Positions 1-64,000 of a stretch of DNA of 64,000 nt are shown one piece after another; position 1 is the stretch's first letter, and every line of letters begins with the position of its first letter. Where the stretch lies: contig NZ_CP016438.1 of NCBI RefSeq assembly GCF_001685355.1, positions 4,712,001-4,776,000 on the forward strand, read 5' to 3'. A program made the position numbers and the translations under genes. A model generated the notes under the pieces. It did no database searches. It worked only from the letters and a program-made list of their open reading frames with translations, and was not told the DNA's origin. This DNA comes from Streptomyces lincolnensis (GTDB taxonomy: Bacteria; Actinomycetota; Actinomycetes; Streptomycetales; Streptomycetaceae).

Positions 1-361
1 CGAGGTCCGGGCCCCTGACCCAGCCGTCGGTCCCGTACGGCACGAGCAGGCCGGCGAGCCCCTCGGCGGTGGGCGCCTTCCCGGTGTCCTCCGTGGGCTT
101 CGGGAACGTCCAGACGGGGTCGCCCGCGTCCCGGTCGGCCGCGTTCACGACGACGGCGGTGCCGGCGACCCCGGCGACGACGGCCCCGGCCAGCAGCACG
201 GACCCGGCCACGGCGGCGATACGACGACGGAGGGCGGGGTTCTTGGCGGGCGGGGCGGCGACGGGCGTCGCGGGCGCGACGAACTCGACCTGGCCGACCT
301 GGCCGACCTGGCCGGCGACGGGTTCCGGCGCCTCGCGCGGCTCGTTGGGGTGCTCGCTCAC
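1..361 (-). CDS. Membrane-anchored hypothetical protein (partial, 3' end outside window)
   Basis: The visible 120 residues start at a GTG (359-361) that overlaps the stop of the upstream gene by four bases (GTGA), so the pair is translationally coupled. A Pro/Ala/Val-rich cytoplasmic leader contains a GQV triplet repeat (9-base DNA repeat near 285-320). A hydrophobic segment at about residues 48-72 follows, then a polar extracytoplasmic part begins. The layout mirrors the upstream neighbour, so the two look like a related pair. Function is unknown; the C-terminus is cut by the window edge. Confidence 0.7.
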   Translation of the reverse strand, partial: MSEHPNEPREAPEPVAGQVGQVGQVEFVAPATPVAAPPAKNPALRRRIAAVAGSVLLAGAVVAGVAGTAVVVNAADRDAGDPVWTFPKPTEDTGKAPTAEGLAGLLVPYGTDGWVRGPDL

Positions 362-1128
362 AGCCGCTCCATCTGCCGCTTTGCCAGGTCCATGATCTTC
401 TTCTTGGTGATCGGCCTGCTGTCGTGGATCCAGATCTCCACGGCGATGTCGCCGCGCCAGGCGAACGCCTCCGCGGTGTACATCGGCACGTAGCCGGCCT
501 CGGTCTCGGGCTTGTTGTGGACGTACACCATGCCGTTGCCGGTGCCCGGGACGGTCCAGCTGTCGGTGTCGTCCTCGTCCCCGGCCCAGTACTGGTTGTT
601 CTCCGCGCGGTCGGCGGCCGCGACGGCCTCCTCCTGCCGGTACTGGATCAGCCGGATCTCCACGGTGGTGTCGCCGCCGGCCTTCCAGCCGATGACGGCC
701 GCCCGGCGGAACTCGTCGCCGATGAGCTCGCCGAAGATCTCGTCCGGCTTCTGGTAGCTGTCGGCGTACGCGGCCAGGTCCATCCAGCCGTCGTCCACGT
801 TCAGCCACGTGGCGTCCTTCGCACCGCCCGGCTTCTTCAGCAGCAGCCTGCGCAGGTCGCCGTCGGTCCTCGCCCGCCGGTCCTGGGCGGCGGACAGCGG
901 CTCGGGCCCCTCCCCCTTCGCCTCCCGCAGCGTCGGCTGGGACAGCGACGGCAGCTTCGTCGGCTCGCGGCCGGCCTGCACGACGTAGCCGGTGCAGGTA
1001 CCGGCGACGACGCCGAGCACGGCGGCCCCGGCGATCAACAGCGCCGTACGGCCGCGGCGGCGCGGCCGCGGCGCGACGGGTCTTTCCGGTTCGGGTACTG
1101 CTTCGGGTGCTTCCACGGGTACTTCCAC
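358..1128 (-). CDS. Membrane-anchored hypothetical protein, extracytoplasmic domain
   Basis: 256 residues. A short acidic/Pro-rich leader and a PRPRRRGR basic stretch precede one transmembrane helix (about residues 30-50). A soluble domain of about 200 residues follows, with many Trp, Asp and Glu, facing outside. The start chosen is GTG 1128, because AGGGGA lies about five bases upstream; the reading frame stays open to a GTG at 1218 that has no ribosome site. The gene is coupled by GTGA overlap to the similarly built downstream gene. I do not recognise a family. Confidence 0.75.
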   Translation of the reverse strand: MEVPVEAPEAVPEPERPVAPRPRRRGRTALLIAGAAVLGVVAGTCTGYVVQAGREPTKLPSLSQPTLREAKGEGPEPLSAAQDRRARTDGDLRRLLLKKPGGAKDATWLNVDDGWMDLAAYADSYQKPDEIFGELIGDEFRRAAVIGWKAGGDTTVEIRLIQYRQEEAVAAADRAENNQYWAGDEDDTDSWTVPGTGNGMVYVHNKPETEAGYVPMYTAEAFAWRGDIAVEIWIHDSRPITKKKIMDLAKRQMERL

Positions 1129-1259
1129 TGCGTCCCCTACGACATGAGGCGCGCGTTCCGTACGCGCGCTCACAGGAGACTCACGGCCGACACCCGCGGT
1201 TGTAGGGAAACCGATCACGAAACGGCGACGGCGGGCCGGCCCGCACTACGCTTCGCCGC

Positions 1260-1622
1260 ATGAAGAAGAGGCTCGTGATCAAGGTGACCGCGGGGGCCGA
1301 CGCCCCCGAGCGCTGCTCCCAGGCGTTCACGGTGGCGGCGGTGGCCGTGGCCAGTGGTGTCGAGGTCTCGCTGTGGCTGACCGGGGAGTCGGCGTGGTTC
1401 GCGCTGCCGGGCAGGGCGGCCGAGTTCGAACTCCCGCACGCCGCCGCGCTGCCGGACCTGCTCGACTCCCTCCTCGCGGGGGGCCGTGTGACCCTGTGCA
1501 CGCAGTGCGCGGCCCGCCGGGACATCACGGAGAAGGACGTCATCGACGGCGTCCGGATCGCCGGCGCACAGGTCTTCGTACAGGAGGCGCTGGGGGACGA
1601 GACACAGGCGCTCGTCTACTGA
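1260..1622 (+). CDS. DsrE/DsrF-like small protein
   Basis: 120 residues with the compact alpha/beta look of the DsrE fold (sulfur-relay and related proteins): KKRLVIKVTAG at the N-terminus, a central helix, and a CTQCAARR motif near residue 80 that could carry the reactive cysteine. No Shine-Dalgarno precedes the ATG, so it may be leaderless. It starts divergently from the upstream minus-strand pair. A rhodanese operon lies about 1.2 kb downstream, which fits a sulfur-transfer role, but that link is inference. Family assignment is by motif and size only. Confidence 0.75.
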   Translation: MKKRLVIKVTAGADAPERCSQAFTVAAVAVASGVEVSLWLTGESAWFALPGRAAEFELPHAAALPDLLDSLLAGGRVTLCTQCAARRDITEKDVIDGVRIAGAQVFVQEALGDETQALVY

Positions 1623-1761
1623 GTGCCGTCGGGCGTCACCCCCGCGGGTCCTGTCACAGCTGATCGACAATTCTCGGGGCGTCGGGCGCCGCAGGGTTAC
1701 TCTCACGCTCGACGGCCACCCGTCCGTCGAGAACACCGCCGCCCCTGGGGGGACCCACCGC

Positions 1762-2487
1762 ATGCGCGCCCTGCGAATACTTCTGATCGTCGCCGTGATC
1801 CTCGGCGGCCTCTTCGTCGTCGCCGACCGCGTGGCGGTCCACTTCGCGGAAGGGGAGGTCGCGGACCGGCTCAGGACCCAGGAGGGCCTGGCCTCGACGC
1901 CGGACGTGTCGATCGAGGGCTTCCCGTTCCTCACCCAGGTGGCCGGCGGCGAGCTGGACGACGTGCGGGTCGGCATGAAGGACTACGAGGCGGACACCGG
2001 CACCGGTGGGCAGAAGATCCGCATCGACGACCTGGAGGCGAACATGCGGGGCGTCGCGTTCTCCGGCGACTACAGCTCCGCCACCGCCACGACGGCCTCC
2101 GGCACGGCCTCCATCACCTACGCCGAGCTGCTGAAGACCGCCGCGTCCGAGGAGACCGAACTCCCGCTGGGCATCACCGCCAAGGTCGTCGGCCTCTCCG
2201 ACGGCGGCAACGGCAAGATCAAGGTCGACGTCAAGGTGAGCGCCCTGCAACAGCCGGTCTCCGTCCTGAGCACCGTCACCGTCGAGGGGGACACCGTCCG
2301 GGTGCACGCCGACTCGGTCCCCAGCTTCGGCGGGGTGCAGGCCGCCGAGAACGAGGTGCGCTCCATCACCGACTTCGAGCAGAAGATCGAGGGCCTGCCC
2401 GGCGGCATCAAGCTCGACAAGGTGCAGGCCGCGCAGAACGGTGTGGACATCACGGTGAAGGGTTCGAACGTCCAGCTGGCCGGGTAG
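1762..2487 (+). CDS. DUF2993 / LmeA-like phospholipid-binding protein
   Basis: 241 residues. An N-terminal hydrophobic anchor (residues 1-22) is followed by the hallmark start of DUF2993: an AE-x-EVADRL helix, then VSIEGFPFLTQVAGGELDDV. The mycobacterial member LmeA binds phospholipid in the periplasm and helps mature lipomannan; here the ligand is unknown. The remainder is beta-rich with repeated V/T strands, as expected for the tubular lipid-binding fold. A second, longer DUF2993 protein lies at 22353-23543. A strong hairpin terminator follows. Confidence 0.85.
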   Translation: MRALRILLIVAVILGGLFVVADRVAVHFAEGEVADRLRTQEGLASTPDVSIEGFPFLTQVAGGELDDVRVGMKDYEADTGTGGQKIRIDDLEANMRGVAFSGDYSSATATTASGTASITYAELLKTAASEETELPLGITAKVVGLSDGGNGKIKVDVKVSALQQPVSVLSTVTVEGDTVRVHADSVPSFGGVQAAENEVRSITDFEQKIEGLPGGIKLDKVQAAQNGVDITVKGSNVQLAG

Positions 2488-2563
2488 AACCGCCTTCGAT
2501 GGACGCCAGGTGTCCGAAAGGCGAGACGCCGGCGTCCGTTCCACGGCTGTGATGACGACCACG

Positions 2564-2600
2564 CCCGCCCGGGAACCGTGTCCGCACGGCCCGGGCGGGT
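2564..2600 (+). terminator. Hairpin terminator after DUF2993 gene
   Basis: Perfect 10-base arms CCCGCCCGGG (2564-2573) and CCCGGGCGGG (2590-2599) enclose an inner CCGTG/CACGG stem, then GTTCTT follows. It isolates the DUF2993 gene from the downstream sulfur operon. Confidence 0.8.
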
Positions 2601-2648
2601 TCTTCATCCCACATCCCGGACGATCGCATCTCAAAATGCGACACACCG

Positions 2649-2678
2649 GTGACATGGCCGCCTGTCCGTCCCTACGAT
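2649..2678 (+). promoter_or_regulatory. Predicted promoter of the leader peptide-cysA-sseC operon
   Basis: GTGACA (2649-2654), an 18-base spacer and TACGAT (2673-2678). Transcription should begin at about 2685, so the leader ATG at 2687 would be essentially leaderless. The promoter is inferred from sequence only. Confidence 0.5.
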
Positions 2679-2686
2679 CGAGCCTT

Positions 2687-2767
2687 ATGAAGCGACAGGC
2701 GGATCTCACGAAGCGGCGGGCAGTAGACCTGTGCCGCGTCGCCGCCATGCTCTGTCGCCCCTTCTGA
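2687..2767 (+). CDS. Cysteine-containing leader peptide (26 aa)
   Basis: The peptide has a basic start and the run VDLCRVAAMLCRPF before its stop. That DLCR...LCR pattern marks the short leader peptides seen in front of cysteine and sulfur genes in Streptomyces and mycobacteria; in mycobacteria, leaderless Cys-rich uORFs act as cysteine-responsive attenuators. The predicted promoter places the transcription start almost at the ATG. The 106 bases to cysA contain a small GTGCG/CGCAC stem and the cysA ribosome site. Attenuation by slow Cys translation is inference. Confidence 0.75.
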   Translation: MKRQADLTKRRAVDLCRVAAMLCRPF

Positions 2768-2873
2768 GCGGACGGCACCGGCCTCCGCATCCCCCGCCCT
2801 GTGCAAGGGCATTCGTGCGCCACGCGCACCCTTCTCGCACGCCCCGCCGCAACTGCCCCGGAGGAGAAAGAGC

Positions 2874-3713
2874 ATGAGCCGCAGCGACGTCCTGGTCGAC
2901 GCCGACTGGGTCGAGGCCAACCTCGACAGCCCGAACATCGCGATCGTGGAAGTGGACGAGGACACGTCCGCCTACGAGAAGAACCACATCCGCAACGCGA
3001 TCCGCATCGACTGGACCAAGGACCTCCAGGACCCGGTCCGCCGCGACTTCGTCGACCAGGAGGGCTTCGAGAAGCTCCTGTCCGCGAAGGGCATCGCCAA
3101 CGACACCCTGGTGATCCTCTACGGCGGCAACAACAACTGGTTCGCGTCCTACGCCTACTGGTACTTCAAGCTCTACGGCCACGAGAACGTCAAGCTCCTC
3201 GACGGCGGCCGCAAGAAGTGGGAGCTGGACGCCCGCGAGCTGGTCGAGGAGGTTCCGGAGCGTCCGGCGACCGACTACAAGGCCAAGCCGCAGAACACCG
3301 CGATCCGCGCCTTCCGCGACGACGTCGTGGCGGCCATCGGCTCGCAGAACCTGGTCGACGTGCGCTCGCCCGACGAGTTCTCCGGCAAGCTGCTCGCCCC
3401 GGCCCACCTGCCGCAGGAGCAGTCGCAGCGTCCGGGCCACGTCCCGTCCGCCCGCAACATCCCGTGGTCGAAGAACGCCAACGACGACGGCACCTTCAAG
3501 TCCGACGAGGAGCTCAAGGAGCTCTACGCCGAGGAGCAGGTCGACCTCGCGAAGGACACCATCGCCTACTGCCGCATCGGTGAGCGCTCCGCGCTGACCT
3601 GGTTCGTCCTGCACGAGCTGCTCGGTGTCGAGAACGTCAAGAACTACGACGGCTCCTGGACCGAGTACGGCTCCCTGGTCGGCGTTCCGATCGAGCTCGG
3701 CGCCAACAAGTAA
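2874..3713 (+). CDS. cysA: Thiosulfate/3-mercaptopyruvate sulfurtransferase (tandem rhodanese)
   Basis: 279 residues, the normal length of a two-domain rhodanese. The first domain is inactive and has the HIRNAIRIDW and GGNNNWFASYAYWYFK regions. The second ends in the active-site loop CRIGERSALTW, in which Cys is the persulfide carrier. Family enzymes move sulfane sulfur from thiosulfate or mercaptopyruvate to cyanide or thiols. GGAGGAG sits eight bases before the ATG. It lies between a Cys leader peptide and sseC, the same order as the mycobacterial cysA2-sseC pair. Confidence 0.93.
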   Translation: MSRSDVLVDADWVEANLDSPNIAIVEVDEDTSAYEKNHIRNAIRIDWTKDLQDPVRRDFVDQEGFEKLLSAKGIANDTLVILYGGNNNWFASYAYWYFKLYGHENVKLLDGGRKKWELDARELVEEVPERPATDYKAKPQNTAIRAFRDDVVAAIGSQNLVDVRSPDEFSGKLLAPAHLPQEQSQRPGHVPSARNIPWSKNANDDGTFKSDEELKELYAEEQVDLAKDTIAYCRIGERSALTWFVLHELLGVENVKNYDGSWTEYGSLVGVPIELGANK

Positions 3714-3786
3714 GTCCGGCAGCGAGCGACAAGTCCCGCAATCCCGACCGGCCTTCCTTCCGGTCAGACCCCTCTTGGAGAAAGAC

Positions 3787-4074
3787 ATGTGTGGAGCGAA
3801 GGCCGGCGGCCCCGACGCCTCGACGATCAAGCCCGGTGAGACCACGATCCAGGGTCAGGTGACCCGCGACGGCGAGCCGGTGGTGGGCTACGTCCGCCTG
3901 CTGGACTCGACCGGCGAGTTCACCGCGGAGGTCCCCACCTCCGCCACCGGACAGTTCCGCTTCTACGCGGCCGAGGGCACCTGGACCGTCCGCGCCCTCG
4001 TCCCCGGCGGCACCGCCGACCGTACCGTCGTCGCCCAGCAGGGCGGCCTCGCGGAGGTCGCGATCGCCGTCTGA
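3787..4074 (+). CDS. sseC: SseC-like DUF1416 protein
   Basis: 95 residues starting MCGAK, followed by a small beta-sandwich: TTIQGQVTRDGEPV, YVRLLDSTGEFTAEV, TGQFRFYAAEGTWTVRAL. This matches the SseC/DUF1416 family that is constantly paired with the CysA-type sulfurtransferase. The N-terminal Cys2 is conserved in the mycobacterial protein as I recall it and may accept sulfur, but the biochemical role is not established. The start ATG 3787 is preceded by GGAGAAAG. It shares a transcript with the rhodanese 73 bases upstream and ends before a hairpin. Confidence 0.88.
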   Translation: MCGAKAGGPDASTIKPGETTIQGQVTRDGEPVVGYVRLLDSTGEFTAEVPTSATGQFRFYAAEGTWTVRALVPGGTADRTVVAQQGGLAEVAIAV

Positions 4075-4095
4075 CGGGACGCCGAGCAAGGCCGA

Positions 4096-4133
4096 GGGCC
4101 GCACCCACGGGTTGGACACCGGGGGTGCGGCCC
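4096..4133 (+). terminator. Hairpin terminator after sseC
   Basis: GGGCCGCACCC (4096-4106) pairs perfectly with GGGTGCGGCCC (4123-4133), an 11-base GC stem, just after the sseC stop. Confidence 0.8.
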
Positions 4134-4162
4134 TTCGCCGTGTCCGGGCCTACCCTGAAGGT

Positions 4163-4426
4163 ATGTACGCACGGCGACGTCACGTGTACTTCGCCATGAT
4201 GGGCACCTGCATCGGGCTGTTCGTCCTGGCCTGGTCGGTCGTCCGCATCTGGTCGGTGCCGGTGGCCGTCGGCATGTGTGTGGTGGCGATGGTCATCCCG
4301 CCGGTCGCCGCCATGGTCGCCAACCGCCGCGGCCCCGACGACCGCTGGTGGGACGACCCGTCCGGCGACCCGAAGTCCGACGAGTGGTGGGACGAGCTGG
4401 ACGGCAGGAAACGGCGGCAGGAGTAG
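4163..4426 (+). CDS. DUF3099-type small membrane protein
   Basis: 87 residues: a basic start (YARRRHVYF), two adjacent transmembrane helices (about 9-28 and 32-52), and a short acidic Trp-rich cytoplasmic tail (DDRWWDDP, EWWDELDGRK). This fits the actinobacterial DUF3099 family, of unknown function. The ATG at 4163 is used rather than the upstream frame extension, because the helices begin directly after it. It converges on the next gene across a bidirectional terminator. Confidence 0.8.
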   Translation: MYARRRHVYFAMMGTCIGLFVLAWSVVRIWSVPVAVGMCVVAMVIPPVAAMVANRRGPDDRWWDDPSGDPKSDEWWDELDGRKRRQE

Positions 4427-4433
4427 GGCGCTC

Positions 4434-4480
4434 CCTCAAACGCCGGAGGGGCTGATCTTCAGCCTGTCCGGCGTTTGAGG
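4434..4480. terminator. Bidirectional hairpin terminator with Streptomyces repeat motif
   Basis: CCTCAAACGCCGGA (4434-4447) pairs over 14 bases with TCCGGCGTTTGAGG (4467-4480), with an inner GGCTGA/TCAGCC stem. It sits between convergent genes. The outer arm is a sequence that recurs between genes in many Streptomyces genomes (from memory). Confidence 0.85.
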
Positions 4481-4530
4481 ACGAGGCCCCTTCAGGGCCG
4501 AAGCGGGGGTCTGGGGGCGGCAGCCCCCAG

Positions 4531-4563
4531 GGATGGGACGGGTAGGGGCGGCGGGGGCGAGAA
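4531..4563 (+). repeat. Dispersed intergenic repeat, copy 1
   Basis: A 33-base G-rich stretch is identical to 43855-43887 in the same orientation. Each copy is preceded by a related short hairpin (GGGGG-CTG...CAG-CCCCC type). Both lie just downstream of the stop of a minus-strand membrane protein gene. Confidence 0.85.
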
Positions 4564-4573
4564 CCCGCTTGCC

Positions 4574-5791
4574 TCAGCTCAGCGCCCGTCCCAGCACGTA
4601 CACCGCCGGTGCCGAGGCGGCCAGCGGCAGGGCGACGCCCGCCGTGAAGTGGACGAAGCGCGACGGGTAGTCGTAGCCGGCGACCCGGTGGCCGATCAGC
4701 GCGCAGACCGCCGCGCCCGCGCCCAGCAGGGCGCCCTTCGCGCCGAGGTCCGTCATGCCGCCGACCGCGACACCGGCACCGGCCGCGGCGAGCAGGGCGA
4801 CGGCCACGGAGGCCGGGGTCGGCAGCGGCAGGGCGCGGGCCAGGACTGCGACCGCGACGGCGGCCGCGCCGACGGTGACCGCGTCCGGGTCGGCGGCGAG
4901 GTGACCGGTGGCGACGATGGCCAGGGCAGCCGAGGCGACCGTCGCCATCAGGCCGTACATCCGCTCGTCCGGTTCGGCGTGCGAGCGCAGCTGGAGGACG
5001 AGGGAGAGCAGCACCCACACGCCGAGGGTGCCGAGGATCGCGGCGGGCGCGTTCTCACGGCCGGCCGTGAGGAGCGTGGCGTCCGCCGCCAGCGCCCCCA
5101 GGAACGCCAGCGCGATGCCCTGCCGGGCCGGCCACATGCCGTTCAGCCGGAACCAGCCCGCGGCCGTCACGGCCTGGAGGACGACGAGCGGCACGAGGAG
5201 GGCGTACGACCCGACAGCCGCCGCACCGGACAGGAGCAGGCCGAGAAGCGCGGTGAGCGCGGCGGGCTGCATGCCGGGTTCGATGATCGGGGACCGGCCC
5301 TCCAGCCGGGCCCGCTGCGCATCGGTGATCCGGGCGTTGCCGGCGACGGTGGCGGGGCCGTAGGAGGCGGCGGCCCCGTCGGACGGGGGCGGCCCGGCGG
5401 GCGGCGGCGTGTGGGCCGCCTGCGGCTGCTGGGGCTGCTGGTGTGGCGGCTGCTGGTGCGGTGGCTGCGGCTGCGGCTGCCCGTAGGGCGGGTCGTACGG
5501 CGACGGGTACGCGGCCTGTGCCGGCGCCTGCTGCGGCAGGTACGCCGTCTCGGCCGCGGAGACCTGCTGCGACACCTGCTGGTGGACCTGGGTCTCCCAG
5601 GTCTGCCCCTGCCACTGCTGCGTGTGCTGCTGGGCGGCCTGCGGGTCCTCGTACCCCTGGTGCCCCTGTTGCCCCTGGTACCCCTCGTACCCCGGCCAGG
5701 CCTGCTGCGGCTGTGACTGCTGCTGGTACGGGTCGTACCCCTGAGGCTGCTGGTCCTGCGGGTACTGCCCCTGATACGGCTGGTCGGTCAT
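4574..5791 (-). CDS. Polytopic membrane protein with Gln/Tyr/Pro-rich N-terminal tail
   Basis: About 405 residues. The first ~130 are low complexity (YQGQYPQDQQPQGYDPYQQQ type repeats, then PPHQQPPHQQPQQP), a disordered cytoplasmic tail. A short soluble stretch (ARITDAQRARLEGRSP) and about eight hydrophobic helices follow to the end. ATG 5791 is chosen because AGGAGG lies six bases upstream; a GTG at 5797 overlaps the preceding stop but abuts that site. The gene is coupled to the MoaD-like gene. Function is unknown. Confidence 0.8.
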   Translation of the reverse strand: MTDQPYQGQYPQDQQPQGYDPYQQQSQPQQAWPGYEGYQGQQGHQGYEDPQAAQQHTQQWQGQTWETQVHQQVSQQVSAAETAYLPQQAPAQAAYPSPYDPPYGQPQPQPPHQQPPHQQPQQPQAAHTPPPAGPPPSDGAAASYGPATVAGNARITDAQRARLEGRSPIIEPGMQPAALTALLGLLLSGAAAVGSYALLVPLVVLQAVTAAGWFRLNGMWPARQGIALAFLGALAADATLLTAGRENAPAAILGTLGVWVLLSLVLQLRSHAEPDERMYGLMATVASAALAIVATGHLAADPDAVTVGAAAVAVAVLARALPLPTPASVAVALLAAAGAGVAVGGMTDLGAKGALLGAGAAVCALIGHRVAGYDYPSRFVHFTAGVALPLAASAPAVYVLGRALS

Positions 5792-5793
5792 CG

Positions 5794-6048
5794 TCACCCT
5801 CCTGCGAACGGCGGGAGCACCTCGACCGTGCCGCCGTCGGCCAGCCGTACCGTCTCATGTCCGCGGGTGCCCACGGGGTCACCGTCGATGAGGAAGGAGC
5901 ATCGCCGCAGGACGCGCGTGAGTTCACCGGGGTGTCGCTCACGCACCGCGTCCAGCGCCTCGGCGAGCGTGGCCGCGTCGAACGGCTCCTCGGCGACGCC
6001 GGCCGCGGCCTTCGCGGCGGCCCAGTAGCGCACCGTGACCTTTGGCAT
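5794..6048 (-). CDS. MoaD/ThiS-type ubiquitin-like sulfur carrier
   Basis: 84 residues with the beta-grasp order VTVRYWAAAKAAAG...L-DAVRERHP...SFLIDGDPV...VEVLPPFAGG and the terminal Gly-Gly needed for adenylation and thiocarboxylate formation. That ending is intact. Family members deliver sulfur to molybdopterin, thiazole or other acceptors. No E1-like enzyme or molybdopterin gene is nearby, so the acceptor cannot be named. It overlaps or abuts the downstream membrane-protein gene. Confidence 0.87.
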   Translation of the reverse strand: MPKVTVRYWAAAKAAAGVAEEPFDAATLAEALDAVRERHPGELTRVLRRCSFLIDGDPVGTRGHETVRLADGGTVEVLPPFAGG

Positions 6049-6084
6049 GCGGTTCCTCTTCGATCGGCTGTGTACCCCGTCAGG

Positions 6085-6987
6085 CTAGCCGCCCTGTGCC
6101 AGGGCCCAGAACCCGATCCGGGCCAGCAGCTCGTCCGTGGCCGCGTGCTCCGCGTGGCCCATGCCCGGCTCCAGCCAGAGTTCGCCGTGGTCACCGGCGG
6201 CGGTGGCGAGCATGCGGGGATGGTCGAGGGGGAAGTAGCCGTCCCGGTCGCCGTGCACGACCAGGAGAGGGGTCGGGGCGATCCGCGGGACCGCCTCCAC
6301 CGGGGAGAGCGGCACCGGGTCCCACTCACGGTGGTGGATACGGGTACGGAAGCCGTAGCGGCCCACCAGACGGCCCTCGGGGCGGGTTACCAGCCAGTGG
6401 AGGCGGCGCATAGGGGGTGTGCCGCGGTAGTACCAGCGAGCGGGAGCGCTCACGGAAACCACCGCGTCGGTATGCGCTCCGGTGCGCCCCGCGCGCCCCG
6501 AGCCGTCGGGCCCACCCGATCCGTCGGGCCCGCCCTCCGGCCGGTACAGGGCCGCGTGCCGCAGGGCCACCGAGCCGCCCATGGAGAAGCCGATAGTCGC
6601 CACGCCCTCGTGGCCGAAGGAGCGCGCCCACCGCACCGCGGCGGCCAGATCCAGCACCTCGCGGTCACCGACCGTCGAGCGCCCGCCGGAGGCTCCGTGG
6701 CCGCGGAAGGAGAACGTGACGACGGCGCCGTACTGCGTGAACGCCTTGACCACCCGGCGAACATGAGGACGATCCACATCGCCCGTGAAACCGTGCGCGA
6801 TCACGAACACCAGGTCACGTGCAGGTGGCGCGGAAGCGTCGTATACAACGGCCGGCGGATCGTATACGGAATCGATCGTCACACCGTCGACCGTGTGCAG
6901 AAACGTCCGGATAGGTGCGTGTCTGCTCGTCTCAGAGTGTGGACGTGCGGTGGAACGCACCACACGACCTGCCGGATCCATGCCCAT
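6085..6987 (-). CDS. Alpha/beta hydrolase
   Basis: 300 residues from ATG 6987, with GAGGAG ten bases upstream; an in-frame TTG further up is unlikely. The core has IAHGFTGD (oxyanion region), RGHGASGG, the nucleophile elbow GFSMGG, a late [11 protein letters not shown] (acid) and the catalytic His near GMGHAEHA. A Gly/Asp/Ser-rich insert ([11 protein letters not shown]) follows the elbow. The substrate is unknown; it could be an esterase or lipase. It is divergent from glnR, sharing a 119-base intergenic region. Confidence 0.85.
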
Positions 6988-7106
6988 GTGGGCTATTCTC
7001 CTCAACAGAGGACTCGGGCAATGCAGCCCCCGGGTCCTTTTGTGCTTTCGGATACCCCTGTATACGAAAGCCGCGACCTCGCCGGGACCGAGGAGGAACC
7101 AGTCGT

Positions 7107-7886
7107 ATGAGTTCTCTGCTACTCCTGACCAATGCCCTCCAGCCGTCGACGGAGGTGCTGCCCGCCCTCGGGCTGCTGCTCCACAACGTGCGCGTGGCTC
7201 CGGCGGAAGGCCCCGCCCTCGTAGACACCCCTGGTGCCGACGTCATCCTCATCGACGGACGCCGTGACCTTCCGCAGGTGCGCAGCCTGTGCCAGCTGCT
7301 GCGCTCCACCGGTCCGGGCTGTCCGCTCATCCTGGTGGTCACCGAGGGCGGCCTCGCCGCCGTCACCGCCGACTGGGGCATCGACGACGTCCTGCTCGAC
7401 ACCGCGGGTCCCGCGGAGGTCGAGGCCCGCCTGCGTCTCGCGATGGGCCGACAGCAGATCGTCAACGACGACTCCCCGATGGAGATCCGCAACGGCGACC
7501 TCTCCGTCGACGAGGCCACCTACAGCGCGAAGCTCAAGGGCCGGGTCCTCGACCTGACCTTCAAGGAGTTCGAGCTCCTCAAGTACCTCGCCCAGCACCC
7601 GGGCCGCGTCTTCACCCGCGCCCAGCTGCTCCAGGAGGTCTGGGGCTACGACTACTTCGGCGGCACCCGTACGGTCGACGTCCACGTACGTCGGCTGCGC
7701 GCCAAGCTCGGACCCGAGCACGAGTCGCTGATCGGGACCGTCCGGAACGTCGGTTATCGATTCGTTACGCCCGAGAAGGGCGACCGTGTCAGCGACGAGG
7801 CGAAGGCCGCGGCAGCGCGGCCAAAGCCGGAGGATGCGGACGAGACGGCCGCTCTGGACGAGACCGAGATCCCGGCCGAGGCATAG
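7107..7886 (+). CDS. glnR: Global nitrogen response regulator GlnR
   Basis: 259 residues. The receiver-like N-terminal domain (about 1-115) is atypical, as known for GlnR. The C-terminal OmpR-type winged helix (about 125-220) includes [36 protein letters not shown] and [12 protein letters not shown]. An acidic Ala/Glu-rich tail follows. GlnR is an orphan regulator of glnA, amtB and other nitrogen genes, working without a cognate kinase. ATG 7107 has a perfect AGGAGG ten bases before it. No kinase gene is adjacent, consistent with orphan status. Confidence 0.95.
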
Positions 7887-7981
7887 CGAGGGCCGGTGGC
7901 GGGCACCGGTTCCGCACAGAGGGCGCAGGGAGCCCGCTTGACGCCCTGCCCAGGACTGGTCCATCCGCGTAGACTCCGGCC

Positions 7982-9004
7982 GTGGCCAAGGTAACCAGGG
8001 ATGATGTGGCGCGACTGGCGGGGACGTCCACCGCCGTCGTCAGTTATGTCATCAACAACGGACCCCGGCCGGTTGCCCCGGCCACGCGCGAGCGTGTCCT
8101 CGCCGCGATCAAGGAACTGGGCTACCGGCCCGACCGGGTCGCCCAGGCGATGGCGTCCCGCCGCACGGATCTCATAGGCCTGATCCTGCCCGACGCCCGC
8201 CAGCCCTACTTCGGGGAGATGGCGCACGCGGTCGAGCAGGCCGCGTCCGAGCGCGGAAAGATGGTCCTGGTCGGCAACACCGACTACGTCGCCGAGCGCG
8301 AGGTCCACTACCTGCGGGCGTTCCTCGGGATGCGGGTCTCCGGCCTGATCCTGGTCTCGCACGCGCTGAACGACCTGGCCGCCGCCGAGATCGAGGCGTG
8401 GGACGCGCGGGTCGTCCTGCTGCACGAACGCCCCGAGGCCATCGACGACGTCGCCGTCGTCACCGACGACGTCGGCGGCGCCCAGCTCGCCGTACAGCAC
8501 CTGCTGGAGCACGGCTACGAGTACGTCGCCTGTGTGGGCGGCACCGCCGAGACCCCCTCCGTCGGCGACCCCGTCTCCGACCACGTCGAGGGCTGGCGGC
8601 GCGCGATGCACGAGGCGGGGGTGTCCACGCAGGGCCGGCTCTTCGAGGCGCCCTACAACCGGTACGACGCGTATCGCATAGCCCTGGAGATCCTCTCCGG
8701 GCCCCAGCGGCCGCCCGCGATCTTCTGCTCCACCGACGACCAGGCCATCGGCGTGCTGCGTGCGGCGCGGGAGCTGCGGCTGGATGTGCCGGGTCAGCTG
8801 GCCGTGGCCGGCTTCGACGACATCAAGGAAGCGGCGCTGGCGGATCCGCCGCTGACGACGATCGCCTCGGACCGGTCGGGGATGGCCCGGGCCGCGGTGG
8901 ATCTCGTGCTGGACGACGGGCTGCGGGTGACGGGGTCCCGGCGGGAGCGGTTGAAGCAGTTCCCGTCCCGGCTGGTGGTGCGCAGGTCCTGCGGCTGCTC
9001 GTGA
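7982..9004 (+). CDS. LacI-family transcriptional regulator
   Basis: 340 residues. The N-terminal helix-turn-helix ([20 protein letters not shown]) and the hinge ([20 protein letters not shown]) fit LacI. A periplasmic-binding-like effector domain follows ([43 protein letters not shown]). The protein starts at GTG 7982 and ends in RRSCGCS. No sugar transport or catabolic operon is adjacent, so the regulon and ligand cannot be read from context. Confidence 0.9.
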
Positions 9005-9160
9005 GAGCGCCGATGGCTTCCTGAAGGTGGCTTCCTGAAGGTTTCCTGAGAGAGCCCCGCAAGCTGCGAGAAGCGTCTTTATATCGGGCGAACCAGCTTC
9101 TGCCGGGGTTCTCAGCCGGCACTCAGGGAGCTCTCATGGACGGCGGACAAGCTGTTTGCC

Positions 9161-10201
9161 ATGACCGAGAGCTTCCGCCGCGACGGCGAGTACGAGAACC
9201 CGTACCAGGGCGCCCAGCAGCACGCCTCCTCCCCCGTGAACCCGGAGTGGCCGCCCCCGCCGGTGCAGCCGCCGGCCCAGCCGACCGCCGTGCTCCCCGG
9301 GCCCGGAGCCCCCGCCCACGCTCCGAAGAAGCGCACCCGGGGCCCGCTCGCCCTCCTGGCCGCCGTGGCGATCGTCGCCGCGGCGATCGGTGGCGGCACC
9401 GCGTACGGCATCCAGGAGCTGACCGGCAACGACACGGTCGCCTCCAGCAGCACCAGCACCAACGTGGTGCCGTCCTCCGCGAAGGGCACGGTCTCCGGGG
9501 TCGCCAAGGCGGTCAGCCCGAGCATCGTCGAGATCAACGCCACCTCGAACGCGGGTGAGTCCACCGGCTCCGGCGTGATCATCACCGGCGACGGCGAGAT
9601 CATCACCAACAACCACGTCGTCTCCGGCGCCTCCACCATCAAGGTGAGCACCAGCGACGGCAAGACCTACACCGCGAAGGTCGTCGGCACCGACGCCAAG
9701 AAGGACCTCGCCCTGATCAAGCTGGAGAACGCCTCCGGTCTGACCCCGGCCACCCTCGGCAACTCCGACGGGGTGCAGGTCGGCGACGAGGTCGTGGCGA
9801 TCGGCTCCCCCGAGGGTCTGACCGGCACGGTGACCAGCGGCATCGTCTCCGCCCTGAACCGTGACGTGACCGTCTCCACGGACGAGGACCAGGGACAGCA
9901 GCAGCAACAGCAGGGGGGCGGCGGCTGGCCGTTCGAGTTCGGCGGTCAGCAGTTCAACGGCGACACCGGCTCGTCCACGACGACGTACAAGGCGCTCCAG
10001 ACGGACGCCTCGCTCAACCCCGGCAACTCCGGCGGCGCCCTGATCGACATGAACGGGAACATCATCGGCATCAACTCGGCGATGTACTCCTCCGCTGCCA
10101 GCTCCGCCGACGCGGGCAACCAGGGCCTCGGCTTCGCCATCCCGATCAACACCGTCAAGTCCGACCTGGCCACCCTGCGGGCCGGCGGTTCCGACAGCTG
10201 A
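9161..10201 (+). CDS. Membrane-anchored HtrA/DegP-type serine protease lacking a PDZ domain
   Basis: 346 residues. A Pro/Gln-rich cytoplasmic leader of about 60 residues and one transmembrane helix (about 62-80) precede a trypsin-like domain. The triad is His in ITNNHVV, Asp in KKDLALI and Ser in NPGNSGG. A Gln-rich loop (QGQQQQQQGGGG) interrupts the domain, and the protein ends soon after LGFAIPI, so the usual C-terminal PDZ is absent. It is probably an envelope stress protease; a two-component system lies just downstream. Confidence 0.9.
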   Translation: MTESFRRDGEYENPYQGAQQHASSPVNPEWPPPPVQPPAQPTAVLPGPGAPAHAPKKRTRGPLALLAAVAIVAAAIGGGTAYGIQELTGNDTVASSSTSTNVVPSSAKGTVSGVAKAVSPSIVEINATSNAGESTGSGVIITGDGEIITNNHVVSGASTIKVSTSDGKTYTAKVVGTDAKKDLALIKLENASGLTPATLGNSDGVQVGDEVVAIGSPEGLTGTVTSGIVSALNRDVTVSTDEDQGQQQQQQGGGGWPFEFGGQQFNGDTGSSTTTYKALQTDASLNPGNSGGALIDMNGNIIGINSAMYSSAASSADAGNQGLGFAIPINTVKSDLATLRAGGSDS

Positions 10202-10228
10202 CACCGGCACCCTCGTGAGGAGCACGTC

Positions 10229-10414
10229 ATGATCCAGCAGGTTTCGCACACGGTGGCCGGCGCCGGTCCGGCCGGGCTCGCCCTCGCCCTCGCGGTGGCG
10301 CACGAGCTGCACGCTCCGGCGCCGCGGGCACCCGAGGTCGCCCTCGCCACCGGGGCGGGCCGCCGCGCGACGGCCGCGGCCGCACGGCGGCGCCGCCGTG
10401 CCCTGCGCGGCTGA
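10229..10414 (+). CDS. Small Ala/Arg-rich hypothetical protein
   Basis: 61 residues, starting 28 bases after the protease stop with GAGGAG eight bases before the ATG. An Ala/Leu-rich N-terminal half ([18 protein letters not shown]) is followed by a strongly basic tail ([12 protein letters not shown]). The composition could also come by chance in such GC-rich DNA; the good ribosome site and spacing are the only support. Confidence 0.45.
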
Positions 10415-10557
10415 TCGCGACCGGTCCGAGGTCCCCCTCAGCTCCTCCCAGCTCCTCCTACAGTGCCGGCCGGGAATCATGCGAGGCTGAGAGCGTTCAA
10501 CGCCCTTTCCGCCCCTTCCGTTCCCTGTTGGCCCCCGCATCCCGAGGAACCAAGCCC

Positions 10558-11295
10558 ATGAGCTCCGCCGATGGCGACCGTGACACCCAGCGCATCCTGA
10601 TCGTCGACGACGAGCCGGCGGTGCGCGAAGCCCTCCAGCGCAGCCTCGCCTTCGAGGGCTACGACACGGAGGTCGCGGTCGACGGCGCGGACGCCCTGGA
10701 GAAGGCGGCCGCCTACCGGCCCGACCTGGTGGTCCTGGACATCCAGATGCCCCGCATGGACGGCCTGACCGCCGCCCGCCGGATCCGCGGCGCCGGCGAC
10801 ACCACGCCGATCCTGATGCTGACGGCCCGCGACACCGTCGGCGACCGGGTCACCGGGCTCGACGCGGGCGCCGACGACTACCTCGTCAAGCCGTTCGAGC
10901 TGGACGAACTCTTCGCCCGGGTCCGCGCGTTGCTGCGTCGCAGCTCCTACGCGGCGGCCTCCGGATCGAACGCCGTCGAGGACGACGAGGCCCTCACCTT
11001 CGCCGACCTGCGCATGGACCTCGCGACGCGCGAGGTCACGCGGGGCGGGCGGGCGGTGGAACTGACCCGTACGGAGTTCACGCTCCTGGAGATGTTCATG
11101 GCCCATCCGCGCCAGGTCCTCACGCGCGAGCAGATCCTGAAGGCGGTCTGGGGCTTCGACTTCGAGCCCTCGTCCAACTCCCTGGACGTCTACGTCATGT
11201 ACCTGCGCCGCAAGACCGAGGCGGGCGGCGAGCCGCGGCTCGTGCACACGGTGCGCGGGGTGGGGTATGTGCTGCGCCAAGGTGGCGCGGAGTGA
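10558..11295 (+). CDS. OmpR-family response regulator
   Basis: 245 residues. The receiver domain shows the acidic pocket DDE (about 17-19), phospho-acceptor Asp61 in [12 protein letters not shown], and Lys in YLVKPFE. The C-terminal winged helix has [44 protein letters not shown]. It is most like the MprA/CseB branch. The stop overlaps the kinase start (GTGA), so the two proteins are made together. Position after an HtrA-type protease suggests envelope-stress control, by analogy with the mycobacterial MprAB-PepD arrangement. Confidence 0.93.
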
Positions 11296-12746
11296 GGCGT
11301 GTGATGCGCCGGTACCGGTCCCTGCCGATCCGCTCCCGGCTGGCCCTCCTCGTCGCGGCGGCTGTGGCGTTCGCGGTGGCGGCGGTGTCGGTGACGTGCT
11401 GGTTCATCGTGCAGGGGAAGCTGTACGAGCAGGTCGACGCCGGTCTGAAGGACATGATGCGGCGGCCGGGCACGGCCCAGGCGCTCCTCGGGCGGTGCAC
11501 GCAGACCCCGCTGGACAACAGCCAGACCCCCCGCCGGAACGACTACGTCCAGGCGATCAAGGAGAGCGGCGCCCCCTGCGTCGACCCGACCTCGGCGGGC
11601 ACGGTCAAGGTCACCGAGGCCGACCGGGAGGTCATCAGGGGCGCGAACGCGAAGGTGGGCTTCGTCCGCAACGGCACCGACGAGAACGGCAACGCCGTCC
11701 GTGTGCTGACGCTGTACCTGGGCGTCGACACGAACGACGGGCGGGGAGTCGCCGTACTCTTCGCGACCCCCCTCAAGGGCACCCAGTCCACGCTCAACGA
11801 ACTCGCACTCATCCTCCTGCTCGTCTCCGGCGTCGGGGTCGTCGGTGCCGGTGCCGCCGGTCTCACCGTCGCCCGGGCCGGTCTGCGTCCTGTCGACAAG
11901 CTCACCGAGGCCGTCGAGCACGTGGCCCGTACCGAGGATCTGACCATTCGGATCCCGGTGGAGGAGGACAGCGACGACGAGGTCGCCCGCCTCTCCCGCT
12001 CCTTCAACTCCATGACCTCCTCCCTGGCCAGCTCCCGGGAGATGCAACAACAGCTCATCGCGGACGCCGGGCACGAGCTCCGCACGCCCCTCACCTCCCT
12101 TCGTACGAACATCGAGCTCCTCACCCGCAGCGAGGAGACGGGCCGCCCGATCCCGGAGGCGGACCGCAAGGCGCTGCTCGCCTCGGTGAAGGCGCAGATG
12201 ACCGAACTGGCGGCGCTGATCGGGGACTTGCAGGAGCTGTCCCGCTCGGAGGGACAGCGGGGTGAGCGTGTCCAGGTGATCGCGCTGGAGGACACCGTCG
12301 AGTCGGCGCTGCGCCGCGCACGGCTCCGCGGCCCCGAGCTGACCATCACCGCCGACCTCCAGCCCTGGTACGTCCGGGCGGAACCGGCCGCTCTCGAACG
12401 CGCGGTGGTCAACATCCTGGACAACGCGGTGAAGTTCAGCCCGGACGGCGGCAGCGTCGAGGTCCGGCTCGGCGAGGGTGTCCTCACGGTCCGCGACCAC
12501 GGCCCGGGCATCCCCGAGGACGAACTCCCCCACGTCTTCGACCGCTTCTGGCGCTCCCCGAGCGCCCGCGCCCTCCCCGGCTCCGGCCTCGGCCTGTCCA
12601 TCGTGGCCCGCACGGTCCAGCAGGCCGGCGGCGAGGTGACCCTGACCCGCGCCCAGGACGGCGGCACGGTGGCGACGGTACGGCTCCCGGGGGCCCCGAC
12701 ACCTCCACCGGAAGCGCCGGACACGGCTGCGGGGGGAGTTGCGTAG
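11292..12746 (+). CDS. Sensor histidine kinase (MprB-like)
   Basis: 484 residues: transmembrane helix 1 (about 15-38), an extracytoplasmic sensor of about 130 residues with two cysteines (GRCTQ, GAPCVD), helix 2 (about 172-195), HAMP, the DHp box [17 protein letters not shown] with the phospho-His, and an ATPase domain with [10 protein letters not shown] (N), VRDHGPGIP (G1), FDRFWR (F) and GSGLGLSIV (G2). The start is GTG 11292, overlapping the regulator stop. The two cysteines may form a sensor disulfide (inference). Confidence 0.93.
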
Positions 12747-12761
12747 GGTGCGCGGACGGGG

Positions 12762-13160
12762 TCAGTGGAAGCCGAGCATGCCGGGGGAGTCGATGTCGAC
12801 GGTGAGCATGCCCGGCGGATAGTCGTCCTCCCGCCCGGTCAGGATGATCGACATGCCACCGGTCTCCTGGTGCGGCGTCGCGACGTAGAGCGTGTGGCAG
12901 ACGTCGGTACCACCCCAGCCGTCCCTGTGCATCGCGCCGACCGTGGCCGCGGCGGTCTGGGTGAGAGGGTCGACCATGACACCGGGCAGCGCGAGTACGT
13001 CGCTCGCGAGGCCCTTCTCCTGCGATTCCGCGTACATGAGGCACAGCGCCGGAACGTGCAGCCAGTCGCCCGGCGTGTGCGCCACATTGTCGGCGAGGTG
13101 GTGGAGCGCGCGATGTCCTTGAGCGAGCGCGACCACCGCGCTGGTGTCGAGAATGATCAC
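12762..13160 (-). CDS. PIN-like toxin candidate
   Basis: 132 residues with the PIN start MIILDTSAVVAL (first catalytic Asp) and later acidic residues (YAESQEKG, GTDVCH). The C-terminal half departs from typical VapC, so the catalytic set is only partly visible. Its ATG overlaps the stop of an upstream small DNA-binding-type gene by four bases, the standard toxin-antitoxin arrangement with the antitoxin first. It converges on the kinase gene. Confidence 0.7.
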   Translation of the reverse strand: MIILDTSAVVALAQGHRALHHLADNVAHTPGDWLHVPALCLMYAESQEKGLASDVLALPGVMVDPLTQTAAATVGAMHRDGWGGTDVCHTLYVATPHQETGGMSIILTGREDDYPPGMLTVDIDSPGMLGFH

Positions 13161-13444
13161 GCGGCCTGTCCTCGGAGAGCGTGCATCTTCTCGGCGGCCA
13201 TCGCGTACACGTTGCCCAGGACGTCGGGCCCCTGATCGAACTCCTCGTCCGAGAGCGTGCAGCCCATGCGCTCGCGCAGGACCTTCCGAGTCGTGGCCAC
13301 GCGCTCAGCGATCTGCTCGGCCGTGAGCTGCTGGCCAGCCAGCTCCTCGACAAGCTGCCCCAAGGTCATCCCCCGCTCTTTCGCCACCTGGGCGAGGTGG
13401 TCGCGTGCCTGCTTGGAGACCTGGATGGTGGTGGTGTCTGCCAT
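13157..13444 (-). CDS. Antitoxin-like protein (ribbon-helix-helix type N-terminus)
   Basis: 95 residues from ATG 13444. The start (TTIQVSKQARDHLAQVAKERG) resembles a ribbon-helix-helix beta strand and helix, followed by a long helical stretch (LGQLVEELAGQQLTAEQIAE) suited to binding the toxin. The coupled downstream gene is PIN-like, so this is read as the cognate antitoxin and autoregulator. Pairing is inferred from overlap and size. Confidence 0.72.
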   Translation of the reverse strand: MADTTTIQVSKQARDHLAQVAKERGMTLGQLVEELAGQQLTAEQIAERVATTRKVLRERMGCTLSDEEFDQGPDVLGNVYAMAAEKMHALRGQAA

Positions 13445-13587
13445 AGCCCCACCATAGCCACACCCCAGCACCTCCTGCCCCGTTCCTCCCGCGCCTTCAC
13501 CCGATCGTGCTCAGCCGGGGCCGGCAACCTCCCCGCCCCCGGTGGCGACTCCACAGCGGTCCATCCCCCGCACGGAACGGAACCCGC

Positions 13588-15645
13588 ATGAGTGAGATCC
13601 GCAGCAAGGCACGCCACCGCAGAAGCAGGACGGCCCTGGCGGCCGGTGTCCCCCTGGCGCTGACGGCCGCCGGGGTCATGTCGTACGGCACGGTGTTCGG
13701 CGTCGGGGCGCAGGCGGAGGCCGCCGCGGCCGCCGCTCCCGCGTGGGCGGCCGATACCGCCGACGGCTTCGCCTCCGTCAACTCGCTCGGGCAGAACGGT
13801 ACTTATGGCGGCCGGGACGGCAAGACGGTCACCGTGAAGACGCTCGCCGACCTGGAGAAGTACGCGACGGCCGCCGAGCCGTACGTCATCGTCGTCGCCG
13901 CGACCATCACCATGAACCCCGTCGGGAAGGAGATCAAGGTCCGGTCGGACAAGACCATCGTCGGTGCCGGGACCTCCGGGCACATCGTCGGCGGCGGCTT
14001 CTTCCTCGGGTCGGGCGTCCACAACGTCATCATCCGGAACCTGACCGTCCGGGACGCCTACCAGGGCGTGTGGAACGACAAGGAGCACGACTTCGACGCG
14101 ATCCAGATGGACGGGGCCCACCACGTCTGGATCGACCACAACGACCTGCGGAACATGGCCGACGGTCTCATCGACGTCCGCAAGGACACCACCAACGTCA
14201 CCGTCTCCTGGAACAAGCTCGGCAACGACAACAAGGCCTTCGGCATCGGCTGGACGGACAACGTCGTCACCGACATCACCGTCCACCACAACTGGATCCG
14301 CGAGACCGAGCAGCGCAACCCCTCCACGGACAACGCCGCCCACGCGCACCTGTACAACAACTTCCTGGAGGACGTGGCCGGCACGACCATCAAGTCGTCC
14401 TACGGCAACTACGCGCGCGGGAAGACGAAGATGCTCCTGGAGAACTCCTACTTCCAGGGCATGAACAACCCCGTCATCAAGGACAGCACCGCGAGCCTGG
14501 TCCAGAAGGGCAACACCTTCGTCTCCACGACCGGCCGCAACGAGAGCGGCGGCACGGCCTTCGACCCGAAGTCGTACTACGGCTACACCGCCGACAGGAC
14601 GGCCGACGTGCCCGGCCTCCTCAAGTCCGGTGCCGGGCCCCGCGGTTCCATCGGTACGGCATCCACCGCCAGCACCAAGGCCGCCGCCGCGACCACCCTC
14701 ACCGTCGCCAAGGACGGCACCGGCCAGTACACGACCGTGCAGGCCGCCGTGAACGCCGTACCGGCGAACAACCCCTCCCGCGTCGTGATCGCCGTGAAGC
14801 CGGGGACGTACCGCGAGCTCGTCAAGGTCCCCTCCAACAAGCCGCACGTCACCATCCAGGGCACGGGCGGCAGCCGTAAGGACACGACGATCGTCTACAA
14901 CAACGCGTCGGGGACCCCGAAGCCCGGCGGCGGCACGTACGGCACCGGCGGCAGCGCCACCGTCGCCGTCGAGGCCGACGACTTCCAGGCCCGCAACCTG
15001 ACCGTCTCCAACGACTTCGACGAGGCCGCCAACCAGTCCCTGTCCGGGCACCAGGCCGTCGCCCTGCGCACCGCCTCCGACAAGGTGTTCCTGGACTCGA
15101 TCATCGTCGAGGGCGACCAGGACACCCTGTTGCTGGACACGGCCGCCAAGGACAGGCTCGGCCGGGTCTACATGAAGAACTCCTACATCGTGGGCAACGT
15201 CGACTTCATCTTCGGCCGGGCGACCGCGGTGATCGACGGGTCGGTCATCACCCTCAAGAAGCGCTGGAACGGCACCTCGGCCGGCTACATCACCGCCCCC
15301 TCCACGGCCGCCAACCGCAGGGGCATCCTGATCGCCAACTCCACGGTGAACGGCGGTGTCTCCGACCGCACCTTCTACCTCGGCCGCCCCTGGCACGCCG
15401 GCGGTGACGCGAGCCTCGACCCGCAGACCACGATTCGCAACACCACCCTCAGCGCCGCGATCCGGACCACCCCCTGGACCGACATGAGCGGCTTCTCCTG
15501 GAAGGACGACCGCTTCGCCGAGTACAAGAACACCGGCGCGGGCGCGGGTGCCGCGGGCTCCGAGCGCCCGCACCTGACCGACGCGCAGGCCGCCGGGCAG
15601 GAGGTCTCCGACTGGCTGGCCGGCTGGACACCGGCCGCCTCCTGA
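13588..15645 (+). CDS. Secreted bifunctional pectate lyase (PL1) - pectin methylesterase (CE8)
   Basis: 685 residues. A signal peptide (RRSRTALAAGVPLALTAAG; processing near residue 45) precedes a PL1 right-handed beta-helix (about 55-350), with VWIDHNDL, DGLIDVRKDTTNVTVSWNKL and the catalytic-Arg region HHNWIRETEQRNPSTDN. An Ala/Thr linker leads to a CE8 esterase (about 370-670) with PGTYREL, the catalytic motifs EGDQDTLL and DFIFGRA, and YLGRPW. The esterase would remove methyl groups that block the lyase, so one polypeptide does both steps of pectin breakdown outside the cell. ATG 13588 directly precedes the signal peptide. Confidence 0.92.
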   Translation: MSEIRSKARHRRSRTALAAGVPLALTAAGVMSYGTVFGVGAQAEAAAAAAPAWAADTADGFASVNSLGQNGTYGGRDGKTVTVKTLADLEKYATAAEPYVIVVAATITMNPVGKEIKVRSDKTIVGAGTSGHIVGGGFFLGSGVHNVIIRNLTVRDAYQGVWNDKEHDFDAIQMDGAHHVWIDHNDLRNMADGLIDVRKDTTNVTVSWNKLGNDNKAFGIGWTDNVVTDITVHHNWIRETEQRNPSTDNAAHAHLYNNFLEDVAGTTIKSSYGNYARGKTKMLLENSYFQGMNNPVIKDSTASLVQKGNTFVSTTGRNESGGTAFDPKSYYGYTADRTADVPGLLKSGAGPRGSIGTASTASTKAAAATTLTVAKDGTGQYTTVQAAVNAVPANNPSRVVIAVKPGTYRELVKVPSNKPHVTIQGTGGSRKDTTIVYNNASGTPKPGGGTYGTGGSATVAVEADDFQARNLTVSNDFDEAANQSLSGHQAVALRTASDKVFLDSIIVEGDQDTLLLDTAAKDRLGRVYMKNSYIVGNVDFIFGRATAVIDGSVITLKKRWNGTSAGYITAPSTAANRRGILIANSTVNGGVSDRTFYLGRPWHAGGDASLDPQTTIRNTTLSAAIRTTPWTDMSGFSWKDDRFAEYKNTGAGAGAAGSERPHLTDAQAAGQEVSDWLAGWTPAAS

Positions 15646-15651
15646 CGACCG

Positions 15652-15933
15652 TCAGTCGCTGATCGCGTCCTGTTCCTCGGTCCGCCACTCCCCCGGAAGC
15701 CGTCGGCGGGAGTGGCGGACATCGCCCACCAGCGTGAGGGCGGCGCTCAGCAGGATCACCCCGCCCAGCACCACCCAGAGCGGGGACGCGCCGTCCCGGT
15801 ACTGGAGAACGGCGCCGACGAGAAGCACCGTGGCGGCGAGGACGCCGACGGCCGAGATCACTGTGCTGATGCGAACGGTCACTTGAGTCACCGGGACATC
15901 ATCAACGACGTCCGGCCTCTCTGCGTAGGCCAC
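15652..15933 (-). CDS. Small two-helix membrane protein
   Basis: Up to 93 residues. Two transmembrane helices (VISAVGVLAATVLLVGAVL and LWVVLGGVILLSAALTLVG) are followed by a basic/acidic tail ending EEQDAISD. The start is uncertain: GTG 15933 or the in-frame GTG 15891 just before the first helix; neither has a clear ribosome site. It faces the pectinase gene tail to tail and is divergent from the AAA ATPase gene. Function unknown. Confidence 0.65.
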   Translation of the reverse strand: MAYAERPDVVDDVPVTQVTVRISTVISAVGVLAATVLLVGAVLQYRDGASPLWVVLGGVILLSAALTLVGDVRHSRRRLPGEWRTEEQDAISD

Positions 15934-15938
15934 GGATC

Positions 15939-17191
<1,253 letters not shown>

Positions 17192-17195
<4 letters not shown>

Positions 17196-18316
17196 GTACC
17201 GTCATGCACCCCGCCGTGGAGCGGGCCCGCGCCCTCTACGAGCTGGGGCGCTACGACGAGGCCAAGGCGCTGCTCGGACAGCGGCTCGCCGAGGACCCGG
17301 ACGACATCCGCGCCTGGATCGACCTGGCCCGCTGCCATCTGAGCGGGGAGGGCGAGGCGGACCGGGCGCTGGAGGCGACCGAACGCGCCCTCGCCCTCGA
17401 CGCCGAGCACGTCGACGCGCTCATCATGCACGCGCGTGCCCTCCAGGCCGTCGGCGGCCGCTTCCTGGAGACCGAGGACGTCCTGCGCGAGGCCATCCGC
17501 CTCGACCCCGAGTTCTGGTACGGCTACGCGCTGCTCGCGAACTGGCTGTTCCGCATCCGGGCGCTGCGCTACGGCAAGGAGCACGGCGGCGCGGTGACCC
17601 GCGAGGCCATGGACGCCTTCCTGCGCGAGTCCGGCGAGCTCGCCCAGGAGGCGATCCGGCTGGCACCGGAGGAGGTGTTCCCCTACGAGGTGGCGTGGGG
17701 CATCGCCGACCTGGCGGGCAACCGGACCGTCGCCGACCGGCTGGACGAGGCCATCCTCCGCCTCGACCCGCAGCACAAGGCCGCCCTGGAACGCCGTACC
17801 GGGAAGGCGGCCGCCGCCCCCGGCGTCAAGGCCACCGAGGCGGCCACCCTGTACGCCGACGCGCTCGCCTCCGCCCCCGACTCCGCACCCATGCGACAGG
17901 GCCTCGACCAGGCCTCCTACCGCCTTCTGCGCGGCATCCGCTGGCTCGCCCTCCTCTGCGTCGCCCTCGCCGGCACCGGCCTCGACCTCTTCGCCGTCGC
18001 CGGCGAGGCCCAGCGCGACCTCCCCCTCCCCCTCGGCCAGCGCCTGTGGAACCTCGTCCCGATGGCCGCGATCTGGACCCTGGGCGCCGCACTGCGCTAC
18101 CGCCGCCTCCGCCAGGGCATCAAGGTCAACCTCACCTCCCTCCTCCACCGCCACCCCTGGTCCCGCATCGTCCTCACCCAGTCCGCCTGGGCCATGCTCT
18201 GCGCCCTCGTCCTCACCCAGCTCCCCTGGACGGACCGCACGCTTCCTCAGGTGATCTTCTGGGCGGGGTTGGTGCCTACGGCGGCGACGATCTGGTTCGA
18301 CCGGAAGAAGGGCTGA
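17192..18316 (+). CDS. TPR-repeat membrane protein partner of the AAA ATPase
   Basis: 374 residues from GTG 17192, overlapping the ATPase stop. Tetratricopeptide units fill about residues 5-190 (ARALYELGRYDEAKALLG, ALEATERALALDAEHVDAL, DVLREAIRLDPEFWYGYALLANW). Three hydrophobic helices follow (about 250-270, 288-303, 325-370) with short loops, so the TPRs are cytoplasmic. This suggests a membrane receptor or adaptor that hands substrates to the ATPase. No named family is recognised. Confidence 0.82.
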
Positions 18317-18319
18317 CCT

Positions 18320-18703
18320 CTAGTCCCTGTCGTCCAGGGCCTCCCGCACGGCGTCCAGGATCTCTTCGGGGGCGCCACCGAGGGCGCGTGCCTGGACGGC
18401 GAAGTCCCGTGCCAGAGCGGCGAGTCGGGCGGGGTCGGCCCGCGTCGGGCCGACCGGGAGCGCCGCGACCCGGGTGCCCGCGCCACGCCGGGTGCGGATC
18501 AGCTCCGCGGCCTCCAGCTCGCGGTAGGCGCGGGCCACGGTGCCCGGTGACAGGCCCAGGTCGGCGGCGAGCTGACGGACGGTCGGCAGGCGTTCGCCCG
18601 TCGCCAGCCGACCGGTGCCGATCAGCGTGGCGAGCTGGGCCCGGATCTGCTCGTACGGCGGGACCGGGCTCGTGGTGTCGACGCGCAGGGTCGGGCCGGT
18701 CAT
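18320..18703 (-). CDS. GntR-family regulator (YtrA subfamily)
   Basis: 127 residues. The winged helix has VPPYEQIRAQLATLIGTG, LPTVRQLAADLGLSPGTVARAYRELEA and TRRGAGTRV. A short C-terminal helical tail instead of a large effector domain is the YtrA mark. The ATG overlaps the stop of the upstream membrane gene by four bases (ATGA). Two 24-base operators upstream of that gene are its probable binding sites (autoregulation). Confidence 0.88.
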   Translation of the reverse strand: MTGPTLRVDTTSPVPPYEQIRAQLATLIGTGRLATGERLPTVRQLAADLGLSPGTVARAYRELEAAELIRTRRGAGTRVAALPVGPTRADPARLAALARDFAVQARALGGAPEEILDAVREALDDRD

Positions 18704-19456
18704 CGTCGGGCCGTCCGCGGTGCCAGCACCGTGAAGAGGGACCAGGCCACGGTGAACAGGGCGAGCAGGACCAGCGGGGCGAGCAGCACCACGGCGGCCG
18801 TGCCGATCGCGCCGTCGCAGGTCGTGCTCGTCAGCGCGCCGCTGGTCGTCGTGGCCGCGCCGAGCAGCTGGGTCGAGACCAGCAGCCCCCAGGCCGCCGT
18901 GATCGCCGACGAGCGGTCCCGGCGCTCCTGTTCCTCGCCCGGCCGGTGCGCGATCCGGCGCAGGGCCCAGGCGCACACGGCGGTTCCGACGGCGAGGGAG
19001 ACGCCGATCGGGACGGCGTAGAAGCTGCCCGGCCAGGGGCTGTGGACCTCGGTCACACCCCCGCACGTGACGGCGAGGGCCCGGCCCGCCCTGCCCAGGT
19101 CGTCGGGGGAGGCCACCGCGGTCGTGACCGTCAGCAGAAGAACGAAGGACGCGGCCTGGATCAGCAGGAGCCGCGTCATACGGGGCGGCACCTGGTCGCG
19201 CACCCGGCGCGGGGTGAGCCCCGCGGTGCGGACCACCGCCCGGGGACGCGGGGCGAGGGCGTCGCCCAGCAGCACACCCCCCCACGGCACACAGACCGAA
19301 CGCGGCGAGCGCGTACAGGACCCCCGCGCCGAGGTCGTCGGAGTCCATACGGGCCAGCAGTTGGGCGACGACGACGCCCGCGACCAGGCCCGCCCACCGG
19401 GCACAGCGGTCGGCATGGGCGCGGAGCCGGGATTCGGCCGGGACGGTGTCGAGCAT
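18700..19456 (-). pseudogene. Polytopic membrane protein, frameshifted in a 7-G run
   Basis: The N-terminal part (from ATG 19456, helix AGLVAGVVVAQLLA and helix GVLYALAAFGLCAVGG) and the C-terminal part (VLLGDALAPRPR, PPRMTRLLLIQAASFVLLL, then three more helices) lie in different frames. The switch falls at seven Gs (19277-19283 on the plus strand). With six Gs the two halves read through as one protein of about 250 residues. It is therefore a pseudogene, a phase-variable gene or a sequencing error. It overlaps the GntR start. Confidence 0.8.
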
Positions 19457-19486
19457 GCGGGGACCCCCGTGAGCGTGGCTGCCATT

Positions 19487-19550
19487 CTTGTATCAAGCGG
19501 TGAGTACAAGATGCCGCGACCGGGAACTTGTGTCAACTGCTTGATACAAG
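19487..19550. promoter_or_regulatory. Twin GntR operators overlapping a promoter
   Basis: Two 24-base palindromes of the form CTTGT-N14-ACAAG start at 19487 and 19527, exactly 40 bases apart. On the minus strand TTGACA (19531-19536), a 17-base spacer and CATCTT (19508-19513) make a promoter. One operator covers the -35 box and the other the -10 box. The likely ligand protein is the GntR regulator of this operon. Confidence 0.7.
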
Positions 19551-19563
19551 AGGGCGGGGTTGG

Positions 19564-19800
19564 TCAGCCCTTGAGCTCCGCCAGAAAGGACGCCCACGAG
19601 GACGCGCCGAAGAGCAGCACCTGACCGTCGGGGACCTTGCTGTCGCGGACGGGAACTGTCGCAGGACCTCGTCCGGATCTTCGATCAACCGGCTGCAGCC
19701 GTTGCCTTCCTTGTAGGCAACGGCACTTCCGTCCTTCTGCCGGAGCAGCGTCAGCGTCCCGTTCATACGGCGCTGCATGATCTGTTCACGCTCACAGGGG
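19564..19800 (-). pseudogene. Remnant of DUF5753 regulator joined to DUF397 fragment
   Basis: One frame holds LTLLRQKDGSAVAYKEG and SRLIEDPDEV, the end of a DUF5753 (Scr1-type XRE regulator) domain. A second frame, ending at the stop at 19564-19566, reads VPVRDSKVPDGQVLL then FGASSWASFLAELKG, a DUF397 tail. No helix-turn-helix, no common frame and no proper start remain. It looks like a deletion-fused regulator/DUF397 pair. Confidence 0.5.
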
Positions 19801-19821
19801 CAGATGTGGGCGGGACGGTAG

Positions 19822-19968
19822 CGGGACGCGGCCAACGGCTGCTCGGCGACCGGGGGTCGGGGCGGGGCTGCTCCGAGCTGGTCGGCGGCCTTCCAAGGCG
19901 GCTTCATCACCTATGTGGTGTCCAACCGCCACGTCGTGATCAACGTCGTCGATCTCGTGGCACTCTGA
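19822..19968 (+). pseudogene. C-terminal remnant of a small protein, no start codon
   Basis: An open frame from 19822 without any ATG or GTG ends in PSWSAAFQGGFITYVVSN then RHVVINVVDLVAL. The pattern looks like the end of a small RelE/ParE-type or similar protein, but the family is a guess. Together with the neighbouring DUF5753/DUF397 remnant it fills a 430-base stretch without intact genes. Confidence 0.35.
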
Positions 19969-19983
19969 CGGCGGGCCCACACC

Positions 19984-21756
19984 TCACAGCCGGAGCACCA
20001 AGGTGTCGTCCGCGCCTGTCACCGCCGCCGGTGACGGTCCGGCCAGCCGCGCGTAAGTCCCGCCCCGCGCCACCAGTTCCGCATGCGTGCCCGTCTCCGC
20101 CAACCGTCCCCCGTCGATCACCAGGATCCGGTCCGCGTCCGGGGCCAGGGTGAGGTCGTGGGTGATCAGGAGGGTGGTGCGGCCGGAGGTGAGGTGGCGG
20201 AGGGGCTGGATGATCCGGCGGGCGGCGACGGAGTCGAGGCCTGCGGTGGGTTCGTCGAGGACGAGGACGGGGGCGGCGCGGAGGATGGCACGGGCGATGG
20301 TGAGGCGTTTGAGCTGGCCGCCGGAGAGGGCTGCCGTGCCGGGGGCGAGCGGGGTGTCGTAGCCGTCGGGGAGGGCGGTGACGAAGTCGTGGGCGGCGGC
20401 CGCGCGGGCGGCGTGTTCGATGTCCGCGTCGGAAGCGCCGGGGCGGCCGCACGCGATGTTCTCGCGGATCGTGCCGTTGAGGATCAGCGTCTCCTGGGGG
20501 AGCAGGGCGATGTTCTCGCGCAGGAAGCCGAGGCCCAGGTCGGGGAGGGGGACGCCGTCCAGCGTGATCGTGCCGAGGGAAGGGTCGTAGAAGCGGGTCA
20601 GCAGTTTCGACAGGGTCGACTTGCCGGCACCGCTCGGGCCCGTGATCAGCACCAGCTCACCGGGGGCGGCTGTGAAGGAGACGTCGTGGAGGGAGTCCCG
20701 GGGGGCGTTCGGGTAGCGGAAGGAGACTCCGTGGAAGGCGAGCCGGCCGTGCACCGGCCAGGCGGGGACCGGCCGTTCCGGGTCGGTGACCGACGGCCGC
20801 GCGTCCAGGATCTCGCCCAGGCGCCGGGCGCCCGCCGTGGCGGCGGTGAGGGTGAGGCCGAGTTGGCCGAGGCTGCGGATCGGCGGGTAGAGGTAGCCGA
20901 CGAAGGCGGCGAAGGCGAGGAGTTGGCCGAGGGTCATGCGGCCGGCGGAGATCTCCCAGACGCCGAGGCCGATGACCGTCAGGACGCAGAGCGTCTCCAC
21001 GACCTCCACGAGCTGCTCGTACATCTCGCTCAGGCGCGCTCCGCGCACGGACGCCCTCATCCAGGCGCGGGCCTCGCGGTCCAGGCGCCGCGCCTCGTCG
21101 GCGTGACGGTTGTAGGCCTGGGTGAGGACCACATGGCCCAGCGACTCCTCCACCACCGACGTGATCGCGCCGTCGGCGACCCGCTCGTCCCGTGAGGCCT
21201 CCCTGATACGGCCGGAGAAGCGGCGGGCGGCCAGGAGGAAGAGGGGCGCCAGGACGAAGGTGACCAGGGCCAGGTCCCAGCGGAGGTAGAAGGCGGCGCA
21301 GGCGTAGAAGACGGCGGAGAAGGCCGCCGAGACCGTGCCGACGACTCCCGAGACCACCATCTGTTCAATGGCCTCGACGTCTCCTGTGAGGCGTTCGACC
21401 AGGTCGCCCTGCCGGTGCTTCTGGAAGAAGTGGGGTGGGAGGTCCTGGACATGTCCGAAGACGTCCGCACGCAGGCGCAGGACGAATCTCTCCGCGGTCC
21501 AGGTGGCGAGCGAGTTGCCGAGGTAGCCGACGAGCGCGCCGAGCACGGCGACACCCAGCCAGGCGCCGGCCGGGCCCCAGAAGGCGGAGAGCGAACCGGC
21601 CCGGAGGGCGTTGTCGGTGAGTTCCGCGAACAGCAGGATCGAGGCGGTCTCGGCGAGCGCGGCCACCACCACGCACGTCACGATCACCGCCAGCCACCTG
21701 CGGTCCCCGCGGGTCAGCGGCCAGAAACGGCGGAAGGCCTCACGGACTTCCCTCAT
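19984..21756 (-). CDS. ABC exporter, fused membrane and ATPase domains
   Basis: 590 residues from ATG 21756 (GGGAG upstream). A six-helix exporter domain (about 1-310) precedes an ATPase with Walker A GPSGAGKS, Q-loop LLPQE, signature LSGGQ and Walker B VLVLDEPTAGLD. It is a type IV (MsbA-like) half-transporter, expected to act as a homodimer. There is no N-terminal peptidase domain, so it would not cleave double-glycine leaders. It lies directly downstream of two tandem micropeptide genes on the same strand, making those peptides plausible substrates. Confidence 0.92.
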   Translation of the reverse strand: MREVREAFRRFWPLTRGDRRWLAVIVTCVVVAALAETASILLFAELTDNALRAGSLSAFWGPAGAWLGVAVLGALVGYLGNSLATWTAERFVLRLRADVFGHVQDLPPHFFQKHRQGDLVERLTGDVEAIEQMVVSGVVGTVSAAFSAVFYACAAFYLRWDLALVTFVLAPLFLLAARRFSGRIREASRDERVADGAITSVVEESLGHVVLTQAYNRHADEARRLDREARAWMRASVRGARLSEMYEQLVEVVETLCVLTVIGLGVWEISAGRMTLGQLLAFAAFVGYLYPPIRSLGQLGLTLTAATAGARRLGEILDARPSVTDPERPVPAWPVHGRLAFHGVSFRYPNAPRDSLHDVSFTAAPGELVLITGPSGAGKSTLSKLLTRFYDPSLGTITLDGVPLPDLGLGFLRENIALLPQETLILNGTIRENIACGRPGASDADIEHAARAAAAHDFVTALPDGYDTPLAPGTAALSGGQLKRLTIARAILRAAPVLVLDEPTAGLDSVAARRIIQPLRHLTSGRTTLLITHDLTLAPDADRILVIDGGRLAETGTHAELVARGGTYARLAGPSPAAVTGADDTLVLRL

Positions 21757-21886
21757 GTCAGCAACTCCCTTTGTTTCCCGCTGTTTCCTGCGGACATGTG
21801 CTCCGGACATGGCCGAGGCGGGGCCCCGGTCGGCGAGTCTGTGAACGACCCGCTGACCGACGACCCCGCCTCGTGGCGTCCCCGCC

Positions 21887-22006
21887 TCAGCCCTGGTGCG
21901 CGACCGGACGGCGCTTCGGCGCGGCCTTCTTCGGAGCGGGCTTCTTGCAGGCCGGGGCGGCGGGCTTGTGGCTCTTCTTCACGGGGGCGATCTTACGGAA
22001 GCTCAT
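21887..22006 (-). CDS. Lys/Pro-rich cationic micropeptide B (39 aa)
   Basis: Starts MSFRKIAPVKK, has a variable Ala/Pro/Lys centre with one Cys (PACKKPAPKK), and ends KAAPKRRPVAHQG. It contains nine Lys and three Arg and no acidic residue. ATG 22006 is chosen because AAGGGA lies seven bases upstream; an ATG at 22012 is too close to it. It is paralogous to the gene 86 bases upstream, sharing the MSFxKIAPVKK start and the KKAAPKRRPV end. The exporter start follows after 130 bases. Confidence 0.75.
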   Translation of the reverse strand: MSFRKIAPVKKSHKPAAPACKKPAPKKAAPKRRPVAHQG

Positions 22007-22092
22007 GTCCATATCCCTTGCAGACAGCTGTGAATTGCTTTGAGCAGATTGAGTTGCTCAGGTTTCTCTGAATTACTTCGGCGAATTCTTTG

Positions 22093-22209
22093 TCAGCCCT
22101 TGCGGCCGACCGGGCGACGCTTCGGCGCGGCCTTCTTCGACTGGTGCTTCTTGGGGGCCGGGGCGGGCTTGCGGGCCTTCTTCACCGGGGCGATCTTGTG
22201 GAAGCTCAT
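22093..22209 (-). CDS. Lys/Pro-rich cationic micropeptide A (38 aa)
   Basis: Starts MSFHKIAPVKK, has the centre ARKPAPAPKKHQS, and ends KKAAPKRRPVGRKG. It contains ten Lys and four Arg, no Asp or Glu, and one aromatic residue. AAAGGAG sits six bases before the ATG, among the best ribosome sites in the window. Flanking DNA is unusually AT-rich for the genome (28 of 60 bases are G or C at 22261-22320; 26 of 60 at 22021-22080). No leader motif or membrane segment is visible. Function is unknown: export signal, antimicrobial or nucleic-acid/polyP binding are all open. Confidence 0.78.
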   Translation of the reverse strand: MSFHKIAPVKKARKPAPAPKKHQSKKAAPKRRPVGRKG

Positions 22210-22352
22210 CGTGTTCTCCTTTGCGTCTGCGTCGTTCGCGCCGTTCGCTTTCGACATGGAAAACACTACGGCATTTCCGCAGCCAAAAAGGCCGATAGAC
22301 CTGAGACCTCAATAAGATTCGATGTGAATTCCCTCGGGGATAAACACAGAAT

Positions 22353-23543
22353 TTATGAGCCGACGGCCAGGCCCGAGCCCGCGATCCGTACGCGGATGCC
22401 GTCCTGTGCCACGCGTACGTCCCGCAGCCGCAGGTCCCCGCGTTCCGGCTCGGGCAGCCGGAAGCCCAGGGAGAGTCGGTCGGCGAGGACCGGGCGGGTC
22501 AGGCGGGGCAGGGCGTCGAGGAGGGCGGGGTCGAAGCCGAGCCGCTGGAGCAACTCCGGGTTCTCCAGGGCGAGATCGACGAGGTTGAGGCCCATGGCCT
22601 GGCGTACGAAGTCGGGGCGGCCGGTCAGCTTGGACAGTGCCGCCTCGGAGTTCAGCGCGTCGCGCACGGTGGCGTCGGGCACGCCCAGCGCCCGCACCAC
22701 CGACGGCACCGCCAGCAACGCCCTCGCCTTGCGCGTCTCACGGCTCAGCGCGGTGGCGGACTCACGGGTGAGATGCAGCCCCTCGGAGGCACCGCTGCCC
22801 GGGCGGTAGGTCGCCAGGTCCCCGATGTCCAGGCGCATTCCGCCGACCTCGGTGTCGATGCCCCGGTCACCGTCCCGCCGGATGCGCGCGTCGGCCCGCA
22901 GCCGCAGATCGTGCCCGGCGACGGGCAGGGTGCCCCGGGCCAGGATCCGGTCCCGGCCGTCCTCGCTGAACGTCACCTGGGAGGCACCGAGTTCACGGTT
23001 CAGATCGTCGAAGGAGAGGAGGACGTCACCGTCGACGCCTCGGATGTCCGCTCCCCGTATGTCGGTCAGCCCGTCCGCGTCCAGCCGGATGTCGCGGGCG
23101 GTGGCCGAGACCCGGGCCAGCGAGATCCGGTCGGCGGCGACGTCCGGGACGGTGACCCGCACCGAGTCCAGCCGCTTGTCGGCGACCTGGGTGAGGAAGG
23201 GGAAGCCGCCGATCTCCACCTCGGGCGCGGCGCTCAGCTTCAGCCGGTCCTCCAGCGCGTCCGAGGCCCGGTGCTCGGCGTAGAGCACGGCCCAGCGGTC
23301 GGCGAGAACGAGGAAGGCGGTCAGGGCGACGAGGCCGCAGACCGCCTTCAGTGCGAACGGGAGCCCGGCGAACCGCCCCCGTCCCCGCCGTCGCCGACGG
23401 CCACTGCGGCCGTGGTGGGGCGGGGACCAGGGATCGTCCTCAACGGACTCCTGGATCTCCTGGGGTCCTTCGGGCTCCCAGGAGCCCAGCTCCTCGTACG
23501 GATTCGTACTGCCCTGCGTCGGTATGTGGTGGGGGGAACGCAT
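22353..23543 (-). CDS. DUF2993 membrane-anchored protein, long form
   Basis: 396 residues. A cytoplasmic leader ends in GRSGRRRRRGRGR. One helix (about 65-85) leads into the DUF2993 pattern YAEHRASDALEDRL ... VEIGGFPFLTQVADKRLDSV. A second, helix-containing half (GLHLTRESATALSRETRK onwards, about 260-350) is absent from the short paralogue at 1762-2487. It probably binds lipid at the outer face of the membrane. It is upstream of, and on the same strand as, the micropeptide genes, separated by an AT-rich gap. Confidence 0.83.
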   Translation of the reverse strand: MRSPHHIPTQGSTNPYEELGSWEPEGPQEIQESVEDDPWSPPHHGRSGRRRRRGRGRFAGLPFALKAVCGLVALTAFLVLADRWAVLYAEHRASDALEDRLKLSAAPEVEIGGFPFLTQVADKRLDSVRVTVPDVAADRISLARVSATARDIRLDADGLTDIRGADIRGVDGDVLLSFDDLNRELGASQVTFSEDGRDRILARGTLPVAGHDLRLRADARIRRDGDRGIDTEVGGMRLDIGDLATYRPGSGASEGLHLTRESATALSRETRKARALLAVPSVVRALGVPDATVRDALNSEAALSKLTGRPDFVRQAMGLNLVDLALENPELLQRLGFDPALLDALPRLTRPVLADRLSLGFRLPEPERGDLRLRDVRVAQDGIRVRIAGSGLAVGS

Positions 23544-23632
23544 CGATCCATCCGATCATGCGCATGCCCCCCACCCGCAACCTCAACCGCTGGTATGCGA
23601 CTCAGCTCACGAACTGGCGATCAGTTCACGAA

Positions 23633-25456
23633 CTACTGGACGATCGTGATCCGGTTCGCCGCCGGCGGCTCGATCGGGTCGGCCGCCGAGGAGTTGGCCG
23701 TCAGGTACTGCTCCAGAGCCGCCAGGTCGTCGGTGCCGACCAGGTCGCCCGTGCCCTGGCCCAGCGTGGTGATGCCGTCGCCGCCACCCGCGAGGAAGCT
23801 GTTCGTCGCGACGCGGTAGGTGGCCGCCGGGTCGACGGCGGCTCCGTTCAGCCTGACCGAGTCGACGACGATCCGGTCCGCGCCGGTCTTCGTCAGGTCC
23901 AGCGTGTACGTCAGGCCCGCGGACGGCAGCAGGATCTTCGGGGCGGCCGCGTTCGAGCCGCTGACCTGCTCCTGGAGGATCTTGATGAGCTGGGCGCCGG
24001 TGAAGTCCTGGAGGTTGACCGTGTTGGAGAACGGCTGCACGGTGAAGCCCTCGGCGTAGGTCACCACGCCGTCGCCCTCGGTCCCCTTGGCCGCGTACGT
24101 CAGACCGGCCCGGACACCGCCCGGGTTCATCAGCGCGAGGTCGGTCCCGGGGTCGAGCTGCCTGCCGTACGCCAGTTGCGCGTCCGCGATGAGGTCGCCC
24201 ATCGGGGACTCGGTGCCCGCGTTCGGGATGTCGGCGGAGATGTGGCCGATCGCGCGGTTGCCGATGGGCGCCGCGAGGGTGTTCCACCGGCTGATCAGCT
24301 CGGTCATGTCCGTCGCCTTGGGGACGGTCCGGGTGACCACGTGGTTCGCCGACTTGACCGAGGTGCGGGCGATGTCGCCGGTCCAGCGGTCGTACGTCAG
24401 CGTGGTGTCCGTGTAGAGGCGGCCGAAGGAGGCGGCCGAGGTGACCATGCGGGGCTTGCCCGACGGGTCCGGGATCGTGCAGACGTACGCGGCGTGCGTG
24501 TGGCCGGTGACCAGCGCGTCCACGGACGGCGTGATGTTCTTGGCGATGTCGACGATCGGGCCGGAGATGCCGTCACCGGCGCCGGGCGCGTCACAGTCGT
24601 AGTTGTACGTCTGCGACGCCGGCGCGCCGCCCTCGTGGATGAGGGCCACGATCGACTTCACGCCCTGGCGCTGGAGCACCTTGGCGTACTTGTTGATCGT
24701 CTCGGCCTCGTCCTTGAACTTCAGGCCCTTGACGCCCTCGGCGGAGACGACCCCCGGGGTGTCCTCCAGGGTCACGCCGATGAAGCCGACCTTGACGTCC
24801 TTCTTCTTCCACACCCAGTACGGCTTGAGGATCGGCCTGCCGGTCTTCTCGTCCAGGACGTTCGCCGCGAGGTAGGGGAAGTCGGCGCCCTCGAACTTCT
24901 TGTCGGTGTAGCAGCCGGCGGTCGGGTGGCAGCCGCCGTTCTGGAGCCGGGCCAGCTCCTTGGCGCCCTCGTCGAACTCGTGGTTGCCGACGCTCGTGAC
25001 ATCCAGGTCGAGCTTGTTCAGCGCCTCGATGGTGGGCTCGTCGTGGAAGAGGCCCGAGATGAGCGGGGAGGCGCCCACCATGTCGCCGCCGGCCGCGGTG
25101 ATGGAGTACTTGTGACCGTCGCGGGCGTTGCGCAGGTGCGTGGCGAGGTACTCGACACCACCGGCGTCGATCGTCTTGGTGGTGCCGTCCTCCTGGTGCT
25201 CGGTGACCCGGCCGGAGGAGCCGGACGGGGGCTCCAGGTTGCCGTGCAGGTCGTTGAAGGACAGCAGCTGGACGTCCTGGTAACGGCTCGACGCGTGCCC
25301 GGGCTTGCCCTTGCTCGGGCCCGCGGTCGCGGTCCCCGGCAGCGCCGCGGCGAGCGCGCCGACGGTGGCGAGCCCGGCGGCCGCCGCCACGAGCCGGTAC
25401 GTACGACGTCTGCGGCGCACCGACTCCGGCTGGTGCGGCTGGGATATGGCTGGCAT
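23633..25456 (-). CDS. Secreted 5'-nucleotidase / bifunctional metallophosphatase
   Basis: 607 residues from ATG 25456. The signal peptide begins with SVRRRRRTYRLVAAAAGL. The metallophosphatase domain has SFNDLHGNLEP, GGDMVGASP, GNHEFDEG and VTGHTHAAY, which bind two metals. The C-terminal substrate domain has MNPGGVRAGL and the base-stacking loop QPFSNTV. The family releases phosphate from extracellular nucleotides, which suits a phosphate-scavenging role alongside the pst/ppk genes 10 kb away. No PhoP box is obvious upstream. Confidence 0.93.
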   Translation of the reverse strand: MPAISQPHQPESVRRRRRTYRLVAAAAGLATVGALAAALPGTATAGPSKGKPGHASSRYQDVQLLSFNDLHGNLEPPSGSSGRVTEHQEDGTTKTIDAGGVEYLATHLRNARDGHKYSITAAGGDMVGASPLISGLFHDEPTIEALNKLDLDVTSVGNHEFDEGAKELARLQNGGCHPTAGCYTDKKFEGADFPYLAANVLDEKTGRPILKPYWVWKKKDVKVGFIGVTLEDTPGVVSAEGVKGLKFKDEAETINKYAKVLQRQGVKSIVALIHEGGAPASQTYNYDCDAPGAGDGISGPIVDIAKNITPSVDALVTGHTHAAYVCTIPDPSGKPRMVTSAASFGRLYTDTTLTYDRWTGDIARTSVKSANHVVTRTVPKATDMTELISRWNTLAAPIGNRAIGHISADIPNAGTESPMGDLIADAQLAYGRQLDPGTDLALMNPGGVRAGLTYAAKGTEGDGVVTYAEGFTVQPFSNTVNLQDFTGAQLIKILQEQVSGSNAAAPKILLPSAGLTYTLDLTKTGADRIVVDSVRLNGAAVDPAATYRVATNSFLAGGGDGITTLGQGTGDLVGTDDLAALEQYLTANSSAADPIEPPAANRITIVQ

Positions 25457-25483
25457 ACGCCCCCCTGTGCTTCTGCTGGTTCT

Positions 25484-25513
25484 GGTGATCCCCGGTGATC
25501 CCCGGTGATCCCT
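25484..25513. repeat. Three tandem 10-base repeats
   Basis: GGTGATCCCC occurs three times head to tail (last unit ends CCT) just upstream of the 5'-nucleotidase ATG, in its untranslated leader. Confidence 0.8.
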
Positions 25514-25640
25514 ATGAGGACTGGCCCCCGTCCCGGCGCAGCCTAGGGTCAACGCGCGTAGCGCGACAGAGGTTTGCTGGTTACATCCTGGTTGCTTCTT
25601 TGCCGCCACTTTGCCCGGACCTCCCCTTACCCTCGTACGC

Positions 25641-26567
25641 ATGACCAGCGACGACACGGCACGGCCCGCCATCTCCCGCTCGATCGAGACCCATTCCGCG
25701 CTCTCCCCGGACCGGACCGAGGCCGTGCTCGGACTGCTCGCGGAAGCCGCCGACAGCGACGGCCAGCAGGCGGTGTCGGAGCAGGGGCGGCTCCAGTTGC
25801 GCGGTGGGGCGCGTGAGGGCGTGTCCCATTTGCTCCTGTATGTGGGGGTAGAACTGGTCGGGTACGCCCAGTTGGAGGACACCGACCCCGTGGAGGCGCC
25901 GGCGGCCGAACTGGTCGTCCGCCCCTCGCACCGCGGCCACGGCCACGGGCGTGCCCTCGGGTCCGCGCTCCTCGCCGCGTCCGGCAAGCGGCTGCGGGTG
26001 TGGGCGCACGGGGGGCACTCGGCGGCCCGGCATCTCGCGCAGGTCCTCGGGCTGACCCTGTTCCGCGAACTGCGGCAGATGCGGCGCCCGCTGACCGACC
26101 TGGACCTGCCCGACCCGGTGCTCCCCGAGGGTGTGAGTGTCCGCGGCTTCGTCCCCGGCACCGACGAGGACGCCTGGATCGCCGTCAACGCCGCCGCCTT
26201 CGCCCACCATCCCGAGCAGGGCTCCCTGGGCAGGCGTGACCTGGACGACCGTATGGCCGAACCCTGGTTCGACCCGGCGGGCTTCTTCCTCGCCTTCCGC
26301 GGCGAGGACCTCATCGGGTTCCACTGGACCAAGGTCCACGCCGAGGAACGCCTCGGCGAGGTCTACGTCGTGGGTGTCCGCCCGGGCGCCCAGGGCGGCG
26401 GTCTCGGCAAGGCCCTCACCACGATCGGGCTGCGCCACCTGGCCGCCCAGGGCCTGCCCACGGCGATGCTCTACGTCGACGCCGACAACAAGGCCGCGGT
26501 GTCGGTGTACGAGCGGCTGGGCTTCACGACGTACGAGACGGACCTGATGTACCGCACGGAGACGTGA
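25641..26567 (+). CDS. mshD: Mycothiol synthase MshD
   Basis: 308 residues with two GNAT acetyltransferase folds. The N-terminal one carries VVRPSHRGHGHGRALG. The C-terminal, catalytically important one carries VVGVRPGAQGGGLGKAL and AMLYVDADNKAAVSVYERLGF. Length and ending (YETDLMYR) match MshD, which acetylates Cys-GlcN-Ins with acetyl-CoA in the last step of mycothiol synthesis. The ATG at 25641 is preferred to an upstream extension that runs into the promoter. It is divergent from the 5'-nucleotidase gene. Confidence 0.93.
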   Translation: MTSDDTARPAISRSIETHSALSPDRTEAVLGLLAEAADSDGQQAVSEQGRLQLRGGAREGVSHLLLYVGVELVGYAQLEDTDPVEAPAAELVVRPSHRGHGHGRALGSALLAASGKRLRVWAHGGHSAARHLAQVLGLTLFRELRQMRRPLTDLDLPDPVLPEGVSVRGFVPGTDEDAWIAVNAAAFAHHPEQGSLGRRDLDDRMAEPWFDPAGFFLAFRGEDLIGFHWTKVHAEERLGEVYVVGVRPGAQGGGLGKALTTIGLRHLAAQGLPTAMLYVDADNKAAVSVYERLGFTTYETDLMYRTET

Positions 26568-26631
26568 GCACCCTGTCCGGGTTCAGCGAGGTCGCGTGGT
26601 CGTAGCACGGGGGCCCTCCGAGCCGTCGCTC

Positions 26632-27306
26632 TCAGGCGCCGGACGGACCGGCCCCCGCCGCCCGGCGCCGCGGGAACACGCGCCGCCTGCGCAGGGGTTC
26701 CGGCCCGCACGCGAGCCACACCAGCGCGGCCCCGACCAGCACCCACGCCCACCGCTGGTGCGCGGCCTCCCAGCGCGGGTCGTCCGCCTGGACGAACAGC
26801 TCCCAGCGGGACGGCAGGAGGAGGGGCGCCAGGCAGGCGGTGGTGAGGACGGCGGCGGCCACGGAGGGGCCGGGTTCCGGCTCGTCGCTCAGGCGTACGG
26901 CGAGGGCGGCGACCGCGAGGGCGAGCGTGACGGTCGCGGCAGCCTCCAGGGTGACGGCACCGACCGGGGGCCGCGCCTCCTCGGGGACGAGCGCGACCGC
27001 GGCCGTCCACCACAGGGCGGCCACCGGGGCGACCAGTGCGACCCGCAGACCCGTGCGGAGCAGGCGCCGGGTCGTGACCGGTGTGGTCAGTTCACGGGCC
27101 GGGTCGTCCAGGAGGAAGGCCAGGCCCAGCGCGAAGACGAGCGCCGCCCCCCGCAGCAGGTTGAGCCCCAGCCACGGATCGAGCTCGTCCGACAGCATCC
27201 GCGGCACCCCGACCACCAGCAGCCCTGCGACCGCCCCCGCCCCCACCGCCCGCCACGGCACCGCCCGTGCCACCGCCCCCACCAGTGCCCCGCTCATTCC
27301 CCGCAC
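26632..27306 (-). CDS. Polytopic membrane protein, last gene of the ECF-ABC operon
   Basis: 224 residues with about six hydrophobic helices and a basic end (LRRRRVFPRRRA). The start is GTG 27306, with AGGAGG seven bases upstream, 41 bases after the preceding permease stop. No signature motif is visible. It is probably an additional integral component of the upstream ABC system. Confidence 0.75.
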   Translation of the reverse strand: MRGMSGALVGAVARAVPWRAVGAGAVAGLLVVGVPRMLSDELDPWLGLNLLRGAALVFALGLAFLLDDPARELTTPVTTRRLLRTGLRVALVAPVAALWWTAAVALVPEEARPPVGAVTLEAAATVTLALAVAALAVRLSDEPEPGPSVAAAVLTTACLAPLLLPSRWELFVQADDPRWEAAHQRWAWVLVGAALVWLACGPEPLRRRRVFPRRRAAGAGPSGA

Positions 27307-27347
27307 CGCACGCCCTCCTCAGCAACCGGTCCCGCGCTTCCCCTCGT

Positions 27348-28895
27348 TCACTCCCCCTGCTTGCAGTCGTCCGCCTCCTTCGGCGACTTGACCCCGAGCA
27401 GCCGGGCCACGTCGGCCGTCTTGACGCCGGGAGCGGTGAGTTCGTCCCAGTGGGACTTGACCGCGGAGGTGACCTCGGCGCGCGGCCGGGACAGCACCTC
27501 CCGTACGACGTCGGTCTGACCGGCGGACATCGACAGCGGGTTGGTGGGCGTCAGCACGATCGCGGAGCCGCTGAGGCTGTCGTCGAGGCGGACGTCGCGC
27601 AGGTCGGAGAGCGGGTCGGAGGCGCCGCCCACGGCCAGCCACATGACGGTGACCATGCGGCCGTCGCACAGTTCGCCGCCCTCGGCCTCGTCGCCCGCGA
27701 CCAGCGCGGAGGCGACGGCGGACGCGAACTCGGGGACCCGGTTGCCGCCCCAGCGGGTGCCGACGGTGATCTGGTGGGGCGTGGTGGACGCGGTGACGGA
27801 GCCGTCGCCGTCCAGGCCGTAGCGGGCCTCGACCCGCTGCCGTACGAGGAGCGGCTGTTCGGCGGCGCTTCCGCCGGCGAGGTCCTGGACGCGGTCGACG
27901 ACACCGGCCCAGGTGCCCGTGCGCACGGTCCACTCGGGGAAGGCGCAGTACTCGGAACGGCCGTGCTTGACGCAGGTCTGGTCCTTCTCCGGGTGGGTGG
28001 AGGCCTTCTCCCGGGCCGCCGTCAGCTCCGGCGAGACGCCCTGGGACTGGCCGGCCGCGCCGGTGAGCGTGAGGACCAGCGTGCCGGCGAGGGCCGCCTT
28101 CATCTGCCAGGACCGCCGGCCGCCGCGGCCGGCGAACACCGCGCCGGTGACAACCATCAGGACGAGACCGACGAGGTAGAGGGCGTGCCAGGCGGCGGGG
28201 CGGCCGATCAGGTCGGAGGGCAGGGTCTCGCTGGAGTTCTCGGTGACGATCGGAGACAGCCAGCGGCTCCACTCGGCGTCACCGGTGCCCGCCGAGACGA
28301 ACACGAACGCGGTGAAGAGCAGGATCACCAGCACCGGTGCCGCGAACACCACCGGGATCAGCCGGGCGATCAGCAGTCCCACGACCCCGCTGAGCAGGAC
28401 GAACAGCGGGGACACCGCCAGTTCGGCCACCGAGCCGTGCCCCACCGCGCCCGGCCGCAGCGCCTGCCAGGTGAACTCGCCGAGCACGACCAGCGCGGTG
28501 AACACCGCGTACGGCACGGTGGACAGGGCGTGGGCGACCGTCCGCCGCCACGGCTCCATGACCAGCACGTCGAAGTGCCGGTCGGTGCCGCGCCGATGGG
28601 AGCGCAGGGCGGCCCGGTTGACGCAGAGGAGCAGGGCGAGGCTCAGGAGCAGGGACAGCCCGCTCTGGGTGGCGCGGTCGGCGTCCTGGAGCGCCGGGTA
28701 GGCGTCCATGCCGTCGTTGGGGAAGAGGAGTCCGTACAGGGTGTAGCCGACGTACACCACGAGCGTCAGCGCCACCGGGATCTGAAGCAGCAGTTCGCGT
28801 GCCTCGAAGCGGGCGAGGGCGACCACGGCCGCCCGGCCGCGGCGCTTCTCGTCGGTCGCGACGGGCGGGGCCGCCGCCTCCATGACCGCGCTCAT
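27348..28895 (-). CDS. ABC-2-type permease with large extracytoplasmic C-terminal region
   Basis: 515 residues from ATG 28895, overlapping the ATPase stop (ATGA). Six to seven helices fill the first 290 residues (LLLQIPVALTLVVYVGYTLYG, LSLLLSLALLLCVNRAAL and others). After the last helix a soluble domain of about 210 residues follows, with several Cys (QTCVKHGRSEYCAF). The soluble tail is unusual for a plain ABC-2 permease; M1-peptidase-like ABC permeases are an alternative, but no HExxH is seen. Confidence 0.82.
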   Translation of the reverse strand: MSAVMEAAAPPVATDEKRRGRAAVVALARFEARELLLQIPVALTLVVYVGYTLYGLLFPNDGMDAYPALQDADRATQSGLSLLLSLALLLCVNRAALRSHRRGTDRHFDVLVMEPWRRTVAHALSTVPYAVFTALVVLGEFTWQALRPGAVGHGSVAELAVSPLFVLLSGVVGLLIARLIPVVFAAPVLVILLFTAFVFVSAGTGDAEWSRWLSPIVTENSSETLPSDLIGRPAAWHALYLVGLVLMVVTGAVFAGRGGRRSWQMKAALAGTLVLTLTGAAGQSQGVSPELTAAREKASTHPEKDQTCVKHGRSEYCAFPEWTVRTGTWAGVVDRVQDLAGGSAAEQPLLVRQRVEARYGLDGDGSVTASTTPHQITVGTRWGGNRVPEFASAVASALVAGDEAEGGELCDGRMVTVMWLAVGGASDPLSDLRDVRLDDSLSGSAIVLTPTNPLSMSAGQTDVVREVLSRPRAEVTSAVKSHWDELTAPGVKTADVARLLGVKSPKEADDCKQGE

Positions 28896-29752
28896 GCCGC
28901 CACCTCCGCGCCCGCGCCGTCGAGGGTGAGCAGGTAGCCGTCCTCCAGGGTGGGTTCGAGGAGGTCGGCGCCGGGCGGTGGATCGCCGACGTTGCGGAAG
29001 ATGCCGGTGCCTGTGCGCCAGCCCGCCTTCGCGCCGGGGGCGCGTTCGGTGCTGCTCCACACCCGGCCGGCGGCCCGGTCGGTCAGCTCGGCCGGGGAGC
29101 CGTCGAAGCGGATGGCTCCGGCGGCCATCACCAGGACCCGGTGGCAGAGCATCGCCACGTCCTCGGTCTGGTGGGTGGAGAGCAGAACGGTACGGCCCTC
29201 GCCGGCCTGGGCGATCAACTCCCGGAAGCGCATGCGCTGTTCGGGGTCGAGTCCGACGGTCGGCTCGTCGAGGACGAGGAAACCGGGGTCGCCGACGAGT
29301 GCGGCGGCCAGCGCGACCCGCTGCCGCATGCCGCCGGACAGCTTCTTGATGCGCCGGCCGCGGACGTCACCGAGGTCGACCTCCTCCAGCACCCGCCGCA
29401 CCTCGCGGTGGCGGGCGGTGCGGTCGGTCAGCTCCTTGAGGATGGCCACGTAGTCGACGAACTCGAAGGCCGTGAAGTCCGGGTGGAAGCCGGGGGTCTG
29501 GGGCAGGTAGCCGAGCGCGCGCCGGACCTCCTGCCGTCCCCGGGAGGTGCTCGGGTCGTGTCCGAGCACGGTGAAGGCGCCGCGGTCGGCGGGCACGGCC
29601 GTGGCCAGCACCCTGAGCAGGGTCGTCTTTCCCGCGCCGTTGGGCCCGAGAAGCCCGGTGACGCCCGGGGTCAGCCGGAGCGACACGTCGTCCAGGGCGC
29701 GCGTGCCGCCGTAGCGGAGGCTGAGCCCGGAGGCGGAGACGGTGGGGGTCAT
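28892..29752 (-). CDS. ABC transporter ATP-binding protein
   Basis: 286 residues: Walker A GPNGAGKTT, Q-loop GYLPQTPGF, signature LSGGMRQR, Walker B FLVLDEPTVGLD, switch His in LSTHQTED. The C-terminal 60 residues form an accessory region ending AEVAA. It overlaps both neighbours by four bases and so is made with the zinc-finger membrane protein upstream and the permease downstream. Substrate unknown. Confidence 0.92.
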   Translation of the reverse strand: MTPTVSASGLSLRYGGTRALDDVSLRLTPGVTGLLGPNGAGKTTLLRVLATAVPADRGAFTVLGHDPSTSRGRQEVRRALGYLPQTPGFHPDFTAFEFVDYVAILKELTDRTARHREVRRVLEEVDLGDVRGRRIKKLSGGMRQRVALAAALVGDPGFLVLDEPTVGLDPEQRMRFRELIAQAGEGRTVLLSTHQTEDVAMLCHRVLVMAAGAIRFDGSPAELTDRAAGRVWSSTERAPGAKAGWRTGTGIFRNVGDPPPGADLLEPTLEDGYLLTLDGAGAEVAA

Positions 29753-30585
29753 TCGGCACTCCAGGTGAAGAGGTCGAAGCGGTCACGGAGCAGAAGGAGC
29801 GCGCCGGCGGCGAGCACGGCGACCGCCGCGGCCACGCCCTGGCCGGTCGCGGTGAAGGGGGCCAGCGGATCGCTGTCGGCGGCGCGCTGGGCGTCCGCGA
29901 TCAGCAGCACCGCGATCCAGGCGCCGCCGACCAGCGAGGGCGCCAGTACCGGGCCCAGCCGGGGGGCGAGCGCCAGAGCGGTGGTGGTCAGCGCGAGCGC
30001 GGGCAGCAGCCAGGCCAGGGCCCGCAGCCCGTAGCCGGGCAGGGCCAGCGTGGCGAGCCCGTTGAGGCCGAGCCCGGTGGCCAGCACGGCGACCGTGCGG
30101 ATCATCAGCAGCCGGAAGCCGTGCATCGGCGCCACGACGGCCATCTCGTACGTCGGGTCCAGTGCGGGCCCGTACGACAGCGCCACCCCGGCCAGCGGCA
30201 GCAGCGGCGCGAGAGCGAGGAACAGCGTCGGGGAGGTCGTGGGCGGGGTGGCGTTGGCCACCGCGACGGTCATCACCAGCAGGGCGACGACCGCGCCCAG
30301 CCAGGAGCCGCGCAGCACCGGCGTGGCCGCGAGCAGCCGCGCGATGTGGTCGGGGATCCCGCACCGCACCAGCAGCGACTCCAGTACTCCCAGCCGGGGA
30401 GCGTCGAGTTCGGCGTCCAGCCGTTCCCATCCGGCGTCCAGCGCGACGGGGTCGCTCACGTCCGCCAGCGCACCCCTGCACTGCCCGCACCCGGCGAGAT
30501 GCGTGTCGGCGGACCACAGCATCGGAGCCGCCAGCTCACCCCGCGCATAGGCCCGCAGGTCCTGCTCGTCCACGTGCCAGGTCAT
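29749..30585 (-). CDS. Zinc-finger (zf-HC2-like) polytopic membrane protein
   Basis: 278 residues from ATG 30585 with GGAGG seven bases upstream. The N-terminus carries THLAGCGQC, the His-x3-Cys-x2-Cys zinc signature of anti-sigma factors. Six transmembrane helices follow from about residue 95 (LGAVVALLVMTVAVA, ... FTATGQGVAAAVAVLAAGALLLL). Classical zinc anti-sigma proteins have one helix, so this is an anti-sigma head on a multi-pass, permease-like body. It most likely restrains the sigma factor encoded two genes upstream. Confidence 0.83.
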   Translation of the reverse strand: MTWHVDEQDLRAYARGELAAPMLWSADTHLAGCGQCRGALADVSDPVALDAGWERLDAELDAPRLGVLESLLVRCGIPDHIARLLAATPVLRGSWLGAVVALLVMTVAVANATPPTTSPTLFLALAPLLPLAGVALSYGPALDPTYEMAVVAPMHGFRLLMIRTVAVLATGLGLNGLATLALPGYGLRALAWLLPALALTTTALALAPRLGPVLAPSLVGGAWIAVLLIADAQRAADSDPLAPFTATGQGVAAAVAVLAAGALLLLRDRFDLFTWSAE

Positions 30586-30860
30586 GCCGTCACCTCCCAG
30601 GATCGTGCGGACGTACTGATCCCGGCGCCGGCGCTTCGCTCGGCCGGGCTGTCCCAGACGCGCACGCCAGTGCCCTGTGCGTTCGGTCGCGCCCAGGCGC
30701 TCGGCCGGATGCCTCGCGCGGCCGGTCGATCCCAGACGCCCACGCGGGTGCCCCGCACGTTCGGTCGCGTCGAGCCGCTCGTGTCGGCGCCCCGTGCGCT
30801 CGGTCGCGTCGAGCCGCCCACGCCGGTGCCCCGTGCGGTCGGTCGGTCGGTTCTGTTCAT
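30582..30860 (-). CDS. 13-residue repeat protein between sigma factor and zinc-finger protein
   Basis: 92 residues. The ATG overlaps the sigma stop and its stop overlaps the next ATG, each by four bases, so the ribosome would pass through it. The middle is five to six imperfect 13-residue units of the type GSTRPxARGTxVG (also VWDRPAARG, AWARPNAQG), made by a 39-base DNA repeat. It is Arg/Gly/Thr-rich with no helix signature. It may be a genuine small spacer protein, or repeat expansion inside an intergenic gap that happens to keep frame. Confidence 0.5.
   Translation of the reverse strand: MNRTDRPTARGTGVGGSTRPSARGADTSGSTRPNVRGTRVGVWDRPAARGIRPSAWARPNAQGTGVRVWDSPAERSAGAGISTSARSWEVTA
30660..30855. 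repeat. 39-base tandem repeat (about five units)
   Basis: Imperfect units containing GCGGTGCCCC-type and TCGGTCGCGTCGAG-type words recur every 39 bases. Because 39 is divisible by three the reading frame is kept, giving the 13-residue protein repeat of the overlapping small gene. Confidence 0.8.
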
Positions 30861-31399
30861 GCCAGTGCCTCCCGCAGCTGCTTGCGGGCCCGCATGGCCC
30901 GTGTCTTGACCGTGCCCGGCGGGATGCCGAGGAGGACGGCCGCCTCTCTGGTGGTGAGGCCGTCGATGACGGTGGCCTGGAGGACCGCCCGCAGTTCCGG
31001 CGAGAGCCGGACGAGGGCACCCGCGAGGTCCCCGTGCTCCACCCCCGCGAGCACGCGTTCCTCCGCGGACGCCTCGTCCCGGTGCCGCAGCCGCGCCAGG
31101 GCCTGTCTGAGCCGGCCCCGCGCCCCGTCGCCGCGCAGCGCGTCGATGAGCCGCCGCGAGCCGATCCGCCACAGCCACCCGGCCACATCCCCCTCCTCCC
31201 GGTAGCGGGCGGTCCCCCGCCACACCGCGAGAAAGGTCTCCTGTACGACGTCGTCGACCACCGAGGCATCCGCGCACCGCCCACGCAGCCGTGCCGTGAG
31301 CCACGGCGCGAACCGCCGGTACAGCTCCTCGAAGGCGCGCCGGTCCCCGTCCGCCGCGATGGCCCGCAGCAGCTCCCCGTCGCTTCTCGTTTCGCTCAC
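30857..31399 (-). CDS. ECF-type RNA polymerase sigma factor
   Basis: 180 residues: region 2 (AFEELYRRFAPWLTARL, VVDDVVQETFLAVWR, GWLWRIGSRRLIDALR) and region 4 (LSPELRAVLQATVIDGLTTREAAVLLGIPPGTVKTRAMRARK). It heads a run of coupled genes: repeat protein, zinc-finger membrane protein, ABC ATPase, permease. The regulon probably includes its own operon. It is divergent from the GntR-led ABC operon, 111 bases away. Confidence 0.92.
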   Translation of the reverse strand: MSETRSDGELLRAIAADGDRRAFEELYRRFAPWLTARLRGRCADASVVDDVVQETFLAVWRGTARYREEGDVAGWLWRIGSRRLIDALRGDGARGRLRQALARLRHRDEASAEERVLAGVEHGDLAGALVRLSPELRAVLQATVIDGLTTREAAVLLGIPPGTVKTRAMRARKQLREALA

Positions 31400-31470
31400 G
31401 TCTCCTCATCGCACGAGCCCGTTGGATCGGTTCACACAAACACGGCTTGACTTTCGAAGCCCCTTACCAC

Positions 31471-31502
31471 CACCCTTTCACTACTCAATTAGTGAAAGGG
31501 TG
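31471..31502. promoter_or_regulatory. Perfect palindromic GntR operator
   Basis: CACCCTTTCACTA (31471-31483), a 6-base spacer and TAGTGAAAGGGTG (31490-31502) form a flawless 13-base inverted repeat ending eight bases before the GTG of the gntR gene. A candidate -35 TTGACT lies at 31447-31452. Its likely binder is the adjacent regulator. Confidence 0.8.
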
Positions 31503-31510
31503 GTTGTCGC

Positions 31511-31921
31511 GTGGTCGAGTACCGCATCGACCGGCACAGCGGTGTCGCCACCTACGTCCAGATCGTCCAGCAGACCAAGCAGGCGCTCCGGCTGGGCCAC
31601 CTCGAACCGGGAGACAGGTTGCCCACGGCACGTGAGGTCGTCGAGGCGACGGCCATCAATCCGAACACCGTGCTCAAGGCCTACCGCGAGCTGGAGCGCG
31701 AGGGCCTGGTGGAGGCACGGCGCGGGCTCGGCACGTTCGTGCGGCGCTCACTGGGCGCCGCCCCGGCGGACTCGCCCCTGCGCGGGGAGCTGGAGGCGTG
31801 GGCCGAACGGGCCCGGGCGTCCGGGCTGGACCGGGACGACGTGGCGGCACTGTTCACCGCCGTACTGGAAACGCATTTCGCGGCGCGGCCCGCCGAGAAG
31901 ACTCAGGGAGACCGTTCATGA
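31511..31921 (+). CDS. GntR-family regulator (YtrA subfamily)
   Basis: 136 residues from GTG 31511. The winged helix has VATYVQIVQQTKQALRLG, LPTAREVVEATAINPNTVLKAYRELE and ARRGLGTFV. A short helical C-terminus is the YtrA layout. The stop overlaps the ABC ATPase start (ATGA). YtrA-type regulators commonly repress their own ABC operon and respond to cell-wall-active compounds; the inducer here is unknown. Confidence 0.92.
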   Translation: MVEYRIDRHSGVATYVQIVQQTKQALRLGHLEPGDRLPTAREVVEATAINPNTVLKAYRELEREGLVEARRGLGTFVRRSLGAAPADSPLRGELEAWAERARASGLDRDDVAALFTAVLETHFAARPAEKTQGDRS

Positions 31922-32808
31922 CCGACACGGCGATCGAGGCCACCGCGCTGGGCAAGCGCTTCGGCCGCAAGGGCGGCTGGGCCCTGCGGGACTGTGCCTT
32001 CAGGCTCCCCGCGGGCCGCGTCTGCGCCGTCGTCGGCCCCAACGGAGCGGGCAAGTCCACGCTGCTGGCCCTCGCTGCCGGACTGCTGGCCCCCACCGAG
32101 GGCACGGTCACCGTCCTCGGCACGCACCCGGGCCAGGCACGTCCACGGGTGGGTTTCGTCGCCCAGGACAAGCCGCTCTACCAGCAGCTGAGCATCGCCG
32201 AGACGCTCCGGACGGGCGCCGATCTCAACCCCGGCCGCTGGGACGCGGCCACCGCCGAGCGGATCGTGGCCGGCGGCGACCTGGACCCGAGGAAGCGGAT
32301 CCGCGCGCTCTCCGGCGGCCAGCGCACCCGCGTGGCGCTCGCCCTCGCGCTGGGCAAGCGGCCCGAACTGCTGCTCCTGGACGAGCCGATGGCCGACCTC
32401 GACCCGCTGGCCCGGCACGAGCTGATGGGCGTGCTGATGGCGCAGACCGCCGAGTACGGCACCACGATCGCGATGTCCTCGCACGTGGTCGCCGAACTGG
32501 AGGACTCCTGCGACCACCTGCTGCTGGTCGGCGACGGCCGGATCCGGCTGGCCGGCGAGCTCGACGAACTCCTCGACGCGCACACCCGCGTCTCCGCGCC
32601 CGCCGGCACCGACCTCGCCCCGCACACCGTCGTCGAGTCCCGCACCACCGGCCGCCGGATCAGCGCGCTGATCCGCCCGGCGGGCCCGCTCCCGGGCGAC
32701 TGGCGTACGACCGCCCCCTCCCTGGAGGAGCTGGTCCTCGCCCATCTGCGCAGCCCCGACGCACCGTCGCTCACGCCGGCGGCCAAGACCGAGGAGCTCT
32801 CCGCATGA
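31918..32808 (+). CDS. ABC transporter ATP-binding protein
   Basis: 296 residues: Walker A GPNGAGKST, Q-loop GFVAQDKPLY, signature LSGGQRTR, Walker B LLLLDEPMADLD, switch region SSHVVAELE. The C-terminal 80 residues resemble the regulatory tail of antibiotic-type ABC-2 exporters. It is coupled by four-base overlaps to gntR upstream and the first permease downstream. Confidence 0.93.
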   Translation: MTDTAIEATALGKRFGRKGGWALRDCAFRLPAGRVCAVVGPNGAGKSTLLALAAGLLAPTEGTVTVLGTHPGQARPRVGFVAQDKPLYQQLSIAETLRTGADLNPGRWDAATAERIVAGGDLDPRKRIRALSGGQRTRVALALALGKRPELLLLDEPMADLDPLARHELMGVLMAQTAEYGTTIAMSSHVVAELEDSCDHLLLVGDGRIRLAGELDELLDAHTRVSAPAGTDLAPHTVVESRTTGRRISALIRPAGPLPGDWRTTAPSLEELVLAHLRSPDAPSLTPAAKTEELSA

Positions 32809-33839
32809 GCGCCCCCACCGCACCTCCCGTGCCCCAGACGCCCACGACACCCACGGCCTCCGCGCCGCATCTGGTGTCGTGGCTGACCCGGCTGCACCGC
32901 CCCGCCCTGTCCCTGTGGACGATCCTCGTCCTGGTGCTCGGCGCCGCGCTGCTGTGGCTGCGGGGCCCGGTCACCACCGGCGCGGCGCGGGCCTGGGAGC
33001 AGTACAACGCCTGCGCGCTCAGCGGCCCGTGCCGCTACGACCAGTACGCGATCCTGCTCCACAAGGACGTCTACCAGTACGCGACCCTCGCCCTCCTCGC
33101 GGTCCCGTTCCTGGTCGCCGCCTGGGCGGGCGGCTCCCTGATCGGCCGCGAGATGGAGAGCGGCACCGCCCACCTGGCCTGGACCCAGGGCATCTCCCCG
33201 CTGCGCTGGCTGGCCGCCAAGCTCGCCCTGCCCGCCGCTGTGGTCACCGTCGGCACCGGGGCGCTGGTCCTGCTGCACCCCGCGATGTGGTCGGTGGGGG
33301 ACGGCCGGATCGACACCGCCAAGCCCTGGTACGGCTTCGAGATCTTCTCCGCGGGCGGTCCCCTGCCCGTCGCCCTGGCCCTCGCCGGTCTGGCGGCCGG
33401 CGCCCTGGTGGGTCTGGTCAAGCGCCGCTCCCTGGCCGCGCTGGGCGGTGGCCTGGGCATCACGGGCCTGCTGTGGTTCGGCGTCCAGCAGGCTCTGCCC
33501 CACCTGTGGCCCAAGGTCACCCGGGTCAGCAGCCTGCAAGAGGGTCCGAAGGGCTCCGGCATCGGCGTCGAGACGGGCCTGCTGACCTCCTCCGGGGACC
33601 GCGTCGGCGACCAGGGGTGCATCAGCGGCTTCGACCCGGAGTGCCGTGCCGTCCTCGACCGCGTGGACGCCGTCGGCTACTACACCGAGTACCACCCCCG
33701 CTCCCACTACTGGCCCCTCCAGCTCATGGCCAGCGGCCTCTTGCTCCTCGTCGCCGCGCTGCTGGTCCTCGCCGCCTTCCGGGTGCTGCACCGCCGGACC
33801 ACCGCGCCCGCACCCGCCCGTGCGGAGACCGCCGTATGA
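32805..33839 (+). CDS. ABC permease 1
   Basis: 344 residues with about six helices. It shares with permease 2 the blocks GGSLIGREMESGTAHLAWTQG, SPLRWLAAKLALP, LWPKVTRVSS, YHPRSHYWPLQL and a final LAAFRVLHRR. An extracytoplasmic loop carries Cys pairs (NACALSGPCRYD; GCISGFDPECRA). Such exporters often remove or sense antibiotics. It overlaps both neighbours by four bases. Confidence 0.88.
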   Translation: MSAPTAPPVPQTPTTPTASAPHLVSWLTRLHRPALSLWTILVLVLGAALLWLRGPVTTGAARAWEQYNACALSGPCRYDQYAILLHKDVYQYATLALLAVPFLVAAWAGGSLIGREMESGTAHLAWTQGISPLRWLAAKLALPAAVVTVGTGALVLLHPAMWSVGDGRIDTAKPWYGFEIFSAGGPLPVALALAGLAAGALVGLVKRRSLAALGGGLGITGLLWFGVQQALPHLWPKVTRVSSLQEGPKGSGIGVETGLLTSSGDRVGDQGCISGFDPECRAVLDRVDAVGYYTEYHPRSHYWPLQLMASGLLLLVAALLVLAAFRVLHRRTTAPAPARAETAV

Positions 33840-34825
33840 GCGCCCCCGCCCTGCGCGGGCTGCCCCGGACGGTGCTGCGGCTGCACCGGGCCTCGCTGAT
33901 CGTGTGGACCGTGTTCGTGCTGGCCGCGATCGCCGTGCTGGTGTGGACGGTCGAGGTGACCGCGGACGGCGCGCTGCGGGAGCAGGACTACTGCGCCCGC
34001 CACGACCGCTGCACCGTCCTGACGACGATGGCCTACGCCGACCGGATCAGCCTGGTGGGCGCCTTCGCCTGCTACAGCTTCCTGGCCGTCGCCGCCTTCG
34101 CCGGCGGTGCCCTGATCGGCCGCGAGCTGGAGAACGGCACGGCCCGGCTGGCCTGGACGCAGGGTGTCTCCCCGGCCCGCTGGCTGGCCGCCAAGCTCGC
34201 CGTCCCCGCGGTGGCGCTGGTCCTCGGCGGCACCGCCCTGGTCCTGGCCTTCCGCTGGGGCTGGGGCGCGCACCGAAGCCTGCTGGAAGACAACTGGCTC
34301 TTCAACACCGTCTTCGTGCCCCTCGGCCCCGCCCTGGTGGCGTACGCCCTGTGCGCCCTCGCGGTCGGCACGCTCACCGCGCTCGTCCTGCGCCGCGGCC
34401 TGCCGGCCCTGAGCCTCTCCTTCCTCGTCATGCTGGTGCTGCATGCCGTCCTGGCGTTCAACCGCACGTCGCTGTGGCCGACGGTGACCCGGGTCTCCTC
34501 GACCTACTTCGACCTGCCCAACGACGTCTGGGTGCGGGAGAACGGCACCCTTCTGCACGGACGCCGCGTCGAGGGCGTGGACTACTCGCTGTGCGACGGC
34601 CGCAATCCGTCCCAGACCGCCGAATGTCTCCGCGAGCACGGCGTCACCGGGTACTACGCCGTCTACCACCCGCGGTCCCACTACTGGCCCCTGCACCTGG
34701 TGGAGACCGGCATCGTCCTGGCCGTGGCCGCCGTCGCCGTACTCGCCGCCTTCCGCGTCCTCGGCCGTCTCACCGGCGGCGCGCACCCCCGCGAGGAGGC
34801 CGCCGTACGACCGCCCTCGCCGTGA
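33836..34825 (+). CDS. ABC permease 2 (paralogue of permease 1)
   Basis: 329 residues, same plan as permease 1: GGALIGRELENGTARLAWTQG, SPARWLAAKLAVP, LWPTVTRVSS, YHPRSHYWPLHL, LAAFRVLGRL. The two probably form a heterodimer with the ATPase. Cys pairs (YCARHDRCTV; SLCDGRN, AECLREHG) lie in external loops. Its TGA overlaps a GTG at 34822 that begins the debris of a third copy. Confidence 0.88.
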   Translation: MSAPALRGLPRTVLRLHRASLIVWTVFVLAAIAVLVWTVEVTADGALREQDYCARHDRCTVLTTMAYADRISLVGAFACYSFLAVAAFAGGALIGRELENGTARLAWTQGVSPARWLAAKLAVPAVALVLGGTALVLAFRWGWGAHRSLLEDNWLFNTVFVPLGPALVAYALCALAVGTLTALVLRRGLPALSLSFLVMLVLHAVLAFNRTSLWPTVTRVSSTYFDLPNDVWVRENGTLLHGRRVEGVDYSLCDGRNPSQTAECLREHGVTGYYAVYHPRSHYWPLHLVETGIVLAVAAVAVLAAFRVLGRLTGGAHPREEAAVRPPSP

Positions 34826-34952
34826 CCGCCCCGGCCACCGGTACACCGTCCCGGCCGCCCTGCCCGCCGGTGCCCTCTCCTACCTGGTCCTGCCGGTGGC
34901 GACCGTGGCGACAGCCGCCGCCTTCCGGGTGCTGCGGCGCCGTACCGCCTGA
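34826..34952 (+). pseudogene. Remnant of a third permease paralogue
   Basis: The frame ending at TGA 34950-34952 reads YTVPAALPAGALSYLVLP, VATVATAAAF, RVLRRRTA, matching the final helix and AAFRVLxRR end of the two intact permeases. A GTG at 34822 overlapping the previous stop opens a different frame (start VTAPATGT). This is best explained as a third coupled permease gene that lost its middle. Confidence 0.6.
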
Positions 34953-35100
34953 AAGGCGCATGACGCCCGTACCGAATGGCCGCACGACCCCGTACGTCCC
35001 TCCACGGGGGGAGGGACGTACGGTTGCGGCATTTCCCGGTGGATGTAGACGCCCGCGAGCCGCCCCCCGATATCCCGCACGCCATGTCTCCGTAACCGTT

Positions 35101-35111
35101 GGTTCAGACAG
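35101..35111 (+). promoter_or_regulatory. Possible PhoP box upstream of ppk
   Basis: GGTTCAGACAG matches the 11-base Streptomyces PHO half-site pattern (G-G/T-TCA then pyrimidine-rich) at its first six bases. Adjacent 11-mers match poorly, so this is weaker than the pstS site. Polyphosphate kinase of S. lividans is known to be PhoP controlled. Confidence 0.4.
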
Positions 35112-35129
35112 GCTTGCGAGGCTCGGTGA

Positions 35130-37496
35130 ATGAAGCCCGCCGTGCCAGAGCCTTCGCCTCCCCCCGAGGGAACCGCGGGGAACGGGGACGCCCGCGTCCC
35201 CGCCACGCTCCCGCCCGCGCAGTCCGACGCGCCCGTTTCGCTCCTGACGCGGAAGAATGGCTCCATGAGCCAGCCCAGCACCCAGGCACAGGTCCAGCAC
35301 GCCCAGCCCTCCGTGGGCTCCATAGCCGCGCACCGACCGCACACCGTGTCGGCCACCGTCTCCGATCTCGAACCCGACCTCGACGCCGATCTCGACGCGT
35401 ACGAGGAGGCACCGTTCGACGGTCCCCAGCTTCCGCAGGGTCGTTTCCTCGACCGGGAGCGCAGCTGGCTCGCGTTCAACGAGCGGGTCCTCGAACTCGC
35501 CGAGGACCCGAACACCCCGCTGCTGGAGCGCGCCAACTTCCTCGCCATCTTCGCCAGCAACCTGGACGAGTTCTTCATGGTCCGGGTGGCCGGCCTGAAG
35601 CGCCGTATCGCCACCGGTGTCGCCACCCGGTCCGCCTCCGGCCTCCAGCCGCGCGAGGTACTGGAGATGATCTGGGCCCGCTCCCGCGAGCTGATGGCCC
35701 GGCACTCCGCCTGCTACCACGAGGACGTCGCCCCCGCCCTGGCGGAGGAGGGCATCCACCTGGTCCGCTGGAACGAACTCCAGGAGAAGGAGCAGGCCCG
35801 CCTGTTCACCCTGTTCCGGCACCAGATCTTCCCGGTCCTGACCCCGCTGGCGGTCGACCCGGCGCACCCCTTCCCGTACATCTCGGGTCTCTCGCTGAAC
35901 CTCGCGGTCGTCGTACGCAACCCCGTCACGGGCCACCGTCACTTCGCCCGCGTCAAGGTGCCGCCGCTGCTCTCCCGCTTCCTGGAGAGCTCCCCGGGCC
36001 GCTACGTCCCCATAGAGGACGTCATCGGCGCCCACCTGGAAGAGCTGTTCCCGGGCATGGAGGTGCTGGAGCACCACGCCTTCCGGCTCACCCGCAACGA
36101 GGACCTGGAAGTCGAGGAGGACGACGCCGAGAACCTCCTCCAGGCCCTGGAGCGGGAGCTGATGCGGCGCCGCTTCGGGCCGCCGGTGCGCCTGGAGGTC
36201 GAGGAGTCCATCGACCGCGAGGTGCTGGACCTCCTCGTGCGCGAGCTGAAGATCAGCGAGGCCGAGGTGTACCCGCTGCCCGGCCCGCTGGACCTCACGG
36301 GCCTGTTCCGTGTGGCCTCGCTGGACCGCCCCGAGCTGAAGTACCGCAAGTTCATCGCGGGCGTCCACCGCGACCTGGCCGAGGTCGAGACGGCCTCCGA
36401 GCCCGACATCTTCGCCGCGCTGCGCACCCGGGACGTGCTGCTGCACCACCCGTACGACTCGTTCTCCACCTCCGTGCAGGCGTTCCTCCAGCAGGCGGCC
36501 GACGACCCGGACGTCCTCGCCATCAAGCAGACCCTGTACCGGACCTCCGGCGACTCCCCGATCGTCGACGCGCTGATCGACGCCGCCGAGTCCGGCAAGC
36601 AGGTCCTCGTCCTGGTCGAGATCAAGGCCCGCTTCGACGAGCACGCCAACATCAAGTGGGCGCGCAAGCTGGAGGAGGCCGGCTGCCACGTGGTCTACGG
36701 CCTGGTGGGCCTGAAGACCCACTGCAAGCTGTCCCTGGTGGTCCGCCAGGAGGGCGACACGCTCCGGCGCTACTGCCACGTCGGCACGGGCAACTACCAC
36801 CCGAAGACGGCCCGGCTGTACGAGGACCTCGGCCTGCTCACCGCCGACCCGCAGGTGGGCGCGGACCTCTCCGACCTCTTCAACCGCCTGTCGGGCTACT
36901 CGCGCCGCGAGACCTACCGCCGGCTCCTGGTCGCCCCCAAGTCCCTGCGGGACGGCCTGATCGCGCGGATCAACAAGGAGGTCCAGCACCACCGTGCCGG
37001 ACGTCCCGCCTTCGTGCGCATCAAGGTCAACTCGATGGTCGACGAGGCGATCATCGACGCCCTCTACCGCGCGTCCCAGGCGGGCGTGCCCTGTGACGTC
37101 TGGGTGCGGGGCATCTGCGCGGTCCGCCCCGGCGTCGCCGGCCTGTCGGAGAACATCCGGGTCCGCTCGATCCTCGGCCGCTTCCTGGAGCACTCCCGGG
37201 TCTTCGGCTTCGGCAACGGCGGCGAACCCGAGGTGTGGATCGGCAGCGCCGACATGATGCACCGCAACCTCGACCGCCGTATCGAGGCGCTGGTGAGGGT
37301 CACCGACCCGGGCCATCGGGCGACCCTGAACCGCCTTCTGGAGACGGGCATGTCCGACACCACCGCCTCCTGGCACCTCGGCCCCGACGGCGAGTGGACA
37401 CGGCACGCGACCGACCCGGACGGCCAACCCCTGCGCAACGTCCAGGAGATGCTCATAGACGCCCGGAGGCGCCGGCGTGGCACAGCAACACCTTGA
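35130..37496 (+). CDS. ppk: Polyphosphate kinase (PPK1)
   Basis: 788 residues from ATG 35130; an ATG at 35265 would give 743 and removes only a low-complexity lead, so the start is unsettled. The family order is present: N-terminal [20 protein letters not shown], head domain, and catalytic core with the phospho-His motif [12 protein letters not shown] and [19 protein letters not shown], then [14 protein letters not shown]. It makes inorganic polyphosphate from ATP and can run in reverse. The next gene, a CHAD protein, overlaps its end by 20 bases. Confidence 0.95.
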
Positions 37497-38562
37497 ACCG
37501 ACGGACCCCGTGTCCCGGCACGTCGGCCCGGTGACCGGGGACGCCCTCGCGGGCTACCTGCGGGCCCAGGCCACGGAGTTCCTCCGCGCCCTGCGGCTGC
37601 ACCGCGAATCCGGCGGTACGACGGCCGCGGGCGCCGGACCGGGCGCGGAGGACCCCGTCGACGCGGCCCGCGCCCTGCGCCGCTCCCTGCGCCGCGTCAG
37701 CGCCAGCCTCCACACCTTCCGCCCCCTCCTCGACCCCGACTGGTCGGAGTCCCTGCGCCCCGAGCTCGCCTGGCTCTCCGGCACGCTGGGCATGGAGCAC
37801 GCCTACGAGTCCCGGCTGGAGCGGCTGCTCCTGGCCCTGCACCGGTTGTCGGGGGCGGTGTTCCCCGCCCAGCACATCGCCGGGACGGCGCCCGACCCAC
37901 AACACTCCGGTTCCCCCACCCACCCCGCCGCCCCCGACCGCGGCAACCTCACCGTGGGCGCCGCGAAGGCGGGCGCCCTCCTGGACCGCCAGCTCACCCT
38001 CGCCCGCACCCGGGCCCACAGCACCGCCCTCCAGGCCCTCGGCTCCTCCCGCTTCCACGCCGTCGCGGACTGCATCGCCGTCCTGGCCAGCGAGGTCCCC
38101 CTGGTCCAGAGCGCCCCCGCCACCGACCTCCGCCCCCTCGCCACCGCGGCCGAGGAACGCCTCGCGGACGCCGTCACCGCCCTCCCCCTGGTCACCGCCG
38201 GCCACCCCTACAACGCGGAGGCCCTCATCCACGGCCTCTCCCCCGACCCGGCCCCGCACCCGCAGGACACCCCCTGGCACCAGGTCAGGCTCCTGCTCCG
38301 CCTGCACCGCTACGCCCGCGAGGTCCTCCAGGGCACCGGCGCCCCCGTCGACGTGAGGCTGTTCGACGCGGGCCGGGCCCTGGACCGGCACCGGGACGCC
38401 TCGGAGGCGGCGGCCGCCGCGGCCCAGGCGGCGCGCACCCCCCGGATCGCCCCCGCCACGGCGTACGCCCTCGGCGTGCTCCATGCCGACCAGCGGCACG
38501 AGGTGGAGGCGGCCCGCTTCACCTTCCAGCAGTCGTGGCAGAAGCATCCGGTCAGCACCTGA
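37477..38562 (+). CDS. CHAD-domain protein
   Basis: 361 residues from GTG 37477, inside the ppk end. An alpha-helical domain with conserved basic and His residues is visible: [75 protein letters not shown] domains bind polyphosphate granules, so overlap with ppk fits directly. A Pro/His-rich insertion (about 130-150) interrupts the domain. It also overlaps the NUDIX reading frame region. Confidence 0.9.
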
Positions 38563-38579
38563 AGGAGGCGGCGACCGCA

Positions 38580-39002
38580 GTGACCGAGACCCGGGAAACC
38601 CCTGTCCAGGCGGCCGGCTGCGTCCTGTGGCGCCACTCCCCGCTCGACGGCGGGCTGGAGGTCTGCCTCGTCCACCGGCCGAAATACGACGACTGGTCGC
38701 ACCCGAAAGGCAAGCTCAAGCGCGACGAGGAGCCCCTCGCGGGCGCCCTGCGCGAGGTCGCCGAGGAGACCGGCCAGCGCGCCGCGCCCGGCGCCCCGCT
38801 GCCCACCGTCCGCTACCTCGCGAACGGCCGCCCCAAGCAGGTCCGCTACTGGGCGGCCGAGGCCACGGGAGGCATGTTCACGCCGAACGACGAGGTCGAC
38901 CGCGTTCTCTGGCTCCCGCCGGCCGCCGCCCGCGCCCGGCTGACCCAACCGAGGGATCGCACCCTCGTGGACGCCCTGCTCACAGCGCTGCACCTGACAT
39001 AG
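38580..39002 (+). CDS. NUDIX hydrolase
   Basis: 140 residues from GTG 38580, AAGGAGG 11 bases upstream; the frame is open to a GTG at 38535 inside the CHAD gene. The NUDIX box is GKLKRDEEPLAGALREVAEETG, cut here at 22 of 23 positions, with the metal-binding REVAEE. It lacks the C-terminal phosphohistidine domain found in the longer MutT-type actinobacterial proteins. Position after ppk and CHAD suggests an (oligo)phosphate or polyP-related substrate; that is inference. Confidence 0.9.
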   Translation: MTETRETPVQAAGCVLWRHSPLDGGLEVCLVHRPKYDDWSHPKGKLKRDEEPLAGALREVAEETGQRAAPGAPLPTVRYLANGRPKQVRYWAAEATGGMFTPNDEVDRVLWLPPAAARARLTQPRDRTLVDALLTALHLT

Positions 39003-39090
39003 TCCGAAAGTCGTCACCCGGCGTGCGCGTCCGGGATCTCACCGTGTCCTCGACGTAAGCGTTCCGTGACCTCACCGCACCGTCCACCAG

Positions 39091-39134
39091 GGTTCACCCC
39101 TCGTTCATGTACGGCCTTCGGCGCCTTCACCTGA
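39091..39134 (+). promoter_or_regulatory. PhoP (PHO) box array of pstS
   Basis: 11-base direct repeats start at 39091 (GGTTCACCCCT), 39102 (CGTTCATGTAC), 39113 (weak) and 39124 (CCTTCACCTGA). The first two match the Streptomyces PHO core well. pstS is the classical PhoP target, so phosphate starvation should switch on the operon. Confidence 0.82.
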
Positions 39135-39249
39135 TCTGCCTAATTTCAGCCTTACGCGGTGCGGACCGCACATCGCACACGTGCCCGCACCACTCAGTCT
39201 TCGCACGCCGCCGGTTCAGGACGGCGGCTCCTGGAAGGAACTCCCTCAA

Positions 39250-40374
39250 GTGAAGCTTCAGCGCAAGAACCGGCGGGCTCTCGCTCTCGGCGCGATCGCC
39301 GTCTCCGGCGCCCTGGCCCTCACGGCGTGCGGCTCCGACGACACCAGCAACGGTGGTGGCGCCACGGGGGGCGCGACCGCCGCCGCGGGCAACATCAAGT
39401 GTGACGACGCCAAGGGCCAGCTGCTCGCCGACGGCTCCTCCGCGCAGAAGAACGCGATCGACGCCTGGGTCAAGCAGTTCACCCAGGCCTGTGGCGTGCA
39501 GATCAACTACAAGGGCTCCGGCTCGGGCGCGGGCATCACCGCGTTCACCAACGGCCAGGTCGCCTTCGCCGGTTCCGACTCCGCGCTCAAGCCGGAAGAG
39601 GTCACCGCCTCCAAGAAGGTCTGCACCGGCGGCCAGGCCATCGACCTCCCGATGGTCGGCGGCCCGATCGCGGTCGGCTTCAACGTCTCCGGTGTCGACA
39701 AGCTCACGCTCGACTCCGCGACGCTCGCCAAGATCTTCGACAGCAAGATCACCAACTGGAACGACCCGGCGATCGCCAAGCTGAACCCCGGCGTCAAGCT
39801 GCCCAGCCTGAAGATCCAGCCGTTCCACCGCTCGGACGAGTCCGGCACCACGGACAACTTCACCAAGTACCTGATCGCCACCGCCAAGAAGGACTTCCCC
39901 TACGAGGGCGGCAAGGCCTGGCAGGCCAAGGGCGGCCAGTCCGCGTCCGGCTCCTCCGGTGTGGCCCAGCAGGTCAAGGAGACCAACGGCGCCATCGGCT
40001 ACTTCGAGCTGTCGTACGCCAAGGACGGCATCAAGCCGATCTCCCTCGACACCGGTGCGGCCGCCCCGGTCGAGGCCACCGTCGACAACGCCACCAAGGC
40101 CATCGGTGAGGCCCAGGTCGTCGGCACGGGCAAGGACCTGGCGCTGAAGCTGAACTACAACACCACGGCCGACGGCGCCTACCCGATGGTCCTGGTGACG
40201 TACGAGATCGCCTGCGACAAGGGCAACAAGGCCGACACCCTGGCCGCCACCAAGGCGTTCCTGCGCTACGTCGCCTCCGAGGACGGTCAGAAGATCCTCG
40301 CCGAGAACGACTACGCGCCGATCCCCGCCGACATCATCGCCAAGGTCCGCACCACCATCGAGGGCCTGAGCTGA
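39250..40374 (+). CDS. pstS: Phosphate-binding lipoprotein PstS
   Basis: 374 residues from GTG 39250 (AAGGAA upstream). The lipoprotein signal ends LALTAC with the lipidated Cys24. The mature protein has the phosphate-site loops DGSSAQKNA, GSGSGAGITAF and RSDESGTTDNF. It captures Pi outside the membrane for PstCAB. It is the first gene of the operon and is separated from pstC by a 15-base-pair hairpin, which would keep pstS expression higher than the rest. Confidence 0.96.
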   Translation: MKLQRKNRRALALGAIAVSGALALTACGSDDTSNGGGATGGATAAAGNIKCDDAKGQLLADGSSAQKNAIDAWVKQFTQACGVQINYKGSGSGAGITAFTNGQVAFAGSDSALKPEEVTASKKVCTGGQAIDLPMVGGPIAVGFNVSGVDKLTLDSATLAKIFDSKITNWNDPAIAKLNPGVKLPSLKIQPFHRSDESGTTDNFTKYLIATAKKDFPYEGGKAWQAKGGQSASGSSGVAQQVKETNGAIGYFELSYAKDGIKPISLDTGAAAPVEATVDNATKAIGEAQVVGTGKDLALKLNYNTTADGAYPMVLVTYEIACDKGNKADTLAATKAFLRYVASEDGQKILAENDYAPIPADIIAKVRTTIEGLS

Positions 40375-40380
40375 CCTGAG

Positions 40381-40421
40381 TGCGGTCCGGCCCGGACCTG
40401 AAAAACCCGGGCCGGACCGCA
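40381..40421 (+). terminator. Attenuator hairpin between pstS and pstC
   Basis: TGCGGTCCGGCCCGG (40381-40395) pairs perfectly with CCGGGCCGGACCGCA (40407-40421) around an A-rich loop. It follows the pstS stop and lacks a T run, fitting partial termination or mRNA stabilisation. Confidence 0.85.
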
Positions 40422-40484
40422 TCGTCCGGTGCACCGCCGCCAGGAGCCGCACACCACGTACGGCTCCGCAGACCGGAGAACCCG

Positions 40485-41489
40485 ATGGACACCAAAGAGA
40501 TAACCGACACCCCCCCTCCCACCCCACAGCCCACGCAGGCCGAGCAGAAGCGCGCGGCCCGCGGCGCCACCCGACCCGGTGACCGGATCTTCCTCGGTCT
40601 CTCCCGCGGATCGGGCATCCTGCTGCTGGTGATCATGGCCGCCATCGCCGGCTTCCTCACCTACCGCGCCTCGATCGCGATCAGCAAGGACGACGCCAAC
40701 TTCTTCACCGCCTTCGAGTGGAACACCGGTGTCGTCCCGCCCCGGTTCGGCATCGCCGTCCTGGTCTTCGGCACGATCGTCTCCTCGATCGTCGCCATGG
40801 TCATCGCGGTCCCGATCGCCGTCGCCATCGCGCTGTTCCTCACGCACTACGCCCCGCGCAAGCTGAGCGGCCCCATCGCGTACGTGATCGACCTGCTCGC
40901 CGCCGTGCCGTCCATCGTCTACGGCCTCTGGGGCGCCCTGGTCCTCGTACCGAACATGAACGGCCTCTACGGCTGGCTCGACGACTACCTCGGCTGGACC
41001 GGCATCTTCTCCTGGCAGGGCGGCGCGCCCCGCTCGATGCTCACCGTCGGCATCCTGCTCGCGATCATGATCCTTCCGATCATCACCAACGTGAGCCGCG
41101 AGGTCTTCCGCCAGGTCCCGCAGATGCACGAGGAAGCCGCGCTGGCCCTCGGCGCCACCCGCTGGGAAGTGATCCGCATGGCGGTCATCCCCTTCGGCCG
41201 CTCCGGCGTGATCTCCGCCTCGATGCTCGGCCTCGGCCGTGCGCTCGGCGAGACGATGGCCGTGGCCACCGTGCTCTCGCCGACCTTCGACATCCAGGCC
41301 AGCCTGCTCGACCCGGGCGGCGGCACCTTCGCCCAGAACATCGCCAGCAAGTTCAGTGAGGCCGGCGACATCGGCCGGGACGCGCTGATCGCCTCCGGTC
41401 TGGTCCTGTTCGTCATCACCCTGCTGGTCAACGGCGGGGCGCGCGCGATCATCGCCCGCCGCAAGGAGTACTCGGGGGCCAACGCATGA
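40485..41489 (+). CDS. pstC: Phosphate ABC permease PstC
   Basis: 334 residues. A Pro/Thr-rich cytoplasmic start leads to six helices. The coupling EAA-type loop is HEEAALALGATRWEVIRMAVIPFG. Further marks are AVPSIVYGLWGAL and ALGETMAVATV. With PstA it forms the membrane channel for Pi. Its stop overlaps the pstA ATG. Confidence 0.95.
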   Translation: MDTKEITDTPPPTPQPTQAEQKRAARGATRPGDRIFLGLSRGSGILLLVIMAAIAGFLTYRASIAISKDDANFFTAFEWNTGVVPPRFGIAVLVFGTIVSSIVAMVIAVPIAVAIALFLTHYAPRKLSGPIAYVIDLLAAVPSIVYGLWGALVLVPNMNGLYGWLDDYLGWTGIFSWQGGAPRSMLTVGILLAIMILPIITNVSREVFRQVPQMHEEAALALGATRWEVIRMAVIPFGRSGVISASMLGLGRALGETMAVATVLSPTFDIQASLLDPGGGTFAQNIASKFSEAGDIGRDALIASGLVLFVITLLVNGGARAIIARRKEYSGANA

Positions 41490-42547
41490 GCAACGCCGTC
41501 ATCGCCGACAAGCCCCGCAGCACCCTCCAGGGCGCGCGCCTGCCCAAGTGGGCGCCGTACGCCATCGCGGCCGGCTCGCTGGCCCTGGGCATCGGCATCA
41601 GCCTGGGCGCCGGCCTGCACAGCAACATCCAGTGGGGCCTGATCGCCGCGGTCCTCTTCGTCATCGGCACGTACGTCATCGCCGCCCGCGTCGAGGGCCC
41701 CCGCCAGGCCAAGGACCGGATCGCGACCTCGCTGGTCTGGGTCGCCTTCCTGCTCGCCGTGATCCCGCTGGTCTCCCTGGTGTGGTCGACGATCTCGCGC
41801 GGTACGAAGGTCCTCGACATCTACTTCCTGACCCACTCGATGGGTCTGATCGCCGACTCCGAGCCCGGCGGCGGCATCTACCACGCCATCATCGGCAGCC
41901 TGGAGCAGGTCGGTCTCGCCACGGTGATCGCCGCGCCGGTCGGTGTGCTCACCGCGATCTACCTGGTGGAGTACGGGCGCGGCAACCTCGCCCGGGCCGT
42001 CACCTTCTTCGTCGACGTCATGACGGGCATCCCGTCGATCGTCGCGGGTCTGTTCATCCTCTCGATCATGCTGATGTTCGAGATGCAGCCCTTCGGCTTC
42101 GCCGGCTCGATGGCCCTGGCGATCCTGATGATGCCGGTCGTCGTCCGCTCCACGGAGGAGATGCTCAAGCTCGTCCCGAACGAGCTGCGCGAGGCCTCCC
42201 TGGCGCTCGGCGTGCCGAAGTGGCGCACCATCCTGAAGGTGGTCCTGCCGACCTCCCTCGGCGGCATCACCACCGGCATCATGCTGGCGGTCGCCCGTAT
42301 CGCGGGCGAGACTGCCCCGGTGCTCCTGCTGGTGTGGGGCAACTCGCTCATCAACTCGAACCCCTTCGAGGGTGCGCAGCAGTCGCTTCCGCTGTACATC
42401 TATCAGCAGTACGCGAACAGCGCGGGCTCGGGAGCGGCCTACGACCGCGCCTGGGCGGCGTCGCTGACGCTGATCGCCTTCGTGATGATCCTGAATCTGG
42501 TGGCTCGCGGCATCGCCCGCTGGAAGGCCCCCAAGACCGGTCGCTAA
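41486..42547 (+). CDS. pstA: Phosphate ABC permease PstA
   Basis: 353 residues. Six to seven helices; the first pair ([39 protein letters not shown]) is an N-terminal extension seen in actinobacterial PstA. The conserved loop is [22 protein letters not shown], with [11 protein letters not shown] and [13 protein letters not shown]. It partners PstC and docks PstB. Confidence 0.95.
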
Positions 42548-42617
42548 AGCATCAATATGCGGCTACCGCCGCGCGGGGCCCCTCAGCGACCCCCAGACTT
42601 ATGGAAGTGACGTAATC

Positions 42618-43394
42618 ATGGCCAAGCGAATCGACGTAAGCGGACTGACCGCCTACTACGGCTCCCACAAGGCGATCGAGGACATCTCGATGACGGTCGA
42701 GCCGCGCTCGGTGACGGCCTTCATCGGCCCCTCCGGCTGCGGCAAGTCGACGTTCCTGCGCACGCTGAACCGTATGCACGAGGTCACCTCGGGCGGCCGG
42801 GTCGAGGGCAAGGTGCTGCTGGACGACGAGGACCTGTACGGCCACGGCATCGACCCGGTGTCGGTGCGGCGTGAGGTCGGCATGGTGTTCCAGCGGCCGA
42901 ACCCCTTCCCGACGATGTCGATCTTCGACAACGTGGCGGCGGGGCTGCGGCTGAACGGCAGCTACAAGAAGTCGGAGCTCGGGGACGTCGTCGAGAAGTC
43001 CCTCAAGGGCGCGAACCTCTGGAACGAGGTCAAGGACCGGCTGAACAAGCCGGGGTCCGGGCTGTCCGGTGGTCAGCAGCAGCGTCTGTGCATCGCGCGC
43101 GCGATCGCGGTCGAGCCGAACGTGCTGCTGATGGACGAGCCCTGCTCGGCCCTGGACCCCATCTCCACCCTGGCGATCGAGGACCTGATCGGCGAGCTGA
43201 AGGAGCGCTTCACGATCGTCATCGTGACGCACAACATGCAGCAGGCGGCGCGGGTCTCCGACCGTACGGCGTTCTTCAACCTGTCCGCCGTCGGGCAGCC
43301 CGGCAAGCTCATCGAGATCGACGACACGGAGCGCATCTTCTCCAACCCGTCGGTCCAGGCCACGGAGGACTACATCTCCGGCCGCTTCGGCTGA
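42618..43394 (+). CDS. pstB: Phosphate ABC ATPase PstB
   Basis: 258 residues: Walker [11 protein letters not shown]-loop VFQRPNPFP (PstB hallmark), signature LSGGQQQR, Walker [13 protein letters not shown], switch VTHNMQQA. It powers Pi import through PstCA. It is the last gene of the operon, followed by two hairpins. Confidence 0.96.
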
Positions 43395-43417
43395 GCCGCA
43401 CCTCCTTCCGAGAACCC

Positions 43418-43497
43418 CTCGCGGTGCTGCATGGCGGTGCCACCGCGAGGCCGAAAAGGGCCCGCCTCCTGCGATGCGTGCAGGGGGCGGGCCCGTT
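43418..43497 (+). terminator. Tandem hairpins ending the pst operon
   Basis: First stem CTCGCGGTG (43418-43426) with CACCGCGAG (43441-43449). Second stem GGGCCCGCC-CCTGC (43458-43472) with GCAGG-GGCGGGCCC (43480-43494), followed by GTTT, a factor-independent terminator. Confidence 0.85.
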
Positions 43498-43524
43498 TCC
43501 TGTCATCGGCCGACGCGATGCCTG

Positions 43525-43737
43525 CGGCGCGCTGTGCGGCTCCGGTGGGGGCGGATGTAGCGCCTTGTGTCCGGTGGGTGGGTCGGGGCCGGGTCGGGGG
43601 GTCTCCGTCCTCGGTCCGGCGGTGCTGTCGGGCCAAGAGGTACTGCGTGTCGGACGCCGGCCGCTGCGGGCGGACACCCCCCGCCCCGTCCCCTCACCGC
43701 CGTGGGCGGCTGGGAGCACCTCATGCCCGACGGCGGC
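43525..43737 (+). repeat. Long dispersed intergenic repeat, copy A
   Basis: About 210 bases closely matched, in inverted orientation, by 57611-57836. Shared blocks include GGCGCGCTGTGCGG, GTGGGTCGGGGCCGG, TCCTCGGTCCGGCGGTGCTGT, GCTGCGGGCGGACACCCCCC and GCCGCCGTGGGCGGCT. There is no transposase and no gene. The 500-base gap 43395-43896 holds this, two hairpins and two smaller repeats only. Confidence 0.85.
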
Positions 43738-43747
43738 TTTCCCTGCC

Positions 43748-43777
43748 TAAGGGGCGCGGGGAACTGCGCGACCAGCC
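43748..43777 (+). repeat. 30-base dispersed repeat, copy 1
   Basis: TAAGGGGCGCGGGGAACTGC and the ten bases GCGACCAGCC that follow are identical to 49310-49339 in the same orientation. It is a word common between Streptomyces genes (from memory). Confidence 0.9.
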
Positions 43778-43854
43778 ACGACGAACCCGCACCCGCCCTA
43801 CGACCGAACAAGGCACCCCATAAGGCCCCGGGGTCGAAGGGGCAGAGCCCCTGG

Positions 43855-43887
43855 GGATGGGACGGGTAGGGGCGGCGGGGGCGAGAA
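43855..43887 (+). repeat. Dispersed intergenic repeat, copy 2
   Basis: Identical over 33 bases to 4531-4563. It ends ten bases before the end of the Pit gene, after a GGGGC/GCCCC hairpin. Confidence 0.85.
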
Positions 43888-43896
43888 AAAACCCGA

Positions 43897-44895
43897 CTAC
43901 AGAAAAGCCAGGTTGACGATCCAGAACGAGCACGCGGCCACGGCGGCAGCCGCCGGCATCGTGATGAACCACCCCAGGATGATGTTCTTGGCAACACCCC
44001 ACCGCACAGCGTTCACCCGCTTGGTCGCCCCCACACCCATGATCGCGGAGGTGATGACATGCGTGGTGGAAATCGGCGCCTTGAACAGAAACGCCGTGGC
44101 GAACATGATCGACGCCCCCGTGGTCTCCGCGGCAAACCCCTGAGGCGGATCCAACTCAATGATCTTGCGCCCAAGGGTCCGCATAATCCGCCAGCCCCCC
44201 GCGTACGTACCCAACGACAGCATCACCGCACAGACGATCTTGACCCAGACCGGAATCGGATCGCCGTAGTCCTCGACGTCGGCGATGACGAGGGCCATCA
44301 CCACGATGCCCATCGTCTTCTGCGCGTCCTGAAGGCCGTGGCCGAGAGCCATCCCCGCCGCCGACACGGTCTGCGCGATACGGAACCCGCGCTTGGCCTT
44401 GTGCGGATTGGCCCGCCGGAAGATCCACATGATGGCGGTCATCACGAGATAGCCGGCGACCAGACCGACCACCGGCGAGATGAACATCGGGATGACGACC
44501 TTCTCCAGCACGCCGTGCCAGTACACGGTCGTGCCGCCCGCGAGCGCCGCACCGACCATGCCGCCGAACAGCGCGTGCGAGGAGGACGACGGCAGACCGA
44601 AGTACCAGGTGACCAGGTTCCAGGTGATCGCGCCGACCAGCGCGGCGAAGAGGATGCCCATCCCCTTCGAGCCCTCGGGTGTCTGGATCAGCCCCTCGCT
44701 GACCGTCTTGGCGACCCCGGAACCGAGAAACGCACCGGCAAGGTTCATGACAGCAGCCATCGCCAGCGCCGCCCGGGGCGTGAGCGCGCGTGTCGACACG
44801 GAGGTGGCGATCGCGTTGGCCGAGTCGTGGAAGCCGTTGGTGTAGGTGAAGAAGAGCGCGACCCCGATGGTCGCGACCAGAGCGAAGGTGTCCAT
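43897..44895 (-). CDS. pit: Low-affinity inorganic phosphate transporter (Pit family)
   Basis: 332 residues, about ten helices. The PiT signature occurs twice in inverted halves: NGFHDSANAIATSVSTRALTP near the N-terminus and FKAPISTTHVITSAIMGVG near the C-terminus; GLPSSSSHALFGGMVGAAL lies between. It takes up Pi as a metal-phosphate complex driven by protons or sodium. It sits downstream of a DUF47 partner on the same strand, the usual regulator-transporter pair, and converges on pst. Confidence 0.94.
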   Translation of the reverse strand: MDTFALVATIGVALFFTYTNGFHDSANAIATSVSTRALTPRAALAMAAVMNLAGAFLGSGVAKTVSEGLIQTPEGSKGMGILFAALVGAITWNLVTWYFGLPSSSSHALFGGMVGAALAGGTTVYWHGVLEKVVIPMFISPVVGLVAGYLVMTAIMWIFRRANPHKAKRGFRIAQTVSAAGMALGHGLQDAQKTMGIVVMALVIADVEDYGDPIPVWVKIVCAVMLSLGTYAGGWRIMRTLGRKIIELDPPQGFAAETTGASIMFATAFLFKAPISTTHVITSAIMGVGATKRVNAVRWGVAKNIILGWFITMPAAAAVAACSFWIVNLAFL

Positions 44896-44902
44896 GAAGT
44901 GC

Positions 44903-45523
44903 TCAGGACTCCTTGACGGCGATGGTCTCCACCGTGTTCGCCACGTGCTCGAACGCGTCGGCCGCTTCCTCCAGCACGTCCACGATCTGCTTGAGCTTCA
45001 GCACCTCGATGGCCTCGTACTTGCCGTTGAAGAGCATGGCCAGCAGCTTGCGGTGGATCTGGTCGGCCTGGTTCTCCAGCCGGTTGACCTCGATCCAGTA
45101 CTCGGTGAGGTTGTCCATGGTCCGCAGGTTCGGCATGGCCTCGGCCGTCAGCTCCGCCGCCCGGGCCAGCACCTCGATCTGCTGCTCGACGCCCTTGGGG
45201 AGTTCCTCGACGTTGTAGAGGACGACCAGGTCGACGGCCTCCTCCATGAAGTCCATGATGTCGTCGAGGGAGGACGCGAGGTTGTAGATGTCCTCGCGGT
45301 CGAAGGGCGTGATGAACGAGGAGTTCAACTGGTGGAAGATCGCGTGCGTGGCGTCGTCACCCGCGTGTTCGGCGGCCCGCATACGCTCTGCGATCTCGGC
45401 CCGGGCGGAAGCGTCCGCCCCGAGCAGTTCCATGAGGAGCTTCGAGCCCGTGACGATGTTGTCCGCGGAGGCGGCGAACATGTCGTAGAAGCTCGTCTCC
45501 CTGGGGGTCAGACGAAAGCGCAC
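44903..45523 (-). CDS. DUF47 (PhoU-like) Pit accessory protein
   Basis: 206 residues, all helical: FYDMFAASADNIVTGSKLLMELL, MRAAEHAGDDATHAIFHQL, then DREDIYNLASSLDDIMDFMEEAVDL and VNRLENQADQIHRKLLAMLF. The E/D-xxx-D metal-binding patterns of PhoU are visible. DUF47 proteins are thought to control their partner Pit transporter. Only seven bases separate it from pit. Confidence 0.92.
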   Translation of the reverse strand: MRFRLTPRETSFYDMFAASADNIVTGSKLLMELLGADASARAEIAERMRAAEHAGDDATHAIFHQLNSSFITPFDREDIYNLASSLDDIMDFMEEAVDLVVLYNVEELPKGVEQQIEVLARAAELTAEAMPNLRTMDNLTEYWIEVNRLENQADQIHRKLLAMLFNGKYEAIEVLKLKQIVDVLEEAADAFEHVANTVETIAVKES

Positions 45524-45672
45524 AAGGGGTCCTCGGGGTGCATCGGTTTCGGTCAGGCTGATGCTAAGTGCATCATCCGGCCACGGCTAATGGGCCGTCC
45601 CCCAGTGTCGCCCATCAGGCAGAGTGGTCGGCACGGGGGCCTTCCGCAGGCCCTATACCCAGCAAAGTTCGG

Positions 45673-45697
45673 TACGATATACCCAGTAGGGGTATAT
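45673..45697 (+). promoter_or_regulatory. CsoR operator overlapping the csoR promoter
   Basis: ATATACCC (45677-45684), spacer AGTAG and GGGTATAT (45690-45697) form a perfect inverted repeat of the CsoR type (TACCC...GGGTA). A -10 box TACGAT lies at 45673-45678, so binding would block transcription until Cu(I) loads the repressor. Confidence 0.87.
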
Positions 45698-45734
45698 GAA
45701 TGTCCCCAGTGTGCCCAGTGATGCGGAGGACGCG

Positions 45735-46073
45735 ATGACGACCACCGAGGCCGGAGCGGAAGCGCCTTCCCCCATGCCCGCGGCCGAAACCGTGCACGGC
45801 TACCACAAGCAGAAGGACGAGCACCTCAAGCGTCTGCGCCGTATCGAGGGCCAGATCCGTGGCCTTCAGCGGATGGTCGACGAGGACGTCTACTGCATCG
45901 ACATACTCACCCAGGTGTCCGCCTCCACCAAGGCCCTCCAGTCCTTCGCCCTCCAGCTGCTGGAGGAGCATCTGCGCCACTGCGTCGCCGACGCGGCCGT
46001 CAAGGGCGGTGCCGAGATCGACGCGAAGGTCGAGGAGGCGACGAAGGCGATCGGCCGCCTGCTGCGCACCTGA
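45735..46073 (+). CDS. csoR: Copper-sensing repressor CsoR
   Basis: 112 residues from ATG 45735, with GGAGG five bases upstream; an ATG at 45696 lies inside the operator and is unlikely. The copper triad is Cys in DEDVYCIDIL and His/Cys in EEHLRHCVADA, with the normal spacing of 25 and 4 residues. HGYHKQKDEHLKRLRRIEGQ is the family N-terminal helix. It represses copZA-type genes and itself in S. lividans; no copper exporter is adjacent here. Confidence 0.94.
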   Translation: MTTTEAGAEAPSPMPAAETVHGYHKQKDEHLKRLRRIEGQIRGLQRMVDEDVYCIDILTQVSASTKALQSFALQLLEEHLRHCVADAAVKGGAEIDAKVEEATKAIGRLLRT

Positions 46074-46112
46074 GCTGCGACGAAGAGATACCTCGGGGGA
46101 GATGCCTCCGGC

Positions 46113-46292
46113 TCAGAAGCCGGAGGCATCCGCACGTTCCTCGGCCACGCGCAGCACCTCGTCGATGCTCTCCAGGCTGAGCCGCTCCTCGCCGGCCGCC
46201 GAGGCCGCGATGATCAGCTCTCCGCACAGTTCGATCTCGGCGAGGGCCACGTGGTCCTGAACTGCCGTACCGCCGACCGGAGCCACGCGCAT
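46113..46292 (-). CDS. Small conserved acidic protein (59 aa)
   Basis: Starts MRVAPVGGTAVQDHVALAEI and continues with the helical segments ELIIAASAAGEERLSLESID and EVLRVAEERADASGF. GAGG is directly before the ATG at 46292. No motif or membrane segment. It has the look of a conserved streptomycete small protein because its sequence is not low complexity, but the function is unknown. It faces csoR tail to tail. Confidence 0.65.
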   Translation of the reverse strand: MRVAPVGGTAVQDHVALAEIELCGELIIAASAAGEERLSLESIDEVLRVAEERADASGF

Positions 46293-46409
46293 CACCTCTT
46301 CTCTGCCGTTACCGACTTCCTAGAGTAGGGAGCGGCCTACGCACCGCGCATGGCACGGACGGGCTAGTCCTTGACGCCCGTCACGGCCTCCTGCCCCCGG
46401 CGGCGGGCC

Positions 46410-47249
46410 TCATTCCTCGGCGATTTTCCCGGCGTAGATGTCCCCGGACGCGGGCAGCCTTACGTCCGCCCGCACCCCGAAGTCGTACAGCAGCGTCGTC
46501 GAGGCGACCGCCACCGTGCCGTTGCGCTCCCCGCTCACGAAGCTGAACCGGTGCCGGATCTTGCGGATCCGTCCCTCGTCGTCGAGGTAGACGTCGAACG
46601 GCACCTCGGCGGTGGCGAACCCTTTCGCCGCCGCCGCGAGCGGCCCCCTGTTCGCCGCCGAGGCGCCCCGGGCCGCGACACCGAGATCCGCCGTCCCCCG
46701 GTAGTGCCGCACCGCGGCCCCCGCGACCTCGGTCTCCCCCACATACGTCGCCGACCGCGTCCCGCGCAGCACCTCGGCCGCGGCGAGCGGATCGGTGGCC
46801 CCGCCGGTGACCAGATTCCCGTCGGACAGCGTGGCGGTGTCGACCCGCACCCACTTGTCGGCGGGCACACCCGCGCCCCGGTTCTTCATGAACAGCGCGC
46901 CGGGTGCGAGGAGTTCGGTGATCGGCCGGTGCCGGTTCGTCCCCGCCGGGTCCTGCGGCAGCACCACTTTCAGCCGCCCCAGCTGCCGCCGGTAGTCGTA
47001 CACACCCTCACCCCGGATGGTCACCCGCGTCCCGCCGGTGGCCATCTCCATGGACGTCCGCGCCTTCGAACTCCCCGCGTCCACCAGGGCGTCGGCGGCC
47101 TGCCGCATCGTCTGCACCGGATCGGCGCCCCGGCCGTCCGCGGACCCCCGCGCGCTCCCCGCGCATCCCGTGGCCGCCAGACACACACAGGCGACGACCG
47201 CCGCCCCCACCCGCGCTCCGCCCGTCCGCCTGTGCTGCCGCTGCGCCAT
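46410..47249 (-). CDS. Lipoprotein, LppX/LprG-like beta-rich fold
   Basis: 279 residues with a lipobox LAATGC (Cys at about 29). The mature part is beta-rich with alternating charged strands (TSMEMATGGTRVTIRGEGVYD, KWVRVDTATLSDG, ATYVGETEVAGAAVRHYRG, FDVYLDDEGRIRKIRHRFSF). This is the pattern of the LolA/LppX-LprAFG family, which carry lipids to the envelope. The assignment rests on pattern only. Confidence 0.75.
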   Translation of the reverse strand: MAQRQHRRTGGARVGAAVVACVCLAATGCAGSARGSADGRGADPVQTMRQAADALVDAGSSKARTSMEMATGGTRVTIRGEGVYDYRRQLGRLKVVLPQDPAGTNRHRPITELLAPGALFMKNRGAGVPADKWVRVDTATLSDGNLVTGGATDPLAAAEVLRGTRSATYVGETEVAGAAVRHYRGTADLGVAARGASAANRGPLAAAAKGFATAEVPFDVYLDDEGRIRKIRHRFSFVSGERNGTVAVASTTLLYDFGVRADVRLPASGDIYAGKIAEE

Positions 47250-47371
47250 CGTCTGCCTGCCCCCCAGCCGGTACGTCCGTCACGGGCCCCTTGTCGTTCC
47301 GGATAACGACCGGTAGGTGGCCCCGTCACGCGCATACCAGCGCTTTACCCGGGCTGGGTAACGTTGTCGGC

Positions 47372-47542
47372 GTGGCTCAGCAGGACAGGCTCCCCCCTCC
47401 TCCGGACATCCCGGAGCACCGCACGTCCACCATCGAGAAGGGCCGCTTCTGCACGGCCCACTGCACCTGCGGCTGGCGCGGCCCGGCCAGAAGAGCAAGA
47501 AGCCTCGCAAGAACAGACGCCCAGGCTCATGCGTCCACATAA
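47372..47542 (+). CDS. Small Cys-motif protein (56 aa)
   Basis: Starts at GTG 47372: AQQDRLPPPPDIPEHRTSTI, then EKGRFCTAHCTCGWRGP, and a basic helical tail (ARRARSLARTDAQAHAST). Four residues (Cys, His, Cys, Cys) in F-C-TAH-C-T-C-GW could bind zinc or iron. The non-random sequence suggests a real small protein. No ribosome site is clear, so it may be leaderless. Confidence 0.6.
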   Translation: MAQQDRLPPPPDIPEHRTSTIEKGRFCTAHCTCGWRGPARRARSLARTDAQAHAST

Positions 47543-47743
47543 CCCGCTCACGCTCAGCAGCGGACTCCCGTTTCGCCCCAGCTGCGGGCAATCGTGCCGC
47601 CTAGGGCGGCACGGGTGGGCGCAGGCGGCACCCCGCAAGCGCGGGTGAGCGACCCCACCCCCGGCCGGCCACAGACACCCCGCACCATGGAACCCCGGCC
47701 CCCAGCACTCCGTCTCGTTCCACGTAACCCCACGGGAGGCAAC

Positions 47744-49294
47744 ATGGAACGGCGCACGTTCATCGGCGGCACCGCGACGGCCCTGGTCGCAGCCGCCACC
47801 GCCTGCAAGGCATCCACCGGATCCTCCGGAACGGGCGGCACGAACACGACCCCCCAGACCGCCACCAGGACGGCCTCCCGCAGCACGCCCGCCAACTGGG
47901 CCGCCCTCGCCCGCGACCTGGACGGCCCCCTCGTCCGCCCGGGCGATGCCAACTGGCCCACGGCCCACCAGCTCTACAACACCCGCTTCGACTCCCTCAA
48001 ACCCGCCGCCGTCGCCTACATCGCCCACGCCGAGGACATCCGTACGGCCCTCACCTACGCCCGCTCCCACGACCTCCACGTGGCGATCCGCAACGGCGGC
48101 CACTCCTACGCCGGCTGGTCCTCGGGCAACGGCCGCCTGATCATCGACGTGTCGAAGCTCAACCGCGTCAGGGCGAGCGGCACCACCGCGGTCGTCGGCG
48201 CCGGCTCCAAGCTGATCGACGTCTACCGCGCCCTGGCGGCGAAGGGCGTCACGATCCCCGCGGGCTCCTGCCCGAGCGTCGGCGTCTCCGGCCTCACCCT
48301 CGGCGGCGGCCACGGCGTGGTCTCCCGGGCCTATGGCCTGACCTGCGACAGCCTCACCCAGGCGACCGTCATCACGGCGGACGGCAAGCAGCTCACCGCG
48401 AACGCCACCGACCACAAGGACCTGTTCTGGGCCCTGCGCGGGGCGGGCAACGGCAACTTCGGCATCGTCACGGAACTCCAGTACCGGACCCACCCCGCCC
48501 CCCAGGCGGTGACGGCGTACCTGTCGTGGCCCTGGTCGAAGGCGGCCGCGGTGATGAAGGCCTGGCAGGAGTGGGGCCCCACCCAGCCCGACGAGATCTG
48601 GTCGTCACTGCACCTGGAGGGCCACGCCGGCGGCACCCCGACGGTCTCCGTCGCCGCCTTCTCCCTCGGCACCCACGGCGAACTCCAGAACGCGGTCGAC
48701 CGCCTCGCGGCCAAGGCCGGCGCCCGGGCGACCAGCGTCTCCCTGCGCCGTCGTACGTACGAGGAGGCGATGGAGATCTACGCCGGCTGCTCGTCCTTCT
48801 CCTCCGACGCCCAGTGCCACCTGCCCGGCTCCACCCCGGGCCGCGCCCCGAAGGGCGCCCTGGGCCGGGAGACGTACGCGGCCAAGTCGGACTTCTTCGA
48901 CCGTTCGCTCTCCGCCGCCGGGATCCAGACCCTGCTGAAGCAGCTGCGGTCGGTGCGCGGCGGCTCGGGCAGCATCGCGTTCACCGCGCTCGGCGGCGCG
49001 GTCAACCGCGTCTCCCCCACGGCGACGGCGTTCGTCCACCGCCGCTCCCGCATGCTGGCCCAGTACATCGCCGCGTGGCGGCCCGGCACGAGCGGCGCGA
49101 CGGCGCAGTCCTGGCTGGCCTCGGCCCACACGGCGATGAAGCCGTACGCCTCCGGAGCGGCCTACCAGAACTACACGGACGCGTCCCTGAAGGACTGGCG
49201 CACGGCGTACTACGGCGACGCGGCGACCCGCCTGGCCAAGATCAAGAAGCAGTACGACCCGAACCGCTTCTTCACGTTCCCACAGGCGCTGTAG
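47744..49294 (+). CDS. Secreted FAD-linked oxidase (berberine-bridge type)
   Basis: 516 residues; GGGAGG before ATG 47744. The N-terminus MERRTFIGGTATALVAAATAC has a twin-Arg motif and a possible lipobox. The FAD_binding_4 domain has RNGGHSYAGWS (His120, covalent FAD) and GSCPSVGVSGLTLGGGHG (Cys176, second covalent link). The C-terminal BBE motif is KKQYDPNRFFTFPQA. It would oxidise a sugar, alcohol or secondary metabolite outside the cell. Substrate unknown. Confidence 0.9.
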   Translation: MERRTFIGGTATALVAAATACKASTGSSGTGGTNTTPQTATRTASRSTPANWAALARDLDGPLVRPGDANWPTAHQLYNTRFDSLKPAAVAYIAHAEDIRTALTYARSHDLHVAIRNGGHSYAGWSSGNGRLIIDVSKLNRVRASGTTAVVGAGSKLIDVYRALAAKGVTIPAGSCPSVGVSGLTLGGGHGVVSRAYGLTCDSLTQATVITADGKQLTANATDHKDLFWALRGAGNGNFGIVTELQYRTHPAPQAVTAYLSWPWSKAAAVMKAWQEWGPTQPDEIWSSLHLEGHAGGTPTVSVAAFSLGTHGELQNAVDRLAAKAGARATSVSLRRRTYEEAMEIYAGCSSFSSDAQCHLPGSTPGRAPKGALGRETYAAKSDFFDRSLSAAGIQTLLKQLRSVRGGSGSIAFTALGGAVNRVSPTATAFVHRRSRMLAQYIAAWRPGTSGATAQSWLASAHTAMKPYASGAAYQNYTDASLKDWRTAYYGDAATRLAKIKKQYDPNRFFTFPQAL

Positions 49295-49309
49295 TGGTAC
49301 CGCGCCCCG

Positions 49310-49339
49310 TAAGGGGCGCGGGGAACTGCGCGACCAGCC
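49310..49339 (+). repeat. 30-base dispersed repeat, copy 2
   Basis: Identical to 43748-43777. It extends into a small CGCGCCCC/GGGGCGCG hairpin directly after the oxidase stop, so it may serve as its terminator. Confidence 0.9.
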
Positions 49340-49382
49340 CCCACCGGCCCGCAGGCTTGTCACTGCTCGTCCAGCGGAGCGC

Positions 49383-50096
49383 TTAGGCAGCGAGGTCCCG
49401 CTCCTCGGCCCCCGTCGCTTCCTTCCGCGCCCCGGGCACGACGGCCTCCTGCTCGTCCCCGTCGTACGACGCCCCCCGCGCCCGGATCAGCCACCCGGCA
49501 CGCGGAGACCGCTCGATCGCCTTGGTGACGGGGGTGAGCAGGGCCATGGCGACGGGAGACAGCAGCAGGGCGACCGCGGTACCGAGCGCGAATCCGCCGA
49601 CCACGTCCGTCGGGTAGTGCACGCCCATGTAGACCCGGCAGAAGCCCTCGGCGAGCGCGAGGCCGAGGCCGACGAGCCCGAACTTGCGGTGGGCGACGAA
49701 GAGGGCGACGGCCAGGGCCATCGTGATGGTCGCGTGATCGCTCACGAAGGAGTAGTCGGTCTTGCCGGCAACGAGGACTTCCAGGCCCTCATGGGTGCGG
49801 AAGGGGCGGGGCCGCTCCACGAAGCCCCTTATCGGCACGTTCACCAGGACGGCGATGCCGGCGGCCAGCGGTGCCCACACCAGGGCGGCCACGGAGGACG
49901 CGGCGTCCTCGCCGCCCCGGCGGCGCACGGTCCACCAGCAGCACAGGATGAGCAGCACGACGCCGAACAGGATTCCGTACTCGCCGACGAACTCCATGAC
50001 CCGGTCGAACCACGGCGGAGCGTCCTTGGCGAGGCCGTTGATGTCGTACAGCAGATCGACGTCGGGGTTCGACCCGGATTCTGCGAGTCCAGCCAT
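49383..50096 (-). CDS. PAP2-family membrane phosphatase
   Basis: 237 residues from ATG 50096 (a longer frame to 50159 lacks support). Motif 1 lies around RGFVERPRPF, motif 2 is SDHAT, motif 3 is RVYMGVHYPTDVVGG; His and Asp of the phosphatase triad are present. About five helices. Members remove phosphate from undecaprenyl diphosphate or other lipid phosphates. Alternative: a general lipid phosphatase. Confidence 0.88.
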   Translation of the reverse strand: MAGLAESGSNPDVDLLYDINGLAKDAPPWFDRVMEFVGEYGILFGVVLLILCCWWTVRRRGGEDAASSVAALVWAPLAAGIAVLVNVPIRGFVERPRPFRTHEGLEVLVAGKTDYSFVSDHATITMALAVALFVAHRKFGLVGLGLALAEGFCRVYMGVHYPTDVVGGFALGTAVALLLSPVAMALLTPVTKAIERSPRAGWLIRARGASYDGDEQEAVVPGARKEATGAEERDLAA

Positions 50097-50309
50097 GATG
50101 CGCGGCCCCTTCGTCGTCTCTCCCGGCGCGCGCCCTTGCTGCGCACCGCTGTTGCCCACCCCCGTGGTGTGTAGATCCGCTTCGCTCGCCTACGAAACCT
50201 AGGAACGCATGACTCCAGTCCATACGTTCCACACTCCACCGAATGATCACTCAGACGTTATCGAAGAGAGACTCATCCGTGCAGCTCAGGGGGTGGGTTC
50301 ACGCTCGGC

Positions 50310-51311
50310 TCACACCGTCGTGGGGAGTGCTTTCGCGCCATCTTCGGTGACCCGCGTGGCGCCGAAATAGTCCGGGGTGTCGATCGGGTCGAACCGGATC
50401 ACAGCACCCGTTCTCGGTGCGTCGATCATGTATCCGCCCCCCACATAAATCCCCACATGCCGGATGGCACGCGAGTTCGTGAGGTCGTCCGAGAAGAACA
50501 CCAGATCCCCGGGCAGCAGCTCGTCCCTGGCCGGATGCGGCCCCGCGTTGTACTGATCGTTCGCCACCCTCGGCAGCGTGATCCCCACACTCTCGTACGC
50601 CGCCTGAGTAAGCCCCGAACAGTCGAACCGCCCACCCTGCTCGGCGGTCCCCGTCCCACCCCACAGATACGGCGTCCCCAGCTTCTTCTGCGCGTAGTCG
50701 ATGGCACCGGCGGCTTGTTTCGAAGGGTCCACGCGGCTTACGGGGGCGGCGAAGCTCTCCTCCAGAGTCGTGATCTGCTTCACGTAGTTCTGGGTCTCCC
50801 GGTACGGCGGCACACCCCCGTACTTGATGACCGCGTAGGCACCCGCGTTGTACGAGGCCAGCATGTTTTCGGTCGGATTCCCGGGAACGTCCTTCACGTA
50901 CGAGGCGAGGGAACAGTCGTACGACGCGGCGGACGGGATCGCGTCGTTCGGATCCCACACGTCCTTGTCGCCGTCCCCGTCACCGTCGACCCCGTGCGTG
51001 GCCCAGGTCCCGGGGATGAACTGGGCGATCCCCTGGGCGGCCGCCGGGCTCTTGGCGCTCGGGTTGAATCCGCTCTCCTGGTAGAGCTGGGCGGCGAGCA
51101 GGGCCGGATTGATGGCGGGGCACAGATTGCCCCACTTCTGCACCAGGCTCTGGTAGGCGGCGGGGACGGCCCCCTTGGCCAGCGATTTGGCGCCGCCGCT
51201 CACGGTGTTGGCGAGGTTTCCGGCGACGAGGTACACACCGACGACGAGCAGCATCACGAAGCTGAGCCCCGCCCCGACGGCGGCACCCCCCACGATCCAT
51301 GCCTTACGCAC
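50310..51311 (-). CDS. Cell-wall hydrolase: transglycosylase (SLT) + NlpC/P60
   Basis: 333 residues from GTG 51311 (GAGGGG upstream). One membrane helix (about 4-28). SLT-type domain: catalytic Glu in LYQESGFNP, then AAQGIAQFIPGTW and MLASYNAGAYAV. NlpC/P60 domain: GGTGTAEQGGRFDCSGL (catalytic Cys), LPGDLVFF, RHVGIYVGGG (His). It cuts both glycan and peptide of peptidoglycan. It lies next to a kinase gene encoded on the same strand. Confidence 0.9.
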   Translation of the reverse strand: MRKAWIVGGAAVGAGLSFVMLLVVGVYLVAGNLANTVSGGAKSLAKGAVPAAYQSLVQKWGNLCPAINPALLAAQLYQESGFNPSAKSPAAAQGIAQFIPGTWATHGVDGDGDGDKDVWDPNDAIPSAASYDCSLASYVKDVPGNPTENMLASYNAGAYAVIKYGGVPPYRETQNYVKQITTLEESFAAPVSRVDPSKQAAGAIDYAQKKLGTPYLWGGTGTAEQGGRFDCSGLTQAAYESVGITLPRVANDQYNAGPHPARDELLPGDLVFFSDDLTNSRAIRHVGIYVGGGYMIDAPRTGAVIRFDPIDTPDYFGATRVTEDGAKALPTTV

Positions 51312-51353
51312 CGTCAACCGCCCCTCGCCCGCATGGAGTCCGCCCACGTCAGT

Positions 51354-53081
51354 CTAGGAGCTTCCCACCCGGAACCCGGTGCAACCGATGCTCTCGTAGT
51401 CGGTGGGACTGTTTTTCACGTGGTAGAAGACGACGGTCCAGTCGCCGGGGTCGTTGGTGACGGGGATCGAGTCGTACGTCCTGCCCGTCGCCGTGTGTTC
51501 CCGGAAGTCGTCGGGATAGACCAACTCGATGTCCTTGCCGTCCTTCCAGCGGGTGTAGATGTCCACCGGCTTGCTGGTGTAGCCGATGCCCTTGTTGTCC
51601 ACCTGGAAGGGCTTGCCCGTCGAGGGCTCGATGTCGTGCGGTGATCTCACCCCGACCGACACGTAGTACGGGTCGGGCTTCTTGTTCTCCAGTTCCGCGT
51701 ACTTGAACCGGAAGGAGATCCTGACCCGCTCCCGGACGGTCGTGCCGTCGGGGGCATCCGCGTCGACCGCGCTGTACTGGAGTTCCTTCGGCGCGCTGAC
51801 CGCACCGACCTGCTTGCACGCGCCGCGGCCGTACGTCTCGTCGTTCGGGTCGTCGGAGTGGGTCCAGAAGTCGTGGGAGATCTTGTTGTTCACGATGTAC
51901 TCGGGCACCTTCACCGACGCGGACGGAGACCCGGAGGGCGAGCCACCGGCCTCCTCTCCCTTCCCCCCGCCGTCGTCCAGCGCCCGCAGGGCCACCACGG
52001 AGACCGTCGCCACCACGGCCATGACCGTGACCGCCGCCGTCCAGAGCGTGCGCCGGGACATGGCCGGCTCCGGAACGGCCGTCGGCGGCGCGGGGGCGAG
52101 CGTCGGCACGTACGCGGGGGCGACGGTGGGGACGTACCCCGGCCCGGCGGTCGGCGGATAGAGCGGAGCGGCACCGTGCCCCGCCGGGACCAGCCCCGCC
52201 GCCACCGCCGCCTGGAGATCCTGCGGTACGGCTTCGGTGTCGACGCTGAGCCGGGCGTAGAACGGATCCTCGGTGAGGGCGGAGGACACCGCGCAGCGGG
52301 CGATGACGGTGTCGAGGCCGGGGCGCTCGGCGGGGTCCTTGGCCACGCAGTCCTGGATCAGTGCGGCGAGTCCGGGTTCGATGCCGGCGACGTCGATGCC
52401 CTCGTGGACCACGCGGTACGACACGGCGTGCGTGGGCCCGGAGCCGAACGGCGGGCGGCCGGTGGAGGCGTGGGCGAGCGTGGCTCCGAGGGCGAACACG
52501 TCGGCGGCCGCACCGACCTGGTTGCTGATCATCACCTCGGGGGCGGTGTATCCCGGTGTTCCCGGGGCGAAGCCGGTCTGGGTCAGGGCCGTGTCGGCCG
52601 CGCCGCGCGCGATGCCGAAGTCGATGAGCAGCGGGCCCTGCGGGGAGAGGATCACGTTCTGCGGCTTGAGGTCCCGGTGCGTCACGCCGTACCCGTGGAC
52701 GGCCGCCAGCGCCTCCGCCAGAGCCGCGAACAGCCGCCGCGCGCTGTCGGCCGGCAAAGCCCCCCGCTCCCCCACCGCCCCGCTCAACGTAGGCCCCGAC
52801 ACATACTCGGTGGCCAGCCAGTAGGGCGCCGTGTCGAGCGACGCGTCGATCAGGTTCGCCGTGTACGCGCTGCGCACCGCGCGCACCGTCTCCACCTCCC
52901 GCCGAAAGCGCGCCAGCGCCTCCGGATGGTCGGTGATCTCCTCGCGGATGACCTTGATCGCGACCAGTCGCCCACCGGGGGAACGGGCGAGGTAGACCTG
53001 CCCCATCCCGCCCGCCCCGAGCCGGGCGAGAAGCGTGTACGCGCCTATGTGCGCGGGGTCCCGATCCTTCAGTGCGTCCAC
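51354..53081 (-). CDS. Receptor-type Ser/Thr protein kinase
   Basis: 575 residues. Kinase domain about 12-270: GAGGMGQVYLAR (P-loop), VAIKVI (Lys), HRDLKPQN (catalytic), DFGIAR, then GTPGYTAPEV. A Pro-rich repeat stretch (PTVAPAYVPTLAPAPPTA) and one helix (about 347-366) lead to an extracytoplasmic domain of about 190 residues with two Cys (GACKQVG, IGCTGFRV). There are no PASTA repeats. It probably senses an envelope signal; the wall hydrolase lies just downstream. Confidence 0.91.
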   Translation of the reverse strand: MDALKDRDPAHIGAYTLLARLGAGGMGQVYLARSPGGRLVAIKVIREEITDHPEALARFRREVETVRAVRSAYTANLIDASLDTAPYWLATEYVSGPTLSGAVGERGALPADSARRLFAALAEALAAVHGYGVTHRDLKPQNVILSPQGPLLIDFGIARGAADTALTQTGFAPGTPGYTAPEVMISNQVGAAADVFALGATLAHASTGRPPFGSGPTHAVSYRVVHEGIDVAGIEPGLAALIQDCVAKDPAERPGLDTVIARCAVSSALTEDPFYARLSVDTEAVPQDLQAAVAAGLVPAGHGAAPLYPPTAGPGYVPTVAPAYVPTLAPAPPTAVPEPAMSRRTLWTAAVTVMAVVATVSVVALRALDDGGGKGEEAGGSPSGSPSASVKVPEYIVNNKISHDFWTHSDDPNDETYGRGACKQVGAVSAPKELQYSAVDADAPDGTTVRERVRISFRFKYAELENKKPDPYYVSVGVRSPHDIEPSTGKPFQVDNKGIGYTSKPVDIYTRWKDGKDIELVYPDDFREHTATGRTYDSIPVTNDPGDWTVVFYHVKNSPTDYESIGCTGFRVGSS

Positions 53082-53103
53082 CGAACCGACCTTGCCACAG
53101 AGA

Positions 53104-53850
53104 TCAGTTCACCGCAGGCCCCTTTGCCGCGGCCCGGTACAGCGCCGCGGCCTCCGCCCCCAGCACCACGCTGTAGGACACATCCGGCGTGACCCCGCCC
53201 TGCTCGTGCCCGCCCAGCACCCCGACGACCCGCCCGTCCCCGTTCACCCACGGACTGCCACTGGTCCCCCCGCTGAAGCCGGGACAGTCGATGCGCTGCT
53301 GGGTACGGCTGTGACGGGTCGGCTTGTTGGTGCACCGCACCGGCGTCTCACGGGAGTTGGGATAACCGGTGACGGTCACGGCGGTCGCCCCCGTGGCCGT
53401 ACCGGTGACGAACCGGTTCCCACCCACCACGTCCTCGACCCCCCGGTCCCCCTTCCCCGCGACGACCGCGAACCCCACATCGCTGTCCTCGTCCTGCCCC
53501 TTCGCCCACCCACCGGGCAGATACCGCCGCACGACCTTCCACACCCCGTAGGGCGCACGCCCGTTCCGGTACCCGGGCTCGAACACCAGCCCCCCGCCCT
53601 CGCTGTCCAGACAGTGCGCCGCGGTGACCAGGAGATCCCGCCCCGGACTGTGCACGACGGAGGCGGTGCAGAAGTGCCCGTCCCCGGAGAACAAGGCACC
53701 CACCCGGACGGTCTCCGCACTCGGCACGGCCGTCACGGTGACCCCGAACGGCCCCGAGCCGTCGTCCGCGGCGGCCTCGGAGGCCGAGGTGACGGCAAGC
53801 AGCACGACCACAACGACGTGCAGAACGGCGGTAGGAGGCATGCGCTTCAT
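53104..53850 (-). CDS. Secreted trypsin-like serine protease
   Basis: 248 residues with signal peptide (AVLHVVVVVLLAVTSASEAAA). Triad: His in VTAAHCLD, Asp in DEDSDVGF, Ser in GGTSGSPW. Cys pairs FC-(x)-HC and RC...DC make two disulfides. It ends soon after the domain with no binding module. It is upstream of the kinase gene on the same strand, 22 bases apart. Confidence 0.9.
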   Translation of the reverse strand: MKRMPPTAVLHVVVVVLLAVTSASEAAADDGSGPFGVTVTAVPSAETVRVGALFSGDGHFCTASVVHSPGRDLLVTAAHCLDSEGGGLVFEPGYRNGRAPYGVWKVVRRYLPGGWAKGQDEDSDVGFAVVAGKGDRGVEDVVGGNRFVTGTATGATAVTVTGYPNSRETPVRCTNKPTRHSRTQQRIDCPGFSGGTSGSPWVNGDGRVVGVLGGHEQGGVTPDVSYSVVLGAEAAALYRAAAKGPAVN

Positions 53851-53928
53851 CGGAACCCACCCTTCCGCATGAAGGTGAGAAACCGGTCAGCGCTACGGTG
53901 GCCGTGCCACTGAGAAAGGAGCTCCACC

Positions 53929-54177
53929 GTGGGTGACATCCCCACCGACCTGACCTGGACCCGCGCCGCCCCGCCGGAGGCGACCGGGCCCGGCCCCTGG
54001 ATCGAGATCGCGTTCGGGGACAGCGCGGGCGGGGACGACGGGGACGCTCCCGTGTACCTGAGGGAGACCAGCGCCCCCGGGACCGTCGTCACGACGACCC
54101 GCCGCAAGTGGGACGCCTTCGTACTCGGCGTACAGGCAGGTGAGTTCGACCACTTCGTTGACGGGATCGACGTATAG
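53929..54177 (+). CDS. DUF397-type small protein
   Basis: 82 residues from GTG 53929. WIEIAFGDSAGG, VYLRETSAPGTVVTT and RRKWDAFVLGVQAGEFDHFV follow the DUF397 order (acidic start, LRES/D strand, final W/F-xxF helix). DUF397 proteins are numerous in Streptomyces, often beside Scr1-type regulators; none is adjacent. Function unknown. Confidence 0.8.
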   Translation: MGDIPTDLTWTRAAPPEATGPGPWIEIAFGDSAGGDDGDAPVYLRETSAPGTVVTTTRRKWDAFVLGVQAGEFDHFVDGIDV

Positions 54178-54441
54178 AGGAGAAGAAGTGGGTGCACAAC
54201 GGCCCGCATTTCTTCAAGTCCCGAGCCCTCACCGGCCCCTGAAAAATCGCGTCGGATTTCGCAACGGCCGGAATCGACATATGGGGCTCTGCCGATCCTC
54301 GTGGACATTCCGTGAATACCCGCCGGTAGACCCCCGTACAAGCCCTATCGCGTACACAGTCCCCTGATAACTTCCGCCTGACCTGTCCGGGGGAGCCGAG
54401 GACAGGCCAAGACCTTCACAAGTAAATGATGGCGGAATTCC

Positions 54442-57400
54442 GTGCGCACTTCACGTAGAACCCCAGAGGGAAGGCACCGCTGGCGGGTGCCGAAAAGCCG
54501 ACGTGGCCGTATGTTCGCGGCCGGGGCGATATCCGTCCTGGCGATGGCGATCGTGGCGCCGTTCGCGTCCGCGGCCCTGACCAGCTCGTCGGAACCCGAC
54601 GGACCGACCCTGTCCGACAGGGTGACCGACACCTCCCGACTGCCGTCCGGCTGGAAGGACTCCGACGACCGGATCGTCACGTACGACGGGGACAGCACCG
54701 GCCTGCACGTCCTGGTCGCGGACGCCGCGAACGCCTACGCCTGGCGCACCGCGGCCACCCTGTCCGAGCCGGGCATCGACACCGACCAGTGGATCGGCCA
54801 GAGCTGTGTGACGGCGTCGGGCGACCGCGCGGTGGTCGTCTACGCGCCCCGGCAGGTCGTCAACGACCAACAGAGTTTCCAGCAGGGCGCGTTCGCGGCC
54901 GTGGTCGACCTGAAGTCCGGCAAGGTGACCAAACTGCCGGAGCTGGTCTCCATGGCCTACTTCAACCCGGGTTGCGGCGACGGCGAACAGGCCGTGCTCT
55001 CCCGGCCGCAGGGCAACGGCACCCAGCTGCTGACGCTCGACGCGCGCCAGGGCAGGCTGACGCACGAGCAGACCGTCCCGGGCCAGCTCACCTCCCCCGT
55101 GCCGTTCGGCTCCGGGATCGCCGCGGCCGCCGGCAAGTCGGTGGTCTCGGTGAACGCCAAGGGTGTCCTGCGCACCCTGGCCCGCACCGACGGCACGCCG
55201 TTCCGGCTGGTGCCGGACGCGCACAGCGGCCTCGCCTACCAGGTCCCGGCCGGAAAGAAGGTGCAGGTCCGCCGGGTCGCCCAGGGCGGTTCCGACCAAC
55301 TGCTCGGCTCCGGCCTGCTCGGCGCGCTGTCGCTGCGCGGCACCGGCGGCCGTGTCTTCCTGACCGGCAAGGACGCCCAGGACCACGTCCAGGACTCCGC
55401 GCTCCCCACGGGCTGGAAGATCCTCGACGGCGTCCCGGCCACGTCGGATGTCTCCACCACCGGCGGTCTCGCCCTCACCGGCGTCGCCAACGGCACCGAG
55501 GCGGCCGGAGCGGGCGACGGCAAGAACGCGGAAACCAGGAAGGCCCTGGCGGCCCCCGGCACCGCCCGCCCCGTCGGCATCAACGCCCTGCTGACCGGCA
55601 GCGGCGAGACAGTCGACTTCCGCGTGAAGCCCAAGGCCCCCCAGGGCCAGGGCACAGCACAGTCCCCGGCCCTGCTCGGCGGCGGCGCGAACACCCCGGA
55701 CCACAGCAGCCAGCTGACCCGCATGCAGCTGGACGCCACGGACACGTCCACAAAAACGGATGCCACCTCGGCGCAGACCACCGCCGACACCGACACCGGC
55801 CCCGCGACCACCACCACCGACCCCGACCGCACCTGCGCCATCACCCGCAACGACCCCGGACTCCAGGCCCTCCAGCCGAGCCCCGCCATGGTCGAGTGGG
55901 CGTCGGACCTCGCCGTGCAGGGCAAGCTCGACGCCCGCCGCCACAAGGGCTGGAACGGCACGGACCTCTCGTCGTACACCCCGCAGGGCCTGTTCCCGCC
56001 GATCGAGCTCAAGGGCGGCGGCCGGGTGCCCGCGCAGATCCTGCTCGGTGTGCTCGCCCAGGAGACCAACATGCTCCAGGCCAGCTCCCTGGCGGCCCCC
56101 GGTGAGAGCGGCAACTTCACCCAGGGCGGCTACTACGGCAACGGCGGCAGCGTGCACACCGTCGACTGGTCGGCCTCCGACTGCGGTTACGGCATCGGCC
56201 AGGTGACCAGCGGCATGGCCAAGTCGGACACCACGTACACCGCCGAGCAGCAGAAGGCGATCACCGTGGACTACGCGGCCAACATCGCCGCGAGCGTGCA
56301 GCACCTCCAGGACAAGTGGAACCAGGTGTACGACGAGGGCATCCTCGCCAACGGCGGTGACCCGAAGTACCTGGAGAACTGGTGGTTCGCGCTGTGGGCG
56401 TACAACAGCGGCTTCAACAAGCCGGACGCCTCCGACGCCGCCGCCCCCTGGGGTCTGGGCTGGTTCAACAACCCGGCCAACGGCATCTACCCGCCGGACC
56501 GGAAGATCTTCCTGGCCAACGGCGACGACGACGCCCGTACGCCCAACCTGTGGACCTACCCGGAGCGGGTGCTGGGCTGGGCGTCGCACGCCCAGAAGAA
56601 GACCGATCCGACGACGGGCACGAGCGGCCCGGGCTACGCGGTCGGCGACTGGCCGACGGGCAACGCGCAGGACGCCCAGCCCCCGCACACCACCTTCTGC
56701 ACGCCCGCCGGCAATGAGTGCGACCCCGCCAAGCCCCGCAAGGTCGCAGGGTCGAGCCAGCCCGAAGGACCGTGCCAGCGCGACGACTTCAAGTGCTGGT
56801 GGCACGAACCGGTCAAGTGGACGGACTGCGCCACGACATGCGGCACCGAGGTACTGACGTACCAGGCGACCGACCCCGAGCCGCAGCCCACCTCGCCGCA
56901 CCCGGCGGTCTGCTCCTCCACCCTGCCGAAGAACGCGCTGATCGTGGACGATGTGCCGAACACGGCGAAGTTCCGCGTCGGTGACACCAACCCGTGCGCC
57001 GGCCAACGGAACTGGACCAGCCGCGGCACGCTGTCGTTCACCTTCGGCTCGGCGGACCAGAAGGGGACGACGGTCTACCCGTCGAAGATCGACTTCCACC
57101 AGCTGGGCTCGGCCTTCGGCGGCCACTTCTGGTTCACCCACACCCGCGACCCGAAGTACACCGACTCGGTCGTCACCGGCACCTGGACCCCCGACCGCTC
57201 ACTCAAGGGCTGGGCCCGCATCATGGTCCACCTGCCCGACCACCAGGCCAACACCGACGAGGCGACCTACCACATCGCCCTCGGCGACGGCACGGTCGTG
57301 GACAAGACGATCTCCCAGGACTCCGGCGGCAAGAACACCTGGCTCTCCCTGGGCTCGTACGAATTCCAAGGCACCCCAAGCGTCTCCCTCAGCTCGGACA

Positions 57401-57534
57401 CCACCAACGGCACCGGCGACGACTCCATAGCCTGGGACGCCCTGGCCTTCGAACCCCTCCCCGCCAAGCCCACCGACGCAGCCACCCCACCCACCTCCCC
57501 GGCCCCGTCCCCCGCACCAGCCCCCCAGCAGTAG
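54442..57534 (+). CDS. Large secreted protein: propeller-like, transglycosylase-like and golvesin-type domains
   Basis: 1030 residues from GTG 54442. Signal peptide with MFAAGAISVLAMAIVAPFASA. A beta-propeller-like region (about 60-370) has repeated short strands. A Thr/Ala/Asp linker leads to a lysozyme-like part (about 490-740): LLGVLAQETNMLQA, GYGIGQVTSGM, LWAYNSGFN. The Cys-rich connector precedes a C-terminal Golvesin/Xly-type carbohydrate-binding domain (about 860-1005): FRVGDTNPCAGQRNW, HFWFTHTRD, WARIMVHLPDHQA. A cell-wall hydrolase or surface binder is likely. Domain borders are estimates. Confidence 0.8.
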   Translation: MRTSRRTPEGRHRWRVPKSRRGRMFAAGAISVLAMAIVAPFASAALTSSSEPDGPTLSDRVTDTSRLPSGWKDSDDRIVTYDGDSTGLHVLVADAANAYAWRTAATLSEPGIDTDQWIGQSCVTASGDRAVVVYAPRQVVNDQQSFQQGAFAAVVDLKSGKVTKLPELVSMAYFNPGCGDGEQAVLSRPQGNGTQLLTLDARQGRLTHEQTVPGQLTSPVPFGSGIAAAAGKSVVSVNAKGVLRTLARTDGTPFRLVPDAHSGLAYQVPAGKKVQVRRVAQGGSDQLLGSGLLGALSLRGTGGRVFLTGKDAQDHVQDSALPTGWKILDGVPATSDVSTTGGLALTGVANGTEAAGAGDGKNAETRKALAAPGTARPVGINALLTGSGETVDFRVKPKAPQGQGTAQSPALLGGGANTPDHSSQLTRMQLDATDTSTKTDATSAQTTADTDTGPATTTTDPDRTCAITRNDPGLQALQPSPAMVEWASDLAVQGKLDARRHKGWNGTDLSSYTPQGLFPPIELKGGGRVPAQILLGVLAQETNMLQASSLAAPGESGNFTQGGYYGNGGSVHTVDWSASDCGYGIGQVTSGMAKSDTTYTAEQQKAITVDYAANIAASVQHLQDKWNQVYDEGILANGGDPKYLENWWFALWAYNSGFNKPDASDAAAPWGLGWFNNPANGIYPPDRKIFLANGDDDARTPNLWTYPERVLGWASHAQKKTDPTTGTSGPGYAVGDWPTGNAQDAQPPHTTFCTPAGNECDPAKPRKVAGSSQPEGPCQRDDFKCWWHEPVKWTDCATTCGTEVLTYQATDPEPQPTSPHPAVCSSTLPKNALIVDDVPNTAKFRVGDTNPCAGQRNWTSRGTLSFTFGSADQKGTTVYPSKIDFHQLGSAFGGHFWFTHTRDPKYTDSVVTGTWTPDRSLKGWARIMVHLPDHQANTDEATYHIALGDGTVVDKTISQDSGGKNTWLSLGSYEFQGTPSVSLSSDTTNGTGDDSIAWDALAFEPLPAKPTDAATPPTSPAPSPAPAPQQ

Positions 57535-57555
57535 CAAACCCCAACACCCCCACAC

Positions 57556-57592
57556 GACGAGCCCGACCGGTCGAGAACCGGTCGGGCTCGTC
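57556..57592. terminator. Strong hairpin terminator
   Basis: GACGAGCCCGACCGGT (57556-57571) pairs over 16 bases with ACCGGTCGGGCTCGTC (57577-57592), loop CGAGA. It ends the 1030-residue protein gene. Confidence 0.88.
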
Positions 57593-57610
57593 GCGCCAGT
57601 GCCACCCGCA

Positions 57611-57836
57611 GCCGCCGTCGGACATGAGGCCCCCGGACGGTGGGCGAGAAAGCCGCCCACGGCGGCAAGGGGACGGGGCGGGGGGTGTCCGCCCGCAGCG
57701 TCCGGCGTCCAACACGCAGCACAGCTAGAAGACACAGCACCGCCGGACCGAGGACGGACACCCCCCGCCCCGGCCCCGACCCACCACACGACAGTGGGCG
57801 CTACACACGCCCCCACCGAACCCGCACAGCGCGCCG
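57611..57836 (-). repeat. Long dispersed intergenic repeat, copy B (inverted)
   Basis: The reverse complement matches 43525-43737 block for block. Differences are point changes and a few short insertions (for example around the TGTCTTCTAGCTG segment). The gap 57535-57850 contains this and the terminator only. Confidence 0.85.
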
Positions 57837-57850
57837 CGAGGCATCACGGC

Positions 57851-58768
57851 TCAAGCCACAGCCGAAGCCCCCTCCGGGAACCGCACCCCCGTCAACTCCT
57901 CCGAAGCCGCCCACAGCCGACGAGCCGCCACCGGATCACTGGCCGCCGCGCTACGACCAACCAGAGTGGGCGCCCCCCGAAACTCACCCCGCCCATCCGG
58001 CCCGACATAGCTCGCACCAGGCAGATCCTGAGACGCGGCATACAACGTGGGCAACGCCCCCGCCCGATCGTCCTGCGCAAAGAAGCGATTGCCGATCTTC
58101 ATGAACAGCAACGCCGCCCGACTGGAAGCGTGGCTCTGAAGGTTGGTGGCCGCATACCCGGGATGAGCCGCCAGAGCCCGCACACGGGACCCGGACTCAC
58201 CCAGCCGACGCTGGAGTTCGAGCGTGAAGAGCAGATTCGCCAGCTTCGACTGGGCGTAGGCACGGACCGGCCCGTAATCCCCCGCCAACTGAAGGTCGTC
58301 GAAGTGGATCTCCCCGTCCCCCATGCGATGGGCGCCGGAGGACACGGTGACCACCCGGTCGGTGATGTACGGCAGGAGCAGGTTCGTCAGCGCGAAGTGC
58401 CCCAGATGGTTCGTACCGAACTGCATCTCGAACCCGTCCGCGGTCCGCCCCTGCGGCACCATCATCACGCCCGCGTTGTTGATCAGCAGGTCCAGCGGCC
58501 GACCGTCCCACCCCGCCGCGAACTCCCGCACGGACGACAGATCCGCCAGATCCAGCCGCCGCACCTCCGCGCTGCCGTTCACCGTCCGCGCCGCCGCCTC
58601 ACCCCGCCGCGGATCCCGTACGGCGAGCACCACATGCGCCCCCGCCGCGGCCAGCGCGGTCGCGGCGGTGAGCCCGATGCCGCTGTTGGCGCCGGTGACG
58701 ACGGCGGTGCGGCCGGCGAGGTCAGGAAGTCGGGTCGCGTTCCACGTGTCTTGCTTGTCTGCTGCCAT
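57851..58768 (-). CDS. SDR-family oxidoreductase (retinol dehydrogenase-like)
   Basis: 305 residues: TGANSGIG (cofactor loop), LINNAGVM, catalytic Ser in [14 protein letters not shown] with the catalytic Tyr and Lys, [19 protein letters not shown] after strand 2 has an Arg that suggests NADP(H). The substrate is unknown. It is divergent from a TetR regulator across a region with inverted repeats, so it is the probable target of that regulator. Confidence 0.92.
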
Positions 58769-58776
58769 ATCCCCAA

Positions 58777-58847
58777 TGTAGGCGCCGCCAACAATGCTGT
58801 CAATGACTACAATGATGGCGACGACAACAATAGTGGCGATGCCTACA
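58777..58847. promoter_or_regulatory. Divergent SDR/TetR operator region
   Basis: Arms TGTAGGCGCCGCCAACAAT (from 58777) and ATAGTGGCGATGCCTACA (to 58847) form a large imperfect inverted repeat, with a CTACAATGATGGCG copy between. Such sites are typical for TetR repressors. Confidence 0.55.
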
Positions 58848-58857
58848 TCGGGATACG

Positions 58858-59484
58858 ATGACCTCCATGCCCAAGCCCGAGACCCGCGAGATCCGCGAGA
58901 CCCGCCCCTACCACCACGGAGACCTCCGCACCGCCCTGCTCGCGAGCGCGGAACGCACCCTCCGGGAGAAGGGCGTCACCTCCCTGTCACTGCGGGAACT
59001 GGCTCGCGACGTCGGCGTGAGCCACGCCGCCCCCGGCCGCCACTTCAAGGACAAGCAGGCCCTGCTCAACGCCCTTGCCGAGACCGGCTTCGAGCGCATG
59101 GCCGAGGCCCTGGAGGCCGCCGACGACCCGGCCCTGCCGTTCCAGCCGCGCCTGACCTCGTTCGCCCGGGCCTACCTCGGCTTCGCCATCAACAACGCCG
59201 AGCTGCTGGAGCTCATGTACGCCCGCAAGCACGAACCCGACGCCTCCGAGCAGATGACGGCCGCGCTCGACCGCACGGTGGGCTCACTGGAGCGGGTCAT
59301 CGGGGCCGCCCAGCAGCAGAACGAGATCATCGCGGGCGACCCCGCACAGCTCACCCTCACCGTGGGCGCCGCCCTGCACGGCCTCGCCGCCTTCACGGCC
59401 AACGGCATCTACGCTCCCGACGCCGCCCTGGACGCCGTAGAGGAACTGATCCACCAGTTGCTCCACGGACTCAAGCCCAGGTAA
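58858..59484 (+). CDS. TetR/AcrR-family regulator
   Basis: 208 residues. N-terminal [59 protein letters not shown]. The C-terminal domain (TetR_C_33-like) has [21 protein letters not shown] and [15 protein letters not shown]. It is divergently transcribed from the SDR gene and likely controls it. ATG 58858 begins six bases into GGGATACG with no clear ribosome site. Confidence 0.92.
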
Positions 59485-59760
59485 CGGCCCCAGGTAACAG
59501 CCCCCAAGTAACAGCCCAAGGGAGTTGTGCGCAACGCGTGTAGATGGTCAAGGCATGGCCATTCGCCGCCCATCGGGGGGCCATTGGCCGGTAAGCCCTC
59601 AACATCCTTCGGTAAGGCGGAAGTCAGGTTTCCGCAACCTGTCTTGTTTGTCGCGTACCCAACAAGCGATCGTCGTCGCGGGCCGCCGCCCCCACCGGGA
59701 ACCTCACCGGTGGACCCCCCACCCCGCAGGCCTCTGCACCCACTCCCAGGAGGCTTTACG

Positions 59761-61116
59761 ATGCGTACGTCCCCGAACACCGCCCCCCTGAACGGCAGAT
59801 GGCGCCGTATCGGCTCCGCCGCCACGGCCACCGCCGCCCTCCTCATCGCCGGCCTCGGCACCGCGGCCCACGCGAGCGCGGACACGCAGGCCGCGCAGCC
59901 CAAGGCGAGCGGCAAGGCGATCGCCGCGGCCGTCGCCAAGGCGCACGTGCAGTACGAGAGCGCGTGTGGCGCCACCCCGAAGAAGGGCTTCGCGTCCTGC
60001 AACGCCCTGCGCGTCACCAGCGGCACGACCGCCTTCCAGGAGGAGCAGGCCGCGAAGAAGGGCGTCGCGCCCGCGACCGTCAAGCCGAACGCCGCCTCGG
60101 CCACCCCGACCGGCTACGGCCCCAGCGACCTCCGGTCCGCCTACGGCCTGACCTCCGCCTCGGCCTCCAACGGCTCCGGCCAGACCATCGCCATCGTCGA
60201 CGCCTACGACGACCCCAACGCCGAGGCCGACCTGGCCACTTACCGCTCGTACTACGGCCTCTCCGCCTGCACCACCGCCAACGGCTGCTTCAAGAAGGTC
60301 AGCCAGACCGGCTCCACGACCTCCCTCCCCAGCGCCGACAGCGGCTGGGCCGGAGAGATCTCACTCGACGTCGACATGGCCTCCGCGATCGCCCCGAACG
60401 CGAAGATCCTCCTCGTCGAGGCCAACTCGTCGAGCATGGCCGACCTGGGCACGGCCGTGAACGAGGCCGTGAAGCTGGGCGCGAAGTTCGTCTCCAACAG
60501 CTACGGCGGCGGCGAGTCCTCCTCGGACACGTCGTACGACTCCTCGTACTTCAACCACCCCGGCGTCGCCATCACCGTCTCCGCCGGTGACGAGGGCTAC
60601 GGCGCCGAGTACCCGGCCGCCTCCAAGTACGTCACCGCGGTCGGCGGCACCAAGCTGTCCAAGTCCTCCACCACCCGCGGCTGGACCGAGAGCGTCTGGA
60701 ACACCAACAGCACCGAGGGCACCGGCTCCGGCTGCTCCGCCTACGACGCCAAGCCGTCCTGGCAGACCGACACCGGCTGCGCCAAGCGCATGATCGCCGA
60801 CGTCTCCGCCGTCGCCGACCCCGCCACCGGCGTCTCCGTCTACGACACCTACGGCTCCGACGGCACCGGCTGGAACACCTACGGCGGCACCAGCGCCTCC
60901 GCCCCCATCATCGCGGCCGTCTACGCCCTCGCCGGCACCCCGGGCAGCAGCGACTACCCGTCCCAGTACCCCTACGGGAACACCTCGGCCCTCAACGACG
61001 TGACCTCCGGCAGCAACGGCACCTGCTCCACGAGCTACTTCTGCACCGCCCGGACCGGCTACGACGGCCCGACCGGCCTCGGCACCCCCGCGGGAACGGC
61101 GGCCTTCACCGGCTGA
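59761..61116 (+). CDS. Secreted sedolisin (S53) serine-carboxyl protease
   Basis: 451 residues; perfect AGGAGG seven bases before ATG 59761. Signal peptide (RIGSAATATAALLIAGLGTAAHA) and a pro-region of about 75 residues. Catalytic Glu/Asp in GWAGEISLDVDMA, oxyanion Asp in VSAGDEGYG, Ser in YGGTSASAP, final calcium-site area near GYDGPTGLGTPAG. It lacks the C-terminal add-ons seen in some relatives. It acts on proteins outside the cell. The 276-base upstream gap holds a CAGGTT/AACCTG hairpin (59625-59641) and no gene. Confidence 0.92.
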   Translation: MRTSPNTAPLNGRWRRIGSAATATAALLIAGLGTAAHASADTQAAQPKASGKAIAAAVAKAHVQYESACGATPKKGFASCNALRVTSGTTAFQEEQAAKKGVAPATVKPNAASATPTGYGPSDLRSAYGLTSASASNGSGQTIAIVDAYDDPNAEADLATYRSYYGLSACTTANGCFKKVSQTGSTTSLPSADSGWAGEISLDVDMASAIAPNAKILLVEANSSSMADLGTAVNEAVKLGAKFVSNSYGGGESSSDTSYDSSYFNHPGVAITVSAGDEGYGAEYPAASKYVTAVGGTKLSKSSTTRGWTESVWNTNSTEGTGSGCSAYDAKPSWQTDTGCAKRMIADVSAVADPATGVSVYDTYGSDGTGWNTYGGTSASAPIIAAVYALAGTPGSSDYPSQYPYGNTSALNDVTSGSNGTCSTSYFCTARTGYDGPTGLGTPAGTAAFTG

Positions 61117-61157
61117 CCCCCCATGGGCCTCTGACCCTCATGTGATCCGTCCGTGAC

Positions 61158-61190
61158 GAACGGGCCGCGGCACCCAGCCGCGGCCCGTTC
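61158..61190 (+). terminator. Hairpin terminator after sedolisin gene
   Basis: GAACGGGCCGCGGC (61158-61171) pairs perfectly with GCCGCGGCCCGTTC (61177-61190), followed by GTCATTT. Confidence 0.87.
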
Positions 61191-61331
61191 GTCATTTCCG
61201 GGTTAGCCTTCCACCACGATCTCGGGGATCCCGCAGACCAGCGACCTGATCACCGATCCGTAAGAGGGGTCAACGACGGAACCACACGACAGGTTCCGCC
61301 CTTATCTCATTGCCCGGCGTGACCTGCCGTG

Positions 61332-61344
61332 ATACACAGAGTGA
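61332..61344 (+). promoter_or_regulatory. Candidate BldD box upstream of the membrane operon
   Basis: ATACACAGAGTGA matches the BldD consensus TNACNCWGNGTNA at 12 of 13 positions (first base A). It lies in the 433-base region upstream of the cmd-like operon. BldD with cyclic di-GMP represses developmental genes during growth. Confidence 0.5.
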
Positions 61345-61471
61345 CGATACGACTCCCTGTATACCGCCCTACGTCCGTTCGAGGGACTCCCCAGGCACCG
61401 ATGCGGGCCGGTGGCAAGGTATTCGTACGAAACCCGCCAATCAATGACGCCAAGTCGACATACGACAGCGG

Positions 61472-61488
61472 CATTGTCGGCGACAATG
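61472..61488. promoter_or_regulatory. Perfect 17-base palindrome
   Basis: CATTGTCG-G-CGACAATG lies 62 bases before the first gene of the operon; a regulator site is likely but its protein is unknown. Confidence 0.5.
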
Positions 61489-61549
61489 ATGCCTGACCTC
61501 TGCGCCAAGGCAGGGGGCGCGGAACTACCCACCAGGGGCGGTGACTTAC

Positions 61550-61858
61550 ATGCTCTTTGCGGCCGACAAGGGAGACATCAACACCATCATCGGCGGAATC
61601 GCTCCGGACTGGGGGCCCTTCGGCAGCCTGGGCAACGAGGCGAAGGTGATGATCGAGGTCGTGATGGCGGTGGCCATCCTGCTCTGCCTCGGCATCGCCA
61701 TCTGGGGCGCCGCCAAGCAGCGCATCGGTGCCACGGCGCTGCGGGACACCTTCAGTGCGGAACAGGGCAAGGGCCTCATCATCGCGGGCCTGACCGGCGT
61801 CTTCATCATCGGCTCACTCGGCACGCTCTTCACGATCGTGTACGGCATGGCCGTGTAG
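61550..61858 (+). CDS. VirB2/TrbC-like small membrane protein
   Basis: 102 residues from ATG 61550 (GGGGCGG upstream; GTG 61541 also possible). A short soluble lead (ADKGDINTIIGGIAPDWGPF) precedes two helices (VMIEVVMAVAILLCLGIAIWG and GLIIAGLTGVFIIGSLGTLF) separated by a basic loop. That is the pilin-like VirB2/TrbC plan. It leads a same-strand cluster with NTF2-like and polytopic proteins. From memory it corresponds to the S. coelicolor cmdABCDEF cluster (SCO4126-4131). Confidence 0.8.
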   Translation: MLFAADKGDINTIIGGIAPDWGPFGSLGNEAKVMIEVVMAVAILLCLGIAIWGAAKQRIGATALRDTFSAEQGKGLIIAGLTGVFIIGSLGTLFTIVYGMAV

Positions 61859-62062
61859 GCACGGCGCCCGGTCGCCGCACCTCGGTCCGGCCGGGCGCGC
61901 CCCGGTCCCCCCACCTCCCTCTACCCACCCGTCCGTCGTGCCCACCGGCTGAGGTTGCGTTTCCCTGATGTCGAGTCACCACACCGCGCCCGCGCGGGAA
62001 CCAGTGCGGCTACCGTCGTACTCCTACGCGTTTTCGCACGACGTCGAGGGGGCGTACGCGGC

Positions 62063-62878
62063 ATGAGTCTCGGTGACGACCACGACACGTCCGCCTCCGG
62101 CGGTTACGCCGGGACGGGCCACACCCGCACTCGCTACCCCGACGCCCCCACCGACGTCTACGGCGGCGCCCGCAGACCCGGCCGCTCCTCCTCCCGAAGC
62201 CTCGTCACCGTCGTCGGCGTCGTCGTCCTCCTCATCGCCGCGATCGCCTTCGCGAACCGCGGAGGAGACGATTCCCCCACCCCCAAAACCGCCGGCTCCC
62301 AGCCAGAGGCTGCCGCCACGGCACCAACGGGAAAAACCCCGGTAAAAACGGGCTTCGCCCAGGACGAGCAGGGGGCGCAGAGCGCTGCCGCGAACTATGC
62401 GGTGACGTTGGTCTCGGCCGACATCCTCAAGCCCGCCCGGCGCGGCGAGATCGTCAAGCAGCTCTTCGTCGCCGACAAGCAGGCCGCTCTGACGGAGAAG
62501 TTCGACCAGGCCTACTCCAAGGAGTTCCTGACCAAGGTCGGCCTGGACGCGAACGGCAACGCCACGGCCGGCAACACGTACGTCTCACGCACGGTGCCGG
62601 TCGGCACCAAGGTCTCGAACTACTCGGACACCACGGCCACCGCCGAGGTCTGGTGCACCGGCCTGTACGGCACAGCCGGGGCGAAGTCGACCAACCCCGT
62701 CACCAGCGACTGGTTCACCATGACCCTCCAACTGCGCTGGGCCGACGGCGACTGGAAGGTCGACAGCTTCTCCCAGAAGGACGGGCCCGCCCCCGTCCCC
62801 GGCGACGACAAGGCGTCCAGCGCCGACGAGATGGCCAAGGCCGTCGAGGAGTACGGAGGGTTCTCGTATGCCCGGTAG
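62063..62878 (+). CDS. Membrane protein with VirB8/TcpC-like extracytoplasmic domain
   Basis: 271 residues from ATG 62063 (GAGGGGG upstream). A cytoplasmic lead rich in Gly/Arg/Tyr (RTRYPDAPTDVYGG), one helix (about 52-69), a linker, then an NTF2-like domain (about 115-255) with NYAVTLVSADILKPARR, TATAEVWCTGLYG, WFTMTLQLRWADGDWKV. VirB8 and TcpC share this plan in type IV secretion channels. The next gene starts within its end (ATG 62868). Confidence 0.78.
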   Translation: MSLGDDHDTSASGGYAGTGHTRTRYPDAPTDVYGGARRPGRSSSRSLVTVVGVVVLLIAAIAFANRGGDDSPTPKTAGSQPEAAATAPTGKTPVKTGFAQDEQGAQSAAANYAVTLVSADILKPARRGEIVKQLFVADKQAALTEKFDQAYSKEFLTKVGLDANGNATAGNTYVSRTVPVGTKVSNYSDTTATAEVWCTGLYGTAGAKSTNPVTSDWFTMTLQLRWADGDWKVDSFSQKDGPAPVPGDDKASSADEMAKAVEEYGGFSYAR

Positions 62879-64000
62879 TCCGCGCCGCACGCTCAAGGTC
62901 GCCGCAGCCTTCACCGCTGTACAAACCGCGGTCCTGATGCTGGCCACCCGTGCCGTCGCCGCCCCGACACCCACACCGTCGCCGACCCCGTCGGACGGCA
63001 ACTGCGACCTCATCGTCGGCCCCGCCAAGGAGTACTGCGAAAACGATGGTGGCGGCTCCACCGGCGGTGGCGGCGGCTCCAACCCCCTCACCAACACCCT
63101 CGACCCCCTCTCCTCCCTCGCCAAGGGCTGCGCAGACGCCGCCGCCTGGACCGTGGACAAGCTCAGTGAAGCGGTGAAGGACACGGCGAACGTGGACTTC
63201 ACCAACCAGAAGTTCCTCCAGCAGTACGCCGTGGTGTTCGCGGCGTCCACGATCCTCACCCTCCTGCTGTGGCTGCTGGCCGTGGCGAAGAGGGCGGTGC
63301 GAGGTGTCCCCCTCACCACCGCCATCAGCGAGGCGATCGGATTCCTGTGGCTGACGGTCCTCGCGTCGGCCTTCACGCCCCTCATCCTCTACACGGTCGT
63401 ATCCGCGACGGACGGCGTCTCGGAGGTCCTGGCCAAGGCGACGGGCGACCAGACGGACGCCTTCTTCGGCACGTTCTCCGGCGCGTTGAAGAAGGGCGAG
63501 GACATCGGCGGCGGCCCGATCATGCTGATCGTCGTGTCGCTGGTCAGCGTCCTGGCCGCGGGAGTGCTCTGGCTGGAGCTCGTCATCCGCACCGCCCTGC
63601 TCTACGTCGGCGCCCTCCTCGGCACCGTCGTCTACGCCGGCCTGGTCGACAAGAACCTGTGGGGCCACGTCCGCCGCTGGGCGGGGATCATGATCGCCGT
63701 CATCCTCGTCAAGCCGGTCATCGTCATCGTCCTGGGCCTCGCCGGCGCGCTCTCCTCCGACGACGGCCCGGACGCCTTCTCCGCCGTGGTCTCCGGCCTC
63801 GCCATCATCCTGCTCGCGATCTTCGCCTCGGCGATGATCTACCGCTTCGTCCCCGGCTTCGGCGACGAGATCGCCGGCTCCCGCAACAACCGCATCATGC
63901 AGGGCGCCGAGGGCAAGGCCGCCGCGGTCATCAGCTCCCCCGCCACCCTCGTCGCGCAGGGCATCAAGACCCACAGCACCCGCGCGGACAACAACGGCCA
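62868..64000 (+). CDS. Polytopic membrane protein, VirB6/TrbL-like (partial)
   Basis: 377 residues visible, running off the window. ATG 62868 overlaps the preceding stop; GGAGGG sits seven bases before it. Signal-like helix, a Thr/Pro and Gly-rich stretch (GGGSTGGGGGSNP), then helices: FAASTILTLLLWLLAV, FLWLTVLASAFTPLILY, MLIVVSLVSVLAAGVLWLEL, IMIAVILVKPVIVIVLG, VVSGLAIILLAIFASAMIY, ending in a basic soluble part. The plan fits VirB6/TrbL channel proteins. Confidence 0.8.
   Translation, partial: MPGSPRRTLKVAAAFTAVQTAVLMLATRAVAAPTPTPSPTPSDGNCDLIVGPAKEYCENDGGGSTGGGGGSNPLTNTLDPLSSLAKGCADAAAWTVDKLSEAVKDTANVDFTNQKFLQQYAVVFAASTILTLLLWLLAVAKRAVRGVPLTTAISEAIGFLWLTVLASAFTPLILYTVVSATDGVSEVLAKATGDQTDAFFGTFSGALKKGEDIGGGPIMLIVVSLVSVLAAGVLWLELVIRTALLYVGALLGTVVYAGLVDKNLWGHVRRWAGIMIAVILVKPVIVIVLGLAGALSSDDGPDAFSAVVSGLAIILLAIFASAMIYRFVPGFGDEIAGSRNNRIMQGAEGKAAAVISSPATLVAQGIKTHSTRADNNG

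Follow-up and report, generated by a model that had tools for sequence, protein, structure and literature searches.

The window analysed here, a 64,000-nt stretch of Streptomyces lincolnensis DNA (NZ_CP016438.1, positions 4,712,001 to 4,776,000), carries two tandem micropeptide genes followed on the same strand by an ABC exporter gene. We propose, with moderate confidence and from comparative sequence analysis, that they form a type A, two-copy member of an actinobacterial module in which a leaderless micropeptide of biased composition would be exported by a cognate single-chain ABC exporter. The data directly support selection on the reading frames, constant linkage of peptide and exporter, co-inheritance with exporter clades, a hairpin behind the peptide genes and tandem amplification within type A.

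The peptide-exporter locus in the window

The elements of the locus are listed in Table 1. On the minus strand, the transcript order is a GC-poor stretch, micropeptide 1, an 86-nt spacer, micropeptide 2, a hairpin and the exporter, and the GC content near the peptides drops to 0.55-0.63 versus roughly 0.65-0.75 in the neighbourhood. Both peptides begin with MSFxKIAPVKK and end with KKAAPKRRPV, contain neither Asp nor Glu, and carry 14 (38-aa peptide) or 12 (39-aa peptide) Lys/Arg residues. The first-pass annotation, which had described a tandem Lys/Pro-rich pair with common ends and no acidic residue, a ribosome site for each ORF, AT-rich surroundings and a fused same-strand exporter lacking a peptidase domain, is borne out on all these points. 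At 74% identity (E 2.6e-7) the peptides are paralogous, and a search of their own genome returned the two copies at E 6e-18 and 3e-7, with the next match at E 1.6. No Pfam or NCBIfam model matched them; they have no signal peptide, reading of their sequences revealed no leader ending in GG, GA or GS, and no maturation enzyme was observed alongside.

Table 1. Elements of the peptide-exporter locus (window coordinates).
Element	Position	Strand	Comment
Micropeptide 1, 38 aa, type A	22093..22209 (incl. stop)	-	MSFHKIAPVKKARKPAPAPKKHQSKKAAPKRRPVGRKG
Micropeptide 2, 39 aa, type A	21887..22006 (incl. stop)	-	MSFRKIAPVKKSHKPAAPACKKPAPKKAAPKRRPVAHQG
GGAG, SD-like, micropeptide 1	22216..22219	-	precedes ATG
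AAGGGA, SD-like, micropeptide 2	22014..22019	-	precedes ATG
TAGTGT, -10-like hexamer	22263..22268	-	lies in sequence conserved between type A loci; putative promoter
Strong hairpin, 60 nt, near-perfect	21814..21873	-	micropeptide 2/exporter gap; terminator- or attenuation-like
ABC exporter, TMD fused to NBD	19984..21756	-	PF00664 + PF00005

An in-frame GTG would give a 57-aa form of micropeptide 1 (22093-22266, minus strand), and some database relatives (P0003 and P0005) are annotated with N-terminal extensions like this form. A conserved ATGTCG stretch also follows the -10-like TAGTGT (window 22252-22268, minus strand), as it does in upstream regions of types A-C defined below; it is in frame with the first peptide in part of the loci and may mark a leaderless start, an upstream small ORF or simply the point where transcription begins.

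The exporter is a TMD-NBD half-transporter of the MsbA/Sav1866 type with intact ATPase motifs, the SGAGKST, LSGGQ and DEPT columns being invariant in an alignment of 12 exporter sequences, and it groups by sequence with P-glycoprotein, MsbA and Sav1866. The Pfam scan lists ABC_membrane and ABC_tran only, with no peptidase C39 domain. The protein scores 412.7 bits against the MsbA equivalog cut-off of 602 bits and stays below the curated cut-off of each of the best 25 of 186 NCBIfam families. Four PADLOC models match its ATPase part (best mad3, E 1e-28); we took these matches as generic and rejected an anti-phage system, and no PADLOC model matched the peptides. A plasmid-borne module was likewise set aside, with 0 matches among 72,556 plasmid records at E 1e-120.

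Linkage of composition-biased micropeptides with one exporter clade

When the second peptide, read as 41 aa, was searched against the database, 12 proteins matched at E<=1: the window's own (P0001) and 11 others. The named relatives are each a 'hypothetical protein', and every organism named is a Streptomyces. At E<=0.01, a peptide match was present in 15 of 121 Streptomyces genomes, own included. Among the other 14, the exporter lies immediately downstream on the same strand in 13, including one genome (G014) in which it does so although the remaining neighbourhood differs; the last match (G061, E 0.005), with neither the exporter nor the shared neighbourhood, was counted as spurious. Genuine peptides are thus present in 14 of 121 genomes, own included, in 1-5 copies and with the exporter directly downstream in 14/14, and exporters of at least 79% identity occur within this sample in exactly these 13 genomes and our own. 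The next exporters (66-76% and about 49% identity), encoded elsewhere on the chromosome, are preceded by other short ORFs with similar starts. Homologues of the peptides therefore exist, and every genuine one examined adjoins an exporter of the same clade, so that two outcomes named by the first-pass annotation as refuting it, a lack of homologues elsewhere and homologues never near an ABC exporter, did not occur.

The exporter clade was then followed in 392 Streptomyces genomes (104 with the exporter at E<=1e-120) and 197 genomes of the order (47 with the exporter), with 60 more regions fetched from both samples, a part of the matched places. Leaving out duplicates, loci with less than 250 nt upstream and alignments starting after exporter residue 60, we retained 140 exporter loci (46-100% identity), among which two come from different families within the order. 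An upstream micropeptide was assigned at 140/140 loci by a regular expression, a composition rule and inspection by eye; the regular expression truly matches 105 of the 140 peptides and the composition rule gives 137, the remaining three (L077, L090 and L211) relying on the regular expression. Six ApbE-like gene fragments (regular expression) and two other ORFs (composition rule) were removed by eye as false extras.

These peptides share an N-terminus in which hydrophobic residues precede a Pro near residue 8, found in 131/140 by a relaxed motif. The tail is compositionally biased in every case, the bias varying by exporter clade between Lys/Pro, poly-Pro, Arg/Gly/Tyr, His/Asp/Gly, Arg/Ser and Cys/Trp/Arg. 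We distinguished six types: A (Lys/Pro/Ala tails, 50 loci), B (Lys/Pro, 11), C (Pro/Lys, 28), D (Pro/Arg, 3), E (Gly/Arg, 22) and F (mostly His/Gly/Arg/Asp, 26), A and F being typed by exporter identity and B-E by peptide sequence, with F taking in two odd members (L170 and L171). At least two peptide copies, and up to five, are present in 26/50 type A loci, no Trp occurs in the listed peptides of types A-C, and the net charge of type F ranges from -10 to +15. The central pattern is thus a constant N-terminus with an interchangeable tail, nine of the 140 N-termini lacking the relaxed motif. The earlier description of constrained ends around a variable centre holds within type A but not family-wide, where the N-terminus alone is constrained.

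We compared these loci with other ABC exporters by means of a motif-blind detector that uses length, SD and low complexity only. It passed 121/140 family loci versus 0/29 other ABC exporters of the same genome (30 of 31 ABC_membrane matches minus the window's own, with control spans that take in some exporter codons) and 1/76 exporters from diverse bacteria. The latter derive from 78 loci of an 80-locus contig scan on generic ABC motifs, two of which were too short; the other two scan loci turned out to be members of the family, in S. minutiscleroticus (L249) and Nonomuraea rhizosphaerae (L250), the type A peptide of the former being found by eye after the detector had missed it. With looser settings it passed 129/140 family loci alongside 1/29 and 3/78 controls, or 130/140 alongside 1/29 and 5/78, where the counts over 78 include 10 loci with a wrong exporter start. 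Motif ORFs were absent upstream of all 29 own-genome controls and appeared in 7/1550 shuffled upstream sequences. Note that the regular expressions and the detector were designed after inspection of the Streptomyces loci.

The reading frames are under selection. In type A, pN/pS is 0.31 over codons 1-10 and 0.56 over the tail; across close pairs of types A, B, C, E and F, the N-terminal ten codons give 0.23-0.34, or 0.61 for type C, and the tail gives 0.43-0.62, hence values below 1 for both parts in the five types tested. The tails contain 2% of the residues AVLIMC in types E and F and 12-24% in types A-D, versus 41% in the exporters. Own-genome paralogy, the shuffles, the motif-blind controls, pN/pS and the relatives elsewhere together led us to reject a chance ORF.

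Peptide and exporter are inherited together. In a tree of 193 exporter sequences, all 148 family members fall in one clade with support 1.0, which contains none of the controls. Each of types A-E is monophyletic (support for B is only 0.50), and F as typed is not. The neighbouring genes differ by clade (5'-nucleotidase and LmeA, FemAB-like, MacB-like, two-component, ECF sigma factor or Ser/Thr kinase genes), the window module itself lying downstream of an LmeA-like protein gene (22353-23543) and a 5'-nucleotidase gene. Only peptide and exporter are constant across the sampled loci, for which some neighbours were annotated and many flanks span 1.5 kb, and among these partly annotated neighbours we saw no immunity, maturation or peptidase gene travelling with the pair. 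At some type F loci (L173, L175, L176, L188 and others), the exporter is followed in the same orientation by a gene for a Pfam Ser/Thr protein kinase of ~310 aa. At type C loci such as L199, L079 and L084, the peptide is often preceded by a FemAB-like gene, and a putative EamA-like transporter gene, recognized by reading of the sequence, lies downstream of the exporter.

The module extends beyond Streptomyces. In a sample of the class, an order-level exporter has a match at E<=1e-140 in 16/394 genomes; eight of the 16 belong to other families, and six of these eight have a same-strand upstream micropeptide (L234, L235, L240, L242, L243 and L244). L244 probably has two, with ORFs at about -710 and -290 as counted from the exporter match; these peptides are Trp/Asp/Tyr/Cys-rich and acidic-looking, a charge opposite to that of the window peptides. 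The two other loci differ in layout: L233 probably has a divergent 55-aa peptide (L233:1113-1280, minus strand, SD AAGGGA), and L245 a probable peptide some 165 nt past the stop codon of the exporter. Both layouts are single loci, read by eye or by a lax scan that gave chance hits elsewhere, none of them as free of hydrophobic residues as the L245 peptide.

Two families were followed further. In family f28, the exporter is present in 15/149 genomes and a peptide at 16/16 loci (14 by scan and two, L332 and L335, by eye), mostly of the kind MARSSIFSALQPARMARRGD...RRRRRNRSRSRSRG. In family f19, 45/200 genomes match the exporter, and the strict detector passes 26/29 loci returned with flanks, or 25/28 among the new ones, one locus (L347) coming from the genome already read as L242. 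At two more loci (L355 and L358) a shorter peptide is clearly present, and L374, one of the 29, has no convincing one. Many f19 N-termini read MTFNKVFP or MSLNKIFP, and the tails are Cys/Gly/Trp/Arg-rich, often with WWW at the end, some being Arg/Trp-rich.

Hairpin, gene order and the role of the peptide

A hairpin with z<-2 follows the last peptide at 50/50 loci in type A, 9/11 in B, 28/28 in C, 3/3 in D, 15/22 in E and 18/26 in F, or 123/140 overall as summed from these fractions, and at 28/29 f19 and 12/14 f28 loci (L374, L332 and L335 left out). It starts at a median of 10-17 nt past the last peptide stop; in the window, the 75 nt after the micropeptide 2 stop give z -8.0. Inner spacers of tandem arrays reach z<-2 in only 3/39 cases. 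In type A the exporter starts at a median of 43 nt (23-140) past the hairpin. A separate promoter would hardly fit into this gap, so exporter expression is likely to depend on read-through.

A regulatory leader peptide would show the same layout, an ABC exporter preceded by a small ORF and then a terminator-like hairpin, with ribosome slowing or stalling altering termination at the hairpin and switching the exporter on. Runs of Pro, Lys and Arg codons could slow ribosomes, and we take the MAIF.. N-termini of some peptides to resemble ErmCL, which would fit such a role. There is a published precedent at a multidrug ABC exporter, BmrB for bmrCD of Bacillus subtilis, which shares with our loci the small ORF directly upstream and the stem-loop between its start and the exporter; the bmrB terminator lies inside the ORF and is under translation control (PMC4191407). 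An upstream ORF in cis is present in the window and at the 140 loci, but probably not in L233 and L245, where a divergent or downstream peptide could not be a cis leader. Unlike in bmrB (PMC4191407), the hairpin here lies past the stop codon, and tandem copies occur without hairpins of their own. Pairing of the ORF with the 5' arm of the hairpin was, moreover, no better than in synonymous shuffles at 138 loci, for which ORF-to-5'-arm duplexes were scored: the median z ranges from -0.97 (type B) to 0.59, and z<-2 occurs in 1/10 B, 1/26 F and 0/102 other loci. Selection against hydrophobic residues along the tail is a further point against a leader. As a general function, an attenuator is therefore disfavoured by the lack of an antiterminator signal, the few hairpins between copies and the L233 and L245 layouts, least so for type B, and we regard a regulatory leader as unlikely. 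The null pairing, the tandem type A copies and the probable divergent and downstream layouts favour a peptide product instead.

Such a product might stay in the cell as a small accessory or regulatory subunit whose hydrophobic N-terminus docks on the exporter or the membrane and tunes the transport of other substrates. The constant pairing with one exporter clade and the conserved N-terminus are compatible with this, and one may speculate that the peptide mimics the N-terminal F-R-R-F-W-P stretch of the exporter. The apparent layout for excess, with up to five copies, speaks against a subunit, as does the wide variation of tail composition while the exporters remain about 45-85% identical, and we hold this explanation to be quite improbable. 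As an observation in its own right, a conserved F-R-R-F-W-P stretch starts the exporters (alignment A1) and resembles the peptide N-terminus (e.g. SFRKVFPRR); mimicry and chance are both possible. An intracellular basic protein binding nucleic acids or ribosomes, with the exporter nearby for unrelated reasons, would fit the KKAAPKK stretches of type A, which presumably resemble histone H1-like tails. The tails of other clades are, however, Pro-rich, Gly/Tyr-rich, His/Asp-rich or acidic, and in several chromosomal contexts only peptide and exporter remain together, which makes this reading very improbable indeed.

Under the preferred reading of an exported peptide, the peptide gene or genes would come first in the transcript and the terminator-like hairpin behind the last would stop most transcripts, the layout suggesting peptide in excess and exporter from read-through. 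The conserved N-terminus (M, a small residue, hydrophobic residues and Pro near residue 8) would be the likely segment recognized by the exporter, the peptide its cargo, moved outside by the cognate exporter, and the hydrophilic low-complexity tail the delivered part, which may act outside as an antimicrobial-like or envelope-protective agent. The tails are so diverse that a common target is hard to name. Neither type F nor L244 is consistently cationic, which counts against this reading. Further points against it are the ordinary MsbA/P-gp-like sequence of the exporter, the lack of a co-travelling immunity, maturation or peptidase gene among the neighbours seen, the nine N-termini outside the relaxed motif and the f19 locus L374.

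Regulation, relation to known systems and significance

In type F, the pattern [GC][CA]ATC-N17 or N18-CGTA is found 31-48 nt before the peptide ATG at 23/26 loci, versus 0/111 of the others, with a pattern chosen post hoc on type F sequences already seen; L184, L189 and L177 are examples with N17. The [GC][CA]ATC pattern also occurs upstream of 7/14 adjacent ECF sigma genes (including those in L172, L174 and L177), and the type F module may be part of the regulon of the adjacent ECF sigma factor. A GGAA-N-CGTA promoter was rejected for type F (0/26). The [GC][CA]ATC-N-CGTA pattern may resemble SigK promoters.

In the window, a trypsin-like protease, a response regulator and a histidine kinase are encoded at 9161-12743. 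These genes look like htrB-cssRS, a secretion-stress operon according to PMC12802291, and the CutR motif TAWATAAA given there was not evident by eye at type A promoters. The hexamer CTCAGG is enriched upstream of types A (0.59 versus 0.11 expected) and C (1.29 versus 0.20) and not upstream of types B, E and F; CTCAGG/TCTCA repeats are also seen in the window at 9005-9160, upstream of the htrB-like protease gene, and at about 22300, near the putative peptide promoter. Together, these sequence features are suggestive hints of an envelope-stress control of the module.

Leaderless bacteriocins are among the closest known systems. As described in PMC11580447, the aureocin A53-like bacteriocins are short unprocessed peptides, sometimes several per operon, encoded near ABC transporter genes; they are cationic, contain Trp, count about 50 residues and share a tertiary structure. 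Short peptides, several copies and a nearby ABC transporter gene are found here too, whereas the type A-F tails are low-complexity, hydrophilic and without a common sequence family. Types A-F do not fit the aureocin A53-like make-up (cationic with several Trp). The module would thus work like a leaderless peptide with a cognate exporter, and would be placed with the leaderless bacteriocins by likeness only. Double-glycine/PCAT systems also have a short peptide beside an ABC exporter, but no C39 domain is listed for the exporter here and the window peptides lack a GG-type leader. For the idea of a bacteriocin, signalling or cationic-peptide system raised by the first-pass annotation, the link to the exporter stands, while cationic charge as a general property does not, in view of the His/Asp-rich tails of type F and the Asp/Trp/Cys-rich tail of L244; on sequence grounds the product could be a bacteriocin, a signal or another exported peptide.

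Going further, we consider it possible, though doubtful, that the module represents a new class of ribosomally made secreted peptides in Actinobacteria in which composition, not sequence, sets function, with a constant N-terminal export segment, interchangeable tails and one exporter clade. Each tail type presumably resembles a class of animal host-defence peptides (Pro-rich, His-rich, Gly-rich or Arg/Trp-rich), and the peptides could be bacterial counterparts of such composition-biased molecules, from which they differ in being bacterial and of one family, with a common N-terminus and exporter. Alternatively, they could be disordered extracytoplasmic shield peptides under envelope-stress control, an option that stems from the ECF-like promoter of type F and the htrB-cssRS-like neighbourhood of types A and B. 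In full-text open-licence PMC papers, which provide weak evidence of novelty, we found no description of this peptide-exporter pair and no match to literal peptide fragments.

Overall, the first-pass annotation underrated both the strength of the exporter link and the breadth of the peptide class. Annotation mostly misses this class, given that no Pfam or NCBIfam model matches the window peptides and that their named relatives are filed as hypothetical proteins. For an exporter that would otherwise be classed as MsbA- or multidrug-like, the module suggests a concrete candidate cargo, and its variants form an evolutionary series in which recognition of an unmodified peptide by an ABC exporter could be studied. 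It may also supply peptides with antimicrobial or envelope activity, in the genus that is the main producer of antibiotics.
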